The notes under the pieces: model-generated
The model's input: the letters and a program-made list of their open reading frames with translations, nothing else
What the model was told of the DNA's origin: nothing
Databases searched by the model: none
Position numbers and translations under genes: made by a program
Shown here: positions 1 to 64,000 of the stretch, one piece after another
Position numbering within the stretch: the stretch's first letter is position 1
How the letters are laid out: every line of letters begins with the position of its first letter
Assembly: GCF_027257955.1 (NCBI RefSeq)
Contig: NZ_JANZNQ010000002.1
Span: 186,001 to 250,000, forward strand
Source: Zhongshania aquatica
Lineage (GTDB): Bacteria; Pseudomonadota; Gammaproteobacteria; Pseudomonadales; Spongiibacteraceae
Reading direction: 5' to 3'
DNA length: 64,000 nt

Positions 1-1180
1 AGCACAGTTAGTCTCCAGCCTGCGACAAGAAGGCTGGGAAGGCAAAATATCGCTAATTGGCGATGAGCCTAATCTGCCCTACCATCGCCCGCCTTTATCC
101 AAAGCGTTTTTTGTTGGCGAAAAGACCGAAGACGAATTACTGATTCGCGCCGCAGATTTTTACGAAAAAAACAACGTCGACCTGCTATTAGGTTCGCGGG
201 TGACCAACATCAACCGCGATGCAAAGAAGATCACCCTTGAAGACGGCGCTGAGATTTCTTACACCAAGCTGGCCCTCACCACCGGTGCTCGTGTACGTAA
301 GATCCCCTTCACCGGCTGTGAACTTGCTGGTGTTTTCTATATGCGCGACCTTAACGACGTTAAGCAAACCCATAAATTTACCGGCCCCGGTAAGTCTGCC
401 GTCATTATTGGCGGCGGCTATATCGGCTTAGAAACAGCGGCGTCACTGCGTAAAATTGGCATGAACGTCACCGTAATAGAAGCCATGGAACGCGTATTAC
501 AGCGTGTTACCGCCCCCGAAGTTTCAGCTTTTTATACCCGTATTCACACCGAGGAAGGTGTGAATATTCGCACTGAAGCGGGCGTAGATGCCATTGTCGG
601 TGACAAACACGTTGAAGGCGTGCGTCTTGCAGACGGCACAACAGTGAACGCTGACCTTGTGATTATTGGTGTCGGTGTTATTCCCAACATTGAGCTAGCA
701 GAAGCCGCTGGGCTCACCATAGACAATGGCATCGCTGTTAATGAATTTGCCACCACCAATGACGCAGACATCGTTGCGGCTGGGGATTGTACTAATCACT
801 ACAACCCCATCTACGATCGCAAACTGCGCTTAGAGTCGGTACAGAACGCCACCGATCAAGCGAAGATAGCGGCGAAGAGCATTTGTGGTAAACCAGAAGC
901 GTATAATGCACTGCCTTGGTTTTGGTCAGATCAGTACGATCTAAAGCTGCAAATTGCGGGTCTGTCTCAGGGATTCGATCAAGTTGTCATCCGTGGAGAC
1001 AGTGAGCAAGGCAGAAGCTTTGCCGCATTTTATTTCTGCGAAGGCCGACTTATCGCGGTCGATGCAATTAACCGCCCCAAAGAATTCATGATGACTAAGC
1101 GCGCTCTTGCAGCAGGACAAAATGCAGATCCGCTAAAACTTGCCGACGAGTCTATTGAAATCAAAGACGTATTCAACTAA
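1..1180 (+). CDS. FAD-dependent ferredoxin reductase (5' end outside window)
   Basis: Transfers electrons from NAD(P)H through FAD to a [2Fe-2S] ferredoxin; putidaredoxin/rhodocoxin reductase type. The frame is open from base 2, before the first ATG, so the N-terminus lies upstream of the window. The visible part begins after the first dinucleotide fold, with the conserved PYHRPPLSK segment. It continues with a second fold GGGYIGLETA and the FAD-contacting AAGDC near the C-terminus. The stop is 23 bases before the ferredoxin start, so the two form an electron-transfer pair. Their terminal partner, probably a cytochrome P450 or Rieske oxygenase, would lie upstream and is not visible. Confidence 0.93.
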   Translation, partial: AQLVSSLRQEGWEGKISLIGDEPNLPYHRPPLSKAFFVGEKTEDELLIRAADFYEKNNVDLLLGSRVTNINRDAKKITLEDGAEISYTKLALTTGARVRKIPFTGCELAGVFYMRDLNDVKQTHKFTGPGKSAVIIGGGYIGLETAASLRKIGMNVTVIEAMERVLQRVTAPEVSAFYTRIHTEEGVNIRTEAGVDAIVGDKHVEGVRLADGTTVNADLVIIGVGVIPNIELAEAAGLTIDNGIAVNEFATTNDADIVAAGDCTNHYNPIYDRKLRLESVQNATDQAKIAAKSICGKPEAYNALPWFWSDQYDLKLQIAGLSQGFDQVVIRGDSEQGRSFAAFYFCEGRLIAVDAINRPKEFMMTKRALAAGQNADPLKLADESIEIKDVFN

Positions 1181-1203
1181 TCAAAAGCACGAGAAAACAT
1201 ACC

Positions 1204-1524
1204 ATGCCATTAATTATTTACAAATCTCACGACGGTGCGACCCAGGAAGTTCATGCGGAAGTCGGCACCAGTATCATGCAAGCTGCGGTTGATAACGGTA
1301 TCGACGGTATTTTGGGTGAATGCGGCGGTTGTTGCAGCTGCGCGACCTGCCATTGCTATGTTGACCCGGCCTGGGTAGCTAAGGCTGGCGAACCTGACAG
1401 CACCGAAAAAGACATGCTTGACTGCGTGCTAGATCCCCAAGAAACCAGCCGCCTAAGCTGCCAAATTATTATTACAGATGAAATGGACGGCATGGTCATT
1501 GCCATGCCTGAGTCCCAGTACTAA
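1204..1524 (+). CDS. [2Fe-2S] ferredoxin, putidaredoxin type
   Basis: A 106-residue soluble electron carrier. The cluster ligands follow the adrenodoxin/putidaredoxin pattern C-x5-C-x2-C-x36-C at Cys40, Cys46, Cys49 and Cys86. Extra cysteines at 43, 44, 51 and 74 make the loop unusually cysteine-rich. It lies directly behind the reductase and would hand electrons to a monooxygenase. A hairpin follows the stop, so the transcript probably ends here. Assignment to this ferredoxin class is secure; the final acceptor is unknown. Confidence 0.95.
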   Translation: MPLIIYKSHDGATQEVHAEVGTSIMQAAVDNGIDGILGECGGCCSCATCHCYVDPAWVAKAGEPDSTEKDMLDCVLDPQETSRLSCQIIITDEMDGMVIAMPESQY

Positions 1525-1535
1525 TTTACTGTACT

Positions 1536-1564
1536 CGGAATAGGGTGTTAATCGCCCTATTCCG
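1536..1564 (+). terminator. Hairpin after ferredoxin gene
   Basis: A perfect 10-bp stem (CGGAATAGGG with CCCTATTCCG) and a 9-base loop start 11 bases after the ferredoxin stop. There is no clear T-run after it, so it may be a weak or Rho-assisted terminator. Confidence 0.6.
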
Positions 1565-1629
1565 CTCTCCACACCCTCGCCAAACTACCCCTGTTTCGTC
1601 CCTCTAACAGATATACCGCCGCCACGCCT

Positions 1630-1659
1630 TTGGTAATCCACCCGCACACAGTTTATAAT
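1630..1659 (+). promoter_or_regulatory. Probable sigma70 promoter of ppa
   Basis: TTGGTA at 1630-1635 and a consensus TATAAT at 1654-1659 are separated by 18 bases, about 50 bases before the pyrophosphatase start. The -10 box is perfect; the -35 matches 4 of 6. Confidence 0.55.
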
Positions 1660-1706
1660 CTGCGCAGATTTATCAACCCCAACGCAATCTGAAATGGAAG
1701 CCCACA

Positions 1707-2234
1707 ATGAGCTACAACCAAATTCCCGCTGGTAAAGACCTACCAAATGACATCTACGTCGCTATCGAAATCCCTGCCAATAGCAGCCCGATCAAGTACG
1801 AGATCGAAAAAGAATTCGACGCTCTGATGGTCGATCGTTTCATGGCAACCCCGATGTTCTACCCAGCGAACTACGGTTACATCCCGAACACGCTATCTGA
1901 AGACGGCGATGCACTGGACGTTTTAGTAGTAACGCCTTACCCAGTAGTACCAGGCTCAGTAATTCGCGCGCGCCCAATCGGCATTTTGAACATGAGCGAC
2001 GAAGCAGGTAAAGACGCTAAATTGCTGGCGGTACCACACGACAAATTGACCGTGCTATACAAAGACGTAAAAGAACCTTCTGACCTGCCTGAATTGCTGA
2101 TCAAGCAAATTGAGCATTTCTTTGAAAACTACAAAGATCTAGAAAAAGGCAAATGGGTTAAAGTTGATGGCTGGGCTGGCAGCGAAGAAGCCAAAGCAGA
2201 AATCATGAAAGCGGCGGCGGCCTACAAAGGCTAA
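1707..2234 (+). CDS. ppa: Inorganic pyrophosphatase (family I)
   Basis: Hydrolyses pyrophosphate to orthophosphate in the cytoplasm and so pulls biosynthetic reactions forward. Length is 175 residues, the normal size for bacterial family I hexameric enzymes. Family features include the substrate-binding KYEIEKE near residue 30, NYGYIPNT, and the metal-binding DGDALDVLV segment with its aspartates. GGAAG lies a few bases before the ATG. It is a single gene with its own promoter and a GC-rich hairpin after it. Confidence 0.97.
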
Positions 2235-2242
2235 GCACCTGC

Positions 2243-2265
2243 ACGGAGCCGCCCGCCGGCTCCGT
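2243..2265 (+). terminator. Hairpin after ppa
   Basis: An 8-bp stem (ACGGAGCC with GGCTCCGT) and a 7-base loop lie 9 bases after the ppa stop. It has no T-tract, so it is only a candidate terminator. Confidence 0.5.
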
Positions 2266-2427
2266 CACACTCCCCGTAAGAACTGCCGCCTTAGACGCTT
2301 AATACCCCACAGAATTTAAACTCCACTCTGAGAAGTAAAAAAGCCCGACATAAAAAAACGGAGCCTATTTACATAGACCCCGAGTTTAAAGTTTGCAAGC
2401 CATGCCCTACGGCAAGTAATTGCTATA

Positions 2428-2904
2428 TCAAGAGACGTTTGGCATCGCTTTTATCAAACGTTGATATAACTTAGTATTCTTGCGAATCGACTTATGCTTC
2501 GCGTAAGCTTCTACAGCACGCTGCCAAGCATCATCGCTGCCGTGGGCATTAAGTGAAAAGCTGGTACATACTGTTTTATTTTCCACCTTTGACGCCACAC
2601 CCACCTGAAATATAGGCGTTAAATTTCCGCTCTTTTCAGTTTTGAGTAAGTAGCTAATACCACGCACCGTACCATCGCTTTTAAAGCAACGATCCTCTTT
2701 GGTCTCCTCTAAATAACGCTGTTGCTGAGCCTCTAACACCGCATCACGGGACAGAGCTTCTTGTTCAACATCGCTTTTCGATTTACCTTCGAGGCGTGCG
2801 CCTCCAGTCTTCAGCGAGAAATACTCCTGATACAACTTACCCGCCACCGTACGGCGCACTCTATAACCATAGAATGCTTTGTTATCCAGTAGTTTAACGC
2901 TCAC
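2428..2904 (-). CDS. Hypothetical protein, 158 residues
   Basis: I do not recognise this protein with confidence. It starts at GTG with GAGG five bases upstream. It is basic at both ends and seems to hold two similar beta-rich stretches: GYRVRRTVAGKLYQEYFSL near residue 13 and a second around IFQVGVASK...TSFSL. Each is followed by a helical segment. This resembles AP2-like or integrase-arm small DNA-binding folds, but that is only an impression from pattern. There is no signal peptide or membrane segment. It stands alone between ppa and cysE. The coding call rests on length, a good ribosome site and sensible composition. Confidence 0.7.
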   Translation of the reverse strand: MSVKLLDNKAFYGYRVRRTVAGKLYQEYFSLKTGGARLEGKSKSDVEQEALSRDAVLEAQQQRYLEETKEDRCFKSDGTVRGISYLLKTEKSGNLTPIFQVGVASKVENKTVCTSFSLNAHGSDDAWQRAVEAYAKHKSIRKNTKLYQRLIKAMPNVS

Positions 2905-3002
2905 ATGAACCTCGCTTTTTCTATAAAGCCACTATTGCTCAAAATATAACACATGTAATCTAATAAGCCTGACACAACTACCTAGCTGCGCTAAATAATT
3001 TT

Positions 3003-3794
3003 TCAACTATCTTCGTTTACGTATTGATCCATATTCAGCGCAGGTAGTTCCGCAGATAAGCTGCCAACCTGTTTAGCTGGCACTCCTGCCACGGTTGAAT
3101 GCGGCGCAACGTCATGTAACACGACGCTTCCCGCCGCTATTTTCGCGCCTTCACCAACCACGATGTTGCCGAGAACCTTTGCGCCCGCACTGATCAACAC
3201 CCCGTCGCAAATACGAGGATGGCGCGTGCCGGGCCCACTACCACAGCCCCCTAAGGTGACCGAATGCAGCATCGATACATTATTACCAATCACGGCGGTT
3301 TCACCTATCACCACTCCTGTGGCGTGATCCACCATCACTCCGCTACCAATCACAGCTGCGGGATGAATATCCACATCAAATACGCTGGCAATGCGATTTT
3401 GCAAAAATAAAGCAAGGGACTCTCGCCCCTGCCCCCACAACCAATGCGCAATACGATACGCCTGTATGGCCTGGAAGCCCTTAAAGTATAAAAATGGCAT
3501 TCCATAATGATCGCACGCTGGATCGCGTTCAAAATGCGCGCAAATATCCATGGCCGCAGAATTTACAATACGTTCATCATTGGCAAATGCCTCATTAAAC
3601 ACGTCTCTGATCAACATTGCCGGTACTGAATCACAATCTAGCTTAGCCGCGATATGAAAACTCAGGGCATCGGCGAAATTTGCGTGATTTAAGATGCTTG
3701 CGTGATAAAAACTTGCCAAGACTGGCTCGTTACGACCGTACTCTCGTCCCTCCTTAGTCATGGCAGTCCATAGTTCGCTGACGGTAATACTCAT
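3003..3794 (-). CDS. cysE: Serine O-acetyltransferase
   Basis: Acetylates L-serine with acetyl-CoA to O-acetylserine, the first step of cysteine synthesis. An N-terminal helical SAT domain (about 1-130) is followed by left-handed beta-helix hexapeptide repeats. Asp156-His157 in VDHATGVVIGE and His177 in LHSVTLGG match the catalytic residues of the family. The frame can be extended to 3842, but the ATG at 3794 overlaps the stop of the upstream peptidase gene (ATGA) and gives 263 residues, the usual length. The C-terminal tail is where cysteine feedback acts in related enzymes. It is cotranscribed with the M15 peptidase gene. Confidence 0.95.
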   Translation of the reverse strand: MSITVSELWTAMTKEGREYGRNEPVLASFYHASILNHANFADALSFHIAAKLDCDSVPAMLIRDVFNEAFANDERIVNSAAMDICAHFERDPACDHYGMPFLYFKGFQAIQAYRIAHWLWGQGRESLALFLQNRIASVFDVDIHPAAVIGSGVMVDHATGVVIGETAVIGNNVSMLHSVTLGGCGSGPGTRHPRICDGVLISAGAKVLGNIVVGEGAKIAAGSVVLHDVAPHSTVAGVPAKQVGSLSAELPALNMDQYVNEDS

Positions 3795-4531
3795 AACGAC
3801 TCCGTTGATCGTAATATCTCTGCGTATACTGGCGGATAACAACTGGCCGGCACCGCGATATAACGTTGGTATATATTCGGTAACTCACTTAATACCAGAT
3901 CCCGAAGCTGCAAATCTGGGCGCTTAACCAGTGCTTTCTGAAGTAGTTCTGCGCTCATCGCAATATCACACTGAGATGCCAAAGGAGCATAACTTAAATG
4001 CCAGCGCTCCGGCGCCACACCACCTCGATCGATATTATAAGGCCTAAAAAACCCATGGCCACGTCCCGCTGCAAACTCGCTATCTAACCATTTATGCATG
4101 GAGCCAAACACGCCATTATCCGCCACCTCCTCCGGCGTTAATTGCACGTTGTAATCACTTGGTACCGCCGCCGCATCATACACGTCGACATCACTGCCCC
4201 AATGATGTCGCGACGCCCCCGGCAATGCAGACCAACGTAATATGGCAGCCATAACGTCAGGCTGCGACAAAGTGGCCCAATCCAAAACGCATCCACTATC
4301 ATCTAACAAAGGCCGATCGCCAATCGCCTTGGCGTTCCAAATCGCCAGCTGCCGCTCAAAGCCCCGAAAACCACTTATCACACGCAGGTCAAAACCCGCT
4401 GCCGCCGCGTCTGATTTAAGCGCGCTTAACGAAGCAACAATATCCCGATGAACATACACGCCGTCCAGCAAAGACATTGCAGACTCATCTTGCCCTAACA
4501 GCAAATCGGTGCTGATATTATCGCGACTCAT
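3791..4531 (-). CDS. M15-family D-Ala-D-Ala carboxypeptidase (VanY type)
   Basis: A zinc peptidase predicted to trim D-Ala from peptidoglycan peptides. The M15 motif S-x-H-x6-D is seen as SRHHWGSDVD (His109, Asp116). The third ligand is His178 in RWHLSY, and SGFR near residue 53 is the conserved substrate-binding segment. No signal peptide is visible, which is unusual for a cell-wall enzyme; it may act in the cytoplasm on recycled peptides or use another export route. Its stop overlaps the cysE start by ATGA, so translation is coupled. Confidence 0.88.
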   Translation of the reverse strand: MSRDNISTDLLLGQDESAMSLLDGVYVHRDIVASLSALKSDAAAAGFDLRVISGFRGFERQLAIWNAKAIGDRPLLDDSGCVLDWATLSQPDVMAAILRWSALPGASRHHWGSDVDVYDAAAVPSDYNVQLTPEEVADNGVFGSMHKWLDSEFAAGRGHGFFRPYNIDRGGVAPERWHLSYAPLASQCDIAMSAELLQKALVKRPDLQLRDLVLSELPNIYQRYIAVPASCYPPVYAEILRSTESL

Positions 4532-4638
4532 AACTACCCTATTTTAGGTACAAATTATCGGTTTGGTTGAGTTGTGCCTAAACCTAGCATCATACTACCG
4601 ACAATTGATGTGTGTTGAAATTCCGGAGTACGTAGAAC

Positions 4639-5667
4639 GTGGATGATACCTCCCTTGGTAATAAAAAAGTTGCCCTTGCTCTGGGTAGTGGCTCGGCGAG
4701 AGGCATGGCCCATATTGGTGTTATTCAGCGCTTAGGTGAGCTGGGAATTCAGCCGGATATCATCTGCGGAACATCCATAGGTTCCGTGATAGCCGGCTGC
4801 TATTTAACAGGTAAACTTGAGCACTTCACCAACTGGATACAGTCACTTAGCACAACCCAAGTACTCCATTACATGAGCGTCAGCTTAACCGCCACCGGCG
4901 GGGTTGCCCAAGCCACCCGACTGATAGAGTTCTTTAAAAGCGAATACGGCAATCCAGATATTGAAAATCTAAATATGCCCTTTGCTGCGGTTGCCACAGA
5001 TTTACTACGCGGTAGAGAAGTGTGGTTGCAGCGCGGCCCACTCTGGGATGCGGTAAGAGCATCGATGGCCATCCCCGGCGTGCTAACCCCCGTCGCCTTC
5101 GGTAATTCATGGCTCGTCGATGGCGGCTTAGTCAACCCAGTTCCCGTTTCGCTGTGCCGTGCCTTAGGCGCCGACATCATCATCGGTGTAGACCTAAACA
5201 GCGATTTAATTGGCCGTCAACGGGTGATGACGGACACCAAAGCACCGGCAAATGAAGAAACAATTGAAGAAGAGGAATCGGAAGAGGAAGAATTACTTCC
5301 TCAAGAGGGCGAAGAGGAGGACCCCTTCTTCGGCGCCGCCTTTGGTCGCTTTGCCACCTCAATTAAAGAAGCGGCCAGTAACTTCCGAAACACCGACACG
5401 CCGAAGAAATCAGAGCCCCCAAGCACAATGGGCGTAATGATGAGCGCCATAAACATTATGCAAGATCGCATCACCCGCAGCCGACTTGCAGGTGAACCCG
5501 CCGACATTATGCTCTGGCCACGACTTGGTCATATTGGGCTGCTGGAATTTAGCTATGCCGCTGAAGCGATTGTAGAAGGTCGCGATGCGGTCGACCGCAT
5601 GTTGCCGGCAATCCGTCATGCCTTTAAAAGCGAAAGTGACGATCGCATAATTGAACCAACCTCTTAG
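4639..5667 (+). CDS. Patatin-like phospholipase (RssA/YchK type)
   Basis: A predicted serine lipid hydrolase. The patatin catalytic dyad is clear: an oxyanion loop GSGSARGMAHIG near residue 16, the nucleophile Ser46 in GTSIGS, and Asp161 in DGG. It starts at GTG with GGAG 11 bases before. Residues about 206-228 form an insert that is almost entirely Glu/Asp and is not part of the catalytic fold. It is followed by a less conserved stretch with FGRFATSIKEA. The Rieske gene begins 17 bases downstream, so the two are probably cotranscribed. The physiological lipid substrate is unknown. Confidence 0.92.
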   Translation: MDDTSLGNKKVALALGSGSARGMAHIGVIQRLGELGIQPDIICGTSIGSVIAGCYLTGKLEHFTNWIQSLSTTQVLHYMSVSLTATGGVAQATRLIEFFKSEYGNPDIENLNMPFAAVATDLLRGREVWLQRGPLWDAVRASMAIPGVLTPVAFGNSWLVDGGLVNPVPVSLCRALGADIIIGVDLNSDLIGRQRVMTDTKAPANEETIEEEESEEEELLPQEGEEEDPFFGAAFGRFATSIKEAASNFRNTDTPKKSEPPSTMGVMMSAINIMQDRITRSRLAGEPADIMLWPRLGHIGLLEFSYAAEAIVEGRDAVDRMLPAIRHAFKSESDDRIIEPTS

Positions 5668-5684
5668 TTAAGAATCCCGAATCT

Positions 5685-6008
5685 ATGCTTACACTTTGCC
5701 GTATTGACGACATTGCCGACCCCGGCTCCAAGGGCTTTAAGTTTCAGGAAAAATCTATTTTTGCGGTGCGCCAGCGCGGCGAAGTGTATGTATATCGCAA
5801 TCGTTGCCCACATATCGGCATCGAACTCAATTGGCAAGAAGATCAATTTCTAGACTTCGACGACTCACTCATTCAATGCTCGACCCACGGGGCATTATTT
5901 ATCATTGAGTCTGGAGAATGTATCGCAGGCCCATGCCACGGCAAGGCATTAGAACAAATCAGCAGCAAACTCGAAGACGGCAATATCATTCTAACCGGTG
6001 AATTCTAA
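5685..6008 (+). CDS. Small Rieske [2Fe-2S] protein
   Basis: A 107-residue single-domain Rieske ferredoxin-like protein. The cluster ligands are C-x-H (RCPHIG, near residue 41) and C-x2-H (CSTHGALF, near residue 65), the arrangement of nitrite-reductase small subunits and oxygenase ferredoxins. No export signal or transmembrane segment is visible, so it is probably cytosolic. It follows the patatin gene closely, and the functional link is not known. A role as a redox sensor or a general electron donor is possible. Confidence 0.9.
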   Translation: MLTLCRIDDIADPGSKGFKFQEKSIFAVRQRGEVYVYRNRCPHIGIELNWQEDQFLDFDDSLIQCSTHGALFIIESGECIAGPCHGKALEQISSKLEDGNIILTGEF

Positions 6009-6041
6009 ATGGCTGCTAACAAGCGCATAATATTACGTCAC

Positions 6042-6767
6042 CTATAAATTGACCGGCAGCGATTCGACCAGCGAGATGCCACGTTCACTGATACTCGCCT
6101 TGTAGGCTAACACCTCGAGCCCCTTATCAACCGCCGACTTTAAGGACTGAGCATAGTGCGGATCAATCTCGATCGCAGGTCTAACACTATCAATATCTTC
6201 GTGCAGTACGGCGAACAGCAAAACAACACGAAAACCCTGCCCTTTTAAGCTCACCAACTCCTCAATATGGCGCGCCGCGCGAGTACTCACCGTATCGGGA
6301 AACGCACCTTCACCATCACCGCAATGCAAGGTGACCGATTTCACCTCGACATAGCAATCGGCAATATCAGGAGAGTCACTCGATAGTAGAAAGTCGATAC
6401 GACTGCCAGACGCCACGGCTTTCTCACGCTGGATGTGCTTATAGTCAGACAGCGGCGCGATGATATCTTTCGTCAAAGCCTCGGCAACCAGACCATTCGC
6501 TCGAGCAGAGTGTATGCAAATCAATTTGCCTGATTCGCTCTCCACCAACTCCCAGGTGAAGGCATACTTGCGTTTGGGGTTATGACTATTGAGCAAATAC
6601 ACCCTCCTGTCGGGAACCGCGCAGCCCGTCATTGCGCCGGTATTTGGGCAATGAACGGTTATTTCCTCGCCATTGTCCAACACCACATCAGCTAAAAAAC
6701 GCTTATAGCGTTTTAGCAAACGGCCACTAACTAATTTATCAGGCCATTCCACGTAAATATCTCTCAT
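6042..6767 (-). CDS. sfsA: SfsA family protein
   Basis: Sugar fermentation stimulation protein homologue with an OB-like N-terminus and a nuclease-like core. Family landmarks are RYKRFLADV, HCPNTGAMTGC and the acidic YVEVKSVTL segment, which resembles the core of PD-(D/E)xK nucleases. The ATG at 6767 gives 241 residues, the family length. An in-frame ATG at 6824 has AGGG at good spacing and would add 19 residues, so the start is not fully settled. It converges on the Rieske gene. The biochemical activity in this organism is unproven. Confidence 0.93.
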   Translation of the reverse strand: MRDIYVEWPDKLVSGRLLKRYKRFLADVVLDNGEEITVHCPNTGAMTGCAVPDRRVYLLNSHNPKRKYAFTWELVESESGKLICIHSARANGLVAEALTKDIIAPLSDYKHIQREKAVASGSRIDFLLSSDSPDIADCYVEVKSVTLHCGDGEGAFPDTVSTRAARHIEELVSLKGQGFRVVLLFAVLHEDIDSVRPAIEIDPHYAQSLKSAVDKGLEVLAYKASISERGISLVESLPVNL

Positions 6768-7009
6768 AAATTTGTTGGTATTCTCGCCGCAAGAATACCC
6801 TACACACAGCGCTAAACAGATCACATGGCAGCCCTAGTTACTTGTCAAGCACTAGGGCAAAGGTACCATCTATGTCACCGCGATGTTAATGTAAGCACAA
6901 GCATCATCCGCATTACACCATCTGCAACACGCCGATGATCGTAAGACTATTGGGCGACATTTACACCAGACAGCATCGTGAAGCCTAATACCGTAAAAGA
7001 GTATTCAAC

Positions 7010-9670
7010 GTGATTAAAAAAATTCTTCTAGGCTTAAGCCTACTCATACTGCTAGTCCTTGTGACCCTAAGTATTAGCGTGATACAACCCCATTTACTAC
7101 GCGGACTAATCGGCAGCGGCGCGCAACGCTTTGCCGGTCTCGATGTCGACATTATCGACATTCAGTCGCATATGAATCCGCTACGCTTCGAAATTAGCGG
7201 TTTGCAGGTAAGTAACCCAGAGTGGCCACGCCCCGAATTACTCTCGCTTGGCGATATCACCATTGCATTAATCCAAAGCCCATTTGGCGACAAACCCTTT
7301 TGGCAATTAAGCGCAAAAAAATTAAGTATCAACGTAGAACAAAACGAGGACGGCGAGCTTAATTGGATAAGTGGCAAGTTGAAGACTGATCCAAATAACG
7401 ATGTCCCCGACGAAATAAGTGATGGGCCGCTCCTACCGGGCGACTTTAATTTTGATCATATCGAGATAAAAGAAGTCGCCCTACAATGGCGCAACAAGAA
7501 AGGCGAAGAGACCCGAATATTTCTTCCCGAGGTGCGGGCGGAGCGCATCGAAGCAGGCAATGGTGATTTCTATATCGGTCTCGACTACCTAGAACAGCAT
7601 GTCGAGCTCAGCAGCGCCATTACGCTTTTTGATCCTCAAAAAGGCATATTGGGCTACGACCTTTCATTCCATCACGAAGACTTGGACATAAAAAGCAAAG
7701 GGCAATTAGTTCTCAGCCCCAATTTGGATGGCAGCACCCTCTCCGTTGACATCGACCTTCGCAGTGCAGACGCGCTGGCCAAGTTGGCAAATACCGACAT
7801 CCCCAAGCTACCCATCACCAAACTGTCGGCGAAGATTGCTATTACCCCAAACTATGAACTCAGCGATATCGTCCTACAGCTCAACGACAGTAAGATTCAG
7901 GGTGATCTAAACATAAATGCTGAAAGCTCGGCGGTAAATGGCAATTTGCGTTCAGCTGCTGTGGATATCGACAGTTTATTACCTCCATCGTCAGAGGCAT
8001 CGGAAAGCGCGCCAAGCAATACGCCACCCGCAGTCACAGTGGACAATAAAGAAGCCGAGATGGATTGGGCCTGGCTAGATGACACCGATGTGCAACTCAA
8101 ACTCACCGTGGATGAACTGAGTGCTCAGGGCTGGCAACTAAGTGGGATTAAATCAACTATCGCGATAAAGAAAGCCATTGCGCTTAAGTTGAGCGCGACA
8201 CAAATTTCAGAATTAGCAACGAAGCGAGATATCAAGGACTTCACCGCCGACCTGTCCCTAACGCCACTAGCAGTAAAGACCACCGGCAGCGACGTTAAGG
8301 TTTCACTGAAAACCACCCAGCATGGCATTACCGCGGAAACCACCGGCAAGGTCAATCTTAATGGTGTAGCAGGAACAGAGCTGCAATTAAATGCTCAAGC
8401 AGAAAGCAGCCAAGCCATTTGGACTGTCGCCCAGCTTCCTTGGCAGGAGGCCGGCGCTTTCTCCATAGATGCGGCGATAAAAACCACCGCGAACAGCTAC
8501 TCCATTAAAGGAAATAGCGCGCTCGGCGAACAAAGCACTGACGTAGACCTACACTTTAACCCTGCTGCCAGCGCCACAGAAATCGCCAGTCTGAAGGGCA
8601 GCATTTCACTTAGAAAAATTGACCTTGCTTTTCTTAACCCAGTAGCCAGCGATGAAAAGCCGGTAGAAGATAAACCGACCCCAAAGTCATCTAAGCAAAA
8701 ACTGATTAGCAATGATCCCATCGCGCTCGATGTACTCAAAACCGTAAACGCAGAACTGCAAATCCAGCTAGAGGACATAGACACTGGCTACAATCTCATC
8801 CGCAAAGCCAAGCTCAAGCCCACCTTGAAGAACGGTCTACTCAAACTAAAAGACACAACGATTAACTTCGACGGTGGCGAAGCCAAGATTGCGCTCAAGC
8901 TAGACACCAGTCAAACCACACCGACGCTAGACCTTAGATTCAGTGTCGATGCCGAAGATTATGGCAAACTAGGGCTAAATAAAGCAGCGGGGATCGATAA
9001 CGGCGCGGGGCGCATCCGCCTTGATGCCGACAGCAAAGGCGGCACACCCCATCAGCTCGCTTCGAACATGAATGCCAACCTAGATATGAAAATCACCAAC
9101 CTCGTAGCACAGGGCAATGCGCTGAATCTAATTGGCTCAGACGTACTAAGCGAAACGATCGACAAACTCAATCCGTTTTCAGAAAAGAAAACAAGAACCG
9201 ACATCGAGTGCATCGCGGTGCATTTTAAAGGCACTAACGGTAAGTTTTTCAGCGACGACGGTATCGCGCTAGAAACAGAACAAACCAAGATAATAGGCAC
9301 GGGCAATATTGATATTGGCAAAGAGGAACTACTACTTGGTGTCTCGCCGATTGCACGCACCGGCGTAGGAATAAATGTTGGCGCAGCTGCCGGGCTCGTG
9401 CGCCTAGGCGGCACATTTAGCAAACCGAAAATTGTGGCTGACCCGTCAGGTATGTTTACCTCGGGTTTATCTACCGGTGCAGCGATATACACTGGCGGTT
9501 TATCATTACTAGCGCAGGGCTTGATCAAACGCGCCATCTACTCTGGCAGCGCCTGTGACGGAGATATCGATGAGATTCCAACGGTAGAAGAGTTGCCAGA
9601 CGAGATTTTAAATCCGGTAGCACCACCGATAGACGGCGCGGAACCCGCAACCACCGCAGCTATTCAATAA
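7010..9670 (+). CDS. AsmA-family inner-membrane protein
   Basis: An 886-residue envelope protein with one N-terminal membrane anchor (about 4-25, LLGLSLLILLVLVTLSIS) and a large periplasmic beta-rich body. The N-terminal AsmA-like region (IIDIQSHMNPLRFEISGLQV) and the C-terminal AsmA domain (about 590-830, ending in the PIARTGVGINVG and VRLGGTFSKPKIVADP segments) are typical of the AsmA/YhdP superfamily. Members are thought to bridge the membranes and move lipids to the outer membrane. A low-complexity Pro/Lys stretch lies near residue 550. It ends 12 bases from the convergent methyltransferase gene. Confidence 0.88.
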   Translation: MIKKILLGLSLLILLVLVTLSISVIQPHLLRGLIGSGAQRFAGLDVDIIDIQSHMNPLRFEISGLQVSNPEWPRPELLSLGDITIALIQSPFGDKPFWQLSAKKLSINVEQNEDGELNWISGKLKTDPNNDVPDEISDGPLLPGDFNFDHIEIKEVALQWRNKKGEETRIFLPEVRAERIEAGNGDFYIGLDYLEQHVELSSAITLFDPQKGILGYDLSFHHEDLDIKSKGQLVLSPNLDGSTLSVDIDLRSADALAKLANTDIPKLPITKLSAKIAITPNYELSDIVLQLNDSKIQGDLNINAESSAVNGNLRSAAVDIDSLLPPSSEASESAPSNTPPAVTVDNKEAEMDWAWLDDTDVQLKLTVDELSAQGWQLSGIKSTIAIKKAIALKLSATQISELATKRDIKDFTADLSLTPLAVKTTGSDVKVSLKTTQHGITAETTGKVNLNGVAGTELQLNAQAESSQAIWTVAQLPWQEAGAFSIDAAIKTTANSYSIKGNSALGEQSTDVDLHFNPAASATEIASLKGSISLRKIDLAFLNPVASDEKPVEDKPTPKSSKQKLISNDPIALDVLKTVNAELQIQLEDIDTGYNLIRKAKLKPTLKNGLLKLKDTTINFDGGEAKIALKLDTSQTTPTLDLRFSVDAEDYGKLGLNKAAGIDNGAGRIRLDADSKGGTPHQLASNMNANLDMKITNLVAQGNALNLIGSDVLSETIDKLNPFSEKKTRTDIECIAVHFKGTNGKFFSDDGIALETEQTKIIGTGNIDIGKEELLLGVSPIARTGVGINVGAAAGLVRLGGTFSKPKIVADPSGMFTSGLSTGAAIYTGGLSLLAQGLIKRAIYSGSACDGDIDEIPTVEELPDEILNPVAPPIDGAEPATTAAIQ

Positions 9671-9682
9671 ATAGTAAGACAA

Positions 9683-10759
9683 CTACTTTTGCAGTTGTAC
9701 GACCTTAAAACCATCGTATTCGACTAACACCTCGCTAGTGCTAAATAGGCCGAGGGCTTTGCGCTCAAGAGGAATGAACTGATTCACCACAAACAATGCC
9801 CTGCCCTGATTGGCTAGCAAGCGGTGGGCAGCAGCAAGAAACCGATCCGTCAGCGAACCAGAAACCGCAAAACCTTGGTGAAATGGCGGATTACACAACA
9901 CCACGTCCACCGGCCCAATTAAACCCGCAGCGCAGTCTGCCAATACCACTTCTGCATTTAAACCGTATGTATCGCAGTTTTTTCGAGCAGCTAACAAAGC
10001 GGTTGCATTGTTATCTGTCAGCAACCAAGTCGCACTGGGCAGCTGCTGGGCCGCCATGACCGTAATGTAACCATAGCCACAGCCTAGGTCAGCGACGGTA
10101 AGCGGCGTATTGCTAGAGGCCCCTAAGAATCTCGGCAATTGTCCTATTAATAAAGCACTGCCGCGATCCTGTTTCTGCCAGCCAAAAACACCCGGCTTGG
10201 AAAACAAACTCGGTGCCTGAGCAATCTCTTGAATCTGGGTGTAATCACTATCAGGCAATTTCTCCGTCGGCTGGCTGGCCTTCGTCAAGGTCGCAATATA
10301 GGCGCTACCGTCGTGTTTTTTGATCTCTGCGCTCGCCCCGACCAAGGCCGCGGCTTTTTTCGCGTAATTATGGAGACCATCATTTTTATGACCGGCCAAC
10401 ACCAATTGCCCCCCGAGCGGCAGAGCAGACAGCGCTTGATTTATCAGATAGTGAACCAGCGCCTTTTCCTTCGACACGCGATAACACACTGTTTTCGGCG
10501 CACTCAACGCCGCTGAAGTATCGAAATCACTAAGCTCAGTAATGAAACCCGCCACACGCAATTGACCGGCAATATCACAGCGATTGGTAAAACACTGCCA
10601 GTCATTCAGGGATGCCGGCATTGGCAGATCAGCGATATGCTCGTCGGCAAACCACCACACAGGCGCGACCATATTGGCAAACTGGCGGTAAAGCGCAACT
10701 AGTGCCGTATCCGCGGTGGCAGCACCTTTTTGACCGGAGCTATTAGACTGCTTACTCAT
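9683..10759 (-). CDS. rsmC: 16S rRNA guanine-N2 methyltransferase (RsmC/RlmG family)
   Basis: A two-domain methyltransferase of the RsmC/RlmG group, which methylate guanine N2 in 16S (G1207) or 23S (G1835) rRNA. The N-terminal half is a degenerate methyltransferase-like domain for RNA binding. The C-terminal half holds the SAM loop DLGCGYGYI and the catalytic CNPPFHQGF. Length is 358 residues, against about 343 for RsmC. The C-terminal region is closer to RsmC in my judgement, but RlmG cannot be excluded. It is convergent with the AsmA gene. Confidence 0.85.
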   Translation of the reverse strand: MSKQSNSSGQKGAATADTALVALYRQFANMVAPVWWFADEHIADLPMPASLNDWQCFTNRCDIAGQLRVAGFITELSDFDTSAALSAPKTVCYRVSKEKALVHYLINQALSALPLGGQLVLAGHKNDGLHNYAKKAAALVGASAEIKKHDGSAYIATLTKASQPTEKLPDSDYTQIQEIAQAPSLFSKPGVFGWQKQDRGSALLIGQLPRFLGASSNTPLTVADLGCGYGYITVMAAQQLPSATWLLTDNNATALLAARKNCDTYGLNAEVVLADCAAGLIGPVDVVLCNPPFHQGFAVSGSLTDRFLAAAHRLLANQGRALFVVNQFIPLERKALGLFSTSEVLVEYDGFKVVQLQK

Positions 10760-10819
10760 ATAATCCGTTTCCGCTTAACACCCGCTATGACTGATAAAAT
10801 CTTTTTATTCGAGCTTGAG

Positions 10820-11581
10820 CTAGACACTGGCAACCTCTTCCGGCGTTAAATAACGGTACTCACCTTCCGCCAAATCCAAATCCAAACTGATGTCGCCGAT
10901 AGCCTCCCGGTGAAGACGAGTAACTAAATTACCTTCGGCGCCGAACATCCGTTTGACCTGATGATAGCGTCCCTCACAAATTTTAAGTCGCGCTGTGTGT
11001 TCGTCTACTAATGTTAATTCGGCGGGAAGGGTTCGCGCCTTGTCATCTTTCAAGAATACACCACGGGCAAAATGCACTTGGCTGCGCTCTAAAATGGGGT
11101 CTGCTGTTTCAACGTAATAGGTTTTCCAGCATTGACGTTGGGGTGAGGTTACCGCGTGAGACCATGCTCCGTCGTCGGTTAGTAACACCAGGCCTGTCGT
11201 ATCAATATCCAAGCGTCCCGCCACATGTAAACGTTCCGGGTTATCCTCGTCAAGCAGATCTAAAACCGTCGAATGACGGCGATCACGGGCAGCGCACACA
11301 TAGCCTTGGGGTTTGTTCAGCATGATGTAACGTGGTAACGCAGGGCGTAATGATGCGCCCTGCAAGGTGACATTCGCTTCGGTAGAGACCAGAAAGCTAA
11401 CGTCCCTGACTACTTGTTCATCGACGCAGATACCACCGGCCTTAATCAGTTTTTTTGCATCACTGCGGGAGTAATCCGTCACGCTCGACAAATAACGATC
11501 AAGACGAATACTTTTGCTTGAGTTGTTCACAAATAGGGAATATCCAATAACAGTAGCGCTATTGTCAGTTAACTCCTCCAT
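10820..11581 (-). CDS. rsuA: 16S rRNA pseudouridine(516) synthase
   Basis: Makes pseudouridine 516 in 16S rRNA. An N-terminal S4 RNA-binding domain (RLDRYLSSVTDYSRSDAKKLIKAG) is followed by the synthase domain with the catalytic Asp in GRLDIDTTGLVLLTDDG and the RsuA-typical EGRYHQVKRMF. The C-terminal GEYRYLTPEEVASV closely matches the enterobacterial protein. The start is uncertain: the frame reaches a GTG at 11611, but that lies inside the terminator of the upstream gene. ATG 11581 or GTG 11530 are better choices, and a GGAGGAG stretch at about 11570 fits neither cleanly. Confidence 0.92.
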   Translation of the reverse strand: MEELTDNSATVIGYSLFVNNSSKSIRLDRYLSSVTDYSRSDAKKLIKAGGICVDEQVVRDVSFLVSTEANVTLQGASLRPALPRYIMLNKPQGYVCAARDRRHSTVLDLLDEDNPERLHVAGRLDIDTTGLVLLTDDGAWSHAVTSPQRQCWKTYYVETADPILERSQVHFARGVFLKDDKARTLPAELTLVDEHTARLKICEGRYHQVKRMFGAEGNLVTRLHREAIGDISLDLDLAEGEYRYLTPEEVASV

Positions 11582-11598
11582 CTCATCAAGCAGGCAAT

Positions 11599-11625
11599 AA
11601 AAAAGGGCCACAATGGGCCCCTTTC
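11599..11625 (-). terminator. Rho-independent terminator of the Ala/Lys/Glu-rich gene
   Basis: Read on the minus strand, AAAGGGGCC pairs with GGCCCTTT (one bulge) and is followed by six T. It lies 23 bases after the stop of the coiled-coil protein gene. Confidence 0.8.
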
Positions 11626-11647
11626 CTAAAACGAGTTGACGTCATTT

Positions 11648-12127
11648 TTACTGAGCGTCGGCACCCGCTTCAACATTTGCATTAATTTTGATATTGGTCA
11701 GGCTACGCAAAGCTGCTTTCTTCTCTTCCATTGATGCTTCTGCTTTCGCTTTAGCTTCTGCGCGCTCTTGAGCACGGGCTTCTGCGTCGGCTTTGGCCTT
11801 GGCGTCACGCTCAGCTTTAGCCGCTTCTCTTTCCGCCTTTTCAGCTTCAGCCTTCGCCTTCATTTCGTCGCGTTTAGCTTGTGCTTCAGCTTTTTTCTGT
11901 TCAGCGTCAGCTTTCATCGCTTCACCTTTGGCTTCTGCTTTTGCCTTCGCCGCAGCTGCTTTCTCGTCGATATTAGTATCAACACTCACATTAGCTTCTG
12001 CTTTGGCTTCTGACTTAGAACTGTCGCCACCGAAACCAATACGGCTCAAAAAGCTACCTTCAGCAGCCATAACGCTGCTACTCAAACCCACTAATGTTGC
12101 TGCAATTACGATGTCTTTCATTTTCAT
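11648..12127 (-). CDS. Exported Ala/Lys/Glu-rich coiled-coil protein
   Basis: A 159-residue protein with an N-terminal signal peptide (MKMKDIVIAATLVGLSSSVMA, likely cut before AEGS). After a short acidic linker comes about 100 residues made almost only of Ala, Lys, Glu, Arg and Asp in an EAKAKAEA-like pattern, which should form a long charged helix or coiled coil. The frame extends upstream to 12256, but ATG 12127 has GGGATA at proper spacing and begins the signal peptide. No catalytic motif is seen. It may be a periplasmic structural or TolA-like spacer; the function is unknown. Confidence 0.85.
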   Translation of the reverse strand: MKMKDIVIAATLVGLSSSVMAAEGSFLSRIGFGGDSSKSEAKAEANVSVDTNIDEKAAAAKAKAEAKGEAMKADAEQKKAEAQAKRDEMKAKAEAEKAEREAAKAERDAKAKADAEARAQERAEAKAKAEASMEEKKAALRSLTNIKINANVEAGADAQ

Positions 12128-12284
12128 GATGTTATATCCCCGTTTGATTTGTTTTGTTGTGCTTTTATGTGCTTCCCATTGTAGGGAAGCACGGCAGTGT
12201 GACAAGTATTGAATCCCGTAATTTTCACCACAACTAATTTCAGATATTGTGGTCACGTTCAGCTTAGAGTCAGCTTTTATTCTT

Positions 12285-13871
12285 CTAGTGTTCTCGGGTT
12301 GCTCTAAAGCGCACTTCCGGATGACGCTCCTCAGTGAGCGCCAAGTTAACCCGTGTTGGCGCCAAATAAGTTAAATGTCCCCCGCCATCCAAGGCGAGGT
12401 TTTCAGCGCACTTACGCTTGAATTCTTCGAATTTCTTCGGATCATCACAATCCACCCAGCGAGCGGTATACACATTTATGGGCTCATACAGGGCTTCAAC
12501 CTTGTACTCATCTTTTAACCGATAGGCGACAACATCAAACTGCAGTGTACCCACGGCCCCCACAATCAAATCGCTATTGCGCTGGGGCATAAACACCTGA
12601 GTAGAGCCCTCTTCAGATAACTGCTGTAAGCCCTTCTGTAACTGCTTAGACTTTAACGGGTCACGCAAACGAATACGCCGAAACAATTCTGGTGCAAAGT
12701 GAGGAATACCCGTAAATTTAAGGTCTTCACCCTCAGTAAACGTATCCCCAATCTGGATGGTACCGTGATTATGTAAACCAATAATATCGCCAGAAACCGC
12801 CTCGTCTAGAAGCTCGCGATCACCAGCAAGAAAACTCACCGCATCGGCAATTTTAATATCCTTACCAATACGCACATGACGCATTTTCATGCCCTTGCGA
12901 TAGGTACCAGAGCAAACCCGCATAAAGGCAATACGGTCACGGTGCTTTGGATCCATATTCGCCTGTATTTTAAAGATAAAGCCGGCAAAGGCGTCTTCTT
13001 TAGCATCAACTTCGCGCTGATCCGTCTCTCGATTCAAGGGCGCTGGCGCCCAATCTACAAAGCCGTCCAACATTTCCCGAACACCAAAATTAGACAATGC
13101 GGTACCAAAAAAGACCGGCGTGAGCTTGCCCATTAAATAATCCTCAAGATTAAATTCGTGGCTAGCACCGCGCACCAAATCAATTTCTTCAAGATAGTTT
13201 TCATATTCATCATCGAGCAGCTTTTTAGCCTCAGCACTTTCCAAACCCTGGATTTGGATATCCGCCGCGATTACCGAACCCTTACCGGGCTCAAACACAT
13301 GAATAACATCGGTGTACAAATTGTATACACCTTTAAAATCACGCCCCATACCGATCGGCCAGTTAATCGGCGCAGCGGCGATACCTAGAACACTCTCGAC
13401 CTCGTCAAGTAATTCAATGGGATCGCGAATATCCCTATCCATTTTATTAATAAAGCTGAGGATCGGCGTGTCGCGCAAACGGCAGACATTCATTAGCTTG
13501 ATAGTACGATCTTCGACGCCTTTAGCACCGTCAATAATCATTAACGCGGAATCAACCGCCGTCAGAGTACGATATGTATCTTCCGAGAAGTCTTCGTGGC
13601 CAGGTGTATCTAACAAGTTAACAATACGGTCTTTATACGGAAACTGCATAACTGAGGAAGTGACCGAAATACCCCGTTCTTTCTCCAGGCTCATCCAGTC
13701 AGAAGTCGCCGCTCGGTCATTTTTCTTTCCTTTAACCGTTCCCGCCACCTGAATCAACTGCCCAAGCAGGATCAACTTTTCAGTTATCGTCGTTTTACCG
13801 GCATCGGGGTGGGAGATAATCGCAAAGGTTCGGCGCTTAGCGATTTCCTTCTTTAAATGTGGATTCAACAT
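12285..13871 (-). CDS. prfC: Peptide chain release factor 3
   Basis: GTPase that recycles RF1/RF2 from the ribosome after termination. GTP-binding motifs are SHPDAGKTT (P-loop), the switch region with [13 protein letters not shown] and NKMDRD. Elongation-factor-like domain II and the RF3 C-terminal domain follow. ATG 13871 ([16 protein letters not shown]) gives 528 residues, almost the length of the E. coli protein; the in-frame extension to 13937 lacks conservation. It stands alone after a roughly 300-base non-coding gap shared with rhlE, which is divergent. Confidence 0.96.
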
Positions 13872-14169
13872 CTGTATGGGTCTTTTGGCCTGAGGATTTC
13901 TAATAACGCTCGACGATATTCCTGCCAGAGCAAACACGATGCGCGAGTTTAAATGACTTGGCGCTTATTTTCACTGCAATTAGTCACGACCCCACCAATC
14001 CTTTCTACGCATTGATCGACACCAAACCCGCGTCGTAACTGGTATTGCGCCCTATTCACACACTTCAAGTCTGGCGCCAAAGCCCCTTATCCAGTAAGCT
14101 GCACGCCCGCTGTCACCATGGCAACGACCATCACGCCGCGACATGCGACACTATTGAGAAGATCATTTT

Positions 14170-15486
14170 ATGAGTTTTACCTCCCTGGGCTTATCTGCCC
14201 CGATTTTGGCCGCGGTGGCCGAGCAAGGTTACGACACACCATCTCCAATCCAAGCCCAAGCCATTCCCGCCGTTTTAGAGGGCCGAGATGTTATGGCAGC
14301 GGCACAAACCGGCACCGGCAAAACCGCCGGATTTACACTGCCGATTCTGGAACTATTGTCACGCGGCGAGCGCGCGCAGGCCAACCAAGCCCGGGTATTG
14401 ATTCTTACCCCTACCCGCGAGTTAGCGGCGCAGGTTGGTGAGAGTGTTGCAACCTACGGAAAGCATTTACCACTGCGTTCAGCTGTGGTGTTTGGTGGCG
14501 TTAAAATTAACCCGCAAATGATCAAACTGCGCCGTGGCGTGGACGTACTCGTTGCCACCCCCGGCCGCCTACTGGATTTATACAATCAAAACGCCGTCAA
14601 ATTTAAACAATTAGAAATTTTAGTCTTGGACGAAGCCGACCGCATGCTGGACATGGGCTTTATTCATGACATTCGCAAGATCCTCGCCGTATTACCAAAG
14701 CAGCGTCAGAACCTCATGTTCTCCGCGACCTTCTCTGGTGATATTCGCGAATTGGCCAAGGGCATAGTCAACAATCCAGTAGAGATTTCGGTCAGTCCTG
14801 AAAACACGACCGCGAAAAGCGTGACCCAATGTATTTATCCGGTAGATAAAAGCCAAAAGCCGGGTCTGCTAACCCACTTAATACATAGCAACGATTGGCA
14901 ACAGGTGCTTATATTCTCAAAAACCAAGCATGGCGCTAACCGATTAGCTGCGCACTTAGAGAAAGCCGGTATCGGCGCTGCTGCGATTCATGGCAACAAA
15001 AGCCAAGGCGCACGCACTAAAGCCCTTGCCGATTTTAAAAGCGGTGCGGTTCGGGCATTGGTAGCTACCGATATTGCCGCACGCGGTTTGGATATCGATC
15101 AGCTTCCACAGGTGGTCAATTTCGACCTACCCAATGTGCCAGAGGACTATGTTCACCGTATTGGCCGCACAGGCCGCGCGGGTGCAACAGGCAGCGCCAT
15201 ATCACTGGTATGCTCAGACGACTTCAAATTATTAGCGGATATTGAACGTTTGATTCAAGAGCTGTTGCCACGCGAAACCGTAGCGGGATTCGAACCGACC
15301 CACCCGCTACCGGAGTCACGCCTTAATCAACGTCCTTCACGCAAGCCTCGACCGAACCATAGCGAACACCGCGACGGTCAGCGCCCTGCGGGCAACCCCG
15401 CTAATCGTAGTAACAGAAATAGTCGCCCCAGTGGTAACCGCAGTAGCGCGGGCAATAGAGCGCGGAGCGCACCCAAGGTGTCATAA
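14170..15486 (+). CDS. rhlE: DEAD-box RNA helicase RhlE
   Basis: ATP-dependent RNA helicase linked to ribosome assembly and RNA decay. All family motifs are in order: Q-motif ([11 protein letters not shown]), [24 protein letters not shown], and [10 protein letters not shown]. The start [12 protein letters not shown] is the usual RhlE N-terminus. The C-terminal 60 residues are an Arg/Asn/Ser-rich tail ([16 protein letters not shown]...), typical for RNA contacts. It has its own upstream region of about 230 bases. Confidence 0.95.
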
Positions 15487-15674
15487 GCTTTTCAAAATAC
15501 CATGCGTGAAATATCACTTAGCGGTAAATCACGCATGCCTTATTTATAGAAACATCTGCACGCAAGCTGTCGCACTTTCTATTCAAATTTCATTAAATCC
15601 CTTTCAGACAACAACAGACGCCACTAAAATGCCTATCGGAAAATCGACATATTCGCTGTTTAGGTATTTACACC

Positions 15675-16172
15675 ATGCTTGAAAGAGTTTTTGAACGTAT
15701 CTTGTACTCAGCCCGCTGGGTACTCGCGCCCATTTATCTTGGTCTAAGCTTTGCGTTATTAGCGCTAGCCATCAAATTTTTCCAGGAGCTATTTCACGTT
15801 CTCCCCCATATATTCGAAACATCTGAGATGGACTTAGTGCTGCTAGTTCTCTCTCTCATCGATATATCGTTAGTGGGAGGGCTACTTGTAATGGTGATGT
15901 TTTCGGGCTACGAAAACTTCGTTTCACAGATCGATTTAGACGATACCGACCATAAACTTAACTGGCTTGGAAAACTTGATACCGGCAGCCTTAAAAATAA
16001 AGTTGCCGCCTCTATCGTTGCGATTTCGTCTATTCACTTATTAAAAGTATTTATGAATGCAGATAAAATCGAAAACGAAAAACTGATGTGGTATGTATTG
16101 ATTCATTTAACTTTTGTGATTTCCGCCTTTGCAATGGGTATCTTAGACAAACTAACTAGACATAATCACTGA
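15675..16172 (+). CDS. UPF0114 (YqhA) family membrane protein
   Basis: A 165-residue inner-membrane protein with about four hydrophobic helices: around 14-35, 50-80, 108-126 and 138-158. Conserved family signatures are RYxxW-like residues at the start, [24 protein letters not shown] in the second pair, and AMGILDKL at the end. The biochemical role of the family is not established. It is a single gene between rhlE and a convergent P-loop gene, with no evident operon partner. Confidence 0.88.
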
Positions 16173-16189
16173 GCAAAATTTAGACCCGC

Positions 16190-16708
16190 TCACCACTCAA
16201 TATCTGCGAGTTCGGCATTTTGGGTCAACATAGTTTTGGGCCCATCGAAATGCTCATAAAACCGCAAATGGGCCGCGTGCGAAAATTCATCATCGCGGCC
16301 AACATACTGCGCAATCCAGCCAAGCAGCATATCTAAATTTTCATCCTGGGCCGCTTTTGAAATGTACTTATGCGGCTCCCAGGGTCGCGCTTGCGCATTG
16401 GCAATACACGCTTCCACCGGCAGATTCATAAATATAATTTGATCGGCGTCTTCAGAGACCAGCCCTAGAAGGTCCGTGTAACACCCTTCGATTACCCAGC
16501 CACCAATCGCCGCGTCGCTACGGATAAACATCTGTAGATGAGTATTTGCGTCAGCAAGCGGCGCCCGCTGGGGTGGTGAAGTCGGTAACCAAGCGAGCGT
16601 ATCTAAATCGAGATGGGCAAGGCCGCGGCTATCTGCCAAGGCGCACGCCAAGGTTGACTTTCCTGAACCGGAGTTACCAAATATAAGGATTTTGTTTGAC
16701 GACATCAT
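16190..16708 (-). CDS. P-loop NTPase, adenylate/shikimate kinase-like
   Basis: A 172-residue protein with a Walker A motif GNSGSGKST near residue 11 and the typical small-kinase order of elements, including HLDLDTLAW and GGWVIEGCY. It resembles FlaR/topology-modulation-like AAA kinases of unknown substrate. GGAGGG stands just before a double ATG. The gene ends convergently with the YqhA-like gene and lies downstream of dbpA. I cannot name the substrate. Confidence 0.82.
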   Translation of the reverse strand: MMSSNKILIFGNSGSGKSTLACALADSRGLAHLDLDTLAWLPTSPPQRAPLADANTHLQMFIRSDAAIGGWVIEGCYTDLLGLVSEDADQIIFMNLPVEACIANAQARPWEPHKYISKAAQDENLDMLLGWIAQYVGRDDEFSHAAHLRFYEHFDGPKTMLTQNAELADIEW

Positions 16709-16793
16709 TCACCCTCCTTCGAACGTATCGCTTTTCTTTTTAAACTGCGGAGTGCCATCAACACGACGTTTGAAGGCATTCCGCAATGACAGA

Positions 16794-18182
16794 CTAGCCC
16801 CGTATACGGCGCACGCGGAAATTACGTCCCTTTAACTTACCTTCGCTTAGCTTACGAAGACCATCGGCTACAACATCATTGCGCACTGCAACGTAGGCGG
16901 TATTGTCAAAAACATGGATCTTACCCACGTCGGTACCTGCTATACCATTTTCTCCGGTCAGCGCACCGACGATATCGCCAGGGCGAATTTTCTGCTTTTT
17001 GCCACCGTCAATTTGCAAACAAGCCATCGGTGGCTTGAAGGTCGGCTTATCGAGATGATTGATATCAGGTAAGGCTTCAGGAACCACTTTATTACCGCGC
17101 ATTTCTTCAATACGAGCAATTTTGGCGCTTTCGCGATCCGTATACAGACTACACGCAATGCCTTTTCCACCAGCGCGGCCAGTACGACCAATACGATGAA
17201 TATGTACTTCGGCATCGCGAGCGATATGGTAATTGATGACCGCGTCTAAGGCGTCGATATCCAAGCCCCGCGCAGCGACATCCGTCGCAACCAACACAGA
17301 CACACTTTTATTAGCAAAGCGCACTAGTGTCTGGTCACGCATCTTTTGATCAAGGTCGCCGTGCAATGCCTGAACACTGAAACCAGCCTCTCGCAAATCG
17401 TCACAGACTTGCTGGGTTTCGTGGCGAGTATTACAGAAGATGACCGTTGAGTCGGGACGGTATCTCAACAGCAGCAACTTAACCGCGACAATACGTTGGG
17501 TATTATCAGCCACTTTAAAAAAATGCTGGGCGATGCTGTCGTTATCGTGGGTAGATTCCACTTTTACTAGCAAGGGCCGCTGCATGATACGCATCGCAAC
17601 ATCCTGAATTTCATCAGGATAAGTCGCACTAAACAGTAGGCTTTGCCGTTCTTTGGGTATATACCCAATGATGGTATCTAGCGAGTCTTGAAAACCCATT
17701 TCTAACATGCGATCCGCTTCGTCTAATACCAGCGTATTCACATTATCGAGTTTTAAGGTGCCTTTACGGACGTGTTCTTCTATTCGACCAGGCGTTCCCA
17801 CGACGATATGCGCGCCGTGCTCTAAAGAGCCAATTTGCGGCCCAAATGGCATACCGCCACATAAGGTCAGAATTTTAATGTTGTGGATGGTACGCGCTAA
17901 TTTGCGTAACTCCTTGGCCACTTGGTCTGCCAACTCACGGGTTGGGCACAGCACCAAAGACTGCACGCAGAAGCGTTTAACGTCTAACTTTTGTAATTGG
18001 GTCAATCCGAACACGGCGGTTTTACCTGAGCCGGTTTTCCCCTGTGCAATCACATCTTTGCCATGCAAGGTGTGCGGCAAGGCCTTGGCCTGAATGGGGG
18101 TCATCTCGGTATAACCTAAGGAGATCAGGTTTTCTAATAATGCCGGATTTAACGGAAGGGTGGAGAATTCTAGCTGACTCAC
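16794..18182 (-). CDS. dbpA: ATP-dependent RNA helicase DbpA
   Basis: DEAD-box helicase activated by 23S rRNA hairpin 92 during large-subunit assembly. Motifs include GKTGSGKT, PTRELADQV, DEAD, SATYPDE and [10 protein letters not shown]. The C-terminal ~75 residues (KKQKIRPGDIVGALTGENGIAG...) form the RRM-like rRNA-binding domain that defines DbpA. The GTG at 18182 with AGGA eight bases before gives 462 residues, the family length. The longer frame to 18302 would cross the terminator of the cold-shock gene. Confidence 0.95.
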   Translation of the reverse strand: MSQLEFSTLPLNPALLENLISLGYTEMTPIQAKALPHTLHGKDVIAQGKTGSGKTAVFGLTQLQKLDVKRFCVQSLVLCPTRELADQVAKELRKLARTIHNIKILTLCGGMPFGPQIGSLEHGAHIVVGTPGRIEEHVRKGTLKLDNVNTLVLDEADRMLEMGFQDSLDTIIGYIPKERQSLLFSATYPDEIQDVAMRIMQRPLLVKVESTHDNDSIAQHFFKVADNTQRIVAVKLLLLRYRPDSTVIFCNTRHETQQVCDDLREAGFSVQALHGDLDQKMRDQTLVRFANKSVSVLVATDVAARGLDIDALDAVINYHIARDAEVHIHRIGRTGRAGGKGIACSLYTDRESAKIARIEEMRGNKVVPEALPDINHLDKPTFKPPMACLQIDGGKKQKIRPGDIVGALTGENGIAGTDVGKIHVFDNTAYVAVRNDVVADGLRKLSEGKLKGRNFRVRRIRG

Positions 18183-18261
18183 GGTGTTTTTCCTGTAGTA
18201 CCGCCAGAATGAATACGCGGCGGTGGCGCAATGTACGCAAAAATAAATAGTGTTGCTGAAA

Positions 18262-18297
18262 AGAAAAAAGGGCAAGACCCGTAGGTCCTGCCCCTTT
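18262..18297 (-). terminator. Strong terminator of the cold-shock gene
   Basis: On the minus strand a 14-bp stem (two G-U pairs) is capped by a UACG tetraloop closed by C-G and followed by TTTTTTC and more T. It lies about 60 bases after the csp stop and before dbpA. Confidence 0.85.
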
Positions 18298-18357
18298 AGC
18301 ATTCAATCCACAAGGGTTTGAAGCTGGCTGGAACCCGAAGGCCCAGCCCATAGCAAA

Positions 18358-18564
18358 TTACAGTGCTACGATGTTCTCTGCTTGAGGACCTTTTTGTCCT
18401 TGAGTAACAGTGAACTGTACGCGCTGGCCTTCAACCAAAGTTTTGAAGCCTGAACCAGAGATAGCGCTGAAGTGAGCGAAAACGTCTGGGCCAGATTCTT
18501 GCTCGATGAAGCCAAAGCCTTTAGATTCGTTGAACCATTTTACTGTGCCAGTAGTAGTAGACAT
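18358..18564 (-). CDS. CspA-family cold-shock protein
   Basis: A 68-residue OB-fold protein that binds single-stranded RNA/DNA. RNP1 (KGFGFIEQ) and RNP2 (VFAHFSAI) are intact, with the usual GTVKWFN start. It has a long untranslated leader of roughly 150 bases behind a promoter at about 18721-18748, as in cold-regulated csp genes, and a strong terminator. Which paralogue it matches cannot be told from sequence alone. Confidence 0.96.
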
Positions 18565-18720
18565 AATTTTAATCCTGAAATATTCAAAGGTAATTTTGAT
18601 CTAAAATAAGATCGGTTAGGCTGGAAGTGATTCTATTACTTATGAAGTACAGGACGAAAACTACAGACAGGACTTCGAAATGGTGTACATAAATATAGGT
18701 CGAACTTTCTAGCTGCACTG

Positions 18721-18748
18721 AGTATATAGACATTTCCATGCTTGTCTA
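18721..18748 (-). promoter_or_regulatory. Promoter of the cold-shock gene with long leader
   Basis: On the minus strand TAGACA (18748-18743) and TATACT (18726-18721) are spaced by 16 bases. A start near 18713 would leave a leader of about 150 bases, long enough to fold as a cold-responsive 5' UTR. Confidence 0.55.
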
Positions 18749-18822
18749 CCCCCTATTGCTACCAAATCCCTGTGTAATACCCTTATAAATGCAGGACTTA
18801 CACAGAGCAACGCGCCTGAGCG

Positions 18823-20265
18823 TTAGCACTGCAGGCGACATTCAGCTAGAGACTCCTCGTCCAGATAAGTGATCGTGGCGGTATTAAAATTGAGATCAAC
18901 AAACAAATGGCAGTAATATTCCCCATGCCGCCAGGCCATTGATACACTGGAGTCATTGGAATATCCCAGCTCAAAATGACCATCAAAGGCTGGGTAATTG
19001 CTTCTAAATCGCATCAATGACAGCAATCGCTGCACAACCGGTTGCTCAACCGCCTCGTCGATTTCATCCATACTGTAGAAATGGCGATTGATGTCTCGCA
19101 ACTCTCCAGTGGCCTCCATCAACTCATTGTCGTTACACCCAGCCAACAAACCCACGTAATACACCTGCGGAATCCCCGGCGTAAAAAACTGGATAGCGCG
19201 CGCGGCTAAATAAGCATCATCATTGCGCATCAACGCGTCATAAAACGTACACGTTAATTGGTAAATTGCGCCAACACTGTGAATATTGGCAGCCGAGCGC
19301 CGTAATATCGGGTCGGCGCTGCGACTGGAAATATTATCAATAAGCGCGCGGATTTTTTCCTCGGGTAAGACCCCTTCCACGTCAGGAATACAAATACCGT
19401 CGTGGGTATCCAAAACGGTGACCATATTGCGGGGACACATGCGCAGCCAATTTTTAAGATAGACACTATTGGCGTCTAATAAAGAAAACAATAAAAGCGG
19501 CGGCAACGCAAAGCCATAGGGATGCATATTTCGACGACTGATGGCGTACTGATAGCTACTGTGGTCATGAACTTCAGGCAAAACCTCGGCGCCGTGTAGT
19601 TGCGCCACGCCGTTTATCCAATCTAAGTTTCGATAAACATCTGGCTCAACAAGAAAGCAGCTCGTACCAATACGCTTGGTGGTATACCCAAAGGCATCAA
19701 GCCTAAACAACTTCACACCTCGCTGGGCGAGAAAGCCAATATAGTTTTCCATCAGCTGGTAGGTCAGCTCAGACTCATAATTTAAGTCGATCTGATGTTC
19801 GGTGAAGGTACACCACACTCGACCAGTGCTTCCGTCGGCAAAGTTTACCCGACGGAATGGCTCTTTTTCTTTGCGGATATGAATTTTCGCTAAATCGTCT
19901 GGGGTTATGTCACCGAACTTTTCGACGTGAACAAATAAGTCTGAGTATTCAGATTCGTAGCCCTTGGCGACAAAGTCCTTAAACTCTTCCGACTCATCAG
20001 AAATATGGTTAACAGTCACATCACAGCAAAGATCGTATTTTGAAGAAATACGTTCAATATCTTCCCAGTCACCGTAGGCAGGATCGACTTCTTTATGAGT
20101 AAGCGGGGAAAATCCCGCGTCAGCATTTGAAGGAAAAAACGGCAGAATATGGACACCACCGATTGCATTTGAAAAGTGCCGTTCAATGACGGTATGTAAA
20201 TCTTTGAGGTTATTACCAAGACGATTGGGATAGCAAATCATCTGCACAGCATTGCGCAAGGCCAT
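18823..20265 (-). CDS. GH13_18 phosphorylase (sucrose or glucosylglycerol phosphorylase)
   Basis: A 480-residue retaining glucoside phosphorylase that releases glucose 1-phosphate. It aligns along its length with sucrose phosphorylases: nucleophile Asp190 (FRLDAFGY), acid/base Glu231 (LPEVHDH) and Asp289 (LDTHDG). The acceptor loops differ from true sucrose phosphorylase: the segment equal to LYRPRPGLPF reads HIRKEKEPF, and the NLDLYQ loop reads VGAIYQ with the fructose-binding Asp absent. With a glucosylglycerol synthase gene 2.6 kb away, glucosylglycerol phosphorylase is the more likely activity (inference). GGAG lies seven bases before the ATG. Confidence 0.88.
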   Translation of the reverse strand: MALRNAVQMICYPNRLGNNLKDLHTVIERHFSNAIGGVHILPFFPSNADAGFSPLTHKEVDPAYGDWEDIERISSKYDLCCDVTVNHISDESEEFKDFVAKGYESEYSDLFVHVEKFGDITPDDLAKIHIRKEKEPFRRVNFADGSTGRVWCTFTEHQIDLNYESELTYQLMENYIGFLAQRGVKLFRLDAFGYTTKRIGTSCFLVEPDVYRNLDWINGVAQLHGAEVLPEVHDHSSYQYAISRRNMHPYGFALPPLLLFSLLDANSVYLKNWLRMCPRNMVTVLDTHDGICIPDVEGVLPEEKIRALIDNISSRSADPILRRSAANIHSVGAIYQLTCTFYDALMRNDDAYLAARAIQFFTPGIPQVYYVGLLAGCNDNELMEATGELRDINRHFYSMDEIDEAVEQPVVQRLLSLMRFRSNYPAFDGHFELGYSNDSSVSMAWRHGEYYCHLFVDLNFNTATITYLDEESLAECRLQC

Positions 20266-20460
20266 AGGACGGCTCCGGTCTGTGAGTGATAGTTAACCAT
20301 AACCATTGCTCGGCAAGCATGCAAATCAGGACGGTACATCTTGAGCAAAAATCGATATATTCTCGTCATTAACAAACAATAAGACGTATAAACAACCTGT
20401 TAAATGATAATCAAGCCGATATTGCTTTAGTCAAAACTCACCCAGCCAAACATATAAATT

Positions 20461-21450
20461 TTAGGCGGCACGAACAAAGCGTTGACGATACTCCCGCGGC
20501 GTCATCTGACAATAACGTTTGAACAATCGCCTAAATGCGCTTTCATCTTGATATCCGCAGCGTTGCACTATTTCTGAAAATCGCAACTGTGTGGTTTCCA
20601 ATAAAATTTTGCTGCGCTCTATTCTAAGCTTTTGAGTTAAACCCTGCGGAGATTCCCCAATCGCGCTTTGAAAACGACGTATTAAGGTACGGGGACTCAC
20701 GGCCATACTCGCCGCTAAATCTTCTATTTTAAAGTCGCGCGCCAAATTCGAGCGAATCCATTGCTCAGATTTATTAACCAGATCATCACTGCTATCGAAT
20801 AATGACAAAATGGCATAGGGCGCCTGTGTATGACGCTGGCTATCCAGCATCATATATTTAGCCAGCAATCGCGCAAAAGGTTTACCGGCATACTTCTCAA
20901 TTACACTAAGACCAACATCAAAAAATGAACTAGAGCCCGCGCCACTTAAAACATTGCCGGAGTATACGCATATAGCATCGGTATCTACTTGAATAGTGGG
21001 ATAACGCCTTTGCATCTCGCTCTGCAACCACCACGCCGTCGTCGCTCGACCACCCTCTAACAACCCAGCCTCGGCAAGCGCAAAACTGCCACTGCAATTT
21101 GTGGCAATCAACTCCAAGTCCCGACCATACTCTCGCAGCCAATCAACATGCTCACCCCAACGCAATATATTTTCAGACACGCTAGCCGCCTTGGGAATCA
21201 TAAAACCCGGGCTAAATAGCGTGTCACCAGAGCGAACTTCCTCGACGCTGCCATCGACATCCATACGACATCCATTAGCGCACTCTATCGACCGTCCATC
21301 TAAAGACACAAAACGCACATCAAATAATGGTGCTGCGCTTTTCGCTGTGTTTTTAGCAATCATATTCGCGACCATGAACAAATCACGAGTACCAACTAGG
21401 CCACCAGCCATAGCACCATCCACCGCCAGAATGAACACTCGCCGACTCAT
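20461..21450 (-). CDS. GlxA-family AraC-type transcriptional regulator
   Basis: A 329-residue regulator with an N-terminal DJ-1/PfpI-like amidase domain (about 1-190) and a C-terminal pair of AraC helix-turn-helix motifs (LAASMAVSPRTLIRRFQ and the second ending CQMTPREYRQRF). The PfpI cysteine region reads IATNCSGSFALAEAGLL, so a cysteine is present. ATG 21450 is preceded by AGGAGAGG; the longer frame is unlikely. It lies between the phosphorylase and the lipoprotein/BTLCP genes and is divergent from the latter across a repeat-rich promoter, so it may control either side. Confidence 0.92.
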   Translation of the reverse strand: MSRRVFILAVDGAMAGGLVGTRDLFMVANMIAKNTAKSAAPLFDVRFVSLDGRSIECANGCRMDVDGSVEEVRSGDTLFSPGFMIPKAASVSENILRWGEHVDWLREYGRDLELIATNCSGSFALAEAGLLEGGRATTAWWLQSEMQRRYPTIQVDTDAICVYSGNVLSGAGSSSFFDVGLSVIEKYAGKPFARLLAKYMMLDSQRHTQAPYAILSLFDSSDDLVNKSEQWIRSNLARDFKIEDLAASMAVSPRTLIRRFQSAIGESPQGLTQKLRIERSKILLETTQLRFSEIVQRCGYQDESAFRRLFKRYCQMTPREYRQRFVRAA

Positions 21451-21485
21451 CACACCTCTCCTAACCTGTAATTTTGGCAATATAA

Positions 21486-21579
21486 GTGCCATATACGCCA
21501 ATATACCCTTAAATCAGCTAGCGACAAGCAGAAAAACTCAAATGGCGTATATAACACTTTATATGTCATATAAGACACT
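21486..21579. promoter_or_regulatory. Three related 14-15-base motifs in a divergent promoter
   Basis: GTGCCATATACGCCA (21486-21500, plus), GTGTTATATACGCCA (21557-21543, minus; 13 of 15 identical) and GTGTCTTATATGAC (about 21579-21566, minus) share one pattern. They fall between the GlxA/AraC-type regulator and the lipoprotein gene, where an AraC-family operator is expected. Confidence 0.5.
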
Positions 21580-21639
21580 GTAGCAGACATAAATCCCCAC
21601 CTAAACTAGCCCCAAGGAATGCGACAGGAGATTGTCACC

Positions 21640-21819
21640 ATGAAAACGCAAACTAGAAGACGCTTCTTAATCAGCCTCGGCGTAACACTTGGCGTCGCAA
21701 GCTTGGGGCTAAACGGGTGCAGCAGCATAGAACCGCAACCATTTAGCATAGGCGTGGTAGTTAAAGCACCCAAGGGTTGCCAGGAGCTGTTAGCAAAAGA
21801 CAAACGGGGGGATTGCTAG
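21640..21819 (+). CDS. Small Tat-type lipoprotein
   Basis: A 59-residue protein. The N-terminus has a twin-arginine motif (TRRRFLIS), a hydrophobic core and a lipobox ending LNGC near residue 27, so a short lipid-anchored peptide of about 32 residues would result. The mature part ends GCQELLAKDKRGDC with two cysteines. GGAG lies about ten bases before ATG 21640; an upstream in-frame ATG at 21619 is less likely. One base separates its stop from the BTLCP gene, so the two are translationally coupled. The function is unknown. Confidence 0.75.
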   Translation: MKTQTRRRFLISLGVTLGVASLGLNGCSSIEPQPFSIGVVVKAPKGCQELLAKDKRGDC

Positions 21820-21820
21820 A

Positions 21821-22225
21821 ATGAGCGACTTAAAAAGTGAGCTGCAATATATCCATAGAACCGTGAGCAAACACTTCGTACAAACAAATGACATCGGCGA
21901 GAGCTGGGACATGCCACCACCAGGATACAACGGCCATCAGTGGCTACGCGACGACTGCGATGGTTTTTGTCTAGCTTGTAGAGTTCTACTTAGAGATATG
22001 GGTATAGCAAGCCGACTAGTTTACTGCGAACTTGGCCGCAGCGGCCACCTAGTGGTTGAAGTGCAGGGCTGGATATTAGACTTGCGCCAACGCAGTGTGG
22101 TAGCAAATACATTGCTACCACACTACCGCTGGCTCCGAATCTCCGGTTACGAGGCGGGTGATCCATGGCGAGAGATTATTAACGATGAAGCTACATTAAC
22201 ATTAACGATGGCGTCGCTAGGTTAA
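21821..22225 (+). CDS. BTLCP (transglutaminase-like cysteine peptidase) family protein
   Basis: A compact 134-residue papain-fold enzyme of the bacterial transglutaminase-like cysteine proteinase group. The putative triad is Cys in DCDGFCLAC (around residue 49), His in SGHLVVEV (around 86) and Asp in WILDLRQ (around 95). There is no signal peptide. It is coupled to the small Tat lipoprotein in front. Larger relatives include the LapG peptidase and phage-borne proteins; this one is shorter and its substrate is unknown. It might act in the cytoplasm or as a phage-derived remnant function. Confidence 0.82.
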   Translation: MSDLKSELQYIHRTVSKHFVQTNDIGESWDMPPPGYNGHQWLRDDCDGFCLACRVLLRDMGIASRLVYCELGRSGHLVVEVQGWILDLRQRSVVANTLLPHYRWLRISGYEAGDPWREIINDEATLTLTMASLG

Positions 22226-22400
22226 TAATTATTGAGCATAATTTAGCCCTAACTAAAACATGCCATTTCTAAATGCCGCAGGTAAGACATGGCGTCGCTG
22301 AAAATTGAATCACGGATATCGCCCGTAACAAGCTTCCGAAACGATAAATCAATTCTAAACGCTCCACTCTCTTGGCCACAAAAGAAAACTTCTAATGCAA
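22226..22400. other. Non-coding gap after BTLCP gene
   Basis: No recognisable gene. A roughly 50-codon open stretch on the minus strand ends at 22249 and overlaps the cytochrome-like remnant. It has no start site or known family, and could be more decayed coding sequence. Confidence 0.4.
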
Positions 22401-22630
22401 TTAAAGTGCTTTCAAATACTCTTTAATGGCACGCCGCTCAACCTCAGTCAGCACGCGAGTGAACTCATGGCCGCCATTGCCCTGACTATAAAATGTTGAA
22501 TTATAAATTTTGCACTCGTCAATCTACTGGTCAGTCACGATAGGAATATTGATAGGCGTAATATTCGCGGCAATACCCTCCAACAATAGCGAATCCAGAT
22601 AGCCCCCATCATTCACACAACCGGAGAGTA
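22401..22630 (-). pseudogene. Remnant of a c-type-cytochrome-like protein (C-terminal end)
   Basis: On the minus strand an open stretch ends at 22401 and encodes a recognisable C-terminal tail containing YSQGNGGHEF and ending AIKEYLKAL, as in di-haem cytochrome/peroxidase-like proteins. Going upstream the same frame has a TAG at 22526-22524, then more readable sequence (CVNDGGYLDSLLLEGIAANI) and another TAG near 22638. No haem CxxCH motif remains and no start is evident. This looks like a decayed gene fragment left between the BTLCP gene and the synthase. The family call rests on the tail only. Confidence 0.5.
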
Positions 22631-22830
22631 AGCACTATGGCAACTTGCACAAGACCCCCTTTCGCCTATCGTATTTTCTGCATGGTGAAATCACCCCTGC
22701 GTATCAGCGGGAATGTGCCGTCGCAATGATTGCGTACTTAGAACGTATATTGCATTACAAGAATCATAGCCAGTGTCCACTCACACTCTGGCGAGCAAAT
22801 GAGCGCCCGCAGTGGGCGCGAACAGCCAAG

Positions 22831-25107
22831 CTAAGCAACCCTAGAGGGCACCTCGCTCAACGGAGATGCTTTTCGGGCGCTGCGGCAAGCGTCGACAGCA
22901 CTCATAAACTCTTCTCCCCACACATTTATGTCGTTGTGACGCACCACCTCGTAGGCTTCACGCATTCTACTGCGCGCCTCTTCACGGTTGAGAGTAAGCG
23001 CTAAATAACAAGTTTTAACTAACTCATTGCGGTCATGGGGATTGGCCAAAATTGGTCCGCGTAATTCGGCAGCCGCACCAGCGAATTCGGACAACACTAA
23101 TACGCCCGATCCGTCAGTCATACCTTGAGTAGCGATATATTCCTTGGCGACCAAATTGAGTCCGTCTCGCAGCGGCGTTATCCACATAACATCCGCCATG
23201 CTGTAGTAGGCAACTAACTCGGCAAACGGGAGACTGCGGAAGAAGAACTGCAAAGGCGTCCAGCCTACTTTAGCAAATCGGCCATTGATGCGACCCACCG
23301 CCTGCTCGATCTGATGCTGTAAATCGCGATAGATGGTCATTTCACTTGCCGCAGGCACACAGACCATCATGAGGGTGACTTTGTCGTGCAAATCAGGGTA
23401 TTCGTTTAAAAGACGCTCGTAGGCCTCAAGCTGCTCTAATATCCCCTTGGTGTAATCGAGCCTACCCACCGACAAAATCATTCGAGTACCCTGTAGTTCT
23501 TCTCTCAACTCCTCCATGCGTCGCTGAACTTTTGCATCACTCAAGGCATTTTCTACCCGCTTCAAATCCAAGCCAACAGGATGCGCACCCAAACAAATAC
23601 GGCGATCATTAACCTTTATTTCGGTGGTCATTTCATCAAGCCCGACAGCGCATCCGTAGGTGAAAAAGCGCGGCGCACAATTCATTTTCGCGGTGACTTC
23701 CAGCGGTGTCACGCCCCTAGCTACGTCAACAAAATTCTCGGACTGGCGCGGAATATGAAAGCCAATATAGTCACACTGTAAAAGGCTACCGATAATATCT
23801 CGGCGCCAAGGAATAACGTTAAACACGTCGGCTGAAGGAAAATAGGTGTGATGGAAAAAGGCGATGACCACGTCTGGGCGAATCTCGCGTAAAAACGCGG
23901 GCACCATCCACAAATTATAATCGTGTATCCAAACCGTCGCGCCCTCGGCCGCTTCGGCAGCGGCCGCTTCGGCAAAGCGTCGATTCACATCCATAAACAC
24001 TTGCCAATGATCCTCTCTAAACGTAGCCCGCTCCCAAAACGTGTGCAAAGTAGGCCAAAACGCCTCTTTAGAGAATTTCTTATAAAAGATATCTACATCA
24101 TTTTTACTGAGCGCCACACGGGACGCGACAAGATTGGGGTACTGCACCGTGTCCACTTCTGTATGGGTTTCAAATTTCCCATCACCAGGCTCATGAACAG
24201 ACCACGCCACCCATGACCCCGCTCGACCATCGGCAAAAAAGCTCATTAAGGTCGGAATAATGCCGTTTGGCGAGGTCGGCTTACGACGGGTAGTCACGCC
24301 ATTCTCACGAGTTTCTTCATACGGCAGGCGGTGATACACAATCACCAGATCAGACTTTCCCGGCACCGCTACATCGCGCTGCTCTGCCTCCATTCCCGCC
24401 ATACCAAGAAAACCAAAATGTTCAAAGGCCTGCAAAATACCACCGCAGCCCGGATGTTCCGCATGATAAACCCGGGCACGATTTTCTGTCCCTTTCAACA
24501 AAGCGGGTTCAGAATCGCCGACACAAACACCGATAAAACCATGCTCATACATCGACAGATCATTTAAGGTATCACCGGCAACCAAGACATTTTCATCGCC
24601 AATAGCTAGATGCTCAACTAGACCACGAAGAGTCGAGCCCTTATTTACACCTTTAGGCAAAATATCTAAATACAGGTCGGCGGAATACAACAAGTCGCAA
24701 TCAAGCTCGCGTACAGCCTCCTCCAGATCAAGGCTTACTGCCTCTGCACCACAAAAGAAAGAGCAGCGACGTTCCTGTGGAACATCTTGACGCTGTAAAT
24801 CGGGTATGTGTGCTACCGCCTGTTCAACCACGTGTTCACCTGGCCAACGTCGATCTATTTCACCTTGCAGTGGCTGAATAGATTGCTGTGTATGACCATC
24901 CACCACTGTGCAACCGACATCGCAAATAATGTAATCAGGCGCGGGGATAGTGGGGTCAGAAAGCAGTGGCAGCACGGACTCAAGACCGCGACCGGTCACA
25001 AAGGCCAGCTTAATTTCGGGATGCGCCGCTATCAGTTGATAGAGCTTTAGTCGTTGATCACTGTCACCAGCGAGAAATGTACCGTCTAAATCTGTTGCTA
25101 AAAGCAT
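22831..25107 (-). CDS. ggpPS: Bifunctional glucosylglycerol-phosphate phosphatase-synthase (GgpPS type)
   Basis: A 758-residue fusion. Residues about 1-245 are a HAD phosphatase (DLDGT at 6-10, GDTLND near 178-183). Residues about 260-735 are a GT20 glycosyltransferase related to trehalose-phosphate synthase, with GRLDYTKGI and the C-terminal PLRDGLNLVAKEY signature. This domain order matches the fused enzyme that makes the osmolyte glucosylglycerol from ADP-glucose and glycerol 3-phosphate in Azotobacter and marine pseudomonads, while OtsBA-type trehalose enzymes usually order the domains differently. ATG 25107 with AGGTA upstream is preferred over 25146. A trehalose role is less likely but not excluded. 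Confidence 0.85.
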   Translation of the reverse strand: MLLATDLDGTFLAGDSDQRLKLYQLIAAHPEIKLAFVTGRGLESVLPLLSDPTIPAPDYIICDVGCTVVDGHTQQSIQPLQGEIDRRWPGEHVVEQAVAHIPDLQRQDVPQERRCSFFCGAEAVSLDLEEAVRELDCDLLYSADLYLDILPKGVNKGSTLRGLVEHLAIGDENVLVAGDTLNDLSMYEHGFIGVCVGDSEPALLKGTENRARVYHAEHPGCGGILQAFEHFGFLGMAGMEAEQRDVAVPGKSDLVIVYHRLPYEETRENGVTTRRKPTSPNGIIPTLMSFFADGRAGSWVAWSVHEPGDGKFETHTEVDTVQYPNLVASRVALSKNDVDIFYKKFSKEAFWPTLHTFWERATFREDHWQVFMDVNRRFAEAAAAEAAEGATVWIHDYNLWMVPAFLREIRPDVVIAFFHHTYFPSADVFNVIPWRRDIIGSLLQCDYIGFHIPRQSENFVDVARGVTPLEVTAKMNCAPRFFTYGCAVGLDEMTTEIKVNDRRICLGAHPVGLDLKRVENALSDAKVQRRMEELREELQGTRMILSVGRLDYTKGILEQLEAYERLLNEYPDLHDKVTLMMVCVPAASEMTIYRDLQHQIEQAVGRINGRFAKVGWTPLQFFFRSLPFAELVAYYSMADVMWITPLRDGLNLVAKEYIATQGMTDGSGVLVLSEFAGAAAELRGPILANPHDRNELVKTCYLALTLNREEARSRMREAYEVVRHNDINVWGEEFMSAVDACRSARKASPLSEVPSRVA

Positions 25108-25505
25108 TATAGATACCTGCGTTTGAACGCAGAGCCCAGCTCCCACCAGACTCCGGGTGCTGTTATAAAAAATTCATAACACCAACATACTACACAGCAA
25201 AATCACATAAAGATTGGAATATATTTTGCCGCACTTACTTTTCATATTGTCAAACATGCAGGTATTGTGCCGTCCAAAGGTCAAAAAAACCTTCAAATAA
25301 AGCTAAAAGTACCGCCGTACGGGACGATAATAAGTTTTAAAATAAATGAAATTTTATCAAAAAATATAATTTCCCTATTTTTTTGACTGCAAATGCAGCG
25401 AATAATTGTAAATCGCACCAAATCTTACCACTCAAGGATTTTTTTAAAAAAATTATTAAAAGTAAATTTGCTACAACGCAAAAGCTGTGCCACAGTAAAA
25501 ACGTA
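25108..25505. other. A+T-rich divergent promoter region, ggpPS / ectoine operon
   Basis: This 400-base gap separates two osmolyte operons transcribed away from each other. It is clearly richer in A and T than the genes. A perfect TATAAT lies at 25365-25370 for the rightward operon, with no good -35 box, which could mean an activator-dependent promoter. No gene is seen. Confidence 0.45.
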
Positions 25506-26699
25506 ATGTCTAATTATTGGTTGAACACAATGTCTGCCGCGCAAACTCTGCGCCGCGACTTACACGCCCACCCCGAGCCTGGCTGGCAAGAGGTTCGCAC
25601 TGCTGAAACGGTGCGTAATACCCTCACTCAGCTAGCCATACCTTGGCGCAAATGCGCGGGGACTGGGACTATAGCCACTCTGCAGCCGAAGACAATTTCA
25701 CCTGGCGCAAAACATATTGCCCTGCGTGGTGATATCGATGCCCTTCCTATTGTTGAGCAAACCGGCAAAACATGGTCATCAACAAAACCTGGTTGCATGC
25801 ACGCATGCGGCCATGACGGGCACACTGCCACCCTGTTAGCTACCGCGCAGTGGTTAAAACATAATGAACAAAGTCTATCGATGCCGGTCACATTATTATT
25901 CCAACCAGCAGAAGAAGGCGGACACGGCGCGCGTGAAATGATTAATGAAGGCGCATTAGACGGCATCAACGAAATTTACGGATGGCATAATTGGCCATCG
26001 ATACCGTTCGGGAAACTTGTTTGCCCCAACGATATTGTCATGTGTGGCAATGGCACGTTCACCATTACGGTGAATGGCAAAGGCGGTCACGCTAGCCAAC
26101 CAGAACTGTGCCGCGACCCCGTGTTAGCCGCCAGCGCTATTACCCTTGCACTACAGCAAATTGTTAGCCGCAGAATAGCGCCACAACAAGCAGCTGTAAT
26201 TAGCGTCACGTCGTTTCTGGCAGATAGCGGCCCAACAATTATTCCCCAACAAGCCGTATTAAGTGGCAGTATTAGAGTTCCTGATCAAGCCACCCGCGAC
26301 CAAATCAATACACTTATCACCGAGGTAAGTCAGCAAACTGCACAAAGCTACGGTGTTGAATGTGATGTTGAGATAACGCCGCGCTACCATCCAACCATCA
26401 ATCACCCCGCGCAAGCTCAGCACGTTCGCACGCTTTGGCAAGAATCCTTTGGTGCCGAGGCCATTGAACACAATACTCGCACGCCCATTATGGCATCTGA
26501 AGATTTTAGTTATTACTTGCGTGAAATTCCCGGCGCATTTGCGCTTATCGGTGCGAACGATGGCGAAGAGCATCATCAAGTGCCTTGTCACAGTCCGCAC
26601 TACGATTTTAATGACAAGTTAATCCCCTTAGTGAGCAATTTATTTTCTCGCCTGTGTGGCGTTACAACACCAGAAAACCCCGCACAACAAACCATCTGA
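25506..26699 (+). CDS. doeB2: M20 amidohydrolase, probable N-acetyl-diaminobutyrate deacetylase (DoeB2)
   Basis: A metal-dependent amidase of the M20D group. Metal ligands are seen in HACGHDGHT (around residues 95-103), PAEEGGHG and the C-terminal PCHSPHYDF. By context it should remove the acetyl group from N-alpha-acetyl-2,4-diaminobutyrate formed by ectoine hydrolase; the better-known DoeB belongs to another (AstE-like) fold, so this is the alternative DoeB2 type. The frame is open from 25383; ATG 25506 (MSNYWLNTM) is chosen because upstream codons look like A+T-rich leader. No good ribosome site is seen. First gene of the operon. Confidence 0.82.
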   Translation: MSNYWLNTMSAAQTLRRDLHAHPEPGWQEVRTAETVRNTLTQLAIPWRKCAGTGTIATLQPKTISPGAKHIALRGDIDALPIVEQTGKTWSSTKPGCMHACGHDGHTATLLATAQWLKHNEQSLSMPVTLLFQPAEEGGHGAREMINEGALDGINEIYGWHNWPSIPFGKLVCPNDIVMCGNGTFTITVNGKGGHASQPELCRDPVLAASAITLALQQIVSRRIAPQQAAVISVTSFLADSGPTIIPQQAVLSGSIRVPDQATRDQINTLITEVSQQTAQSYGVECDVEITPRYHPTINHPAQAQHVRTLWQESFGAEAIEHNTRTPIMASEDFSYYLREIPGAFALIGANDGEEHHQVPCHSPHYDFNDKLIPLVSNLFSRLCGVTTPENPAQQTI

Positions 26700-26750
26700 A
26701 AATAGCACCGTCGAGTCAGTGGCGGACCTTATTGATAAGAAGGAGTTCCT

Positions 26751-27989
26751 ATGAGTATTTTTGAACAACGTGAATCCGACATCCGCGCCTATTGCCGGGT
26801 TTATCCTGTGGTATTTGACAAAGCCAGCAATGCACGCCAAACCGACGAAGACGGCAAACAGTATATCGATTTTTTCGCCGGTGCCGGCGTTTTAAACTTC
26901 GGACACAACAATCCGCGCATGAAAAAAGCCATGATCCAATACTTAGAATCAGATGGTGTTACCCACACTCTAGACATGCACTCCACGGCAAAGCGCGCCT
27001 TTATGGAACGGTTTGTAAAAACCATCCTTGAACCCCGCAACATGAGCCACAAGATGCAATTTATGGGTCCAACGGGCACCAATGCGGTTGAAGCCGCACT
27101 CAAAATTGCGCGGCGTGCAACAGGTAGACAAGAAATTGCGGCCTTCACCCATGGTTTCCACGGCATGACACTAGGCTCCTTAGCTTGTACTGCCAATGCC
27201 TACTTTCGCGGTGCGGCGGGAGTACCACTCAATCACGTTTCGCATCATAAATTTGGATGCACTGAATATCTCGAGCAGCTAACTGCATTTTATGCCGATG
27301 CCTCTAGTGGTATCGCACCACCTGCGGCCTTTTTAGTCGAGACTATACAGGCCGAGGGCGGCGTCAACGTAGCTAGTAAAGAGTGGCTACACGCATTAGC
27401 GAAACTCGCGAAAGATGTTGGCGCACTGTTAATTATTGATGATATACAAGTCGGTTGCGGACGCACTGGCTCATACTTTAGTTTCGACAATATGGATCTC
27501 GATCCTGACATCGTCTGCCTCGCCAAGGGCGTTGGTGGAATGGGCACTCCGATGGCACTGAACCTCGTCAAGCCCGAAATTGATAAACATTGGTCTCCCG
27601 GCGAACACACAGGCACGTTCAGAGGTCAATCTCTGTCCTTTATAGCGGGTTCAGAAGCCTTAAGTTATTTTGAAGATGATCAACTGATGACCGAGGTCGG
27701 TGAAAAAGCCGAACGCATGGCGCGGGCACTTGCACCGCTAGAGAAAAATTTCGATGCCGTTGCCGTTCGCGGTACGGGCATGATACTCGGCTTAGATGTA
27801 GGTAATGGCGAGAACGCCAGAGCCATAGTAGACAGCTGTTTTGACGCAGGCCTGCTTATCGCAAGCTGCGGCACCGGCGGCCGTGTGGTTAAACTGATTC
27901 CACCGCTGACTATTCCAGATGATGATCTCGAGCAAGGCTTAGATATTTTGGTGCGTAAAACCACTAAAGTTATGGAGGCTACCGCATGA
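26751..27989 (+). CDS. doeD: Diaminobutyrate-2-oxoglutarate aminotransferase (DoeD/EctB-like)
   Basis: A class III PLP aminotransferase, 412 residues, very similar to EctB. It would move the gamma-amino group of 2,4-diaminobutyrate to 2-oxoglutarate, giving aspartate semialdehyde. The PLP-binding Asp is in IIDDIQVGCGRTG and the Schiff-base Lys in CLAKGVGGMG. AAGGAG precedes the ATG by six bases. Since no ectA or ectC is present and the neighbours degrade ectoine, the catabolic DoeD role fits better than biosynthetic EctB. It overlaps doeA by four bases (ATGA). Confidence 0.92.
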   Translation: MSIFEQRESDIRAYCRVYPVVFDKASNARQTDEDGKQYIDFFAGAGVLNFGHNNPRMKKAMIQYLESDGVTHTLDMHSTAKRAFMERFVKTILEPRNMSHKMQFMGPTGTNAVEAALKIARRATGRQEIAAFTHGFHGMTLGSLACTANAYFRGAAGVPLNHVSHHKFGCTEYLEQLTAFYADASSGIAPPAAFLVETIQAEGGVNVASKEWLHALAKLAKDVGALLIIDDIQVGCGRTGSYFSFDNMDLDPDIVCLAKGVGGMGTPMALNLVKPEIDKHWSPGEHTGTFRGQSLSFIAGSEALSYFEDDQLMTEVGEKAERMARALAPLEKNFDAVAVRGTGMILGLDVGNGENARAIVDSCFDAGLLIASCGTGGRVVKLIPPLTIPDDDLEQGLDILVRKTTKVMEATA

Positions 27990-29254
27990 TCGCTCGCGAT
28001 GACATGACTTTTCCGTTTGAAGAATATCAGAGCAGACTATCGGGCTTACGACAGCGTATTGCTGACCGACGCTTAGATGCCGTGGTGATTTCAGACCCTG
28101 AGAACATCATGTATCTGACGGACTACCAAACTACCGGTTACTCGTTTTTTCAAGCTTTAGTTGTACCGTTAGACGATGAGCCTTTCATGATTACTCGTGC
28201 GCTTGAGGAATCAAACATCATCGCCCGCACCTGGGTAGAGCGGACACGCCCCTATCCCGATACTGGCGATGCAATACAAATGTTGGTAGATGCTCTGCGG
28301 GAATTTGGACTTTCTGATAAACGTATCGGCTACGAACGAAATAGCTATTTCTTCCCAGCCTACCAACAGGACCGCATTCACACCACGCTCACAGAAGCAA
28401 AGCTACTCGACTGCTTTGGTATTGTGGAGCAGGGCCGTATCTGCAAATCTCCGGCAGAAATTCAATTAATGCGCAAAGCCGCGTTCGCTACTGAAGCGGG
28501 CATGCGAGCCGGTATAGATGCTTGCCAAGCAGGTGTAACAGAAAATGAAATAGGCGCCGCCATCAGTGCCGCTATGTTCTGTGCCGGCGGCGAACCACCT
28601 GCGGTTATGCCCTACGTCACCTCGGGGCCGCGCACCATGATTGGCCATGCCACGTGGGAAGGCCGAACCGTGCTACCGGGAGAACATATCTTTTTAGAAG
28701 TCGGTGGCTGCTATCGCCGTTACCACACCGCGATGATGCGTACCGTAGTACTCGGTGAACTAAGCAGCTCAATGCATCACGCGCAGGAGAAAATGAAGCA
28801 TGCACTGCAAGCGGTGCGCGAAAAAGTACAACCCGGAATGACGGTGTCTGACGCAGATAATTTGGTGCGTAATATTATTTCTGACAACGATTGCGGTGCC
28901 CGACTCATTACCCGCTCCGGTTACTCTATTGGTATCGCGTTTCCGCCGAGCTGGGACGAGGGTTATATCGTCAGCCTCAAGCAGGGCGAATCCACCGTAC
29001 TGCAACCTGGTATGACCTTCCATATCATTCCATGGATGTGGGGCGTTGATGGTGACAAAACCTGCGGTATCTCAGACACGATTTACATCACCGATGACGG
29101 CTGCGAATCCTTTTTTACCATGGACAAAGATTTCACCGTAAAACCCAATCAGCCCGAACCCGCACTGCTGGAATTTGACGAGGCCCGAAAAAACAAACGA
29201 GAAAAAGCCGACGCCAGTAGTCTCGACAAAAACAAAGCAAAAAGCGGCGATTAA
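27986..29254 (+). CDS. doeA: Ectoine hydrolase (DoeA/EutD)
   Basis: An M24 'pita-bread' fold protein of 422 residues that opens the ectoine ring to N-alpha-acetyl-2,4-diaminobutyrate. It has the two-domain creatinase/Xaa-Pro-peptidase layout (creatinase N-domain about 15-160, catalytic domain after). Several metal ligands of true peptidases are changed: the usual D-x5-YxxD segment reads EVGGCYRRYH, as expected for DoeA rather than an aminopeptidase. The start overlaps the doeD stop (ATGA). A later ATG at 28004 is possible. The C-terminus carries a Lys/Asp-rich tail. Confidence 0.9.
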   Translation: MIARDDMTFPFEEYQSRLSGLRQRIADRRLDAVVISDPENIMYLTDYQTTGYSFFQALVVPLDDEPFMITRALEESNIIARTWVERTRPYPDTGDAIQMLVDALREFGLSDKRIGYERNSYFFPAYQQDRIHTTLTEAKLLDCFGIVEQGRICKSPAEIQLMRKAAFATEAGMRAGIDACQAGVTENEIGAAISAAMFCAGGEPPAVMPYVTSGPRTMIGHATWEGRTVLPGEHIFLEVGGCYRRYHTAMMRTVVLGELSSSMHHAQEKMKHALQAVREKVQPGMTVSDADNLVRNIISDNDCGARLITRSGYSIGIAFPPSWDEGYIVSLKQGESTVLQPGMTFHIIPWMWGVDGDKTCGISDTIYITDDGCESFFTMDKDFTVKPNQPEPALLEFDEARKNKREKADASSLDKNKAKSGD

Positions 29255-29333
29255 TTATTTTATTCCAGCGTAAAACGCCGAGAGAGTCCACGCCAGGCGT
29301 TCGACGCCCGATCAAAATGACAACGAGGTAGCC

Positions 29334-30695
29334 ATGCTGACATCGACAAACCCATGCACCGGTAAAATTCTTGCCGAATATCCAACTCTCAACAATGCCG
29401 AACTCCACGAGCGTATTGGCGACGCCTACCGCGCCGCCGACCAATGGCAGGCCCTGAGCTTTGATGAACGCGCACAAACACTTAGGGCAGTGGCAGCAGA
29501 ACTACGTAAGCAAAAAAGTACTCTGGCAGAATTAATGGCCCTTGAAATGGGGAAACCGATAAAAGAAGGTGGCCCTGAAGTCGAAAAAGCCGCCGGCTGC
29601 GCCGAGTATTACGCCGACCACGCTGCTGAACACCTAGCAGCTCAAACATTGCCTTCTGACGCGAGTAATAGCTATGTTTGCCACCAACCGCTAGGCACCC
29701 TACTGGGCATTTTGCCTTGGAATGCTCCGCTGTGGTTGGCTTTTCGCTACTTGGCTCCGGCGCTGATGGCTGGCAATACCTGCGTAATGAAACACGACCC
29801 CAATGTACCCGGCTGCGCTATTGCCATCGCAAAAATATTCGCCGACGCGGGCGCCCCCGAAAACATCGTCGTCAACCTACCTATTGGCAATGACACTATC
29901 GAAACCGCAATACGCGACCCTCGCATCGCGGCTGTATCGTTTACCGGCTCAGGGAATGCTGGCCGTATTGTTGCCGCTGTTGCCGGTTCGGAAATTAAAC
30001 CCACGGTACTTGAGCTGGGTGGCTCCGACCCATGCATTGTTCTCGCCGATGCAGACCTAGAGACCGCCGCTGATATTGCCACCCTGTCTAGAATGATCAA
30101 CGCAGGCCAATCTTGTATCGCCGCAAAACGCATTATTGTCGAAGACGCGGTATACGACGTCTTCGTCGAGAAATTGCAAACTCGTATGGCCAAATTTAAA
30201 TCCGGTGACCCACTGCTGGCTGACACCGATGTAGGCCCGATAGCCCGCGACGATCTCCGCCAGAATCTACATAGACAGGTCACCGAAACCATTAAGGCCG
30301 GCGCCAAATGTCTGCTAGGTGGCGAGCTAAATGACGGTGCAGGATTCTTCTACCCGCCGACCTTGCTTATCGACGTGACCGAAGGTATGTGCGCATTTAA
30401 AGAGGAAACCTTCGGGCCGGTCATGGTGGTAATACGTGCCGCAGACGTTGAAGAAGCGGTACAACTGGCCAATGAAACACCCTACGGCCTAGGTGCTGCT
30501 GTTTGGACTAGCAATTCAGAACTAGCCACCAATATCGCCAACCGTTTAGAAGCGGGACAAGTTGCCATCAACGGCATCGTTAAAACCGATTCGCGTCTAC
30601 CAAGCGGTGGCATAAAGGGATCGGGCTACGGCCGTGAACTAGGACCACACGGCATTAGAGAATTTGTGAATTCAAAACAAATTTGGGTAAAGTAA
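29334..30695 (+). CDS. doeC: Aldehyde dehydrogenase, probable aspartate-semialdehyde dehydrogenase (DoeC)
   Basis: NAD(P)-dependent aldehyde dehydrogenase of 453 residues, close to succinate-semialdehyde dehydrogenases. Catalytic residues are visible: Asn in ILPWNAP, Glu in ELGGSDP and the nucleophilic Cys in NAGQSCIAAKR. As the last gene of the ectoine operon it should oxidise aspartate semialdehyde to aspartate. Succinate semialdehyde is the alternative substrate, from sequence alone. A gap of 79 bases separates it from doeA. Confidence 0.88.
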   Translation: MLTSTNPCTGKILAEYPTLNNAELHERIGDAYRAADQWQALSFDERAQTLRAVAAELRKQKSTLAELMALEMGKPIKEGGPEVEKAAGCAEYYADHAAEHLAAQTLPSDASNSYVCHQPLGTLLGILPWNAPLWLAFRYLAPALMAGNTCVMKHDPNVPGCAIAIAKIFADAGAPENIVVNLPIGNDTIETAIRDPRIAAVSFTGSGNAGRIVAAVAGSEIKPTVLELGGSDPCIVLADADLETAADIATLSRMINAGQSCIAAKRIIVEDAVYDVFVEKLQTRMAKFKSGDPLLADTDVGPIARDDLRQNLHRQVTETIKAGAKCLLGGELNDGAGFFYPPTLLIDVTEGMCAFKEETFGPVMVVIRAADVEEAVQLANETPYGLGAAVWTSNSELATNIANRLEAGQVAINGIVKTDSRLPSGGIKGSGYGRELGPHGIREFVNSKQIWVK

Positions 30696-31229
30696 GAATT
30701 CCAAGCCAAAGTTTTGAATAATTTCTATCAACAAGTATAACTCGTCGATGGCGGGCGTTAACATTATGAGTGTACTAAATAGCACGAATTAGCCCGCCCT
30801 CTTTCACGAATTCATCCTTTCCAGCTCTCACATTCGACTGTGTAAAACTGGCAGCGCTCCGTATTTCTTATTAAAACAATAGTCACCAAAACATATATGC
30901 GAATCGTTACGTTCAATACCGCACTGCGTGAGCAATTTTGGAACAAAGAATAGATACTCAACATACAACAAAAATAATAATTTATGCTGGAAAATTTTAC
31001 TAACACATTAAAGAGACCAAAGAATTTAACAACATAGCTCCGCCGATACCCACCACTTTGTCACAGATAAATCAGCATGCCACATAAGACGGAGAAAACC
31101 TCACTCATCCGCTAATATTTCGACTTACCCCTATATATTCTAGTTTCCAGCTCTGCTAAAAATGCACTGCGCCTGCATGCGCACCACGAATGCTTGGAGC
31201 ACGTGGTAATAAAACACAGGAATATTTTA
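30696..31229. other. Non-coding region after the ectoine operon
   Basis: No credible gene in about 530 bases. A 7-bp GC stem (GGCGGGC at 30750-30756 with GCCCGCC at 30792-30798) around a long loop may end the operon. The rest is A+T-rich and probably holds the promoter of the outer-membrane protein gene. Confidence 0.45.
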
Positions 31230-31808
31230 ATGAAACTTGCTCATCCCCTTTTCGTAGCAACAGTGCTTACGTCCTCACTTTCTCACGCTAATACACAATG
31301 GTCTGGAGAGCTCATGCTCGGCTTTGCAGAACAAGAGTTGTCTGACTCAAATTTAAGTATTTCTGGAGATGATCGCTCCTTCGGCGCCAGACTGACTTAC
31401 GCGTTCAATACTAGTTTTGCAATAGAGTTTTCGTATCAGAACTACGGTGAAGCAGAAGACACCTTCGTGGACAGCTTCGGCGACACCATTAAGGATAAAT
31501 GGGAATCCGACGCATTGTCAGTAGGCATAAAAGGGTCACTCCCAATCGGCGAAGACTTCAACTTGATAGGCCGTCTAGGTATCTCAAAGTGGGACATAAA
31601 ATTCACCGAAACAGATAGCGCTTTCTCAGGAGAGATCTTCTCAGCCACCGACGAAAGAAACGATATATACGCAGGTGTAGGAATTGAATTCAATATCAAT
31701 GAAACTATTTTTTCGAATATTGAGTTCACTATGACAAATATGGAAACCAAATACGACATCGACAACGAAGTCAGTAATATTGCCATTTCCATAGGCAAAA
31801 AATTCTAA
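31230..31808 (+). CDS. Outer-membrane beta-barrel protein (OmpX/OmpA-like fold)
   Basis: A 192-residue protein with a signal peptide (MKLAHPLFVATVLTSSLSHA) and about eight amphipathic strands, ending in KKF with the C-terminal Phe needed for barrel assembly. Alternation such as FGARLTYAFNTSFAIEFSYQ is typical of small porin-like barrels. ATG 31230 follows AGGA at nine bases; the longer frame from 31194 lacks a signal at its start. It has acidic loops rich in Asp/Glu, as often in marine bacteria. The function is unknown. It stands alone. Confidence 0.85.
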   Translation: MKLAHPLFVATVLTSSLSHANTQWSGELMLGFAEQELSDSNLSISGDDRSFGARLTYAFNTSFAIEFSYQNYGEAEDTFVDSFGDTIKDKWESDALSVGIKGSLPIGEDFNLIGRLGISKWDIKFTETDSAFSGEIFSATDERNDIYAGVGIEFNINETIFSNIEFTMTNMETKYDIDNEVSNIAISIGKKF

Positions 31809-31863
31809 AACCGAGCGCGAGCAACACGACATATTCGTGTAGCTCGCTATCTCTGCACACCAG

Positions 31864-33471
31864 TTATAGCGGCATTTCGTCAGCCATTTCACGCAGCTTG
31901 TTCTTAGCCACTTTCTCTAAGGTCGCACGCGGAAACTCTTCAACAAAATACACGGCACGAGGCACTTTAAAGTCGGCGAGATTGGCTTTGCAATGATCGA
32001 TAATTGCCTGACCAAATGCCGCTTCATCCTCTGGCGCTCCCCAACCCTTTATCACAAAGGCCACCGGCACCATATCTAACATCTCGTGGGATTTCGCAAC
32101 AATCGCCACTTCACCTACGCCGCCGCCCGGCACTTGCATACACACTTCTTCCACTTGACGGGCCGATACGTTCTCGCCGCCAACTTTAAGTGCATCTTTG
32201 TCTCGGTCAGTAAAATAGAAGTTACCTTCGTCACCAACGCTGACCATATCACCGGTTTTAAACCAGCCATTGGGGGTAAAGGATTTGGCCATGGCTTCTT
32301 CGTTTTTATAGTATTCGAGGAAGATATTTACACCGCGTGTACCTTGCACCCACAACTCGCCAATTTCACCTTTTTTGCACATAGCGCCGGTTTCTGGATT
32401 CACCACCGCCAAGTGGTAGCCGGGTGTGGGCTTACCAATAGAGCCCTGCGGCCAATCACTCACGAAATCGGAACGGGTGGCGTGGGTAACGGTTTCCGTC
32501 ATGCCCCAGCTTGCAAAGGGTTTGGCCTTGAGCCAGCCTTCAATTTCTTTCCAAATAATCCCCATCGGCATGACTTTTAAGCTATGGTTTTCGGGCACCG
32601 CTTGCATACCAATCGCTTTAAAGACAAAGGGAATCATTGAGCAGTGGCTAACTTGGTGCTTCTCGATAATTTCCCAGAATCGGCTGGCTGAAAACTTAGG
32701 TAGCAATACCGCCGTCGCGCCGACACCGAGAGAGCCCCAAAACGCCCAGCTTTGGCAGTTTACGTGGAAGAAGGGCAAGAAGCCCAAATATACGCTGTCA
32801 GTATTCATGCCCATGCTCTGTGAGCCCATATTGCCAGACCACAGGGCGTTGGCGTGGGTGTGTACGACCGCTTTTGGCAATGAGGTTGTGCCTGAGGTAA
32901 ACATAATTCCTGCAGGTAACATAGGCTCAGCAGGGCGTTCTGGCAGCGCGGCAGCGTCGCCATACAAGCTGCTAAACGCATCTACGCCATCAGTCGACTC
33001 TTCTGCGACTTCGCCCGAATTATTATCGGTGCTAACAATCCATTTCAGACTGGTGGCGCTTTTGCGAACTTCCTCTATGAATTTTGGCTGAGTGATGGCA
33101 CCCACCGCTTCGGTGTGACGGGCGAAGTATTCGATTTCACCCCCCACACTGCGGGTATTTGTGGTCACACCCACGGCGCCGATTTTGGCGCAGGCATACC
33201 ATGCCAATACCATTTCAGGGCAGTTTTCCGCGTGAATCATGATTTTATCGTGCTTGCGAACACCTTTAGCGTAAAGTCCCGCAGCGATTTTGCTGGTTTC
33301 TTCGTCGAAGGCTTTATAGGTCCAGCTTTGATCTTCAGCGGAACGCGGCTCCCAAATCATAAAGGGATGGTCGGGTTTCACCCGCGCCCAATGACGGAGT
33401 CGCTGTGGAATATCCTGATCTGCAAAGTCGAATTCGGCGGCAGCCGACGCGATGTCCAAATCCATGCTCAT
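31864..33471 (-). CDS. AMP-binding acyl-CoA synthetase
   Basis: A 535-residue ligase of the ANL superfamily that activates a carboxylic acid with ATP and CoA. Motifs: P-loop TSGTTSLPKAVVHTH, WGMTET (A5), the GWFKTGDM hinge region, and DRDKDALKVGGENVSARQVEE with the C-terminal domain. The end carries the catalytic lysine region LEKVAKNKLRE. ATG 33471 follows AGAGGAAAGG. The sequence resembles medium-chain or carnitine/crotonobetaine CoA ligases; the substrate cannot be named. It has no adjacent catabolic genes. Confidence 0.9.
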   Translation of the reverse strand: MSMDLDIASAAAEFDFADQDIPQRLRHWARVKPDHPFMIWEPRSAEDQSWTYKAFDEETSKIAAGLYAKGVRKHDKIMIHAENCPEMVLAWYACAKIGAVGVTTNTRSVGGEIEYFARHTEAVGAITQPKFIEEVRKSATSLKWIVSTDNNSGEVAEESTDGVDAFSSLYGDAAALPERPAEPMLPAGIMFTSGTTSLPKAVVHTHANALWSGNMGSQSMGMNTDSVYLGFLPFFHVNCQSWAFWGSLGVGATAVLLPKFSASRFWEIIEKHQVSHCSMIPFVFKAIGMQAVPENHSLKVMPMGIIWKEIEGWLKAKPFASWGMTETVTHATRSDFVSDWPQGSIGKPTPGYHLAVVNPETGAMCKKGEIGELWVQGTRGVNIFLEYYKNEEAMAKSFTPNGWFKTGDMVSVGDEGNFYFTDRDKDALKVGGENVSARQVEEVCMQVPGGGVGEVAIVAKSHEMLDMVPVAFVIKGWGAPEDEAAFGQAIIDHCKANLADFKVPRAVYFVEEFPRATLEKVAKNKLREMADEMPL

Positions 33472-33749
33472 AGCCTTTCCTCTGATTCTCATTATGGTTT
33501 TTGAAAGCATGCCGCCTTACGCTATCTGCATTGCGGGCAGCATTACCATTTAGGCATTTGATAATAGCCAAGCTGCCCAGCACCCTCTATGACATTTCCA
33601 CTCATTCGAGGTGATAATGAGTGTTTCGGTCAGTCCTAGTCACTCGGGCTAAAGCGCCTTTATGCACAGTTAGATTCTGTTAGAATACCGCGCTTACGCA
33701 ATGGCAGCCGCCTTGATATCTGACCCTTTAAAGAAGCCGACACCGCCCT

Positions 33750-34886
33750 ATGACATCGCTCTCTCCGACTTTACAACTTGCCTGCGAACTCATCGAACGG
33801 CCCTCTGTAACACCAGCTGACGCCGACTGCCAGGCCATTATGATGGCGCGCCTAGAAAAAATAGGCTTCGAATGTCAGTCATTACGTTTTGGTGATGTCG
33901 ATAATTTCTGGGCAGTACACGGCAGTAGCGGCCCGATATTTTGCTTTGCTGGCCATACCGATGTAGTGCCGACCGGTCCCGCTGCCAATTGGCAAACCCA
34001 GCCCTTTGAGGCAGTCATTCAAGACGGCATGTTGCGCGGTCGCGGCGCCGCCGACATGAAGGGCAGCTTGGCAGCAATGATTACCGCCTGCGAAAATTTT
34101 GTCGCAACCAATCCTGACCACAGCGGGCGCATCGCATTTTTAATTACCAGCGACGAAGAAGGCCCGGCTATTAACGGCACCATTAAAGTCGTTGAGTGGT
34201 TGGAACAGCAGAACGAGAAAATCACCTGGTGTTTGGTGGGCGAGCCATCCTCTACCGACAATGTCGGCGACGTGATAAAAAATGGCCGCCGCGGCTCGCT
34301 GGGCGCGGTGATGAAAGTGCGCGGCATTCAAGGCCACGTGGCTTACCCACATCTGGCAAGAAATCCAATTCACCTCGCAACACCGGCCTTGGCCGCACTT
34401 GCGGCTGAAGTATGGGACGAAGGCAACGACTTTTTCCCCGCAACCTCATTTCAAATTTCGAATATCAACGGCGGCACCGGCGCAACCAATGTCATCCCCG
34501 GCGAACTGGAGGTTGTTTTCAACTTCCGATTCTCTACTGAACTAACAGCGGATATATTAAAAACCCGCACTCAAGGGATACTCGATCAGTTCCAACTGGA
34601 TTACAGCATTGATTGGAATTTAAGCGGTCAGCCCTTTTTAACCGCCGAAGGTCCGTTGGTCGAAGCAGCACAAACTGCTATTAAGGCGGTAACAGGCACC
34701 GACACAATTTTATCCACTGCGGGCGGCACCTCCGACGGCCGTTTTATCGCGCCGACAGGTGCGCAGGTTGTCGAGCTAGGGCCGGTTAATGCCACCATTC
34801 ATAAAGTAGACGAATGCGTTAAAGCTGAGGATTTAGATAAATTATCGCTGATGTACGAAGGCATGTTAAAGGCGCTACTGCCGTAG
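33750..34886 (+). CDS. dapE: Succinyl-diaminopimelate desuccinylase
   Basis: A dizinc M20 enzyme that releases succinate from N-succinyl-LL-diaminopimelate in lysine and peptidoglycan synthesis. Length of 378 residues is standard. Zinc-site motifs: [12 protein letters not shown] (His), [13 protein letters not shown] (bridging Asp), SDEEGPA (catalytic Glu and ligand), and the C-terminal NATIHKVDE with His. It is a single gene divergent from the acyl-CoA ligase and convergent with rsmJ. Confidence 0.97.
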
Positions 34887-34937
34887 CGCGCTGTTGAAAT
34901 GCACGTTCTTCAATTGCTCTTTTTGTCCGGCGAGGCC

Positions 34938-35696
34938 TTACTTCGGAAAGGCCTTTAAGGGATATATATCAAAGCGTACCGCTTTTCCTGCAACTGACAA
35001 CTGCGGTTTTCGCTCTGCCAAATAGGCCGCTTTAGGTGGCCGCTTCACCACCACCCGATGCTTTGCACGCTGCAAGGCTAAATCTAGTAAAGCGCCACTA
35101 TCCTCATCTAAACCAACCAAGGAATGAAACAAACGCATTTCTTTTTTCGCCAGTGCCGACTTACCGGATACAGGAAACATCGGATCTAAATAAACCACGT
35201 CAGGACAGTCTTCCGCCGCTAAGCTAGTTAAATAATCCGCCGCCGCCAATTCATGTAAACGCATGCGGCTGGCAATCTCATAACACTCCTCGGAACGCTC
35301 GGCTCGGCGCAAACCGTCGGCCAGCAGTGCCGCTACCACCGGCATGCGCTCGCACATGGTGACGGTGCAGCCATTGCTGGCCATCACAAAGCTATCCCGA
35401 CCAAGCCCTGCCGTCGCATCCAGCACACTAGCGCGATTGCGACTGCCGCCAACCGCCTTTATCAATAACTCCTTACCCGGATGGCGATTGCGCTGCGCCA
35501 ATACAAAATCCACAGCGACCGGATGCTCGCGGTTCACCGACGACAAACCAACAACTAAGCGATCCGCCTCATAAAATACGTGCAACTGATTCACTTGCTC
35601 GCTCCAATCGTCGACCAAGGCTAAGCCCAACCGAAGCGCTAACTCTGCGCTGGCTGCACTGGTGTTTAATACGAGTGGCGATGAAGATAAGCTCAC
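34938..35696 (-). CDS. rsmJ: 16S rRNA m2G1516 methyltransferase RsmJ
   Basis: Methylates guanine 1516 of 16S rRNA. Very clear family signatures: DATAGLGRDSFVMAS (SAM loop), YLDPMFP (catalytic), KSALAKKEMR and the end VVVKRPP...RFDIY. The frame continues upstream to 35936 without family similarity. The GTG at 35696 gives 252 residues, matching the E. coli length, but has no obvious ribosome site. ATG 35828 (MAWIIAGMDIIF) is an alternative, so the start is uncertain. Confidence 0.92.
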   Translation of the reverse strand: MSLSSSPLVLNTSAASAELALRLGLALVDDWSEQVNQLHVFYEADRLVVGLSSVNREHPVAVDFVLAQRNRHPGKELLIKAVGGSRNRASVLDATAGLGRDSFVMASNGCTVTMCERMPVVAALLADGLRRAERSEECYEIASRMRLHELAAADYLTSLAAEDCPDVVYLDPMFPVSGKSALAKKEMRLFHSLVGLDEDSGALLDLALQRAKHRVVVKRPPKAAYLAERKPQLSVAGKAVRFDIYPLKAFPK

Positions 35697-35848
35697 AAAA
35701 ATTATGTCGGCAATGAATAAGGGCCACGATGTTAGGATATTTAACGCATCACGAACAGTCGTCAGGAATGTTTTCCTGCAAAGATAGCAGGCGAAGATAA
35801 TATCCATACCAGCTATAATCCACGCCATATGACTACGACGGTACAGCA

Positions 35849-36148
35849 ATGAAATTATTGATACGCAATTTAAACCGCACCACCACCGAAGCTGAGCTTT
35901 TAGATCTGTTTGAAGAATTTGGTAGCGTGCAGTCACTGAACTTAGTCAGAGACGAAGAGGCTAAACTATCTAAAGGGTTTGGTTTTGTTAATATGCCCAA
36001 GGCTGGCGAAGCCAAAGTAGCAATGCAAAACCTGAATGGCAAAATCATTGCTGGTTTTAAAATTCGCGTCAAAAAAGCTGAGGCTAGTGTTGTCGACACC
36101 GACAGCGATGATATTGAAGCTATCGACGATAACCACGATGAATCCTGA
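35849..36148 (+). CDS. Single-RRM RNA-binding protein
   Basis: A 99-residue protein with one RNA recognition motif: RNP2 LLIRNLN near the start and RNP1 KGFGFVNM around residue 45. It ends in an acidic tail ([13 protein letters not shown]). Such small RRM proteins occur in many marine gammaproteobacteria and cyanobacteria; roles in RNA stability under stress are suggested but not proven. The VF530-family gene starts within its last codons (11-base overlap), so the two are coexpressed. Confidence 0.92.
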
Positions 36149-36398
36149 AGACAAAGACACAAGGCCATCGTCCCCCGGCTCTAAAGATCCTCTGCACGGC
36201 TTAACATTAGAGATGGTCATTATAAAACTAGAGGCCCAATTCGGTTGGGAAGAACTGGGACGCCGGGTAAAAATTAAGTGCTTTACCGACGACCCTAGTG
36301 TGTCATCTAGCCTAAAGTTTCTGCGGCGCACGCCGTGGGCGCGACAAAAAGTAGAAGCCCTGTATATACGCAGTCAGCGCCCCAGCCGAAAATCATAA
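36138..36398 (+). CDS. VF530-family DNA-binding protein
   Basis: An 86-residue protein. The conserved block from [20 protein letters not shown] to [15 protein letters not shown] defines the VF530 (DUF2132) fold, with the typical [16 protein letters not shown]. The frame is open from 36036, but ATG 36138 begins the family-like region. It overlaps the RRM gene, so translation is probably coupled. The family is annotated as double-stranded-DNA binding; its cellular role is not established. Confidence 0.88.
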
Positions 36399-36402
36399 AA
36401 CC

Positions 36403-38562
36403 TCAGGCGCTGATGGCAGTACTGTCTTGAACTGCCATCAGTGTCACCGGCACACCGTTCAGCACGGCATTCCCCGATAGCTCATCAATATGCATTTCAT
36501 CAGTAAGGTCGTTCACGCTGACTCCGGCATGGGCTTCCGCTGTTTGCCATTGCGTACCACCGAGATTATGCCCCCAACCGTGGGGAATACTAATTACGCC
36601 CGACATCATTTCATCACTAAGCTGCGCGGCTAACTCAACACTACCAACCCGCGAACTCACCCTAACCATGTCCCCTTCTGCAATTGCCAACGCCTGCGCA
36701 TCAATCGGATTTATCAAGGCGGTACAGCGCGACTTGCCCTTCACCAGGCGGTGACTATTGTGAAGCCACGAATTATTGCTGCGCACATCCCGGCGACCAA
36801 TAAGTAAAAACTGTTCTGGCTTCTTGTCTGGATTCAAAAATTTAGCGTCTACCCGCGCTAAATCCTTAAGAAAGAATTCTGTCTCTAAGTGGATTTTTCG
36901 GTCGCGATGATACAAACCCTTCGGCAGAGCGGGCTTGAGTGCACCCAAGTCGATACCGTGTGGTGATTTTTTGAGCTTCGCCATAGACAATCCTTTGAAG
37001 GGGTTTAAACCACCCCCATAAGGCCCCTGACGCAACAGCAACGTGAGCAGGCCAGATGGTCCAGCCCGACGAAGTAATTGCCTACTCAGCTTATCCTTGA
37101 GCCCTCGTGCTGGTTGCAGGCGATCACGCAAGCTCAGTAAAATTTCCCAATCGTGTCTCGCATCCGCCCGTCGTGGAAACAGCGCTTTGGCATAACGGGC
37201 GTTATTACGAACCGCCAAAACATTGAAAATAACGTCATAGTGCTCACGCTCAAGTGGGCTTACCGGCGGCAATATAAAATCTGCGTGGCGACTGCTTTCG
37301 TTAATATAAAAATCGATAGCAACTAGCAGGTCTAAACCTTTAAATGCGCGATCTAACTGCTCACCATTAGGCGTCGACAATACCGGATTACCGGCCATTA
37401 GCAGCATCCCCTTAATCTGCCCCTCCCCCTGCGTCGCAATCTCCTCGGCTAAAACCGCAACTGGCAGCTCACCATTAAATTCTGGCAGGCCCCGCACGCG
37501 GCTATGGAAGCGCCCCATATTTCCCTTGCCACTTTGGGCAAGAATATCAACCGCTGGTTTAGTAAACATCAAGCCGCCAACACTATCCAAACGCCCGGTT
37601 AAAATGTTAAATAACATGATGAGATACTGGCTTAAGGTGCCAAACTCCTGCACAGACACGCCTAAGCGGCCGTACATTACCGGCGCTTTAGCAGCACAAA
37701 ACTCTCTCACCAAACCGCGAATGACCTCGGCGGACATGCCCGTCAAAGGAGCCACCATTTCTGGGCTATAGGCGCCGAATTTATCGGCTAAACTCATGGG
37801 CCCCTGATCAAGATGCTTCGCCAAACTGCCGGTATTAACCAGTCCCTCTGCAAACAGCACGTTTAACATGGCCAGTAAAACCAGTACGTCTGTACCTGGG
37901 CGTACAAAGTGATGCGCATCGGCCAGCTCCGCCGTCGCTGTGCGGCGAGGATCAACCACAACAACTTTGCCGCGCTTGCGAACATCTTTAAGACGTTGCT
38001 TTACGTCAGCAACGCTCATAATGCTGCCATTCGATGCCAAAGGATTGGCGCCGAACATTAAAAAGTAATCGGTATTATCGATATCCGGCACCGGAATCCG
38101 CAATTGATGACCAAATAGCTTCCACGACACAATATGGTGCGGCAGCTGATCTACCGAGGTTGCCGAAAACTTATTCTTGGTCTTTAAGGCTCGTAAGACC
38201 CCGCCGCTCATTAACAGCGACCCAGTGTTATGAACATTGGGGTTGCCAAGGTAAACGCCCAGGGAATCATTACCGTGTTCAGCCTGCAGGCTTTTGATGC
38301 GAGACGCGACCTTGTCTAATGCTTCTTCCCAAGACAACTCCCGCCACTCACCATCAACTTTCTCCATGGGTGTGCGGATTCGATCTGGATCTTCATATAA
38401 GTCTTTTAGGGCAAGCGCTTTTGGGCAGATATGACCACGGCTAAAGCTGTCTTGCTCGTCGCCTTTAATGGTCGTTATCTTGTCGTTCTCCACCGTGATT
38501 TCGATACCGCACATCGCTTCACATAAATTGCAGGTACGGAAATGTTTGCTTGTAGATCCCAC
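36403..38562 (-). CDS. Molybdopterin-dependent oxidoreductase, single subunit
   Basis: A DMSO-reductase-superfamily enzyme of about 719 residues with an N-terminal [4Fe-4S] site (CNLCEAMC ... GHICPKA) and bis-MGD binding domains, ending in the molybdopterin-dinucleotide domain (NNSWLHNSHRL, IPHGWGHNLGGTQW). No Tat signal is seen, so it is cytoplasmic. There is no partner iron-sulfur or membrane subunit nearby, so it is probably of the FdhF-like or assimilatory stand-alone type; the substrate is unknown. GTG 38562 with AGGTGG close upstream is preferred over ATG 38583 or 38595. Confidence 0.88.
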   Translation of the reverse strand: MGSTSKHFRTCNLCEAMCGIEITVENDKITTIKGDEQDSFSRGHICPKALALKDLYEDPDRIRTPMEKVDGEWRELSWEEALDKVASRIKSLQAEHGNDSLGVYLGNPNVHNTGSLLMSGGVLRALKTKNKFSATSVDQLPHHIVSWKLFGHQLRIPVPDIDNTDYFLMFGANPLASNGSIMSVADVKQRLKDVRKRGKVVVVDPRRTATAELADAHHFVRPGTDVLVLLAMLNVLFAEGLVNTGSLAKHLDQGPMSLADKFGAYSPEMVAPLTGMSAEVIRGLVREFCAAKAPVMYGRLGVSVQEFGTLSQYLIMLFNILTGRLDSVGGLMFTKPAVDILAQSGKGNMGRFHSRVRGLPEFNGELPVAVLAEEIATQGEGQIKGMLLMAGNPVLSTPNGEQLDRAFKGLDLLVAIDFYINESSRHADFILPPVSPLEREHYDVIFNVLAVRNNARYAKALFPRRADARHDWEILLSLRDRLQPARGLKDKLSRQLLRRAGPSGLLTLLLRQGPYGGGLNPFKGLSMAKLKKSPHGIDLGALKPALPKGLYHRDRKIHLETEFFLKDLARVDAKFLNPDKKPEQFLLIGRRDVRSNNSWLHNSHRLVKGKSRCTALINPIDAQALAIAEGDMVRVSSRVGSVELAAQLSDEMMSGVISIPHGWGHNLGGTQWQTAEAHAGVSVNDLTDEMHIDELSGNAVLNGVPVTLMAVQDSTAISA

Positions 38563-38874
38563 GGCACCACCTCTCTTACGCATCGTTATTATCATTTAGT
38601 ACGCAGAATCTACGCACAAAGTAGCTCGATGTTATCAGCGATTACACCCTATTTGCTAATTTCGAAGAAATCTTCTTATTTCAGCTATTTCACACTGCTC
38701 TTCAAATACCAGAAAGTGGTAAGCTGAGACGTAAATACCAATTTGGCCTTTCTGAGAAATCCCCCACATTGCGTAACGCTCTCCGGCAAACTGATTTATG
38801 TCACACCCTGCAGAATATTCGGCATAAAATTTGCTATGAAGAAAAGACCAAGAAAACGACAAGAAGTAGGTGAT

Positions 38875-39927
38875 ATGAAGCACACTCTGACTGAAGACGA
38901 GGACGTCCTGCATGCATTATTTGAAGCGTGTAAAAGTTTAGGCATCGATCTCAAGGACGCCGCGAGTAAAGCCGGCCTACCTGCCAAATTACTGACATTA
39001 CCCAATCATTTTGTACCCAGTCATTTACTCAATTATTTACTAGAAACCATTGCCAAAGACTATCACTGCCAAGATTTCGCCCTCCATATTGCCAGCAAAC
39101 TACAATCACCTGAACTGGGCCTGCCCACCACGGTAATGTCACTTAGCTCGGATTTCAAAACCGGTTTAGAACACGCCAGCCACTACAGTGCATACTACCA
39201 AGACACCGGATATTGGCGGCACGACATCTGCGACGAGCAAGTTACCTTAGTCAAGTCTGCCAACAGCCTTAGCAGTAAGTATTACCGACAGCGGAACCTA
39301 CTTGGCACCGCGCAGATGTTTCTATTGTTGAACACCCTATCGAGTCATTTATGGCAACCCAAGAAGGTCTGCTTTAGTTTTTCTGATCCCGGCGCCAAAT
39401 TTTCACAAACCTACCGCGATTTTTTTGATTGCGAGCTTATTTTCGATCAGCCCAATGACAGCATCTCTTTCCCTGTAGATTATTTGGAATTCAGCATCAG
39501 CAGCAGTGACCCGATGTTATTGCGAAGCATGGAAGTACACATAAGGGGCTTACAAGAGGAATTACTGCACGGCAGAGATATTGTCGAGAGGTGTCGCCTG
39601 CTCATCGATGAACGACTGCGTTTTGCCCATTGCTCTGAGGATGAATTGGCCTTCTATCTGAAAATTTCTACAGCAGAATTACAGCGTGAGTTAAAACAAG
39701 CCAACACCAGTTTTAAACATTTAATAGAACAACAGATCAGCGCTCGGGCCGCGTTTTACGCCACGCGTTGCCATGCCCCAATGGACATCGTTCTGTCCTG
39801 CCTCATGCCGGACGATGAAGAACGGCTATACGCCTTACTCAAAGAGCGAGAAAAAGACCCGACTGAGCCAACCTTGAGACAGGACGACATAATAAAAGGT
39901 GGCATCAGCAAACCATTTATCGGTTAA
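38875..39927 (+). CDS. AraC-like regulator with eroded second helix-turn-helix
   Basis: A protein of about 350 residues. Residues about 25-210 match the arabinose-binding-like domain used by OruR/ArgR-type AraC regulators (DFALHIASKLQSPELGLPTTVMSLS). The first C-terminal helix-turn-helix is recognisable (LAFYLKISTAELQRELKQANTSFKHLI). The second, normally GFSDPSAFHRAFRRWTG, is replaced by SCLMPDDEERLYALLKERE. Starts at 38743 and 38836 are possible; ATG 38875 has AGTAGGTG just before. It is divergent from the molybdopterin enzyme gene and may regulate it. A double terminator follows. Confidence 0.78.
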   Translation: MKHTLTEDEDVLHALFEACKSLGIDLKDAASKAGLPAKLLTLPNHFVPSHLLNYLLETIAKDYHCQDFALHIASKLQSPELGLPTTVMSLSSDFKTGLEHASHYSAYYQDTGYWRHDICDEQVTLVKSANSLSSKYYRQRNLLGTAQMFLLLNTLSSHLWQPKKVCFSFSDPGAKFSQTYRDFFDCELIFDQPNDSISFPVDYLEFSISSSDPMLLRSMEVHIRGLQEELLHGRDIVERCRLLIDERLRFAHCSEDELAFYLKISTAELQRELKQANTSFKHLIEQQISARAAFYATRCHAPMDIVLSCLMPDDEERLYALLKEREKDPTEPTLRQDDIIKGGISKPFIG

Positions 39928-39970
39928 ACCGCCACCATGCCAAGCGATTAAAACCAGCCATTTAGACAAT

Positions 39971-40003
39971 AAAAAAGCCGGAGTAATTAGCTCCGGCTTT
40001 TTT
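39971..40003. terminator. Bidirectional Rho-independent terminator
   Basis: A perfect 13-bp stem (AAAAAAGCCGGAG with CTCCGGCTTTTTT) and a 7-base loop. The A- and T-runs let it end both the AraC-like gene and the convergent sat gene. Confidence 0.92.
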
Positions 40004-40031
40004 ATTTACACGATCGATAGTGCCTTAGCGA

Positions 40032-41228
40032 TTAAGCCTTAGCATCTTCAATCTGGTAGTAGTCCATCAGAATCTTAGCCACTTCTGGACGTGAAAACTC
40101 CGGCGGTGGCGCAATGCCAGCACCCAACATTTCACGTACTTTAGTACCTGACAGCAATACGAAGTCTTCTTTGCTGTGATCTGGCGCGTCGCGCATCATC
40201 ACAACTTTGTCGAGTTTCTTCGAGTATGCGGTGTGGTCTGCGCGGTAAATTTCGATATCCATTGCGCCTGCTGGAACTTTTTCGTCGAAAATAGTTTGCG
40301 CATCAAAACCGCCGTAGTAATCGCCCACACCAGCGTGATCACGACCAACAATCAGATGAGTACAGCCACAGTTCTGACGGAACAGTGCGTGCAATACCGC
40401 TTCGCGAGGACCAGCGTAAAGCATGTCGAAGCCGTAACCAGTGATCATCACTGTGTTTTTAGGGAAGTAAACCTCAACCATTTTACGAATAGACGCATCA
40501 CGTACGTGAGCAGGAATATCGCCTGGTTTCAATTGACCCAACAGCATGTGAATCAAAATACCGTCGGTGCCAAGATCTTCCATTGCCATGCGGCACAGTT
40601 CTTCGTGGGCACGGTGCATTGGGTTGCGAGTTTGGAAAGCAACCACTTTTTCCCAGCCGCGCTCTGCAATTTCGTTTCGAATTTCAACCGCGGTGCGGAA
40701 AGTATCTGGGAAGTCGGCTTGGAAGTACGAGAAGTTCAGAACCTGGATTGGGCCAGACAACATCGTGTTGCCCTGCGCTTTAAAAGTTTGTACGCCTGGG
40801 TGCTTGTCATCCAAGGTGCCGAAAATATTCTCAGCCATAAAATCGATTTGCTCAGCGCTAACGCTTTCAACCGCTTCCACGTCCATGATTGCCAGAACGG
40901 GATTGCCTTCGACATTAGGATCACGCAGGGCAATACGCTGACCAGCAGTGATGCCCTGAGCATCTTTAGTCAGATTAACGATAGGCACGGGCCAGAATAA
41001 ACCGTCAGTCGTGCAAAGGTCTTTGGCTACCGCCAAAGAATCGGCTAGGTTCATATAGCCTTTTAATGGGGTGAAGTAACCCGCACCCAGCATAACGGCG
41101 TTAGCTGCCGCCGCAGAACTCACCAATAGCGAAGGCAGGGTTTCTGCCTCTGCATTCAATGCGTGGTGTTTTTCAGTGTCGTATACGAATAATGGGCTAA
41201 GCTCGTCGGCGCCATGTGGTTTGATCAT
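40032..41228 (-). CDS. sat: Sulfate adenylyltransferase (ATP sulfurylase, Sat type)
   Basis: Converts sulfate and ATP to APS. This is the homo-oligomeric Met3/Sat form of 398 residues, not the CysDN heterodimer. Active-site motifs QTRNPMHRAHE and GRDHAGVGDYY are intact; an N-terminal PUA-like domain occupies about 1-170. It lies 101 bases after cysC, so APS and then PAPS are made by one transcript. The sulfate-reducing steps are not in the window. Confidence 0.96.
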   Translation of the reverse strand: MIKPHGADELSPLFVYDTEKHHALNAEAETLPSLLVSSAAAANAVMLGAGYFTPLKGYMNLADSLAVAKDLCTTDGLFWPVPIVNLTKDAQGITAGQRIALRDPNVEGNPVLAIMDVEAVESVSAEQIDFMAENIFGTLDDKHPGVQTFKAQGNTMLSGPIQVLNFSYFQADFPDTFRTAVEIRNEIAERGWEKVVAFQTRNPMHRAHEELCRMAMEDLGTDGILIHMLLGQLKPGDIPAHVRDASIRKMVEVYFPKNTVMITGYGFDMLYAGPREAVLHALFRQNCGCTHLIVGRDHAGVGDYYGGFDAQTIFDEKVPAGAMDIEIYRADHTAYSKKLDKVVMMRDAPDHSKEDFVLLSGTKVREMLGAGIAPPPEFSRPEVAKILMDYYQIEDAKA

Positions 41229-41252
41229 TTTTATAACTCCGTTAGTTAGAAA

Positions 41253-41320
41253 GTCTGACGTCTAGTGTCTGACGTCGGACGAAAACATAAATGCGACTCA
41301 GGCGTCAGTCGCCTGACGTC
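41253..41320. repeat. Short TGACGTC repeats between cysC and sat
   Basis: GTCTGACGTC occurs twice in tandem (41253-41262 and 41267-41276) and CCTGACGTC a third time (41312-41320). A 7-bp hairpin (TCAGGCG with CGCCTGA, 41298-41316) lies among them. It may be an intercistronic RNA structure or an attenuator; nothing else is known. Confidence 0.5.
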
Positions 41321-41329
41321 CGTCACGCT

Positions 41330-41941
41330 TTAAATAATTCCGCGCTCGGTCATCATCGCCAGCAGAATTTCCACTTCTTCTTCCAAGCTCTGCTCATGGC
41401 TGTTCAACACCAGCTCGGCATTCAGTGGCGCTTCATATGGATCAGAAATACCGGTAAAGTTTTTGATCTCGCCTGCGCGGGCTTTTTTGTATAACCCTTT
41501 AGGGTCGCGCTGCTCGGCTACATCTAATGGCACATCAACGAAAATTTCGAGGAAATCCATGTCACCGGCATCGTGCAATTCACGAACGATGTCGCGGTCA
41601 GCGCGGTAAGGGCTAACAAAGCTAGACAATACAATAACGCCAGTGTCGACAAACAGTTTAGAGATTTCGCCGATACGACGGATATTCTCGGTACGGTCTT
41701 CAGCGCTAAAACCAAGGTTTTTGTTGATGCCCAAACGGATGTTATCACCGTCTAAACGGTAGCAAAGATGGCCTTTTTCCATCAGTGCTTTTTCCAAAGC
41801 CACTGCAACGGTGCTCTTGCCACTGCCAGACAGACCGGTGAACCACAGGGTGGCGCCTTTTTGCTTAAGTAGCTTATTGCGGTCTTCGCGGCTGACTTCG
41901 CCATCATGCCAATACACATTCGTTGCTTTTACTTCGGTCAT
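41330..41941 (-). CDS. cysC: Adenylylsulfate kinase
   Basis: Phosphorylates APS to PAPS. A 203-residue P-loop kinase with Walker A GLSGSGKSTVA near residue 34, the APS-binding RLDGDNIRLGIN and the lid region DPKGLYKKARAGEI. It is the first gene of the cysC-sat transcript and is divergent from the YeiE-like regulator across a palindrome that probably controls both. Confidence 0.97.
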   Translation of the reverse strand: MTEVKATNVYWHDGEVSREDRNKLLKQKGATLWFTGLSGSGKSTVAVALEKALMEKGHLCYRLDGDNIRLGINKNLGFSAEDRTENIRRIGEISKLFVDTGVIVLSSFVSPYRADRDIVRELHDAGDMDFLEIFVDVPLDVAEQRDPKGLYKKARAGEIKNFTGISDPYEAPLNAELVLNSHEQSLEEEVEILLAMMTERGII

Positions 41942-42091
41942 TCTTCTATCTCCACAGAGTAGTGCTAAATTGTCTTGCTAAAGCTCGTTCACACCAATTT
42001 GATTGCATTTATCGCGAACAAAAAACGGCGACCATCGCTTTTTCAGGCGGCCATACTAAAAGCATTATGATCACAAGTAAAACGGGATATT

Positions 42092-42122
42092 ATTATAGTC
42101 AGTATCGATTTTATCGATACTG
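42092..42122 (-). promoter_or_regulatory. Palindromic operator overlapping the cysC promoter
   Basis: A perfect 10-bp inverted repeat CAGTATCGAT / ATCGATACTG with a TTT centre (42100-42122) contains the T-N11-A pattern of LysR sites. On the minus strand a consensus TATAAT (42097-42092) follows immediately, so the palindrome covers the -35 region, which has no good consensus. This fits an activator site for the divergent LysR-type regulator. Confidence 0.7.
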
Positions 42123-42175
42123 GCACCCTATTCAGCTACACTTCAGTACGCGCTTAAAAAGTGGAGTTATACTCG

Positions 42176-43057
42176 GTGAATTTCAGCATCCGGCAATTGG
42201 AAATCTTTCTCGCGGTCGCCAAATACCAAAGTGTATCCAAGGCGGCAGACCAACTATGCCTGTCCCAATCTGCGGCCAGCGCCTCATTGCAAAACCTGGA
42301 GAAGGCTTACGGCGTCAACCTATTTGACCGCCAAGGCAATAAAATTAAGCTCAATGCGATCGGCCACACCCTGCGCAAAGAAGCAGAAACCTTGTTCGCC
42401 CACTGCCAGCAATTCGACGACGCCTTAAAACGTCATGCCGACATCGGCCATTTACGGGTTGGTGCAAGCTTTACCATCGGCAACCATCTTGTGGTGCGCT
42501 ACCTCGCGGATTATTTAGCAAGCTACCCCGACGCCGACGTACAGTTTGAAACCGCCAACACTCCCGACATCGTCGCGAAGGTCCTGAATTATGAAGTTGA
42601 CGTTGGCATGATTGAACGGGAAGTCCAGCACCGCGAGCTAGAGCTGATACCGTGGAAAGAAGACGAGCTAGTGGTGTTTTGCAGCGCTTCTCACCCGCTG
42701 GCACAGAAGGGAGTCCTCAAGGATAAGGACATTAAGGAAGCACGGTGGATTTTAAGGGAGCCGGATTCAGGCGCTCGCTTCACATTCGACCGGGCACTTG
42801 CGGGCTTATTGCCAGACATTGAAATTTACCGAGAATTCAAGCACAACGAAGCGATTAAAAGCGCGGTGGAATCTGGACTGGGAATCGGATGTTTGTCTAA
42901 GGTTGTACTGCAAAACGATTTTCGCAACGGCGATTTAGTACCGCTCACCCTAGCAAACCGAGATATGACAAGAACCTTCTACTTTGCCCTACCCAAGCAA
43001 CGACATAAAAAAGCGGCCGTTGAGTTTTGGGTAGAGCTTTGTCGAAAAATGACTTAA
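42176..43057 (+). CDS. LysR-type regulator, YeiE-like
   Basis: A 293-residue regulator. The N-terminal helix-turn-helix is VSKAADQLCLSQSAASASLQ; the effector domain follows the YeiE/CbbR pattern (ASFTIGNHLVVRYLADY, DVGMIEREV, WILREPDSGAR, GLGIGCLS). In enteric bacteria YeiE responds to sulfite, and here the gene is divergent from sulfate-activation genes, so sulfur control is a good guess. The start is GTG 42176 (VNFSIRQLEIF) because GGAG lies nine bases before; the GTG at 42161 is inside that ribosome site. Confidence 0.9.
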   Translation: MNFSIRQLEIFLAVAKYQSVSKAADQLCLSQSAASASLQNLEKAYGVNLFDRQGNKIKLNAIGHTLRKEAETLFAHCQQFDDALKRHADIGHLRVGASFTIGNHLVVRYLADYLASYPDADVQFETANTPDIVAKVLNYEVDVGMIEREVQHRELELIPWKEDELVVFCSASHPLAQKGVLKDKDIKEARWILREPDSGARFTFDRALAGLLPDIEIYREFKHNEAIKSAVESGLGIGCLSKVVLQNDFRNGDLVPLTLANRDMTRTFYFALPKQRHKKAAVEFWVELCRKMT

Positions 43058-43103
43058 GAAACTCTGCGCAACTTAGTGATGCACCAGAGTTTGCAGAGAT
43101 GCC

Positions 43104-44657
43104 TCAGGCGATAGGCGGATATTTCTCCGCCATCATCACCCGAATATCCTTCTTCAAAACCTTGCCAGTTGGGTTACGAGGCAGAGCGGCAATGTACTCT
43201 ACTTTGCGAGGAATCTTGTAACCCGCAAGTTTGCCACGACAAAATTTCGTCAACTCTTCCGCGCTAAGCTCTGGCTGACCACCAGACACAAGTACCGCAA
43301 GAGGTATCTCTCCCCACTTTTGATCGGGCACACCGATAACAGACACGTCTTGAATCTGTTCATGAGACATTAATAAATTCTCAATTTCAGCAGGATAAAT
43401 ATTCTCACCACCAGAGATGATCATATCCTTAACGCGATCTTGAATATAAATGTAGCCTTCTTCATCCATACGCCCAGCATCGCCGGTATGCAGCCAACCA
43501 TCGACCACTGTTTTGGCTGTCGCTTCTGGATTCTTCCAGTAGCCCTGCATCACCTGTGGACCTTTGGCAACGATTTCGCCAATTTCCCCCAAGGGCAACT
43601 CATGGCCATCGTTACCAACAATCCGTATCTCAGTACCAAACACCGCGCGACCGCATGAGCGCAATAACTCAGGACGTCCCGCTAATGCCATTTTATGATC
43701 TTCGGCAGTGAGAAAGGTTAAGCCCATGGTCGACTCTGTTTGACCATAGCCTTGAACGAAGTCACAGCCAAACGCGTCCATACACTGCTGTAATAATGAT
43801 TCTGAGATAGGTGACGCACCATAGTTGATCGTATGCAGCTCAGAAAAATCGTAGTCCTTAATATTGGCAACCATCGCCAAAGAAAACTGCAGCATGACCG
43901 GAATAACCGCCACGGTGTTTATGTGCTCTTTCGCAAGGGTTTCAATCATGCCCACCGGATCGTAATCACGATGAATAATCAACGAACTGCCATAGATGAC
44001 GCCCATTAGCGACCCGACTAAACCGACCGCGTGAAAAGTGGGCGCTATTACTAAAGAGCGCTCGCCAACACGGGCGCCAACACCTGTCGTCATCGGCGCT
44101 TGATAAGTATTGGCCAGTACATTGTAGTGACTAATAAGTACACCCTTGGGCAAACCGGTAGTACCGCTGGTATACATCTGAAATAGGGTATCGTCGCCAC
44201 TTATCTCGACTTCATTCAAGGTCGCGGTGTCAGACAGCCAGCTATCTAATTTTGGCGCACTGCTATCGCTATCAATACAAACACAGGTTTTTGAACGCAA
44301 ATATTCGCCGCGAAGACCATCAAACTCTTGGTCAAAAAACAACATCTGCACATTCGCATTACTGGCAATAAACTCAACTTCGGTAGGTACCAGACGATAG
44401 TTCAATCCAACAACGACCGCACCAATACGCGCGCAAGCGAGGAAGAGGCACAAATTATCCACCGAGTTTTTAGCCAATACCGCCACTCGATCGCCTTTTG
44501 CGATACCGCTGCTTTGAATGTTCGCAGCAATGACATTGATATAGTCCCAAGCCTCAGCATAAGTCAGCGATTTTTTACCGTCACTGGCCATCATTATGTG
44601 GCCGCGAATACCCGCATGAAACTTAGTATGATCGTTCAAATTATTAAATAGCTTCAT
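43104..44657 (-). CDS. AMP-dependent acyl-CoA ligase of the beta-oxidation cluster
   Basis: A 517-residue ANL ligase. Motifs are YTSGTTGLPKGVLISH, GYGQTE, GWLHTGD, DRVKDMIISGGENIYPAEIE and the C-terminal PRNPTGKVLKKD with the catalytic Lys. It is the last gene of a minus-strand set with acyl-CoA dehydrogenases, an SDR and a FadB-like protein, so it should activate the substrate acid of that pathway. It resembles FadD3/LvaE-like ligases for short or ring-derived acids; the actual acid is unknown. Confidence 0.92.
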   Translation of the reverse strand: MKLFNNLNDHTKFHAGIRGHIMMASDGKKSLTYAEAWDYINVIAANIQSSGIAKGDRVAVLAKNSVDNLCLFLACARIGAVVVGLNYRLVPTEVEFIASNANVQMLFFDQEFDGLRGEYLRSKTCVCIDSDSSAPKLDSWLSDTATLNEVEISGDDTLFQMYTSGTTGLPKGVLISHYNVLANTYQAPMTTGVGARVGERSLVIAPTFHAVGLVGSLMGVIYGSSLIIHRDYDPVGMIETLAKEHINTVAVIPVMLQFSLAMVANIKDYDFSELHTINYGASPISESLLQQCMDAFGCDFVQGYGQTESTMGLTFLTAEDHKMALAGRPELLRSCGRAVFGTEIRIVGNDGHELPLGEIGEIVAKGPQVMQGYWKNPEATAKTVVDGWLHTGDAGRMDEEGYIYIQDRVKDMIISGGENIYPAEIENLLMSHEQIQDVSVIGVPDQKWGEIPLAVLVSGGQPELSAEELTKFCRGKLAGYKIPRKVEYIAALPRNPTGKVLKKDIRVMMAEKYPPIA

Positions 44658-44697
44658 CGTTTCTCTCTGCTATATCGTTATTATTTGCTGGAAAAGG

Positions 44698-45831
44698 TTA
44701 AAGATATCGCATGTCGCTAAAGCGACGACGATGGATATCTGAACCACCAAAATACATATCAATCATCATTAAACGCTTCAAATAATGACCGATGGGCATT
44801 TCGTTCGTTACCCCCATACCACCATGTAATTGCACCGCTTCTTCAGCAATTTTTCGGCCGTACTTACCGACCATCGCTTTCAGTACGGCGACGTCTTGGC
44901 TGCGCTCCTCGCTACCATCCAATATAGCGCATTGTGCTCTAACGAGCAGAGAACGACATTGTTCGGTGGCCATGAACATATCGACCATACGATGCTGTAG
45001 CGCTTGAAAGCTACCAATAGTCACACCAAACTGCTTACGCGTATTGGCGTACTCAGCGGTTGCTTTATACAGATAAGTCATCGCACCTACTGCCTCTGCG
45101 CACAATGCCACTAGGGCTTCGTCAACTACTTCGGCGATCAAGGGATACGCATCTCCCTCTTGGGTCAACATATCAGCTTGGTCTATAACTAGATCGGTAA
45201 ATTGAATATTACAGGCGTGCTGTCCATCCATTAAACGAACTGTTTCTATCTTCAGTGCGGGATTAGTCGCATCTACAACAAACAAGCTAATACCAGACTC
45301 ACTATTCACATCACCGGAGCTACGTGCCGCCACAATAAAGTGGCTGGCTTTGGCGTTGAGTACTAATTTTTTCTCACCGCTTAGATGATAACTATCACCT
45401 TTTTTACTTGCCGTAGTACTGACGTGACTTAATGAAAAACTGCTTTGCGCCTCTAGCCATGCAAAACTGTACTGGGCTTCACCAGATATTACAGTCGGCA
45501 TTGCGCGGCTTTTAAGGTCGTCGTTTGTTGAGCGCGCAATTAGTTGGCCCGCCAGCACAATCGATGACCAATAGGGTTCAACAACAAGGACTTGACCAAA
45601 CTCCTCCATAACCGCCGATACATCAGCAACGTTGCCGCCGAAGCCGCCGTCAGCCTCGGAAAAAGGAATAGTTAACCAGCCTAACTCAGAGAACGTCGCC
45701 CAGTGTTCAGCGCTATATCCGGCCTCATTTTTTACGATGGCTTCTCTTTGCTCCGGCGCATAATTGTCTGCCAGAAATTTTGCCACGCTGTCTTTCAGCA
45801 TGACTTGTTCTTCAGTTAATGAAAAATCCAT
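44698..45831 (-). CDS. Acyl-CoA dehydrogenase, first of a pair
   Basis: A 377-residue FAD-dependent dehydrogenase with the N-terminal helical, middle beta (VDATNPALKIE) and C-terminal helical domains. The C-terminal stretch reads EEAVQLHGGMGVTNEMPIG and then YFGGSDIHRR, so the position of the classical catalytic Glu (YEGT) is Gly. It is 11 bases from a second dehydrogenase gene; paired genes of this kind often encode heterotetrameric enzymes that act on bulky or branched acyl-CoAs. Whether this subunit is catalytic is unclear. Confidence 0.9.
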   Translation of the reverse strand: MDFSLTEEQVMLKDSVAKFLADNYAPEQREAIVKNEAGYSAEHWATFSELGWLTIPFSEADGGFGGNVADVSAVMEEFGQVLVVEPYWSSIVLAGQLIARSTNDDLKSRAMPTVISGEAQYSFAWLEAQSSFSLSHVSTTASKKGDSYHLSGEKKLVLNAKASHFIVAARSSGDVNSESGISLFVVDATNPALKIETVRLMDGQHACNIQFTDLVIDQADMLTQEGDAYPLIAEVVDEALVALCAEAVGAMTYLYKATAEYANTRKQFGVTIGSFQALQHRMVDMFMATEQCRSLLVRAQCAILDGSEERSQDVAVLKAMVGKYGRKIAEEAVQLHGGMGVTNEMPIGHYLKRLMMIDMYFGGSDIHRRRFSDMRYL

Positions 45832-45842
45832 TCTTAAGCCCC

Positions 45843-47024
45843 CTAGCGCGCTTGTAGACCGAGCGCGAATTTAGCAATGATGTTGCGCTGTACTTCGTTA
45901 CTGCCGCCAAAAATGGTGCAGGCCCGGCCAAACATATACTCACGTCGCGCTTTATTACCGTCGCTTTCCCACAATTCATCGTCGGCATCAGGCGATATTC
46001 CTCCGAATCCTGCGGCAACATCCCACTGCAGAGACTGAACAGCTTGCTGCATTTCAGTGCCCTTTAATTTGAGCAATGACGACTCCATACCCGGCGCACC
46101 GCCGCTATCGATAGCGCTTAATACTCTAAGTTCTAAAAACTCTAGCGCCATTACTTCCATTTCCACGTCGGCTAGGCGCCCACGAAAATCGCTATCATCA
46201 ATTAAGCGAGACCCACTTGCAGACACCTGACTTGCTAATTGGCGAATATGGGTCAATTTACGTTTGCAATATCCCACACCAGACAATGCCGTGCGCTCGT
46301 AGGTCAGTAAGGCTTTGGCGTAAGTCCAACCCTCATTTTCATCGCCAATGCGATTTGCCACAGGCACCCGCACATTCTCAAAATTCACTTCATTTAAATG
46401 GTGCTCATCATCCACAGAAATGATCGGTGACACTGTGATACCCGGCGATTTCATGTCGATGAGTAAAAAGGAAATTCCCTGCTGCGGCTTGCCGGTATTG
46501 TCAGTGCGGACAAGGCAGAATATCCAATCAGCGTATTGCGCAAACGTCGTCCAGATTTTTGTACCATCAATAATATAATCATCGCCATCACGCACCGCGC
46601 GGGTTTGTAAGGCGGCAAGATCCGAGCCAGCACCCGGTTCGGAATAGCCTTGGCACCACCAGATATCTGAAGATTTGGTTATAGGAAGAAAACGCGCCTT
46701 TTGTTCTTCTGAGCCATAGCTGTACAAAACTGGCGCCACCATTTTTATACCCATCGGCACCACATCAGGAGCACCAGCCGCGGCCAATTCGGTGGTGTAA
46801 ATATACTTTTGGGTTGCACTCCAACCCGTACCACCATGTTCGACTGGCCAGCCATTGGCAGCCCAACCTTTGCCATCAAGTAGCTTTTGCCACTCGACGC
46901 TAGCATCGCGAAAAGTTTTAGGATGATGAATACGGGCGGCAAGATCTGGAGTGAAGTTGTCGCGCATAAATCCGCGAACTTCTTCCTGAAATGCCAATTC
47001 CTCAGGGCTGAATTTTGCGTGCAT
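45843..47024 (-). CDS. Acyl-CoA dehydrogenase, second of a pair
   Basis: A 393-residue dehydrogenase. FAD/substrate segments are clear: WWCQGYSEPGAGSDLA, GTKIWTTFAQYADW and GMESSLLKLKGTEMQQ. The C-terminal end reads IFGGSNEVQRNII, again without Glu in the classical place. ATG 47024 (MHAKFSPEELAF) has AAGAGAA upstream and is preferred over 47057. It probably forms a complex with the product of the next gene and introduces a double bond in an acyl-CoA. Confidence 0.92.
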   Translation of the reverse strand: MHAKFSPEELAFQEEVRGFMRDNFTPDLAARIHHPKTFRDASVEWQKLLDGKGWAANGWPVEHGGTGWSATQKYIYTTELAAAGAPDVVPMGIKMVAPVLYSYGSEEQKARFLPITKSSDIWWCQGYSEPGAGSDLAALQTRAVRDGDDYIIDGTKIWTTFAQYADWIFCLVRTDNTGKPQQGISFLLIDMKSPGITVSPIISVDDEHHLNEVNFENVRVPVANRIGDENEGWTYAKALLTYERTALSGVGYCKRKLTHIRQLASQVSASGSRLIDDSDFRGRLADVEMEVMALEFLELRVLSAIDSGGAPGMESSLLKLKGTEMQQAVQSLQWDVAAGFGGISPDADDELWESDGNKARREYMFGRACTIFGGSNEVQRNIIAKFALGLQAR

Positions 47025-47128
47025 ACGGGTTCTCTTCTTATGTGATATCAAATGCAAATCAAAGCGTCAAAACTCGGCAGCGAGTCAAATCAACTCGCTG
47101 CCGACACCAAATCAAAATACCTCGCGTA

Positions 47129-47905
47129 TCAACGAGGCTGCATACGAATGGCACCATCAAGCCGAATACACTCGCCGTTCAAATACTCATTCTCCGCCAT
47201 CATTACTGACAAGTGGGCGATCTCGTCCGGACGACCTAAGCGCTGAGGATTAACGACGCTGGCCTCCAAGGATTTGTAAGCCACTTCAGACAGTGTTTCG
47301 AATAACGGTGTGTGGATAAGACCTGGAACAATGGTATTAACTCGAATACCGTAAGACGCTAAATCCCGCGCCATTGGCAAGGTCATACCTACTACACCGC
47401 CTTTAGATGCACTGTAAGCAACCTGACCAACTTGACCTTCATACGCCGCAACAGACGCCGTATTAATAATGACACCGCGCGCATTAGCACCATCATAAGG
47501 CTCGTTTTTGGCCATTTGCTCAGCGACAAGACGGGCCACATTGAATGTGCCTATCAAATTAACATTGATGACGGTTTTGTAGGCATCCAATGGGAAAGCA
47601 CCTTGCTTGCCCAGTGTTTTCATCGCATTGCCGATGCCTGCATAGTTATTACAAATATGTATGGCGCCGAACTTCGCCATAACCTCTGCAATAGCCTTAA
47701 CTACAGAGTCTTCGTCCGCCACATTCACATGGTGAAAGCTAACGTTTTCCGTACCCAGCTCCGCAACGATGGCATTGCCACGCTCGTCATTCATATCAAA
47801 AATCGCAACTTTGCCGCCCTTGGCAACATAGGCGCGCACAGTGCCTTCACCTAAGCCTGACGCGCCACCAGTAACAACCGCTACTTTTCCATTAATATCC
47901 ATCAC
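47129..47905 (-). CDS. SDR-family 3-hydroxyacyl-CoA dehydrogenase-like protein
   Basis: A 258-residue short-chain dehydrogenase. It has TGGASGLGEG (NAD binding, residues 12-21), NYAG at 87-90, and the catalytic Ser151, Tyr164 and Lys168 (YSASK). The sequence is close to the HSD10/type II 3-hydroxyacyl-CoA dehydrogenases, so it should oxidise a 3-hydroxyacyl-CoA. It lies between acyl-CoA dehydrogenase genes in one transcript, with a gap of 14 bases to the preceding gene. The first of two consecutive ATGs is used here. Confidence 0.92.
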   Translation of the reverse strand: MMDINGKVAVVTGGASGLGEGTVRAYVAKGGKVAIFDMNDERGNAIVAELGTENVSFHHVNVADEDSVVKAIAEVMAKFGAIHICNNYAGIGNAMKTLGKQGAFPLDAYKTVINVNLIGTFNVARLVAEQMAKNEPYDGANARGVIINTASVAAYEGQVGQVAYSASKGGVVGMTLPMARDLASYGIRVNTIVPGLIHTPLFETLSEVAYKSLEASVVNPQRLGRPDEIAHLSVMMAENEYLNGECIRLDGAIRMQPR

Positions 47906-47919
47906 TAATTTCCTATAAA

Positions 47920-49086
47920 TTATTCAAAGAACGAGACAAATTTATCCGAGTACAAATCGCGACCGATAATTAATTTCATGATTTCTGAACTACCGGCAAA
48001 GATTCGAGTAATACGTGCATCGGTGTACATACGGCTAATCGGATATTCATCCATAAAGCCTGCGCCCCCGTGAAGCTGAACACCTTCATCAACCATTTTG
48101 CAGAGTAACTCACTGGTATAAAGTTTGGCCTTGGCAGCGTCCTCAGAGGTCAGCAAACCCGCATTATGAGCAACCACACATTGATCAACATAGGCCTGGG
48201 CAACGTCGATTTCGGTGCGTAAATCTGCCATTTTGAATTCAGTGTTTTGCATTTTAGACAGCGGCTTACCGAAGACTTTACGCTCCATAGTAAATTCGCG
48301 AGTCACTTCAAAAGCGCGATGCGCTCCGGACAAGAACCCACACGCACCAATCAAGCGCTCTTCCGCCAAGCCTTCCATCAGATAGATGAAACCCTTAGTG
48401 GCATCGCCCAATACATTCTCTTTTGGAATACGAACATCTTTAAAAAACAGCTCAGCAGTATCCTGCGCCTTCATACCCATTTTCTTAAGATTGCGTCCGC
48501 GCTCAAAGCCTTCCATGCCACGCTCAACCAAAAACAAACCCACTGCATAGGGATTATTTTCAGGATCAGTTTTCGCCGCAACAATCACCACGTCTGAATT
48601 AATACCATTGGTAATATAGGTTTTTGTGCCATTCAATAACCAGTGATCGCCCATGTCTTTGGCATTTGCACGCATACCCGCCAAGTCCGAGCCAGCATCA
48701 GGCTCCGTCATAGCAATCGCAAGAATCGTTTCACCGCTTGCGCACTTGGGGAGAAAACGCGCCTTCTGCTCGTCATTACCGAAACGATTAATATAAGGAC
48801 CGACCAAACGGCTGTGTAAGGTATTCGCCCAATCACCGCCGTGAATCCGGCTGGTTTCCTCAATGATTATCTGTTCAAAACGAAAATCCGTTTCGCCCAT
48901 GCCGCCGTATTGCTCTTCCGGCCAAATCATCAAAAATCCTTGCTCACCCGCTTTGGTAAATGCCTCGCGATCGACAATGCCCTGTTCGCGCCAACGCTCT
49001 AAATTTGGCTGAATCTCTTGCTCCAAAAACTTGCGGTAGGCGGAGCGAAACATGTTTTGTTCTTCAGTAAAATTACGCGGCAACAT
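47920..49086 (-). CDS. Acyl-CoA dehydrogenase, LCAD-like
   Basis: A 388-residue dehydrogenase. FAD-binding AMTEPDAGSDLAGM and GTKTYITNG are present, and the end reads RIFAGSSEIMKLIIGRDL as in long-chain types. In these the catalytic Glu lies in the middle helix, here in LAEERLIGACGF. ATG 49086 with GGAG ten bases before gives the standard length; the frame extends to a GTG at 49110. It could act on long-chain acyl-CoA, or on a chain intermediate different from that of the paired enzyme downstream. Confidence 0.92.
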   Translation of the reverse strand: MLPRNFTEEQNMFRSAYRKFLEQEIQPNLERWREQGIVDREAFTKAGEQGFLMIWPEEQYGGMGETDFRFEQIIIEETSRIHGGDWANTLHSRLVGPYINRFGNDEQKARFLPKCASGETILAIAMTEPDAGSDLAGMRANAKDMGDHWLLNGTKTYITNGINSDVVIVAAKTDPENNPYAVGLFLVERGMEGFERGRNLKKMGMKAQDTAELFFKDVRIPKENVLGDATKGFIYLMEGLAEERLIGACGFLSGAHRAFEVTREFTMERKVFGKPLSKMQNTEFKMADLRTEIDVAQAYVDQCVVAHNAGLLTSEDAAKAKLYTSELLCKMVDEGVQLHGGAGFMDEYPISRMYTDARITRIFAGSSEIMKLIIGRDLYSDKFVSFFE

Positions 49087-49173
49087 AGTGAATGTACTCC
49101 GGTTCAGCACTTATATTTACGAAGTTCACCATAATATGGTCGTAAAAATTAGGCTTTGTTTTGCATTTAATTC

Positions 49174-49195
49174 GGCGGTGGAATTACTCACCGCC
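49174..49195. terminator. Hairpin between the FadB-like gene and the dehydrogenase genes
   Basis: A 7-bp stem (GGCGGTG with CACCGCC) and an 8-base loop lie 22 bases after the FadB-like stop, in a 131-base gap. There is no T-run, so it may cause partial termination or stabilise mRNA. Confidence 0.45.
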
Positions 49196-49217
49196 AGCTA
49201 TTTTTATTTGCTAAACC

Positions 49218-51365
49218 TTATGCGAATAATTCGCCATCAGACGCTTTTTTCAGCAACAAGGCCGGTGGTGTAAACCGCTCGCCATACTTAGCGCTCAATT
49301 CTGTCGCTCGGTCGACAAACTTCTGCAGCCCATAGGTGTTGATGTACTGAAACACGCCGCCGGTATAGGGAGGAAAGCCAATACCCATAATTGAACCGAT
49401 GTTGCCATCGGCAACTGATTTCAATACACCCTCTTCCAAGCAGCGAACCGATTCAATTACCTGCCTAAACAAAATACGCTCTTTAATGTCCTGGTTAGGA
49501 ATAGCAACATCAGTCTTCGCAAAACGCTCGTGAATGGCTGGCCAAAGGGTTTTACTGCCATCAGCCGCGTAATCGTAGTAGCCACCTTCGTAGGCTTTAC
49601 CGTTACGCTGGTATTCCTCAACAAATATCTTTGACATACGAGCCGTTGCGGTGTCGACACTCATATTGTCGCCAAGACGCTCATTAAGCTCTCGGTTGGT
49701 TGCGACTATTTTTGTAGTCAACTGCTGACTAACTTCATCGTGAACAGCCAAGGGACCAACAGGCATACCAACTAATTTAGCTAGATTCTCAATCAGTACT
49801 GGCTCAACACCCTCTTCAATTAGGATCGCGCCTTCATCGATAAAGGTGCCAAATACCCGCGAAGTAAAGAAGCCGCGAGAGTCATTTACAACAATCGGTG
49901 TTTTCTTAATTTGCTGAGAATAATCAAAGGCCTTAGCCAATGTTTCGGCTGAAGTTTTATCGCCCACAATAATTTCAACCAATGGCATCTTATCTACCGG
50001 AGAGAAGAAATGAATCCCAATGAAATTTTCTGGCTTAGCTGACGCTTCTGACAGCAAAGTAATGGGAAGCGTTGACGTATTTGACCCCCAAACGCCACCC
50101 TCGGCCAGCAATGGCTCAAGCTCTTTGGTCATCGCGTGTTTAAGATCAACACTTTCAAACACCGCTTCAATAATTAAATCGCAGCCCTGCAAGTCATTAG
50201 CATCCACGGTTGCGGTAATGCGGCCAAGAATGTCGGCTTTCTTTTCTTCGCTCATACGGCCGCGACTGATTGCCTTGCTCAGCAACTTATCTGTGTATGC
50301 TTTACCTTTATCTGCGGCATCTTGGCTAATATCCTTAAGCACCACATCAATACCCGCGCGCGCAGACACATAGGCAATACCCTGGCCCATCATACCGGCA
50401 CCCAAAATACCGACCTTCTTAACTTTGCTTTTCGAAATATCTTTCGGGCGACTGCCACCGCCATTGACCTGATTCATCTGCAAAAAGAACGTCATCATAT
50501 TCTTAGCTTGTGGCGTGGTGACCAAGCTGGTCAACGCGCGACTTTCAATCCGCAGCGCAGTGTCAAAATCGACCCGTAGGGTGTTCGCGATAACATCTAG
50601 AATTTTTTCCGGCGCGGGCATCAAACCTTTAGTTTTTTGCGCCAGCATTGGCACTGCGCCCTGAATCATTTGAGCAATGTTTGGTTTGCGCAAGTCACCG
50701 CCAGGAATTTTAAACCCTTTGATATCCCATGGATTCGCGGCCTCAGGATTTGCTAAAATCCACGCTGTTGCCTTAGCCATCATGTCGTCTGTATCTGTGG
50801 CCAACTCTTCAACCAAACCGAACGCGGCAGCCTTCTCTGCATTAAAACGCGTGCCCTCTAGTAAAGGCATAATGGCTTTCTCAACACCCATTTTGCTAAC
50901 TAAACGGACAACACCCCCGCCACCAGGTAAAAGTCCTAAACTCACTTCTGGCAAACCAATTGCAACCGCAGGCGCGTTCAAAGCCACCCGATAATGACAG
51001 GCTAAACAAATCTCATAACCGCCACCTAACGCCGCGCCATTAATTGCCGCGACTACGGGTTTGCCCAATTTTTCTAAGCGTCGCAACAAACTTTTAATAG
51101 ACTCTGTTTGCGCAAACAAGGCGGGTTCATCAACACCCGGCACTGCCTTAAGCATATTCTTAATATCACCACCAGCAAAAAACGAGCTTTTCGCAGAGGT
51201 TAAAATAACACCTGCAATGCTCTCACGCTCGCCCTCTAAACGTTCGACGGTAGAACTCATTAACTCGATGTATTCATCGTTCATGGCGTTAACCGGACCA
51301 CTCATATCCATGGTCACTGTAACGATATTCTTGCTGTCTTTTACGTAATTAAATGTTCCACTCAT
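49218..51365 (-). CDS. Bifunctional enoyl-CoA hydratase / 3-hydroxyacyl-CoA dehydrogenase (FadB/FadJ type)
   Basis: A 715-residue trifunctional-alpha-like protein. Residues about 1-200 are the crotonase domain (AGGDIKNM, ALGGGYEICLACHYR, PEVSLGLLPGGGG). Residues about 315-500 are the NAD-binding domain (GILGAGMMGQGIAY), followed by the C-terminal dehydrogenase domains (GIHFFSPVDKMPLVEII). It does the hydration and oxidation steps of beta-oxidation. It lies 84 bases downstream of the thiolase gene, so both subunits of the complex are made together. Confidence 0.95.
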   Translation of the reverse strand: MSGTFNYVKDSKNIVTVTMDMSGPVNAMNDEYIELMSSTVERLEGERESIAGVILTSAKSSFFAGGDIKNMLKAVPGVDEPALFAQTESIKSLLRRLEKLGKPVVAAINGAALGGGYEICLACHYRVALNAPAVAIGLPEVSLGLLPGGGGVVRLVSKMGVEKAIMPLLEGTRFNAEKAAAFGLVEELATDTDDMMAKATAWILANPEAANPWDIKGFKIPGGDLRKPNIAQMIQGAVPMLAQKTKGLMPAPEKILDVIANTLRVDFDTALRIESRALTSLVTTPQAKNMMTFFLQMNQVNGGGSRPKDISKSKVKKVGILGAGMMGQGIAYVSARAGIDVVLKDISQDAADKGKAYTDKLLSKAISRGRMSEEKKADILGRITATVDANDLQGCDLIIEAVFESVDLKHAMTKELEPLLAEGGVWGSNTSTLPITLLSEASAKPENFIGIHFFSPVDKMPLVEIIVGDKTSAETLAKAFDYSQQIKKTPIVVNDSRGFFTSRVFGTFIDEGAILIEEGVEPVLIENLAKLVGMPVGPLAVHDEVSQQLTTKIVATNRELNERLGDNMSVDTATARMSKIFVEEYQRNGKAYEGGYYDYAADGSKTLWPAIHERFAKTDVAIPNQDIKERILFRQVIESVRCLEEGVLKSVADGNIGSIMGIGFPPYTGGVFQYINTYGLQKFVDRATELSAKYGERFTPPALLLKKASDGELFA

Positions 51366-51449
51366 TGCGCTACCTATTCTTTAATTTTGTCGTCTATGCT
51401 GATGCTAGATCGAGCGATCAGCCGCCAAATGTATTAGCAAAAGCTGATC

Positions 51450-52658
51450 TCAAACCCGCTCAATAATGGTCGCGATACCCATGCCGCCGCCGACACATAA
51501 GGTGATCAAACCAAAGCGCAAATTGCGGCGCTCAAGCTCATCTAGGCAAGTACCAACCAACATGGCGCCGGTCGCACCAAGTGGATGCCCCATCGCAATA
51601 GCGCCACCGTTGACGTTAATTTTTTCATCGGGAACACCGGTTTCTTTTTGGAAACGCATTACGACAGAGGCAAACGCTTCGTTCACTTCAAACAAATCGA
51701 TATCGTCAATGGACATGCCCGCTTTTTCTAGAACCTTCCAAGTAGCGGGAGCAGGCCCAGTCAACATAATCGTTGGCTCTGTACTGGTAACTGCTGTGGC
51801 AACAACACGGCCGCGCGCTGTTAAACCCAGCTCTTTACCAATTTTCTCGCTACCAATAAGTACCGCAGACGCACCATCAACAATACCCGATGAATTACCT
51901 GGGGTATGGATATGATGAATTTTGGCAACTTGGGGATACTTGCTAATTGCAATATCGTCAAAGCCTAAGGAACCGTGAAACTCAAACGACGCCTTTAAAC
52001 GACCCAAGCCTTCTAGCGTGCTATCTGGCTTGATGAACTCATCGCGCTCAAGAATCGTCACGCCATTTCCATCTTTAACCGGCATTACCGATTTATCGAA
52101 ATAACCTGCTGCTCTTGCTGCAGCCGCCTTCTGCTGTGAACGAAGCGCAAACTTATCAACATCTTCGCGGCTAAAATCTGCCAAGGTTGCGATCAAGTCT
52201 GCGCCAACACCCTGCGGTACAAAGGCACTATCAAAAGCAGTCTGCGGATCTTCACCCCAAGCGCCACCGTTGCTACCCATTGGCACACGTGACATACACT
52301 CAACACCACCAGCAACAACCAGATCTTCCCAACCTGAAGCCACTTTTTGAGCCGCTAGGTTTACTGCCTCTAATCCCGATGCGCAAAAACGATCTAACTG
52401 AAAACCCGCAACGCGCTCATCCCAGCCCGCTTTCAATAGGGCTGTTTTAGCAATACATGAGCCCTGCTCACCAATGGGAGTAACACATCCCATAATGACG
52501 TCATCGACTTTGCTAGTATCAAGATTGTGCCTGTCGCGAAGACCGTTAAGTAAACCGGCAAGAAGATCTACCGGCTTCACCTCATGTAGCGAACCGTCTT
52601 TTTTACCCTTGCCGCGCGGCGTGCGAACTGCGTCGTAGATGTAAGCTGTATTAGCCAT
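51450..52658 (-). CDS. Acetyl-CoA acyltransferase (thiolase)
   Basis: A 402-residue thiolase for the final cleavage of beta-oxidation. The nucleophilic Cys is in [11 protein letters not shown], His in [14 protein letters not shown] and the second Cys in TLCVGGGMG. It is the first gene of the operon. The region in front is shared with the divergent AraC-type regulator, which suggests direct control. Confidence 0.95.
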
Positions 52659-52851
52659 AGTGAATTGTCCCTGACTGACATGATTATTACGTGCACAAGA
52701 GAGTCGCCCTCTCGGCCCGTTTCCGCAATGACCGTCAATGACATACGATAGACATTATGTTACAAGTTAACATCGAATACTCTAAGGTATGCGCCGGCGG
52801 CAAATAATTGGTCTGCAGGGATACTAGCTCGCCAAATTCACTCGGTGTTTT

Positions 52852-53886
52852 ATGGAAAACAGAACCATCTCAATCGCTTTTATACGCAATATGGTATCCG
52901 GCTGCGGCCTAGCAAAGCGCTACTGCGATGAATTACTGGAACGCGCCGGTATAGACCCGAAAACGATCAATAGTCAAAGAGCGAGGGTCACCCCAACCCA
53001 ACTTTCTCAACTGAACAAGTGGATTACCGACGCCACCGGCGATGAGGGCATGGGACATTATCCGCAGCCCCAAAAACACGGTACATTCCACGCTCTAGCT
53101 CACTACCAACAAACCGCTGCTGACTTAGAACAGGCCATAGAGCGCAATGTACGCTTTTATAATTTATTCGATTTTGGCTTTAGCTTGGCACTAATTCGTA
53201 GCGGCGATTATATAAGCTACCGACTACAAGCCGATCTTGGCCTGACCTTGACGGACTGGGTTTACGAACAGCACCTCATGATAAATCACCGCTTTTTATG
53301 CTGGCTCACCGGTAGCTCAATCCCCCTTCATCGCGTGAATTTAAATTACCCAGCACCAAGTCACAGCGGCGAATACCACTACCTATTCTTCAGCGATACC
53401 CGCTTTGCACAAGACCACAGTGAAATTGTGTTTCACCGTCAGTACCTCAGCCTGCCCATTATTCGCTCCACTGCCGAGCTAGACGACTACCTGTCTCGAG
53501 TACCCAGCGAGTTTCTCCACATTCCAAATCAAGGAAGCAGCTACACCGAGCAAATAAGGCGTATCATTCGAAAATCTTTACCGGAAATACCGAGCTATGA
53601 AGACATGGCCCAATCTCTTGGCCTAACGCCGCAAACTCTCCGCCGACGACTACGGCAAGAGGGCTGTGATTACAGATTGATCAAAAATGAACTAATAAGA
53701 GATACCGCGATTGGCTATTTGTTACACGACAATCGGGAGATAAAAACGATTTCGTATCAACTTGGCTTCTCAGAGCCCAGCGCATTTATCCGCTCATTTA
53801 AAAAGTGGACTGGCGTGACCCCGCACCAATATCGCGACAATCATAGCCTGGGTGTTGATTCATCGAAAAGCGGTGCTAGAGCTTAA
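52852..53886 (+). CDS. AraC-family regulator next to the beta-oxidation operon
   Basis: A 344-residue regulator of the OruR type: an N-terminal arabinose-binding-like domain (about 20-200) and two complete C-terminal helix-turn-helix motifs (MAQSLGLTPQTLRRRLRQEGCDY and YQLGFSEPSAFIRSFKKWTGVTPHQYR). It is divergent from the thiolase gene with 193 bases between, so it probably switches the beta-oxidation operon in response to its substrate or CoA ester. Confidence 0.93.
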   Translation: MENRTISIAFIRNMVSGCGLAKRYCDELLERAGIDPKTINSQRARVTPTQLSQLNKWITDATGDEGMGHYPQPQKHGTFHALAHYQQTAADLEQAIERNVRFYNLFDFGFSLALIRSGDYISYRLQADLGLTLTDWVYEQHLMINHRFLCWLTGSSIPLHRVNLNYPAPSHSGEYHYLFFSDTRFAQDHSEIVFHRQYLSLPIIRSTAELDDYLSRVPSEFLHIPNQGSSYTEQIRRIIRKSLPEIPSYEDMAQSLGLTPQTLRRRLRQEGCDYRLIKNELIRDTAIGYLLHDNREIKTISYQLGFSEPSAFIRSFKKWTGVTPHQYRDNHSLGVDSSKSGARA

Positions 53887-54485
53887 ATTAGACATTAACG
53901 AATTTCTTAACTCGTTAAAATTTATAAAAAACGCGATAAAATCAAGAAAAGCTATGCAGGCAGGAATATAGGGAATATCCGTTCGTTTGACCGGCACTCG
54001 TTATATATATTTTGTAGTTAACGAACGCAGTCATGACGACAGCGTCTTAGTTACGGCTTCACCAAAACTGCAAAGCAACGGGTGCGACGCGCGCTGAGCC
54101 GGCAGAAAAACCTACCAGCTTCCATCCGGCTATGTTTTCCCCGCTCGCTTTTTACCAGCTCCGACTTTTCGATTCCACAGCCACAGAACTGCCACACCTT
54201 AAAATTATCAGCGTCCATCATTACACAGATTTGCGCTAGCTTCCGTTTCGCCCTAGCTGGGCGACTTACTTCTTTTTACGAAAAAAGAAGTAAGCAAGAA
54301 ATTCGCCCGCGATCACTCACCCTTCGGGTACCCTGCGCTCACAACAATTCAATGGGATCGCTGCGGAACTCGCCTTCGGCTCAGACAGTCCTCGCGAAAA
54401 ACATCCCATTGAATTTTTGCGATGCTCGGTGAGCTCAAAAGCGGGATTCAAACCGAGCAGCAAGCGAACGCCCTAAACCTAGAAT
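53887..54485. other. Non-coding region with repeat-like element
   Basis: About 600 bases with no credible gene. Inverted CGTTCGTT (53980-53987) and AACGAACG (54020-54027) lie near the AraC gene end. The right half contains the stem-loops listed separately. Open frames here have the look of spurious translations of a dispersed repeat. Confidence 0.5.
54265..54415. repeat. Structured repeat-like element with two perfect stems
   Basis: A 13-bp stem CTTACTTCTTTTT / AAAAAGAAGTAAG (54265-54294, 4-base loop) is followed by a 13-bp inverted repeat AATTCAATGGGAT / ATCCCATTGAATT (54346-54358 and 54403-54415). The latter encloses TCGCCTTCGGCTCAGACAG-like sequence. The pattern resembles an element found in many gammaproteobacterial intergenic regions, from memory only. 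Confidence 0.55.
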
Positions 54486-54890
54486 CTAAACATCAACGTG
54501 CTTTAAGTAACTGGCATAACGCGGATTATCTATCGCCATTTTTGCGACGGCAATTCGTTCTAAAGCCGCAAGTAAATCATCTTCTCTCGATATATCATCG
54601 CTGCGGATGCGGTCTAGCAGTCGTTGATTTACATCCGTACTTTCAGAGGCGGAGCTTTTAGGATCAGTGCTTTCGACATCACAACCTAGATACTCACTTA
54701 ATACCAAGTGCTCTAAATGCCTAAAACCCTCGCCCAACTCAGACTCACGCGCGATAATTCCCAAGACATTCATCGCTATTTTCAATTTGTATTTTAATCC
54801 GTCATTCGCCACTGCAGGCGTGACTTCGCGCTCTAAAAATTCCTGTAGTGCTTCGCATAATTGACTGACATTGGGCTGATTGACTGGCAT
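54486..54890 (-). CDS. DUF6285 protein, LvaB-like
   Basis: A 134-residue helical protein. This family regularly stands next to an APH-type kinase and an acyl-CoA dehydrogenase. In Pseudomonas putida the equivalent, LvaB, is needed with LvaA to phosphorylate 4-hydroxyacyl-CoA in levulinate catabolism. Conserved start features are ALQEFLEREVTPAV and YKLKIAMNVLGIIARE. ATG 54890 lies directly after the LvaA-like stop with GAGGGG at eight bases; a GTG at 54899 is in frame. It is the last gene of three. Confidence 0.8.
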   Translation of the reverse strand: MPVNQPNVSQLCEALQEFLEREVTPAVANDGLKYKLKIAMNVLGIIARESELGEGFRHLEHLVLSEYLGCDVESTDPKSSASESTDVNQRLLDRIRSDDISREDDLLAALERIAVAKMAIDNPRYASYLKHVDV

Positions 54891-54891
54891 T

Positions 54892-55911
54892 TTATTCACC
54901 CCTCAAAAGATCGAGAATATCTAGCTCACATTCTGAAACACGGCGGCCGATAGCCACCCGTTCCAGCGAGCGCTCACGGCCGCTCAAATGCATATCGCAT
55001 TGGTATAGGCAGATGACTCCCCATTTAAGCACACCGAACAATTCCCAGAATTTAACCGCCACAGGATCAACCTCTCTGCTGCTGGCGCGCTCATAGGCTT
55101 TATATAAACTGGCACGATCACCAAAGCCACCGACAGGCTTATCGATGCGACCGAATCGCCATGAATTTACACAGAGCCAGCCCAAGTCCTCCATCGGGTC
55201 GCCGATATGAGACAGCTCCCAGTCGAGCACGGCACGAATGCCGTCTTCGCCCACCATTAAATTACCGTTGCGAAAGTCACCATGTACCAAGGTTTCCTCG
55301 GTGCAAGACGGAATATGTTCAGCAAGCCAACGGAAAGCGTATTCGAATACTGGTAGGGCTTGCTGATAACTCCGGTAGGCTTTCAGATAGAATTCAATCT
55401 GATCTGCTGCCAAGGCGTGATGTAGTCCCGACAAAGCATCTAAGGGCACGGCGTGAATGGCCGCCAAAATATCACCGCACTGCCCCGCCATCTCTTCGCG
55501 CGCCTGTGCGTAGCGTGGATCTTTTATTATTTTTTGTGGCAACGTCTCCCCTGCAATCGCTCGCATCAAAAACCCTTCGCCTAAGCCGTCCCCAGTTTGC
55601 AACTCAGTTATTATCTCCGGCGCAGGTACTCCGGCATCAAATGCCGCACCTATCACCTTAGCCTCAGCCGACTTACTAAGTGCACCACCGAACTGGCTGG
55701 CGTCGTGACCGCGACGAAGAATGAGCGCCTGTTCACTCCGAGAACTAAGGGCCGTAAAAATCCAAGTCTGGGCGGCAGCACCGCCCGTCAACCTTCGCAA
55801 ACCTTGAATACTAACGGGCTCATCCCACAGATTGGTGAGTACACTTTCTAGAGGTGTTTTTAAATGCTCAGGCGAATGGTCTTCCCCCTTCTCTGCTGAT
55901 GCCGCGCTCAC
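54892..55911 (-). CDS. APH-family kinase, LvaA-like (ACAD10/11 kinase type)
   Basis: A 339-residue phosphotransferase of the aminoglycoside-kinase fold. Catalytic segment VHGDFRNGNLMV and metal-binding VLDWELSHIGDPMEDLGWL are intact, as is the N-terminal LTGGAAAQTWIF loop. In this gene setting it should phosphorylate the 4-hydroxyl of a hydroxyacyl-CoA, as LvaA and the kinase domain of human ACAD10/11 do. It is not an antibiotic-resistance gene. The GTG start overlaps the stop of the dehydrogenase gene (GTGA). Confidence 0.88.
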   Translation of the reverse strand: MSAASAEKGEDHSPEHLKTPLESVLTNLWDEPVSIQGLRRLTGGAAAQTWIFTALSSRSEQALILRRGHDASQFGGALSKSAEAKVIGAAFDAGVPAPEIITELQTGDGLGEGFLMRAIAGETLPQKIIKDPRYAQAREEMAGQCGDILAAIHAVPLDALSGLHHALAADQIEFYLKAYRSYQQALPVFEYAFRWLAEHIPSCTEETLVHGDFRNGNLMVGEDGIRAVLDWELSHIGDPMEDLGWLCVNSWRFGRIDKPVGGFGDRASLYKAYERASSREVDPVAVKFWELFGVLKWGVICLYQCDMHLSGRERSLERVAIGRRVSECELDILDLLRGE

Positions 55912-57122
55912 AAATCACCCGCCCACTCTTCGTCACGCTCACCAAAATCCCAGCCTAGACCATTATCCCGATAGCGTTTTAACACCTGCTTTGCCACCGA
56001 TTGGATATGCACTTCATCTGGGCCGTCATATATGCGAGCCTCACGGGCATGACGATACATCCGACTCAATGGCGTGTCGTCGGTTAAACCGGCCGCGCCA
56101 TATACCTGAATTGCTCGATCCACCACGTTATGAAGCATTCGCGCACCGACAACTTTAATAGCGCCAATTTCGACCCGCGCGGCATCACCGCTATCTATAC
56201 AACGGGCGGCATGCAAAGTGAGCTGCCGACACGCTTGAATTTCAGCAAGACTATCAAACACATGCTGCTGCATGAGTTGCTTATCCGCGAGACTAGAACC
56301 AAAGGCACTGCGGTTGTGCAGCCGCTCACACATTAAATCGAAGGCCCGCTGGGCCTGCCCCAGCCAACGCATGCAGTGAAAAATTCGCCCTGGCCCTAGG
56401 CGTCGTTGGGCAATCACAAAACCCTCTCCGCGACCGCCGAGAAGGTGATGTTCCGGCACGCGAATATCCTTATATTTAACCTCAAAATGACCGCCACTCA
56501 TGCCTAGAAGCGGCGTATCTCTCACTATCTCGTAGCCCACACTGTCGGTGGGTACAAGAATCATACTAAAGGCTTTGTGGTCCGGCGCATCGGGCTCGGT
56601 ACGACACATAATGGTGGTGTAAGCAGCAATATCCGCCCCCGTGGTAAACCACTTGTGGCCATTTATTCGCCACATGCCCTCTTTAAGCACCGCGCTGGTT
56701 TGTAATTGAGTAGGGTCTGAACTCGCTAGGGCAGGCTCAGTCATCGCAAAGCTCGGACAAATTTCGCCGGCCACTAAAGGCTTTAAATACTGCTCTTGCT
56801 GCTGTGGTGATGCGTATTGTTTGAGCATCAGCGAGTCTTGCAGTGAATAGGTGCCAAACACCCTTTGCGCATACTCAGATCGACCAATTACTTCATTGAT
56901 ATACACATAATCGAGAAAGGGCATACCCTGCCCGCCGATGTCTTTCGGGTGCCCCAAAGCCCAGAGTCCCTCGGCTTTGGCGGCGGTCATCAATTCCGCC
57001 AGCTTTGCCTCGGAGGCAGCTTTCTCTGCTCCCTGCAATACCGCTTCTGCAGGGTATATACGCTGCTCCAAAAATTCCTTAGTTCGTTGACGCACCCCAA
57101 ACCACGCTGCCGATCCGCTCAC
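55908..57122 (-). CDS. Acyl-CoA dehydrogenase, LvaC-like (ACAD10/11 type)
   Basis: A 404-residue acyl-CoA-dehydrogenase-fold protein. It has FAMTEPALASSDPTQL, GHKWFTTGADI and a C-terminal AARIYDGPDEVH-like stretch (seen as REARIYDGPDEVHIQ) typical of ACAD10/11 and LvaC. Those enzymes remove phosphate from 4-phosphoacyl-CoA to give the enoyl-CoA and do not carry out net oxidation. It starts at GTG with GGAG seven bases before. First gene of the three-gene module, with a promoter region shared with the divergent VOC gene. Confidence 0.88.
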   Translation of the reverse strand: MSGSAAWFGVRQRTKEFLEQRIYPAEAVLQGAEKAASEAKLAELMTAAKAEGLWALGHPKDIGGQGMPFLDYVYINEVIGRSEYAQRVFGTYSLQDSLMLKQYASPQQQEQYLKPLVAGEICPSFAMTEPALASSDPTQLQTSAVLKEGMWRINGHKWFTTGADIAAYTTIMCRTEPDAPDHKAFSMILVPTDSVGYEIVRDTPLLGMSGGHFEVKYKDIRVPEHHLLGGRGEGFVIAQRRLGPGRIFHCMRWLGQAQRAFDLMCERLHNRSAFGSSLADKQLMQQHVFDSLAEIQACRQLTLHAARCIDSGDAARVEIGAIKVVGARMLHNVVDRAIQVYGAAGLTDDTPLSRMYRHAREARIYDGPDEVHIQSVAKQVLKRYRDNGLGWDFGERDEEWAGDL

Positions 57123-57192
57123 GACACACTCCTATTTTTATGATTATGACCGTCGACAATACAAACAAGACGCCTTTTTATTGTCAAGTAAA

Positions 57193-57220
57193 TTGACTTT
57201 ATATATGATAACCATATTAT
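57193..57220 (+). promoter_or_regulatory. Probable promoter of the VOC gene
   Basis: TTGACT (57193-57198) and TATTAT (57215-57220) with 16 bases between. The short inverted repeat GTCAA/TTGAC overlaps the -35. On the other strand TTGACA also occurs here (57186-57181), for the LvaC-like gene. Confidence 0.55.
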
Positions 57221-57276
57221 CGCCAAGACCCACTAACAATAACAACGAAAGCCTAGCCTAAAGTAGCGAGATAAGT

Positions 57277-57840
57277 ATGACTTCATCATTAAAGCCATTA
57301 AACAATATTCATCATGCCGCCTATCGCTGTCGTGATGCCGAGCAAACACGCTGGTTTTACGAAGACATACTAGGACTAAAATTAGCAGCAGCCTTTGAAG
57401 AAGACATCGACTTTGGCGAAGGTCTTGGTCGCAACCGCAATTTTTTGCATATTTTCTTTGAAATGGGAGACGGCAACTATTTAGCTTTCTTCGACGAACC
57501 CGGCATTTCAAAAGAAGCGGATTTTAGCCGTAAAGACAGTTTCGATATGCATTTGGCGCTGGAAGCGGAAAGCATGGACGACTTGTTAGCCTGGCACAAA
57601 CGCATTAACGACGCGGGAAAAACCTGCCTTGGCCCGGTGGATCACGGTTTTGTTCACTCGGTCTATATGTACGACCCCAACGGCATACAGGTCGAAATTA
57701 CCTGCCGTGCGAAAGACCCGTCACTAATGCAACAGCACACCGACGACGCGAGGAGCTCTTTGGCAGCGTGGACCGAAAAAACTCGTCCACTCAAAGAAGA
57801 AACCTTTGGTGCAGCTAAAATTGATAAACGCGCCCGCTAA
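57277..57840 (+). CDS. VOC-superfamily (glyoxalase/extradiol dioxygenase-like) protein
   Basis: A 187-residue vicinal-oxygen-chelate protein. NIHHAAYRCRDAEQTRWFYEDILGL begins the first beta-alpha-beta module, with a metal-ligand His. The second module holds HGFVHSVYMYDPNGIQVEI, with Glu in the usual ligand position. It may be an isomerase, lyase or ring-cleavage enzyme; sequence alone does not decide. It is divergent from the LvaC-like gene and followed by the convergent MarR gene, so it could belong to the same catabolic theme. Confidence 0.85.
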   Translation: MTSSLKPLNNIHHAAYRCRDAEQTRWFYEDILGLKLAAAFEEDIDFGEGLGRNRNFLHIFFEMGDGNYLAFFDEPGISKEADFSRKDSFDMHLALEAESMDDLLAWHKRINDAGKTCLGPVDHGFVHSVYMYDPNGIQVEITCRAKDPSLMQQHTDDARSSLAAWTEKTRPLKEETFGAAKIDKRAR

Positions 57841-57870
57841 AAAGCGGACAGTACCGAAAAGCCCACAACG

Positions 57871-58323
57871 TTAGACCGGCGGCACAACCACAATTGGTCC
57901 CCAGCCTTTACTGAGCGCCTGCTTCAATTGCTTTAACTGCGCCTTGCCAATGCGGTTACCGAGTTCGTCTTCTATACCAATAATCGCTTTTTCAGCGTCT
58001 TGACGAATTCTGTCAGCGGCGCTACTAAACTGAACAATTTTAGCCCGTCGGTCATCGGGGTCTGGCACTAGCTCCAGTAATCCGTCGTCTTTCATGCCCT
58101 GTAGTAGCTGATGAATAGCCTGCCGGCTGACACCTAAATTACGGGCCAAAAAAGCAGGACGGTTAATACCCACGGTAACGCTGATCATAATCATCGACTT
58201 GGTGCGATTCATCCGCTCCCAGCCCGCGGCCTCAAGACTCGCCTGCAGACTCTCATCCATCCAAAACAGGGCATAGGCTAAGGTGCCAATTAAAAAGTCC
58301 TGATGCTCGGCTATTTTTTTCAT
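57871..58323 (-). CDS. MarR-family transcriptional regulator
   Basis: A 150-residue winged-helix regulator. The DNA-binding helix region reads PAFLARNLGVSRQAIHQLLQGMKDDGLLEL, with the wing PDPDDRRAKIV. It is divergent from the alpha/beta hydrolase gene with 222 bases between and probably controls that gene and itself. The ligand is unknown. Confidence 0.92.
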   Translation of the reverse strand: MKKIAEHQDFLIGTLAYALFWMDESLQASLEAAGWERMNRTKSMIMISVTVGINRPAFLARNLGVSRQAIHQLLQGMKDDGLLELVPDPDDRRAKIVQFSSAADRIRQDAEKAIIGIEDELGNRIGKAQLKQLKQALSKGWGPIVVVPPV

Positions 58324-58475
58324 TCAATTTTCCATTCTCTACTTTGGCCAAAACGATGCTAGAAACGCTCGCCAAGAAAAAGCTTTTTATATGAACAGTT
58401 TTGTATGCAGGCTCTATTGTATGTCGTATATGGGCAAAACACCTAGCTTAACCGCACCCAAAATAGTAAAGATAA

Positions 58476-58504
58476 TTGACAACTAATCTGGAAATTGGTG
58501 TACT
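58476..58504 (+). promoter_or_regulatory. Probable promoter of the hydrolase gene
   Basis: A consensus TTGACA (58476-58481) and TGTACT (58499-58504, 4 of 6) with 17 bases between, about 40 bases before the start. It lies in the MarR/hydrolase divergent region. Confidence 0.5.
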
Positions 58505-58545
58505 GCTAACTATCATTTTATTGAACATCTACAGCGAGTATCGCC

Positions 58546-59715
58546 ATGACTAATAAGAAAAAAGCCTACGAGCGCGTACCCTATTTAATTTTCTATCAGG
58601 ACAAAAGCCCGTTTAAAGAAACCTACGGCGGTCCGATGGACTTTGGCGCACTTAAGTCGCACCTGCTGCGCCCAGCAGAGCCAAAAACCAATAATGTTAT
58701 TGTGTTTATGCACCCCGTGGGCGGCGGCGAATACCTGCCCATGATTACCGAGCTGGCTAAAGCTGGCTATCCCGTTATTTACTGCCAGAGCCGCTACCCC
58801 GGCAACGATACCGCCTTAATCATGGAGAAGGTCGTCATTGACCTTGGCAACTGCATTCGTCACGCCAAAGAGAAATTCGGCTTCAACAAGGTTATTTTGG
58901 CGGGCTGGAGTGGCGGTGGCTCGCTGTCGATGTTCTACCAAAGTCAGGCCGAGAACCCCACTATCACCGAAACACCCGCTGGTGATGCTGTGGATCTAAC
59001 AATACAAGGTTTAATTCCCGCCGACGGTATTATGATGTTGGCCGCCCACATTAGCCGCACACATACCTTAACGGAGTGGATGGACGCCTCTGTTCTAGAC
59101 GAGCAAGACCCAAGCCAGCGCGATCCTGAACTCGATCTATACAATCCGCAAAACCCCAATCAGCCGCCCTATTCCGCCGCATTTTTAGCACGCTATCGAG
59201 CAGCCCAAATTGCCCGCAATCGCAAAATTACGGCGTGGGTTAAAAACAAGCTTGCAGATTTAAAAGACAGCTGCCGCCCGAATGATGAATTCGCCTTTGT
59301 AGTACATGGCACGATGGCCGATCCTCGCTGGCTGGACCCCACCATCGATGCCAATGACCGTAAGCCGCGCTGGTGTTACCTAGGCGATCCTGAGGTGGTC
59401 AATAATGGCCCCGTCGGACTTGCTCGCTTTTGCACGCTGCGTAGCTGGCTGTCACAATGGAGTTACGACGACTCCAATGCCGACGGCTTACGCTGCGCAC
59501 AGGCCATTACCGTACCCGCTTTGGTTATTGGTAATAGCGCCGATGACGCCTGCACGCCGAGCCACACCACGCGGATATTTGACGCCATCGCCCACGACAA
59601 CAAGGAAATGCACGAGATTAAGGGCGCCACACATTATTATTTCGGCCAAGAAGCACAGCTAAAAGAAGCGATTCATCTCTGTGGCGACTGGCTGGCACGA
59701 AAGGATTTGCTATAA
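58546..59715 (+). CDS. Alpha/beta-hydrolase
   Basis: A 389-residue hydrolase without signal peptide. The nucleophile elbow is GWSGGGS (Ser around residue 125). An acidic residue in NSADDACTPSH and His in GATHYYFGQE complete a plausible triad. An insert of about 100 residues between strands 6 and 7 (DASVLDEQDPSQRD... to NKLADLKDSC) forms a lid. Probable ester or lactone substrate, possibly induced through the divergent MarR gene. It ends eight bases from the convergent rnk gene. Confidence 0.88.
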   Translation: MTNKKKAYERVPYLIFYQDKSPFKETYGGPMDFGALKSHLLRPAEPKTNNVIVFMHPVGGGEYLPMITELAKAGYPVIYCQSRYPGNDTALIMEKVVIDLGNCIRHAKEKFGFNKVILAGWSGGGSLSMFYQSQAENPTITETPAGDAVDLTIQGLIPADGIMMLAAHISRTHTLTEWMDASVLDEQDPSQRDPELDLYNPQNPNQPPYSAAFLARYRAAQIARNRKITAWVKNKLADLKDSCRPNDEFAFVVHGTMADPRWLDPTIDANDRKPRWCYLGDPEVVNNGPVGLARFCTLRSWLSQWSYDDSNADGLRCAQAITVPALVIGNSADDACTPSHTTRIFDAIAHDNKEMHEIKGATHYYFGQEAQLKEAIHLCGDWLARKDLL

Positions 59716-59723
59716 ACCAACCC

Positions 59724-60146
59724 CTATCCCACCCTCACCGTTTGACGGCGCTCGCTTTTACAGACCGGAATATCGATACTCTGTACAGACATGCGCCGGA
59801 CCTTTCCATTGAGTAAAGGCCATTCTATTTCACTACCCTTACGCAAGCCCAAAAGCGCACAACCCACCGGTGACAGAACTGATATTTTTAATAAGGTGAC
59901 GTTTGCCTGCCAAGGCATCACTAAGGTCACCTTGGTTTCAGTTAGTAAATCCAAGTCTAGGAAGGTAACTTGCGAATCTACACAGACAAAATCGTTGCAA
60001 AAATCAGCATCTTCAACGATTTCCGCTCGGTCCAATTCAGACTGCAGATCTTTTGCCGCATCTGAGCGATTGCGCCGTATAAATTCGCTTAAAACTTGAT
60101 AATCGGTTTGCTTTACAAAAATAGGAATATGGGACAAATCTTGCAT
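59724..60146 (-). CDS. rnk: Nucleoside diphosphate kinase regulator (Rnk), GreA/B C-domain family
   Basis: A 140-residue protein related to the Gre factors. It has a short N-terminal helical hairpin (about 14-45) and the FKBP-like GreA/GreB C-terminal domain with VDSQVTFLDLD and LSPVGCALLGLRKGSEIEW. It can bind RNA polymerase but lacks the long Gre coiled coil, so it would not stimulate transcript cleavage. It stands alone. Confidence 0.9.
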   Translation of the reverse strand: MQDLSHIPIFVKQTDYQVLSEFIRRNRSDAAKDLQSELDRAEIVEDADFCNDFVCVDSQVTFLDLDLLTETKVTLVMPWQANVTLLKISVLSPVGCALLGLRKGSEIEWPLLNGKVRRMSVQSIDIPVCKSERRQTVRVG

Positions 60147-60476
60147 GATGTTCTCCGTAGCAAAACTCAGCGATAGTTAATAATATCGGCTACTAATAAT
60201 TAAAAAATTAGATTGAGAGCATTGCGGGCGACTGAGTAAAACTCAATCGCCTTAGGAGAGGAAGGCGGCAGAAATCCCAGCGCAAACGGCACCGAAATTG
60301 AAATTTTTAACTGCAGAAAATAGTAAACAATTCATTGGAGTGAGACTACCAGCTTTTAAAAACTTAGCAAGAGCCCAGCAGCGCATATGAACAAGACAAG
60401 ACCTAGCTAAGTGACGCTATTCACTGTTTTTTATGCAAGGCGTGTCAGGAGCGTAAATCTGACACGCCCTCGACAG
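60147..60476. other. Non-coding region with hairpin after the FAD-oxidase gene
   Basis: No gene. A 9-bp stem GGCGTGTCA / TGACACGCC (60439-60447, 60460-60468, 12-base loop) lies directly after the stop of the FAD oxidase and may terminate it; no T-run is seen. The rest probably holds the rnk promoter. Confidence 0.5.
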
Positions 60477-62969
60477 CTAATAATCAAATATATGTTCTAA
60501 ACTGAACCCCGCGCTTTGCACATCAAGTATAAATTGCGACAGATCAGATACCGCGACCATAGCGACAACGCGCTGCTGACTGGTGTTAGTTACCAAGCTC
60601 GACCGAAACAATTCTTGCGCCGGCAACTTAGAAATATCAGCGCCTGTATCTGTCAGCAAAGACACCGCAATTTGGTGATTGCCAGAGATATCACTGATCG
60701 TCCACTCGGTTTTCAAAAATTGGGGCATAATCGCGGTAAAGCCGCCCCAGCGGGGTACTGACATCAGGTAGTCATCACCACCTGTTGCAATAATTTCTGC
60801 GCCCTCAGGTTCTTTCGGTAGGCGAATGCTATTGGACTGGACTCGCTGCGCGGTGAGGTAAATCCGCTTATCGGTCTCTCCGTAGTTTGATTGCGCAGCG
60901 TACTTGATTAATTTGGCATAAAGGGATTTGACGGTAAACTCCGCACTAAAAAACAGTTTCCGCTCCCATTTGCGAAACGCGTGTTCACCCCACCAGGGTG
61001 TTTCCTGCCAAATTCGATCTCGCCAGCTAGCAAAGTCAAATTCATACCAAGGCTCGTCAAATATTAATTCACTGTAAGCGCGATGGGCCTGCTGAACCAA
61101 TATATCTTCTGGCGTGTCTTCGCCATCTGCCAGCCAGCGACTGAAGCGCCCGACGCTGCCTTCATACGCACCCTTCAGCATATACTCTAGAGTTGTGCTA
61201 ATGCCGATAACCCGCAGCATGGTGCGATATTCCGAATTAGCCGGGTAGTTCTCTGCGCTAATCGCCACCACTCGGTCGTAAAGAGCCCAATATTCCTCAA
61301 TGCTCGCCATAAACGGAAAGCGACTGGGGTCACCACCTGCAGCCAAGTAGTCTGCATATTCCTTGGGCTGAAATACTAAATACCACTCAGGAATGGTCAA
61401 CAAGGTTTGTTCTACTGGCCGATAATAATCTGTGACATTTTGACGAGCTTCAGACATTAAATCCGTATTGAAGGGGTAGTACTTGGCCCAAAGCATATTC
61501 ACAAAGCGGTTATTAGGATCTAGTCGCCATTTAAGCCCAAAATAGTCCTTTGCGCCTGGGTATGCGGCCTTAAACTGCTCGGTACTGGCCTGTAATTGAT
61601 ACGGTAAATAGTAGGCGCCGCCCACCGCGATTACCGCGTCGATCATTTCACTACTCCACACACTTACCGCCTCTTTAGCAGCGGCGTCGGTTCCTTGACG
61701 ATAGTAGACCACAAAGGCAAACACCTCATTCCGCGCCCAGGACAAGAGCGTGTTGGTATCAGCTTTGGCGTGACGAATACTAACGTTAATAATATTGGCC
61801 TTGTTACGCTGAAAAATGTCACGCATTTGCGGCACAAATTCGTCAAACCGCTCTACCGGCACAAAGTACTCACGCAGACCGTAGGTGAACTCTGAGCGGT
61901 CATCCGGCTCTAACTCAGCAACGTCATAGCTGGCCTCATAATTTCGCCACACAACCTTTGTGGGAAAGTACACTATCGGGTCTATCAGATGCTGACGCGC
62001 CCATTTGCCAAAATTGGACGAGGCCACAAATTTCTCTAGCGCCACTTCTAAGCGATAGCCCTTATCTTGTGGTATCAACCGCTCAATTTCGGTCACTGCC
62101 TTATCGCTGGTATACCAGCTCACGTCCCGTAGCTCGGTAAAATCGGGGGGATAGATATCGGCGTTGTGAAACACCACTTCGTTATTATCGCGGATAGCAT
62201 CACGAAAATACGTCGCGTACTTCTCGATCGGCATTACCTTAACTCTGCGCTCTACTGGGACATTGTCTTCTAGCTGCAAAGTCGCCTCAGTGATAACACC
62301 AAGGCCGCCGTACCCACCGATGGCGCCATAAAAAATATCGGCATTTTCCGTGGGAGAGGCATCAACTATTGATCCGTCGGCCAACACTAATTTAAGACTC
62401 AACACTGAACCAACCAATGGCCCCTCGCCAATATAGCGACCGTGAACATTGACACTTAGCGAGCCACCAACAGTAAAGTTGGCGTAGGTCTGCATGATTT
62501 TTATCGACAAATTATGGGGATCGATTTCAGCCTGCAATTGCCGCCAACTGATACCGGACTGCACCGTGACTTGTTTCTGAACCGTATCTAGCGCCAATAC
62601 TTTATTAAAGCGGCGCATATCAATATGAAGACTGTCTGGGTAAGCGGTCTGGCCGCCCTGACTATAGCGTCCACCGCCAATTGAAATACGCCCGCTGGTA
62701 CTGCGAATCGCATCTTGAATTTCCTCGACGCTCTGCGGAGCAATCACCCTACCTACCCGCACCGCGTTTAAATGCGTCACATCATTAACAACATGTACCA
62801 GGCGTGGTGCCACAAACTCGTCATCCCCAGATCGGATAACCACGACCGTGGTCGCCACCGCAGCCAACACTGCGACAAACACCGCGAGCAAGACTATACT
62901 TTTAATCAATCGCCAACATAGGCTAACGCTACGACGCCATTTTGAAGTAGAAAAATCGGACAAGCTCAA
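60477..62969 (-). CDS. Membrane-anchored FAD-linked oxidase fused to an unknown C-terminal domain
   Basis: An 830-residue protein. One transmembrane helix (about 21-45) puts the rest in the periplasm. Residues about 70-240 are a PCMH-type FAD-binding domain (GRISIGGGRYSQGGQ, GGSLSVNVHGRYIGEGPLVGSV, IGGYGGLGVIT), related to sugar-lactone oxidases and DHCR24. A substrate domain reaches to about 515 (WRLDPNNRFVNMLW). The last ~315 residues (from DYYRPVEQTLLTIPEWYLVFQPKEY) do not match any domain I know. It is divergent from the Tat methyltransferase-like gene. The substrate is unknown. Confidence 0.85.
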   Translation of the reverse strand: MSLSDFSTSKWRRSVSLCWRLIKSIVLLAVFVAVLAAVATTVVVIRSGDDEFVAPRLVHVVNDVTHLNAVRVGRVIAPQSVEEIQDAIRSTSGRISIGGGRYSQGGQTAYPDSLHIDMRRFNKVLALDTVQKQVTVQSGISWRQLQAEIDPHNLSIKIMQTYANFTVGGSLSVNVHGRYIGEGPLVGSVLSLKLVLADGSIVDASPTENADIFYGAIGGYGGLGVITEATLQLEDNVPVERRVKVMPIEKYATYFRDAIRDNNEVVFHNADIYPPDFTELRDVSWYTSDKAVTEIERLIPQDKGYRLEVALEKFVASSNFGKWARQHLIDPIVYFPTKVVWRNYEASYDVAELEPDDRSEFTYGLREYFVPVERFDEFVPQMRDIFQRNKANIINVSIRHAKADTNTLLSWARNEVFAFVVYYRQGTDAAAKEAVSVWSSEMIDAVIAVGGAYYLPYQLQASTEQFKAAYPGAKDYFGLKWRLDPNNRFVNMLWAKYYPFNTDLMSEARQNVTDYYRPVEQTLLTIPEWYLVFQPKEYADYLAAGGDPSRFPFMASIEEYWALYDRVVAISAENYPANSEYRTMLRVIGISTTLEYMLKGAYEGSVGRFSRWLADGEDTPEDILVQQAHRAYSELIFDEPWYEFDFASWRDRIWQETPWWGEHAFRKWERKLFFSAEFTVKSLYAKLIKYAAQSNYGETDKRIYLTAQRVQSNSIRLPKEPEGAEIIATGGDDYLMSVPRWGGFTAIMPQFLKTEWTISDISGNHQIAVSLLTDTGADISKLPAQELFRSSLVTNTSQQRVVAMVAVSDLSQFILDVQSAGFSLEHIFDY

Positions 62970-63023
62970 ACTCCCGTTTTAATGTATAACAGCAGAATTC
63001 CTGTTAACGCAGTGAGCAAATAT

Positions 63024-64000
63024 ATGAATAATATTTCACGACGACAGTTTGCGAAATACCTATCATTACTGCCAATCTCGCTACTTACTCCGCCTGTTTT
63101 TGGCGCAAATGGCGACTCAATTGCCGATACTGATAGCGCTGTCACGCCCTTCCCAACCGTCGCCGCATTGGTGAATGATACCGCTGGCGGTAATTTTTCT
63201 TACATCTACCGCAATAATGAGCGGCGAGACCAGTTTTTCAATTTTCTGGTTAACGTTTTTCATCTTTATCCTGAAAACGAATTTCACGCCCTCATTCAAA
63301 GTTTTGCCGAATCCTATAGCGCAGACGAAAATGTCTACAAGCAACTACAAATGCACATTGGCGATATTAAGCCGTTTTTATCGGAATTAACATTTGCCTT
63401 ACCGGCATTAGCCAAACAAAAGCGCACAATGCTCAGCCAAACCTGCGAACTGTTAGATACTCAGCGTCGATATGAAGGCTACCTTGAGATAGGCTCGACA
63501 GGGCGATACTTAGACGCCCTCGAAGAATCATTAGACATAGTCGGGGAGCGCTTTTTTCTCGCTGACCAGCCACCGAGTTATTCGCTGACCGACATGCTCG
63601 ACCGCGGTCAAATAATGCTGGCGGGAAACTACATTCCGCTGGCCAATTACACAGCAACACTGTCACAAAGTATTCCAAAAAACTCTTTAGATTTGGTTAC
63701 GGTGTACATCGGCTTTCACCATTGCCCATTGCCGCTACGGGAGCAGTTTATTAGTTCTATCCGCGACGCCATGAAGCCAGGCGCTCACTTGATTGTTAGG
63801 GATCACGACGCCCATAACGACGACATGAAGGCCATGGTTGGTCTTGCTCACGACGTGTTCAATATGGGCACCGACGAAAGCTGGGCGTACAACGCGAAAG
63901 AACTGCGCCACTTTTACAGCTTGGCTTTTTTAGACGAGTGGTTAAGTAGCTCAGGCTTTCAAAACTTCGGCGAAAAGTTCTATCAAGATGGCGACCCAAC
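63024..64000 (+). CDS. Methyltransferase-like protein with Tat signal (3' end outside window)
   Basis: Open from ATG 63024 to the window end, at least 325 residues. The N-terminus has a twin-arginine motif SRRQFAKYLS and a hydrophobic core ending PPVFGANG, so export is predicted. The middle looks like a class I methyltransferase: YLEIGSTGRYLDAL at the SAM-loop place (glycines partly lost), then SLDLVTVYIGFHHC and MKPGAHLIVRDHDAH. S-adenosylmethionine is not known in the periplasm, so it may be a non-catalytic or repurposed fold. It is divergent from the FAD-oxidase fusion gene. Confidence 0.75.
   Translation, partial: MNNISRRQFAKYLSLLPISLLTPPVFGANGDSIADTDSAVTPFPTVAALVNDTAGGNFSYIYRNNERRDQFFNFLVNVFHLYPENEFHALIQSFAESYSADENVYKQLQMHIGDIKPFLSELTFALPALAKQKRTMLSQTCELLDTQRRYEGYLEIGSTGRYLDALEESLDIVGERFFLADQPPSYSLTDMLDRGQIMLAGNYIPLANYTATLSQSIPKNSLDLVTVYIGFHHCPLPLREQFISSIRDAMKPGAHLIVRDHDAHNDDMKAMVGLAHDVFNMGTDESWAYNAKELRHFYSLAFLDEWLSSSGFQNFGEKFYQDGDP

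Follow-up and report, generated by a model that had tools for sequence, protein, structure and literature searches.

The window, a 64,000-nucleotide stretch of the Zhongshania aquatica genome, contains three minus-strand genes whose consecutive reading frames overlap by 4 and 8 bases (Table 1). They are transcribed in the order dehydrogenase, kinase, DUF6285 protein. A group of beta-oxidation genes occupies 43.1-52.7 kb, and since an AraC-family gene stands between this cluster and the trio, the two do not form one transcript in the window.

Table 1. Features of the trio, its surroundings and the beta-oxidation cluster (positions in the window).
Feature	Position	Strand	Remarks
AMP-forming acyl-CoA ligase	43104..44657	-	29% identical to LvaE
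PimD-like acyl-CoA dehydrogenase	44698..45831	-	351 bits, under NCBIfam cut-off of 653
PimC-like acyl-CoA dehydrogenase	45843..47057	-	422 bits, under NCBIfam cut-off of 624
SDR	47129..47905	-	25-27% identity with LvaD; 83% with the L186 SDR that directly follows the trio
FadE-type acyl-CoA dehydrogenase	47920..49110	-	without HCMR motif
FadB/FadJ-type hydratase / 3-hydroxyacyl-CoA dehydrogenase	49218..51365	-	
Thiolase	51450..52658	-	
AraC-family regulator	52852..53886	+	between trio and beta-oxidation cluster
DUF6285 (PF19802) protein, 137 aa	54486..54899	-	family of LvaB; predicted kinase subunit, all-helical
APH-fold kinase, 339 aa	54892..55911	-	predicted 4-hydroxyacyl-CoA kinase; HGDFRNGN (D212) and DWE motifs
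ACAD10/11-superfamily acyl-CoA dehydrogenase-fold protein, 404 aa	55908..57122	-	predicted 4-phosphoacyl-CoA eliminase
Dyad TTGTCAAGTAAATTGACTT	57181..57199	.	divergent promoter of trio and VOC gene
VOC/glyoxalase-superfamily protein	57277..57840	+	divergent from trio; near trio in 10/11 trio-bearing relatives
MarR-family regulator	57871..58323	-	near trio in 10/11 trio-bearing relatives
Alpha/beta hydrolase, 389 aa	58546..59715	+	near trio in 11/11 trio-bearing relatives (in one as two pieces)

The dehydrogenase matches the Pfam families Acyl-CoA_dh_1/M/N (138.7 bits for the C-terminal domain), the kinase matches APH (113.3 bits against a cut-off of 23.2) and the third protein matches DUF6285 (58.7 bits against 28.1). 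A sequence search of the PDB places ACAD11 chains first for the dehydrogenase (E 3.5e-75), and for the kinase it gives matches to 3dxp and the kinase domain of ACAD11. Within NCBIfam the DUF6285 protein has no model at E 0.001, and no model scores above its cut-off for either of the other two. The DUF6285 frame is called from a GTG, but translation may really begin at the ATG at 54890, as in the proteins of several congeners. A first-pass annotation had described a tightly packed ACAD10/11-type dehydrogenase, APH kinase and DUF6285 protein in the order C-A-B, with no LvaD or LvaE equivalent adjoining; the overlapping frames, the Pfam matches and the gene order bear this out, and neither the SDR nor the ligase adjoins the trio.

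A kinase at least 50% identical to that of the window is present in 10 of 17 congeners, and in all ten it stands together with the DUF6285 protein and the dehydrogenase. The same grouping recurs in a family member from a different genus, giving 11 relatives in all, and as it is kept across these genomes the trio is not a chance cluster. In two further congeners (L187 and L188) the DUF6285 kinase is less closely related (46% and 41% identity) and has no window-type dehydrogenase beside it. Relatives of the ligase follow the trio on the same strand, either directly or after pimC/pimD or an SDR, in 4 of the 10 congeners (L176, L184, L185 and L186). In distant taxa the SDR, ligase, hydratase and acyl-CoA dehydrogenase families recur most widely among the nameable neighbours, and these give no clue to the substrate. 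The alpha/beta hydrolase, for which no PDB sequence relative was found at E 0.01, is possibly a lactonase or thioesterase.

The dyad is a putative MarR operator, and control of the trio by the MarR protein is probable. Both TTGTCAAG and TTGACTT are invariant across the window and 10 congeners, and the dyad has a single exact copy in the genome. When up to three mismatches are allowed, the genome contains 42 matches as compared with 26 for the reversed pattern, so that the weaker matches lie near background; the window contains one match where 0.63 are expected, and the weight of the site thus rests on its conservation.

Residues R241, H249, C250, M251, R252 and D366 of the window dehydrogenase align with R626, HCMR 634-637 and the catalytic D753 of mouse ACAD11, where exchange of the three phosphate-contacting residues and of the catalytic aspartate is reported to ablate elimination (PMC12440821). 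The H.MR motif is found in none of the 11 other acyl-CoA dehydrogenases aligned. Of the 11 trio loci retrieved via the kinase rather than the motif (L176-L186), nine encode an adjacent dehydrogenase with HCMR and two one with HAMR. The wider clade was defined by a genome scan in which the peptide IFHCMRW was one of two patterns, and its members are among the matches listed, so that the motif itself partly determines which sequences belong to it. The 96 clade reading frames therefore contain HxMR by construction (six as HAMR; one contig is counted twice, as L030 and L190). All 96 retain the upstream R-L-G-P, and the base is aspartate in 94 (L087 also reads DG; L105 stops before that position).

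In the dehydrogenase tree ACAD10/11, LvaC and the window clade (55 rows) are united by a branch with support of 96/97 against the 11 other acyl-CoA dehydrogenases. The window clade (37 rows, 100/99) is separate from the LvaC-type clade (11 rows, 83/62) and includes SAR86, actinomycetes, Myxococcota and others among the matches listed in the scan. With all outgroups the tree favours it as the sister of ACAD10/11 (99/97), and a grouping of the window clade with LvaC has an AU p of 0.007, which becomes 0.18 and 0.06 with two reduced outgroups. Judged by these sequences, the window protein is best read as a predicted eliminase within the ACAD10/11-LvaC superfamily of 4-phosphoacyl-CoA eliminases, and the presence of R241, H249, R252 and D366 makes a 4-hydroxyacyl-CoA kinase paired with an eliminase the best reading of the two genes.

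The kinase tree, whose 57 rows were drawn solely from the retrieved loci, is divided by a 100/100 branch into six ACAD10/11-type kinases and 51 others, among them LvaA and the window kinase. All 51 kinases on the LvaA side have DUF6285 adjacent, fused or no more than 6 kb away. The LvaA-type kinases form a clade of 12 rows within this side (100/100) that does not contain the window kinase, and forcing it into this clade gives an AU p of 8.0e-6. The clustering with LvaA for which the first-pass annotation had called is consequently seen at the level of the superfamily, on the DUF6285 side, and fails at the level of orthologues.

Several observations concern the role of DUF6285. An APH domain followed by DUF6285 in one chain occurs in 43 reading frames (38 once five duplicates had been removed by hand), with linkers of 9-33 residues; a structure model of one such fusion is confident overall (pLDDT 92, pTM 0.90). 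Several fused kinases occur in genomes with a clade dehydrogenase, and a pulldown of LvaA with LvaB is reported in PMC6692424. The window DUF6285 protein is predicted to be a subunit of the kinase. Of 26 genomes in which no kinase lies within 4.5 kb of the clade dehydrogenase, 25 encode DUF6285 (26 of 35 such loci were tested). Across 293 genomes of the order it is present in 11 of 12 with the dehydrogenase as against 37 of 281 without, although eight of the 11 come from one genus and the association test is therefore not independent. An HCMR dehydrogenase does not always accompany a DUF6285 kinase: such kinases lie near a Glu-base acyl-CoA dehydrogenase at six loci of the tree set and near other genes in L197, and L187 and L188 are further cases. 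A search by sequence for a solved relative of DUF6285 gave a best match of only E 0.25, and no mention of the family was found in the literature searched. The LvaB proteins of three lva-type operons (L194, L195 and L196) belong to PF19802 (85.3, 73.5 and 77.0 bits), and that of L194 has no LvaB model in NCBIfam even at E 1. The PLSDB gene table calls this L194 gene lvaB, and the name LvaB appears in PMC6692424 (by title the only lva-gene paper among the matches listed) and in PMC9399607.

We propose, at a probability of roughly 0.7, that the three genes form a module for dehydroxylating hydroxyacyl-CoA, a third lineage alongside LvaABC and ACAD10/11 and not a levulinate operon. This reading is based on gene order, residues, clades, the pairing and fusion with DUF6285 and the conserved neighbours. 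The kinase, joined by DUF6285 as a subunit, would phosphorylate the 4-hydroxyl of an acyl-CoA. In the ACAD10/11-type flavoprotein D366 would then take the C2 proton while R241, H249 and R252 hold the phosphate, and expulsion of the phosphate would yield a 2-enoyl-CoA. This product could enter ordinary beta-oxidation via the FadB-, thiolase- and PimC/PimD-like enzymes and the ligase of the 43-53 kb region. The trio belongs to a separate and widespread branch that probably adds phosphate to a CoA-bound hydroxy acid and then eliminates it. Its substrate is probably a different 4-hydroxy acid from that of the levulinate pathway, perhaps a bulkier one, and use of gamma-hydroxy acids or lactones by the organism, as first suggested, is plausible.

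The same chemistry might act elsewhere, on a 5-hydroxyl or on the tertiary 3-hydroxyl of a branched or cyclic acyl-CoA, which would be phosphorylated and then eliminated. With only 30-31% identity to LvaA, homology of the kinase does not fix the position of the hydroxyl. The residue preceding the HCMR histidine is phenylalanine in the window clade (tyrosine in L094), histidine in ACAD10/11 and threonine in LvaC, and a difference in the pocket is therefore possible; genes for PimC/PimD-like dehydrogenases are nearby, and the window dehydrogenase is in a clade of its own. Against this, the three phosphate-contacting residues keep the spacing of ACAD11, which fits a phosphate at C4, and we regard another position as unlikely.

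Slightly less probable still is that the trio is the organism's levulinate or 4-hydroxyvalerate pathway, with LvaABC reordered and the SDR and ligase of the cluster acting as LvaD and LvaE. The three families are the same, LvaB being a DUF6285 protein, and in the congener L186 an SDR and a ligase lie directly behind the trio. However, the kinase and dehydrogenase fall outside the LvaA and LvaC clades (AU p 8e-6 for the kinase), and of the five neighbouring proteins scanned along with the trio Pfam recognised none as LvaR- or transporter-like. The likeness to LvaABC that the first-pass annotation had drawn thus holds for the phosphate residues, the DUF6285-side kinase and the family of LvaB, and not for membership of the Lva clades. 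The SDR and ligase at 43-52 kb to which it pointed are set aside as LvaD and LvaE orthologues: at 25-27% and 29% identity they are not lva equivalents by descent, and neither is adjacent to the trio. The same genome contains two further ACAD10/11-type clusters, one of which (contig C10) has an SDR 45-47% identical to LvaD, and these are better candidates for levulinate use than the trio.

A role in the breakdown of steroids or bile acids is improbable. KshA_C matches number eight in the genome and are found in 12 of 12 genomes of the order with the dehydrogenase as compared with 80 of 281 others; in L003 the clade member adjoins a KshA_C-type Rieske protein, and steroid genes are reported in three SAR86 draft genomes (PMC4810484). 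Yet KshA_C occurs in only 13 of 40 clade genomes tested (from 80 loci) and in none of eight SAR86 genomes, at odds with the published report, and Pfam recognised no steroid gene among 28 window proteins scanned. Steroids were rejected as the general substrate on the count of 13 of 40, despite the complete co-occurrence within the order. It is highly unlikely that the dehydrogenase is an ordinary one standing by chance beside an APH kinase with another job, for although APH kinases are a broad family and some DUF6285 kinases stand with conventional dehydrogenases, the window protein and all 11 relatives retrieved via the kinase have the ACAD11-specific residues, aspartate replaces the glutamate base, and the pairing with DUF6285 kinases recurs.

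Ordinary beta-oxidation is for the most part unable to process 4-hydroxy acids. Enzymes that open them to degradation were reported from bacteria in 2017 and from mammals in 2024-2025 (PMC11342911, PMC12440821). It is tempting, if rather speculative, to regard the dehydroxylation module as a third functionally distinct phosphorylation-elimination branch, widespread in marine and soil bacteria, including SAR86, that opens acids beyond those of LvaABC and ACAD10/11, probably branched or cyclic acids that the conserved alpha/beta hydrolase frees from lactones, with DUF6285 as the general C-terminal subunit of the acyl-CoA hydroxyl kinase branch, which would explain LvaB. A third lineage having a conserved kinase subunit of its own would extend such chemistry to many more bacteria, DUF6285 and hence LvaB would gain a testable role, and annotation by resemblance to Lva proteins would point to the wrong substrate.

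The lva-type operon of L194 and its relatives L195 and L196, which stand in for the P. putida KT2440 genes, encode the same three families, with the DUF6285 gene beside the kinase gene and an HCMR dehydrogenase with an aspartate base, as in the window. Identities to LvaC, LvaA and LvaB of the three operons are 33-35%, 30-31% and 26-31%, respectively; the dehydrogenases and kinases occupy separate clades, the window order is C-A-B, and IFHCMRW replaces LTHCMRW. MarR, VOC and hydrolase genes surround the window trio, in contrast to LvaR, LvaD, LvaE and transporter genes in the lva operon.

Mammalian ACAD10/11 and their bacterial counterparts, which occur with a histidine phosphatase on contigs C10 and C52 of the same genome, have HCMR, R626, R637 and D753 in common with the window dehydrogenase, to which they are 36-41% identical. 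They differ in the histidine before HCMR, in that no DUF6285 was found with ACAD10/11-type systems, and in the kinase, since that of the window, at 22% identity to those of C10 and C52, lies on a different deep branch. The published identities of ACAD10 and ACAD11 to LvaC are 62% and 56% (PMC11342911), unlike the 34% obtained here between the L194 LvaC and the ACAD11 domain. The fused APH-DUF6285 kinases (e.g. L063, L106, L212 and L170) possess the same two domains in the same order as the window, but in one chain, and a subgroup of them (L169, L170, L188 and L192) adjoins a Glu-base acyl-CoA dehydrogenase. Phosphorylation followed by elimination is common to the bacterial levulinate pathway, to mammalian ACAD10/11 and, as proposed here, to the trio.

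Open reading frames and Pfam matches bear out the position and family that the first-pass annotation gave to the three genes, and neighbouring frames share 4 and 8 bases in gene order. Among solved structures, ACAD11 chains come closest in sequence to the dehydrogenase-fold protein; for the kinase, the matches are 3dxp and the ACAD11 kinase domain. With 4.49 Mb in 107 contigs, the genome contains a single DUF6285 match, that of the window, and two more HCMR dehydrogenases with kinases, which are 36% (contig C10) and 40% (contig C52) identical to the window dehydrogenase and cluster with ACAD11. Both lie in ACAD10/11-type clusters comprising an APH kinase, a histidine phosphatase and an SDR (L174 and L175, respectively).

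Genes of the trio in the window
Feature	Position	Strand	Basis
acyl-CoA dehydrogenase-fold protein, 404 aa	57122-55908	minus	ORF; above Pfam cut-off
APH kinase, 339 aa	55911-54892	minus	ORF; above Pfam cut-off
DUF6285 protein, 137 aa	54899-54486	minus	ORF; above Pfam cut-off

In mouse ACAD11 the 4-phosphate is bound by R626, H634 and R637, with D753 as the base, and that report describes loss of activity when the three binding residues are replaced by alanine or leucine, or Asp by Asn (PMC12440821). These residues align with R241, H249, R252 and D366 of the window dehydrogenase, and an alignment with 11 other ACADs shows the H.MR motif in none of these. Conservation is tested most fairly at the trio loci of ten congeners and one other family member (L176-L186), as these were found via the kinase; they carry HCMR in nine cases and HAMR in two. 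Among 96 clade ORFs, in which HxMR is present by construction because they were chosen by this motif (two, L030 and L190, being one contig), RLGP is found in all 96, HCMR in 90, HAMR in six and the Asp base in 94; outside the latter count, L087 also reads DG and L105 runs off its contig.

Phylogenetic analysis of 66 dehydrogenases placed the window type in one clade of 37 rows (100/99), distinct from the LvaC type (11 rows, 83/62) and from an ACAD10/11 clade (six rows, 100/100); a seventh ACAD10/11-type row, L004, is long-branched and placed next to the window type. With all outgroups, the window clade groups with ACAD10/11 (99/97), and topology tests rejected a clade of ACAD10/11 with LvaC (p 0.009) and one of the window type with LvaC (p 0.007). 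The latter clade gave p 0.18 and 0.06 under two reduced outgroups, so that ACAD10/11 is only a tentative sister group. A tree of 57 kinases, taken from fetched loci and thus not an unbiased sample, separates 51 rows from six ACAD10/11-type kinases (100/100). DUF6285 is adjacent, fused or within 6 kb in all 51 members of the larger group, LvaA included, and is missing within 6 kb of five of the six ACAD10/11-type kinases, the sixth (L050_2267) being close to a DUF6285 gene with a second kinase as its direct neighbour. The proposal that the window kinase groups with LvaA therefore stands in part: it belongs to the LvaA side of the tree but falls outside the LvaA clade itself (p 8e-6). Unlike the kinase, which lies on the LvaA side, the dehydrogenase tends towards ACAD10/11.

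We infer that DUF6285 is a kinase subunit. APH is followed by DUF6285 in one chain in 43 ORFs (five of which, by hand count, are genes fetched twice), with linkers of 9-33 aa. The DUF6285 part is helical in a model of one such fusion (L212; pLDDT 92, pTM 0.90), as is the window protein modelled alone (pLDDT 88.7, pTM 0.74), and an LvaB-LvaA interaction is reported from a pulldown (PMC6692424). At six loci (L167, L169, L170, L188, L192 and L193) DUF6285 kinases also occur close to a distinct ACAD (~410-420 aa) that has a Glu base and lacks HCMR; these kinases are separate from DUF6285 in L167 and L193 and fused in the other four. On a Cupriavidus pinatubonensis plasmid (L197) the kinase-DUF6285 pair belongs to a row of genes that also includes an indolepyruvate ferredoxin oxidoreductase-family gene, an SDR and a thiolase; no acyl-CoA dehydrogenase is annotated within the 13 kb read, and DUF6285 kinases are therefore not confined to a 4-hydroxyacyl-CoA setting.

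A search of genome contigs for the peptides INGHKWF and IFHCMRW gave at least 596 stretches, at least 582 of which are relatives. The best 80 of 582 include SAR86, Nonomuraea, Planomonospora, Actinomadura and other actinomycetes, together with MAGs named as Myxococcota/Deltaproteobacteria, Acidobacteria, Chloroflexi, and alpha- and gammaproteobacteria. A kinase lies within 4.5 kb in 45 of these, kinase and DUF6285 in 36, and no kinase in 35. For the latter loci, 25 of 26 whole genomes tested encode DUF6285, which in L050 lies at a distance of ~5 kb from the dehydrogenase. Of the 30 DUF6285 places listed, 20 are in frames of at least 471 aa, which at the loci read are kinase fusions. Among 293 sampled Pseudomonadales genomes, 48 encode DUF6285 and 12 the clade dehydrogenase; DUF6285 is present in 11 of these 12 versus 37 of 281 without it, although the Fisher p of 8e-9 is too good because the window's genus supplies eight of the 11. 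In the remaining genome (G251, C18 11570-12739) the dehydrogenase match contains a TAG, perhaps reflecting a decaying gene or a stop at the match end. A MAG titled Klebsiella pneumoniae (L091) encodes all three proteins and groups with Halieaceae and actinobacterial rows, so that its title looks mistaken. SAR86 genomes of 1.1-1.4 Mb (behind L043 and L035; L238-L246) retain several ACAD10/11-superfamily dehydrogenases, a surprising load for such small genomes; in SAR86 G331 we read one window-type and two IHHCMR-type dehydrogenases, together with a relative that lacks the H.MR motif.

In L176-L186 the trio is accompanied by VOC (10/11), MarR (10/11) and alpha/beta hydrolase (11/11) genes; the hydrolase of one family member (L183, 11528-12858) is split between two adjacent frames. 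PimC, PimD and a ligase (L176, L185), a ligase (L184) or an SDR and a ligase (L186) follow downstream on the same strand, and an AraC-thiolase block adjoins the trio in L177-L181, as in the window. Two congeners read at length (L187, L188) have a different DUF6285 kinase without the window-type dehydrogenase. Between the trio and the VOC gene lies TTGTCAAGTAAATTGACTT, a putative MarR operator that overlaps promoter-like hexamers and has a single exact copy in the genome; TTGTCAAG and TTGACTT are unchanged across the window and ten congeners. Several TTGTCAAT-N3-ATTGAC dyads on other contigs (C13, C30, C96), 2-3 mismatches off this sequence, are possibly sites of another regulator.

Most likely, a ligase would form an acyl-CoA, the kinase and DUF6285 would phosphorylate its 4-hydroxyl, and the dehydrogenase-fold protein would eliminate phosphate to give a 2-enoyl-CoA that enters beta-oxidation. 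This phosphorylation-elimination chemistry is already known; neither the window lineage nor a general pairing of the kinase with DUF6285 came up in the literature searched, which covered few subscription papers. A steroid role for the trio draws on eight matches to the steroid-linked domain KshA_C in the same genome, on matches in all 12 Pseudomonadales genomes with the dehydrogenase, and on three SAR86 drafts reported with steroid genes (PMC4810484), but it does not hold across the clade, where KshA_C is found in only 13 of 40 genomes tested and in none of eight from SAR86. Both descent and context make levulinate an unlikely substrate.

A plasmid search provided an lva-type operon (L194) with the order prpR(lvaR-like)-APH-lvaB-ACAD-SDR-acyl-CoA synthetase-DUF485-symporter, relatives of which were located in Azotobacter and Stutzerimonas. 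The assignment of LvaB to DUF6285 is right for three such operons (L194, L195 and L196; Pfam 85.3, 73.5 and 77.0 bits). Compared with these, the window trio shows identities of 33-35% (ACAD), 30-31% (kinase) and 26-31% (DUF6285), and the window ligase is 29% identical to LvaE. Against LvaD, the window SDR reaches 25-27% identity and the SDR of the C10 cluster 45-47%, which makes C10 the better candidate in this genome for levulinate or 4-hydroxy acids.
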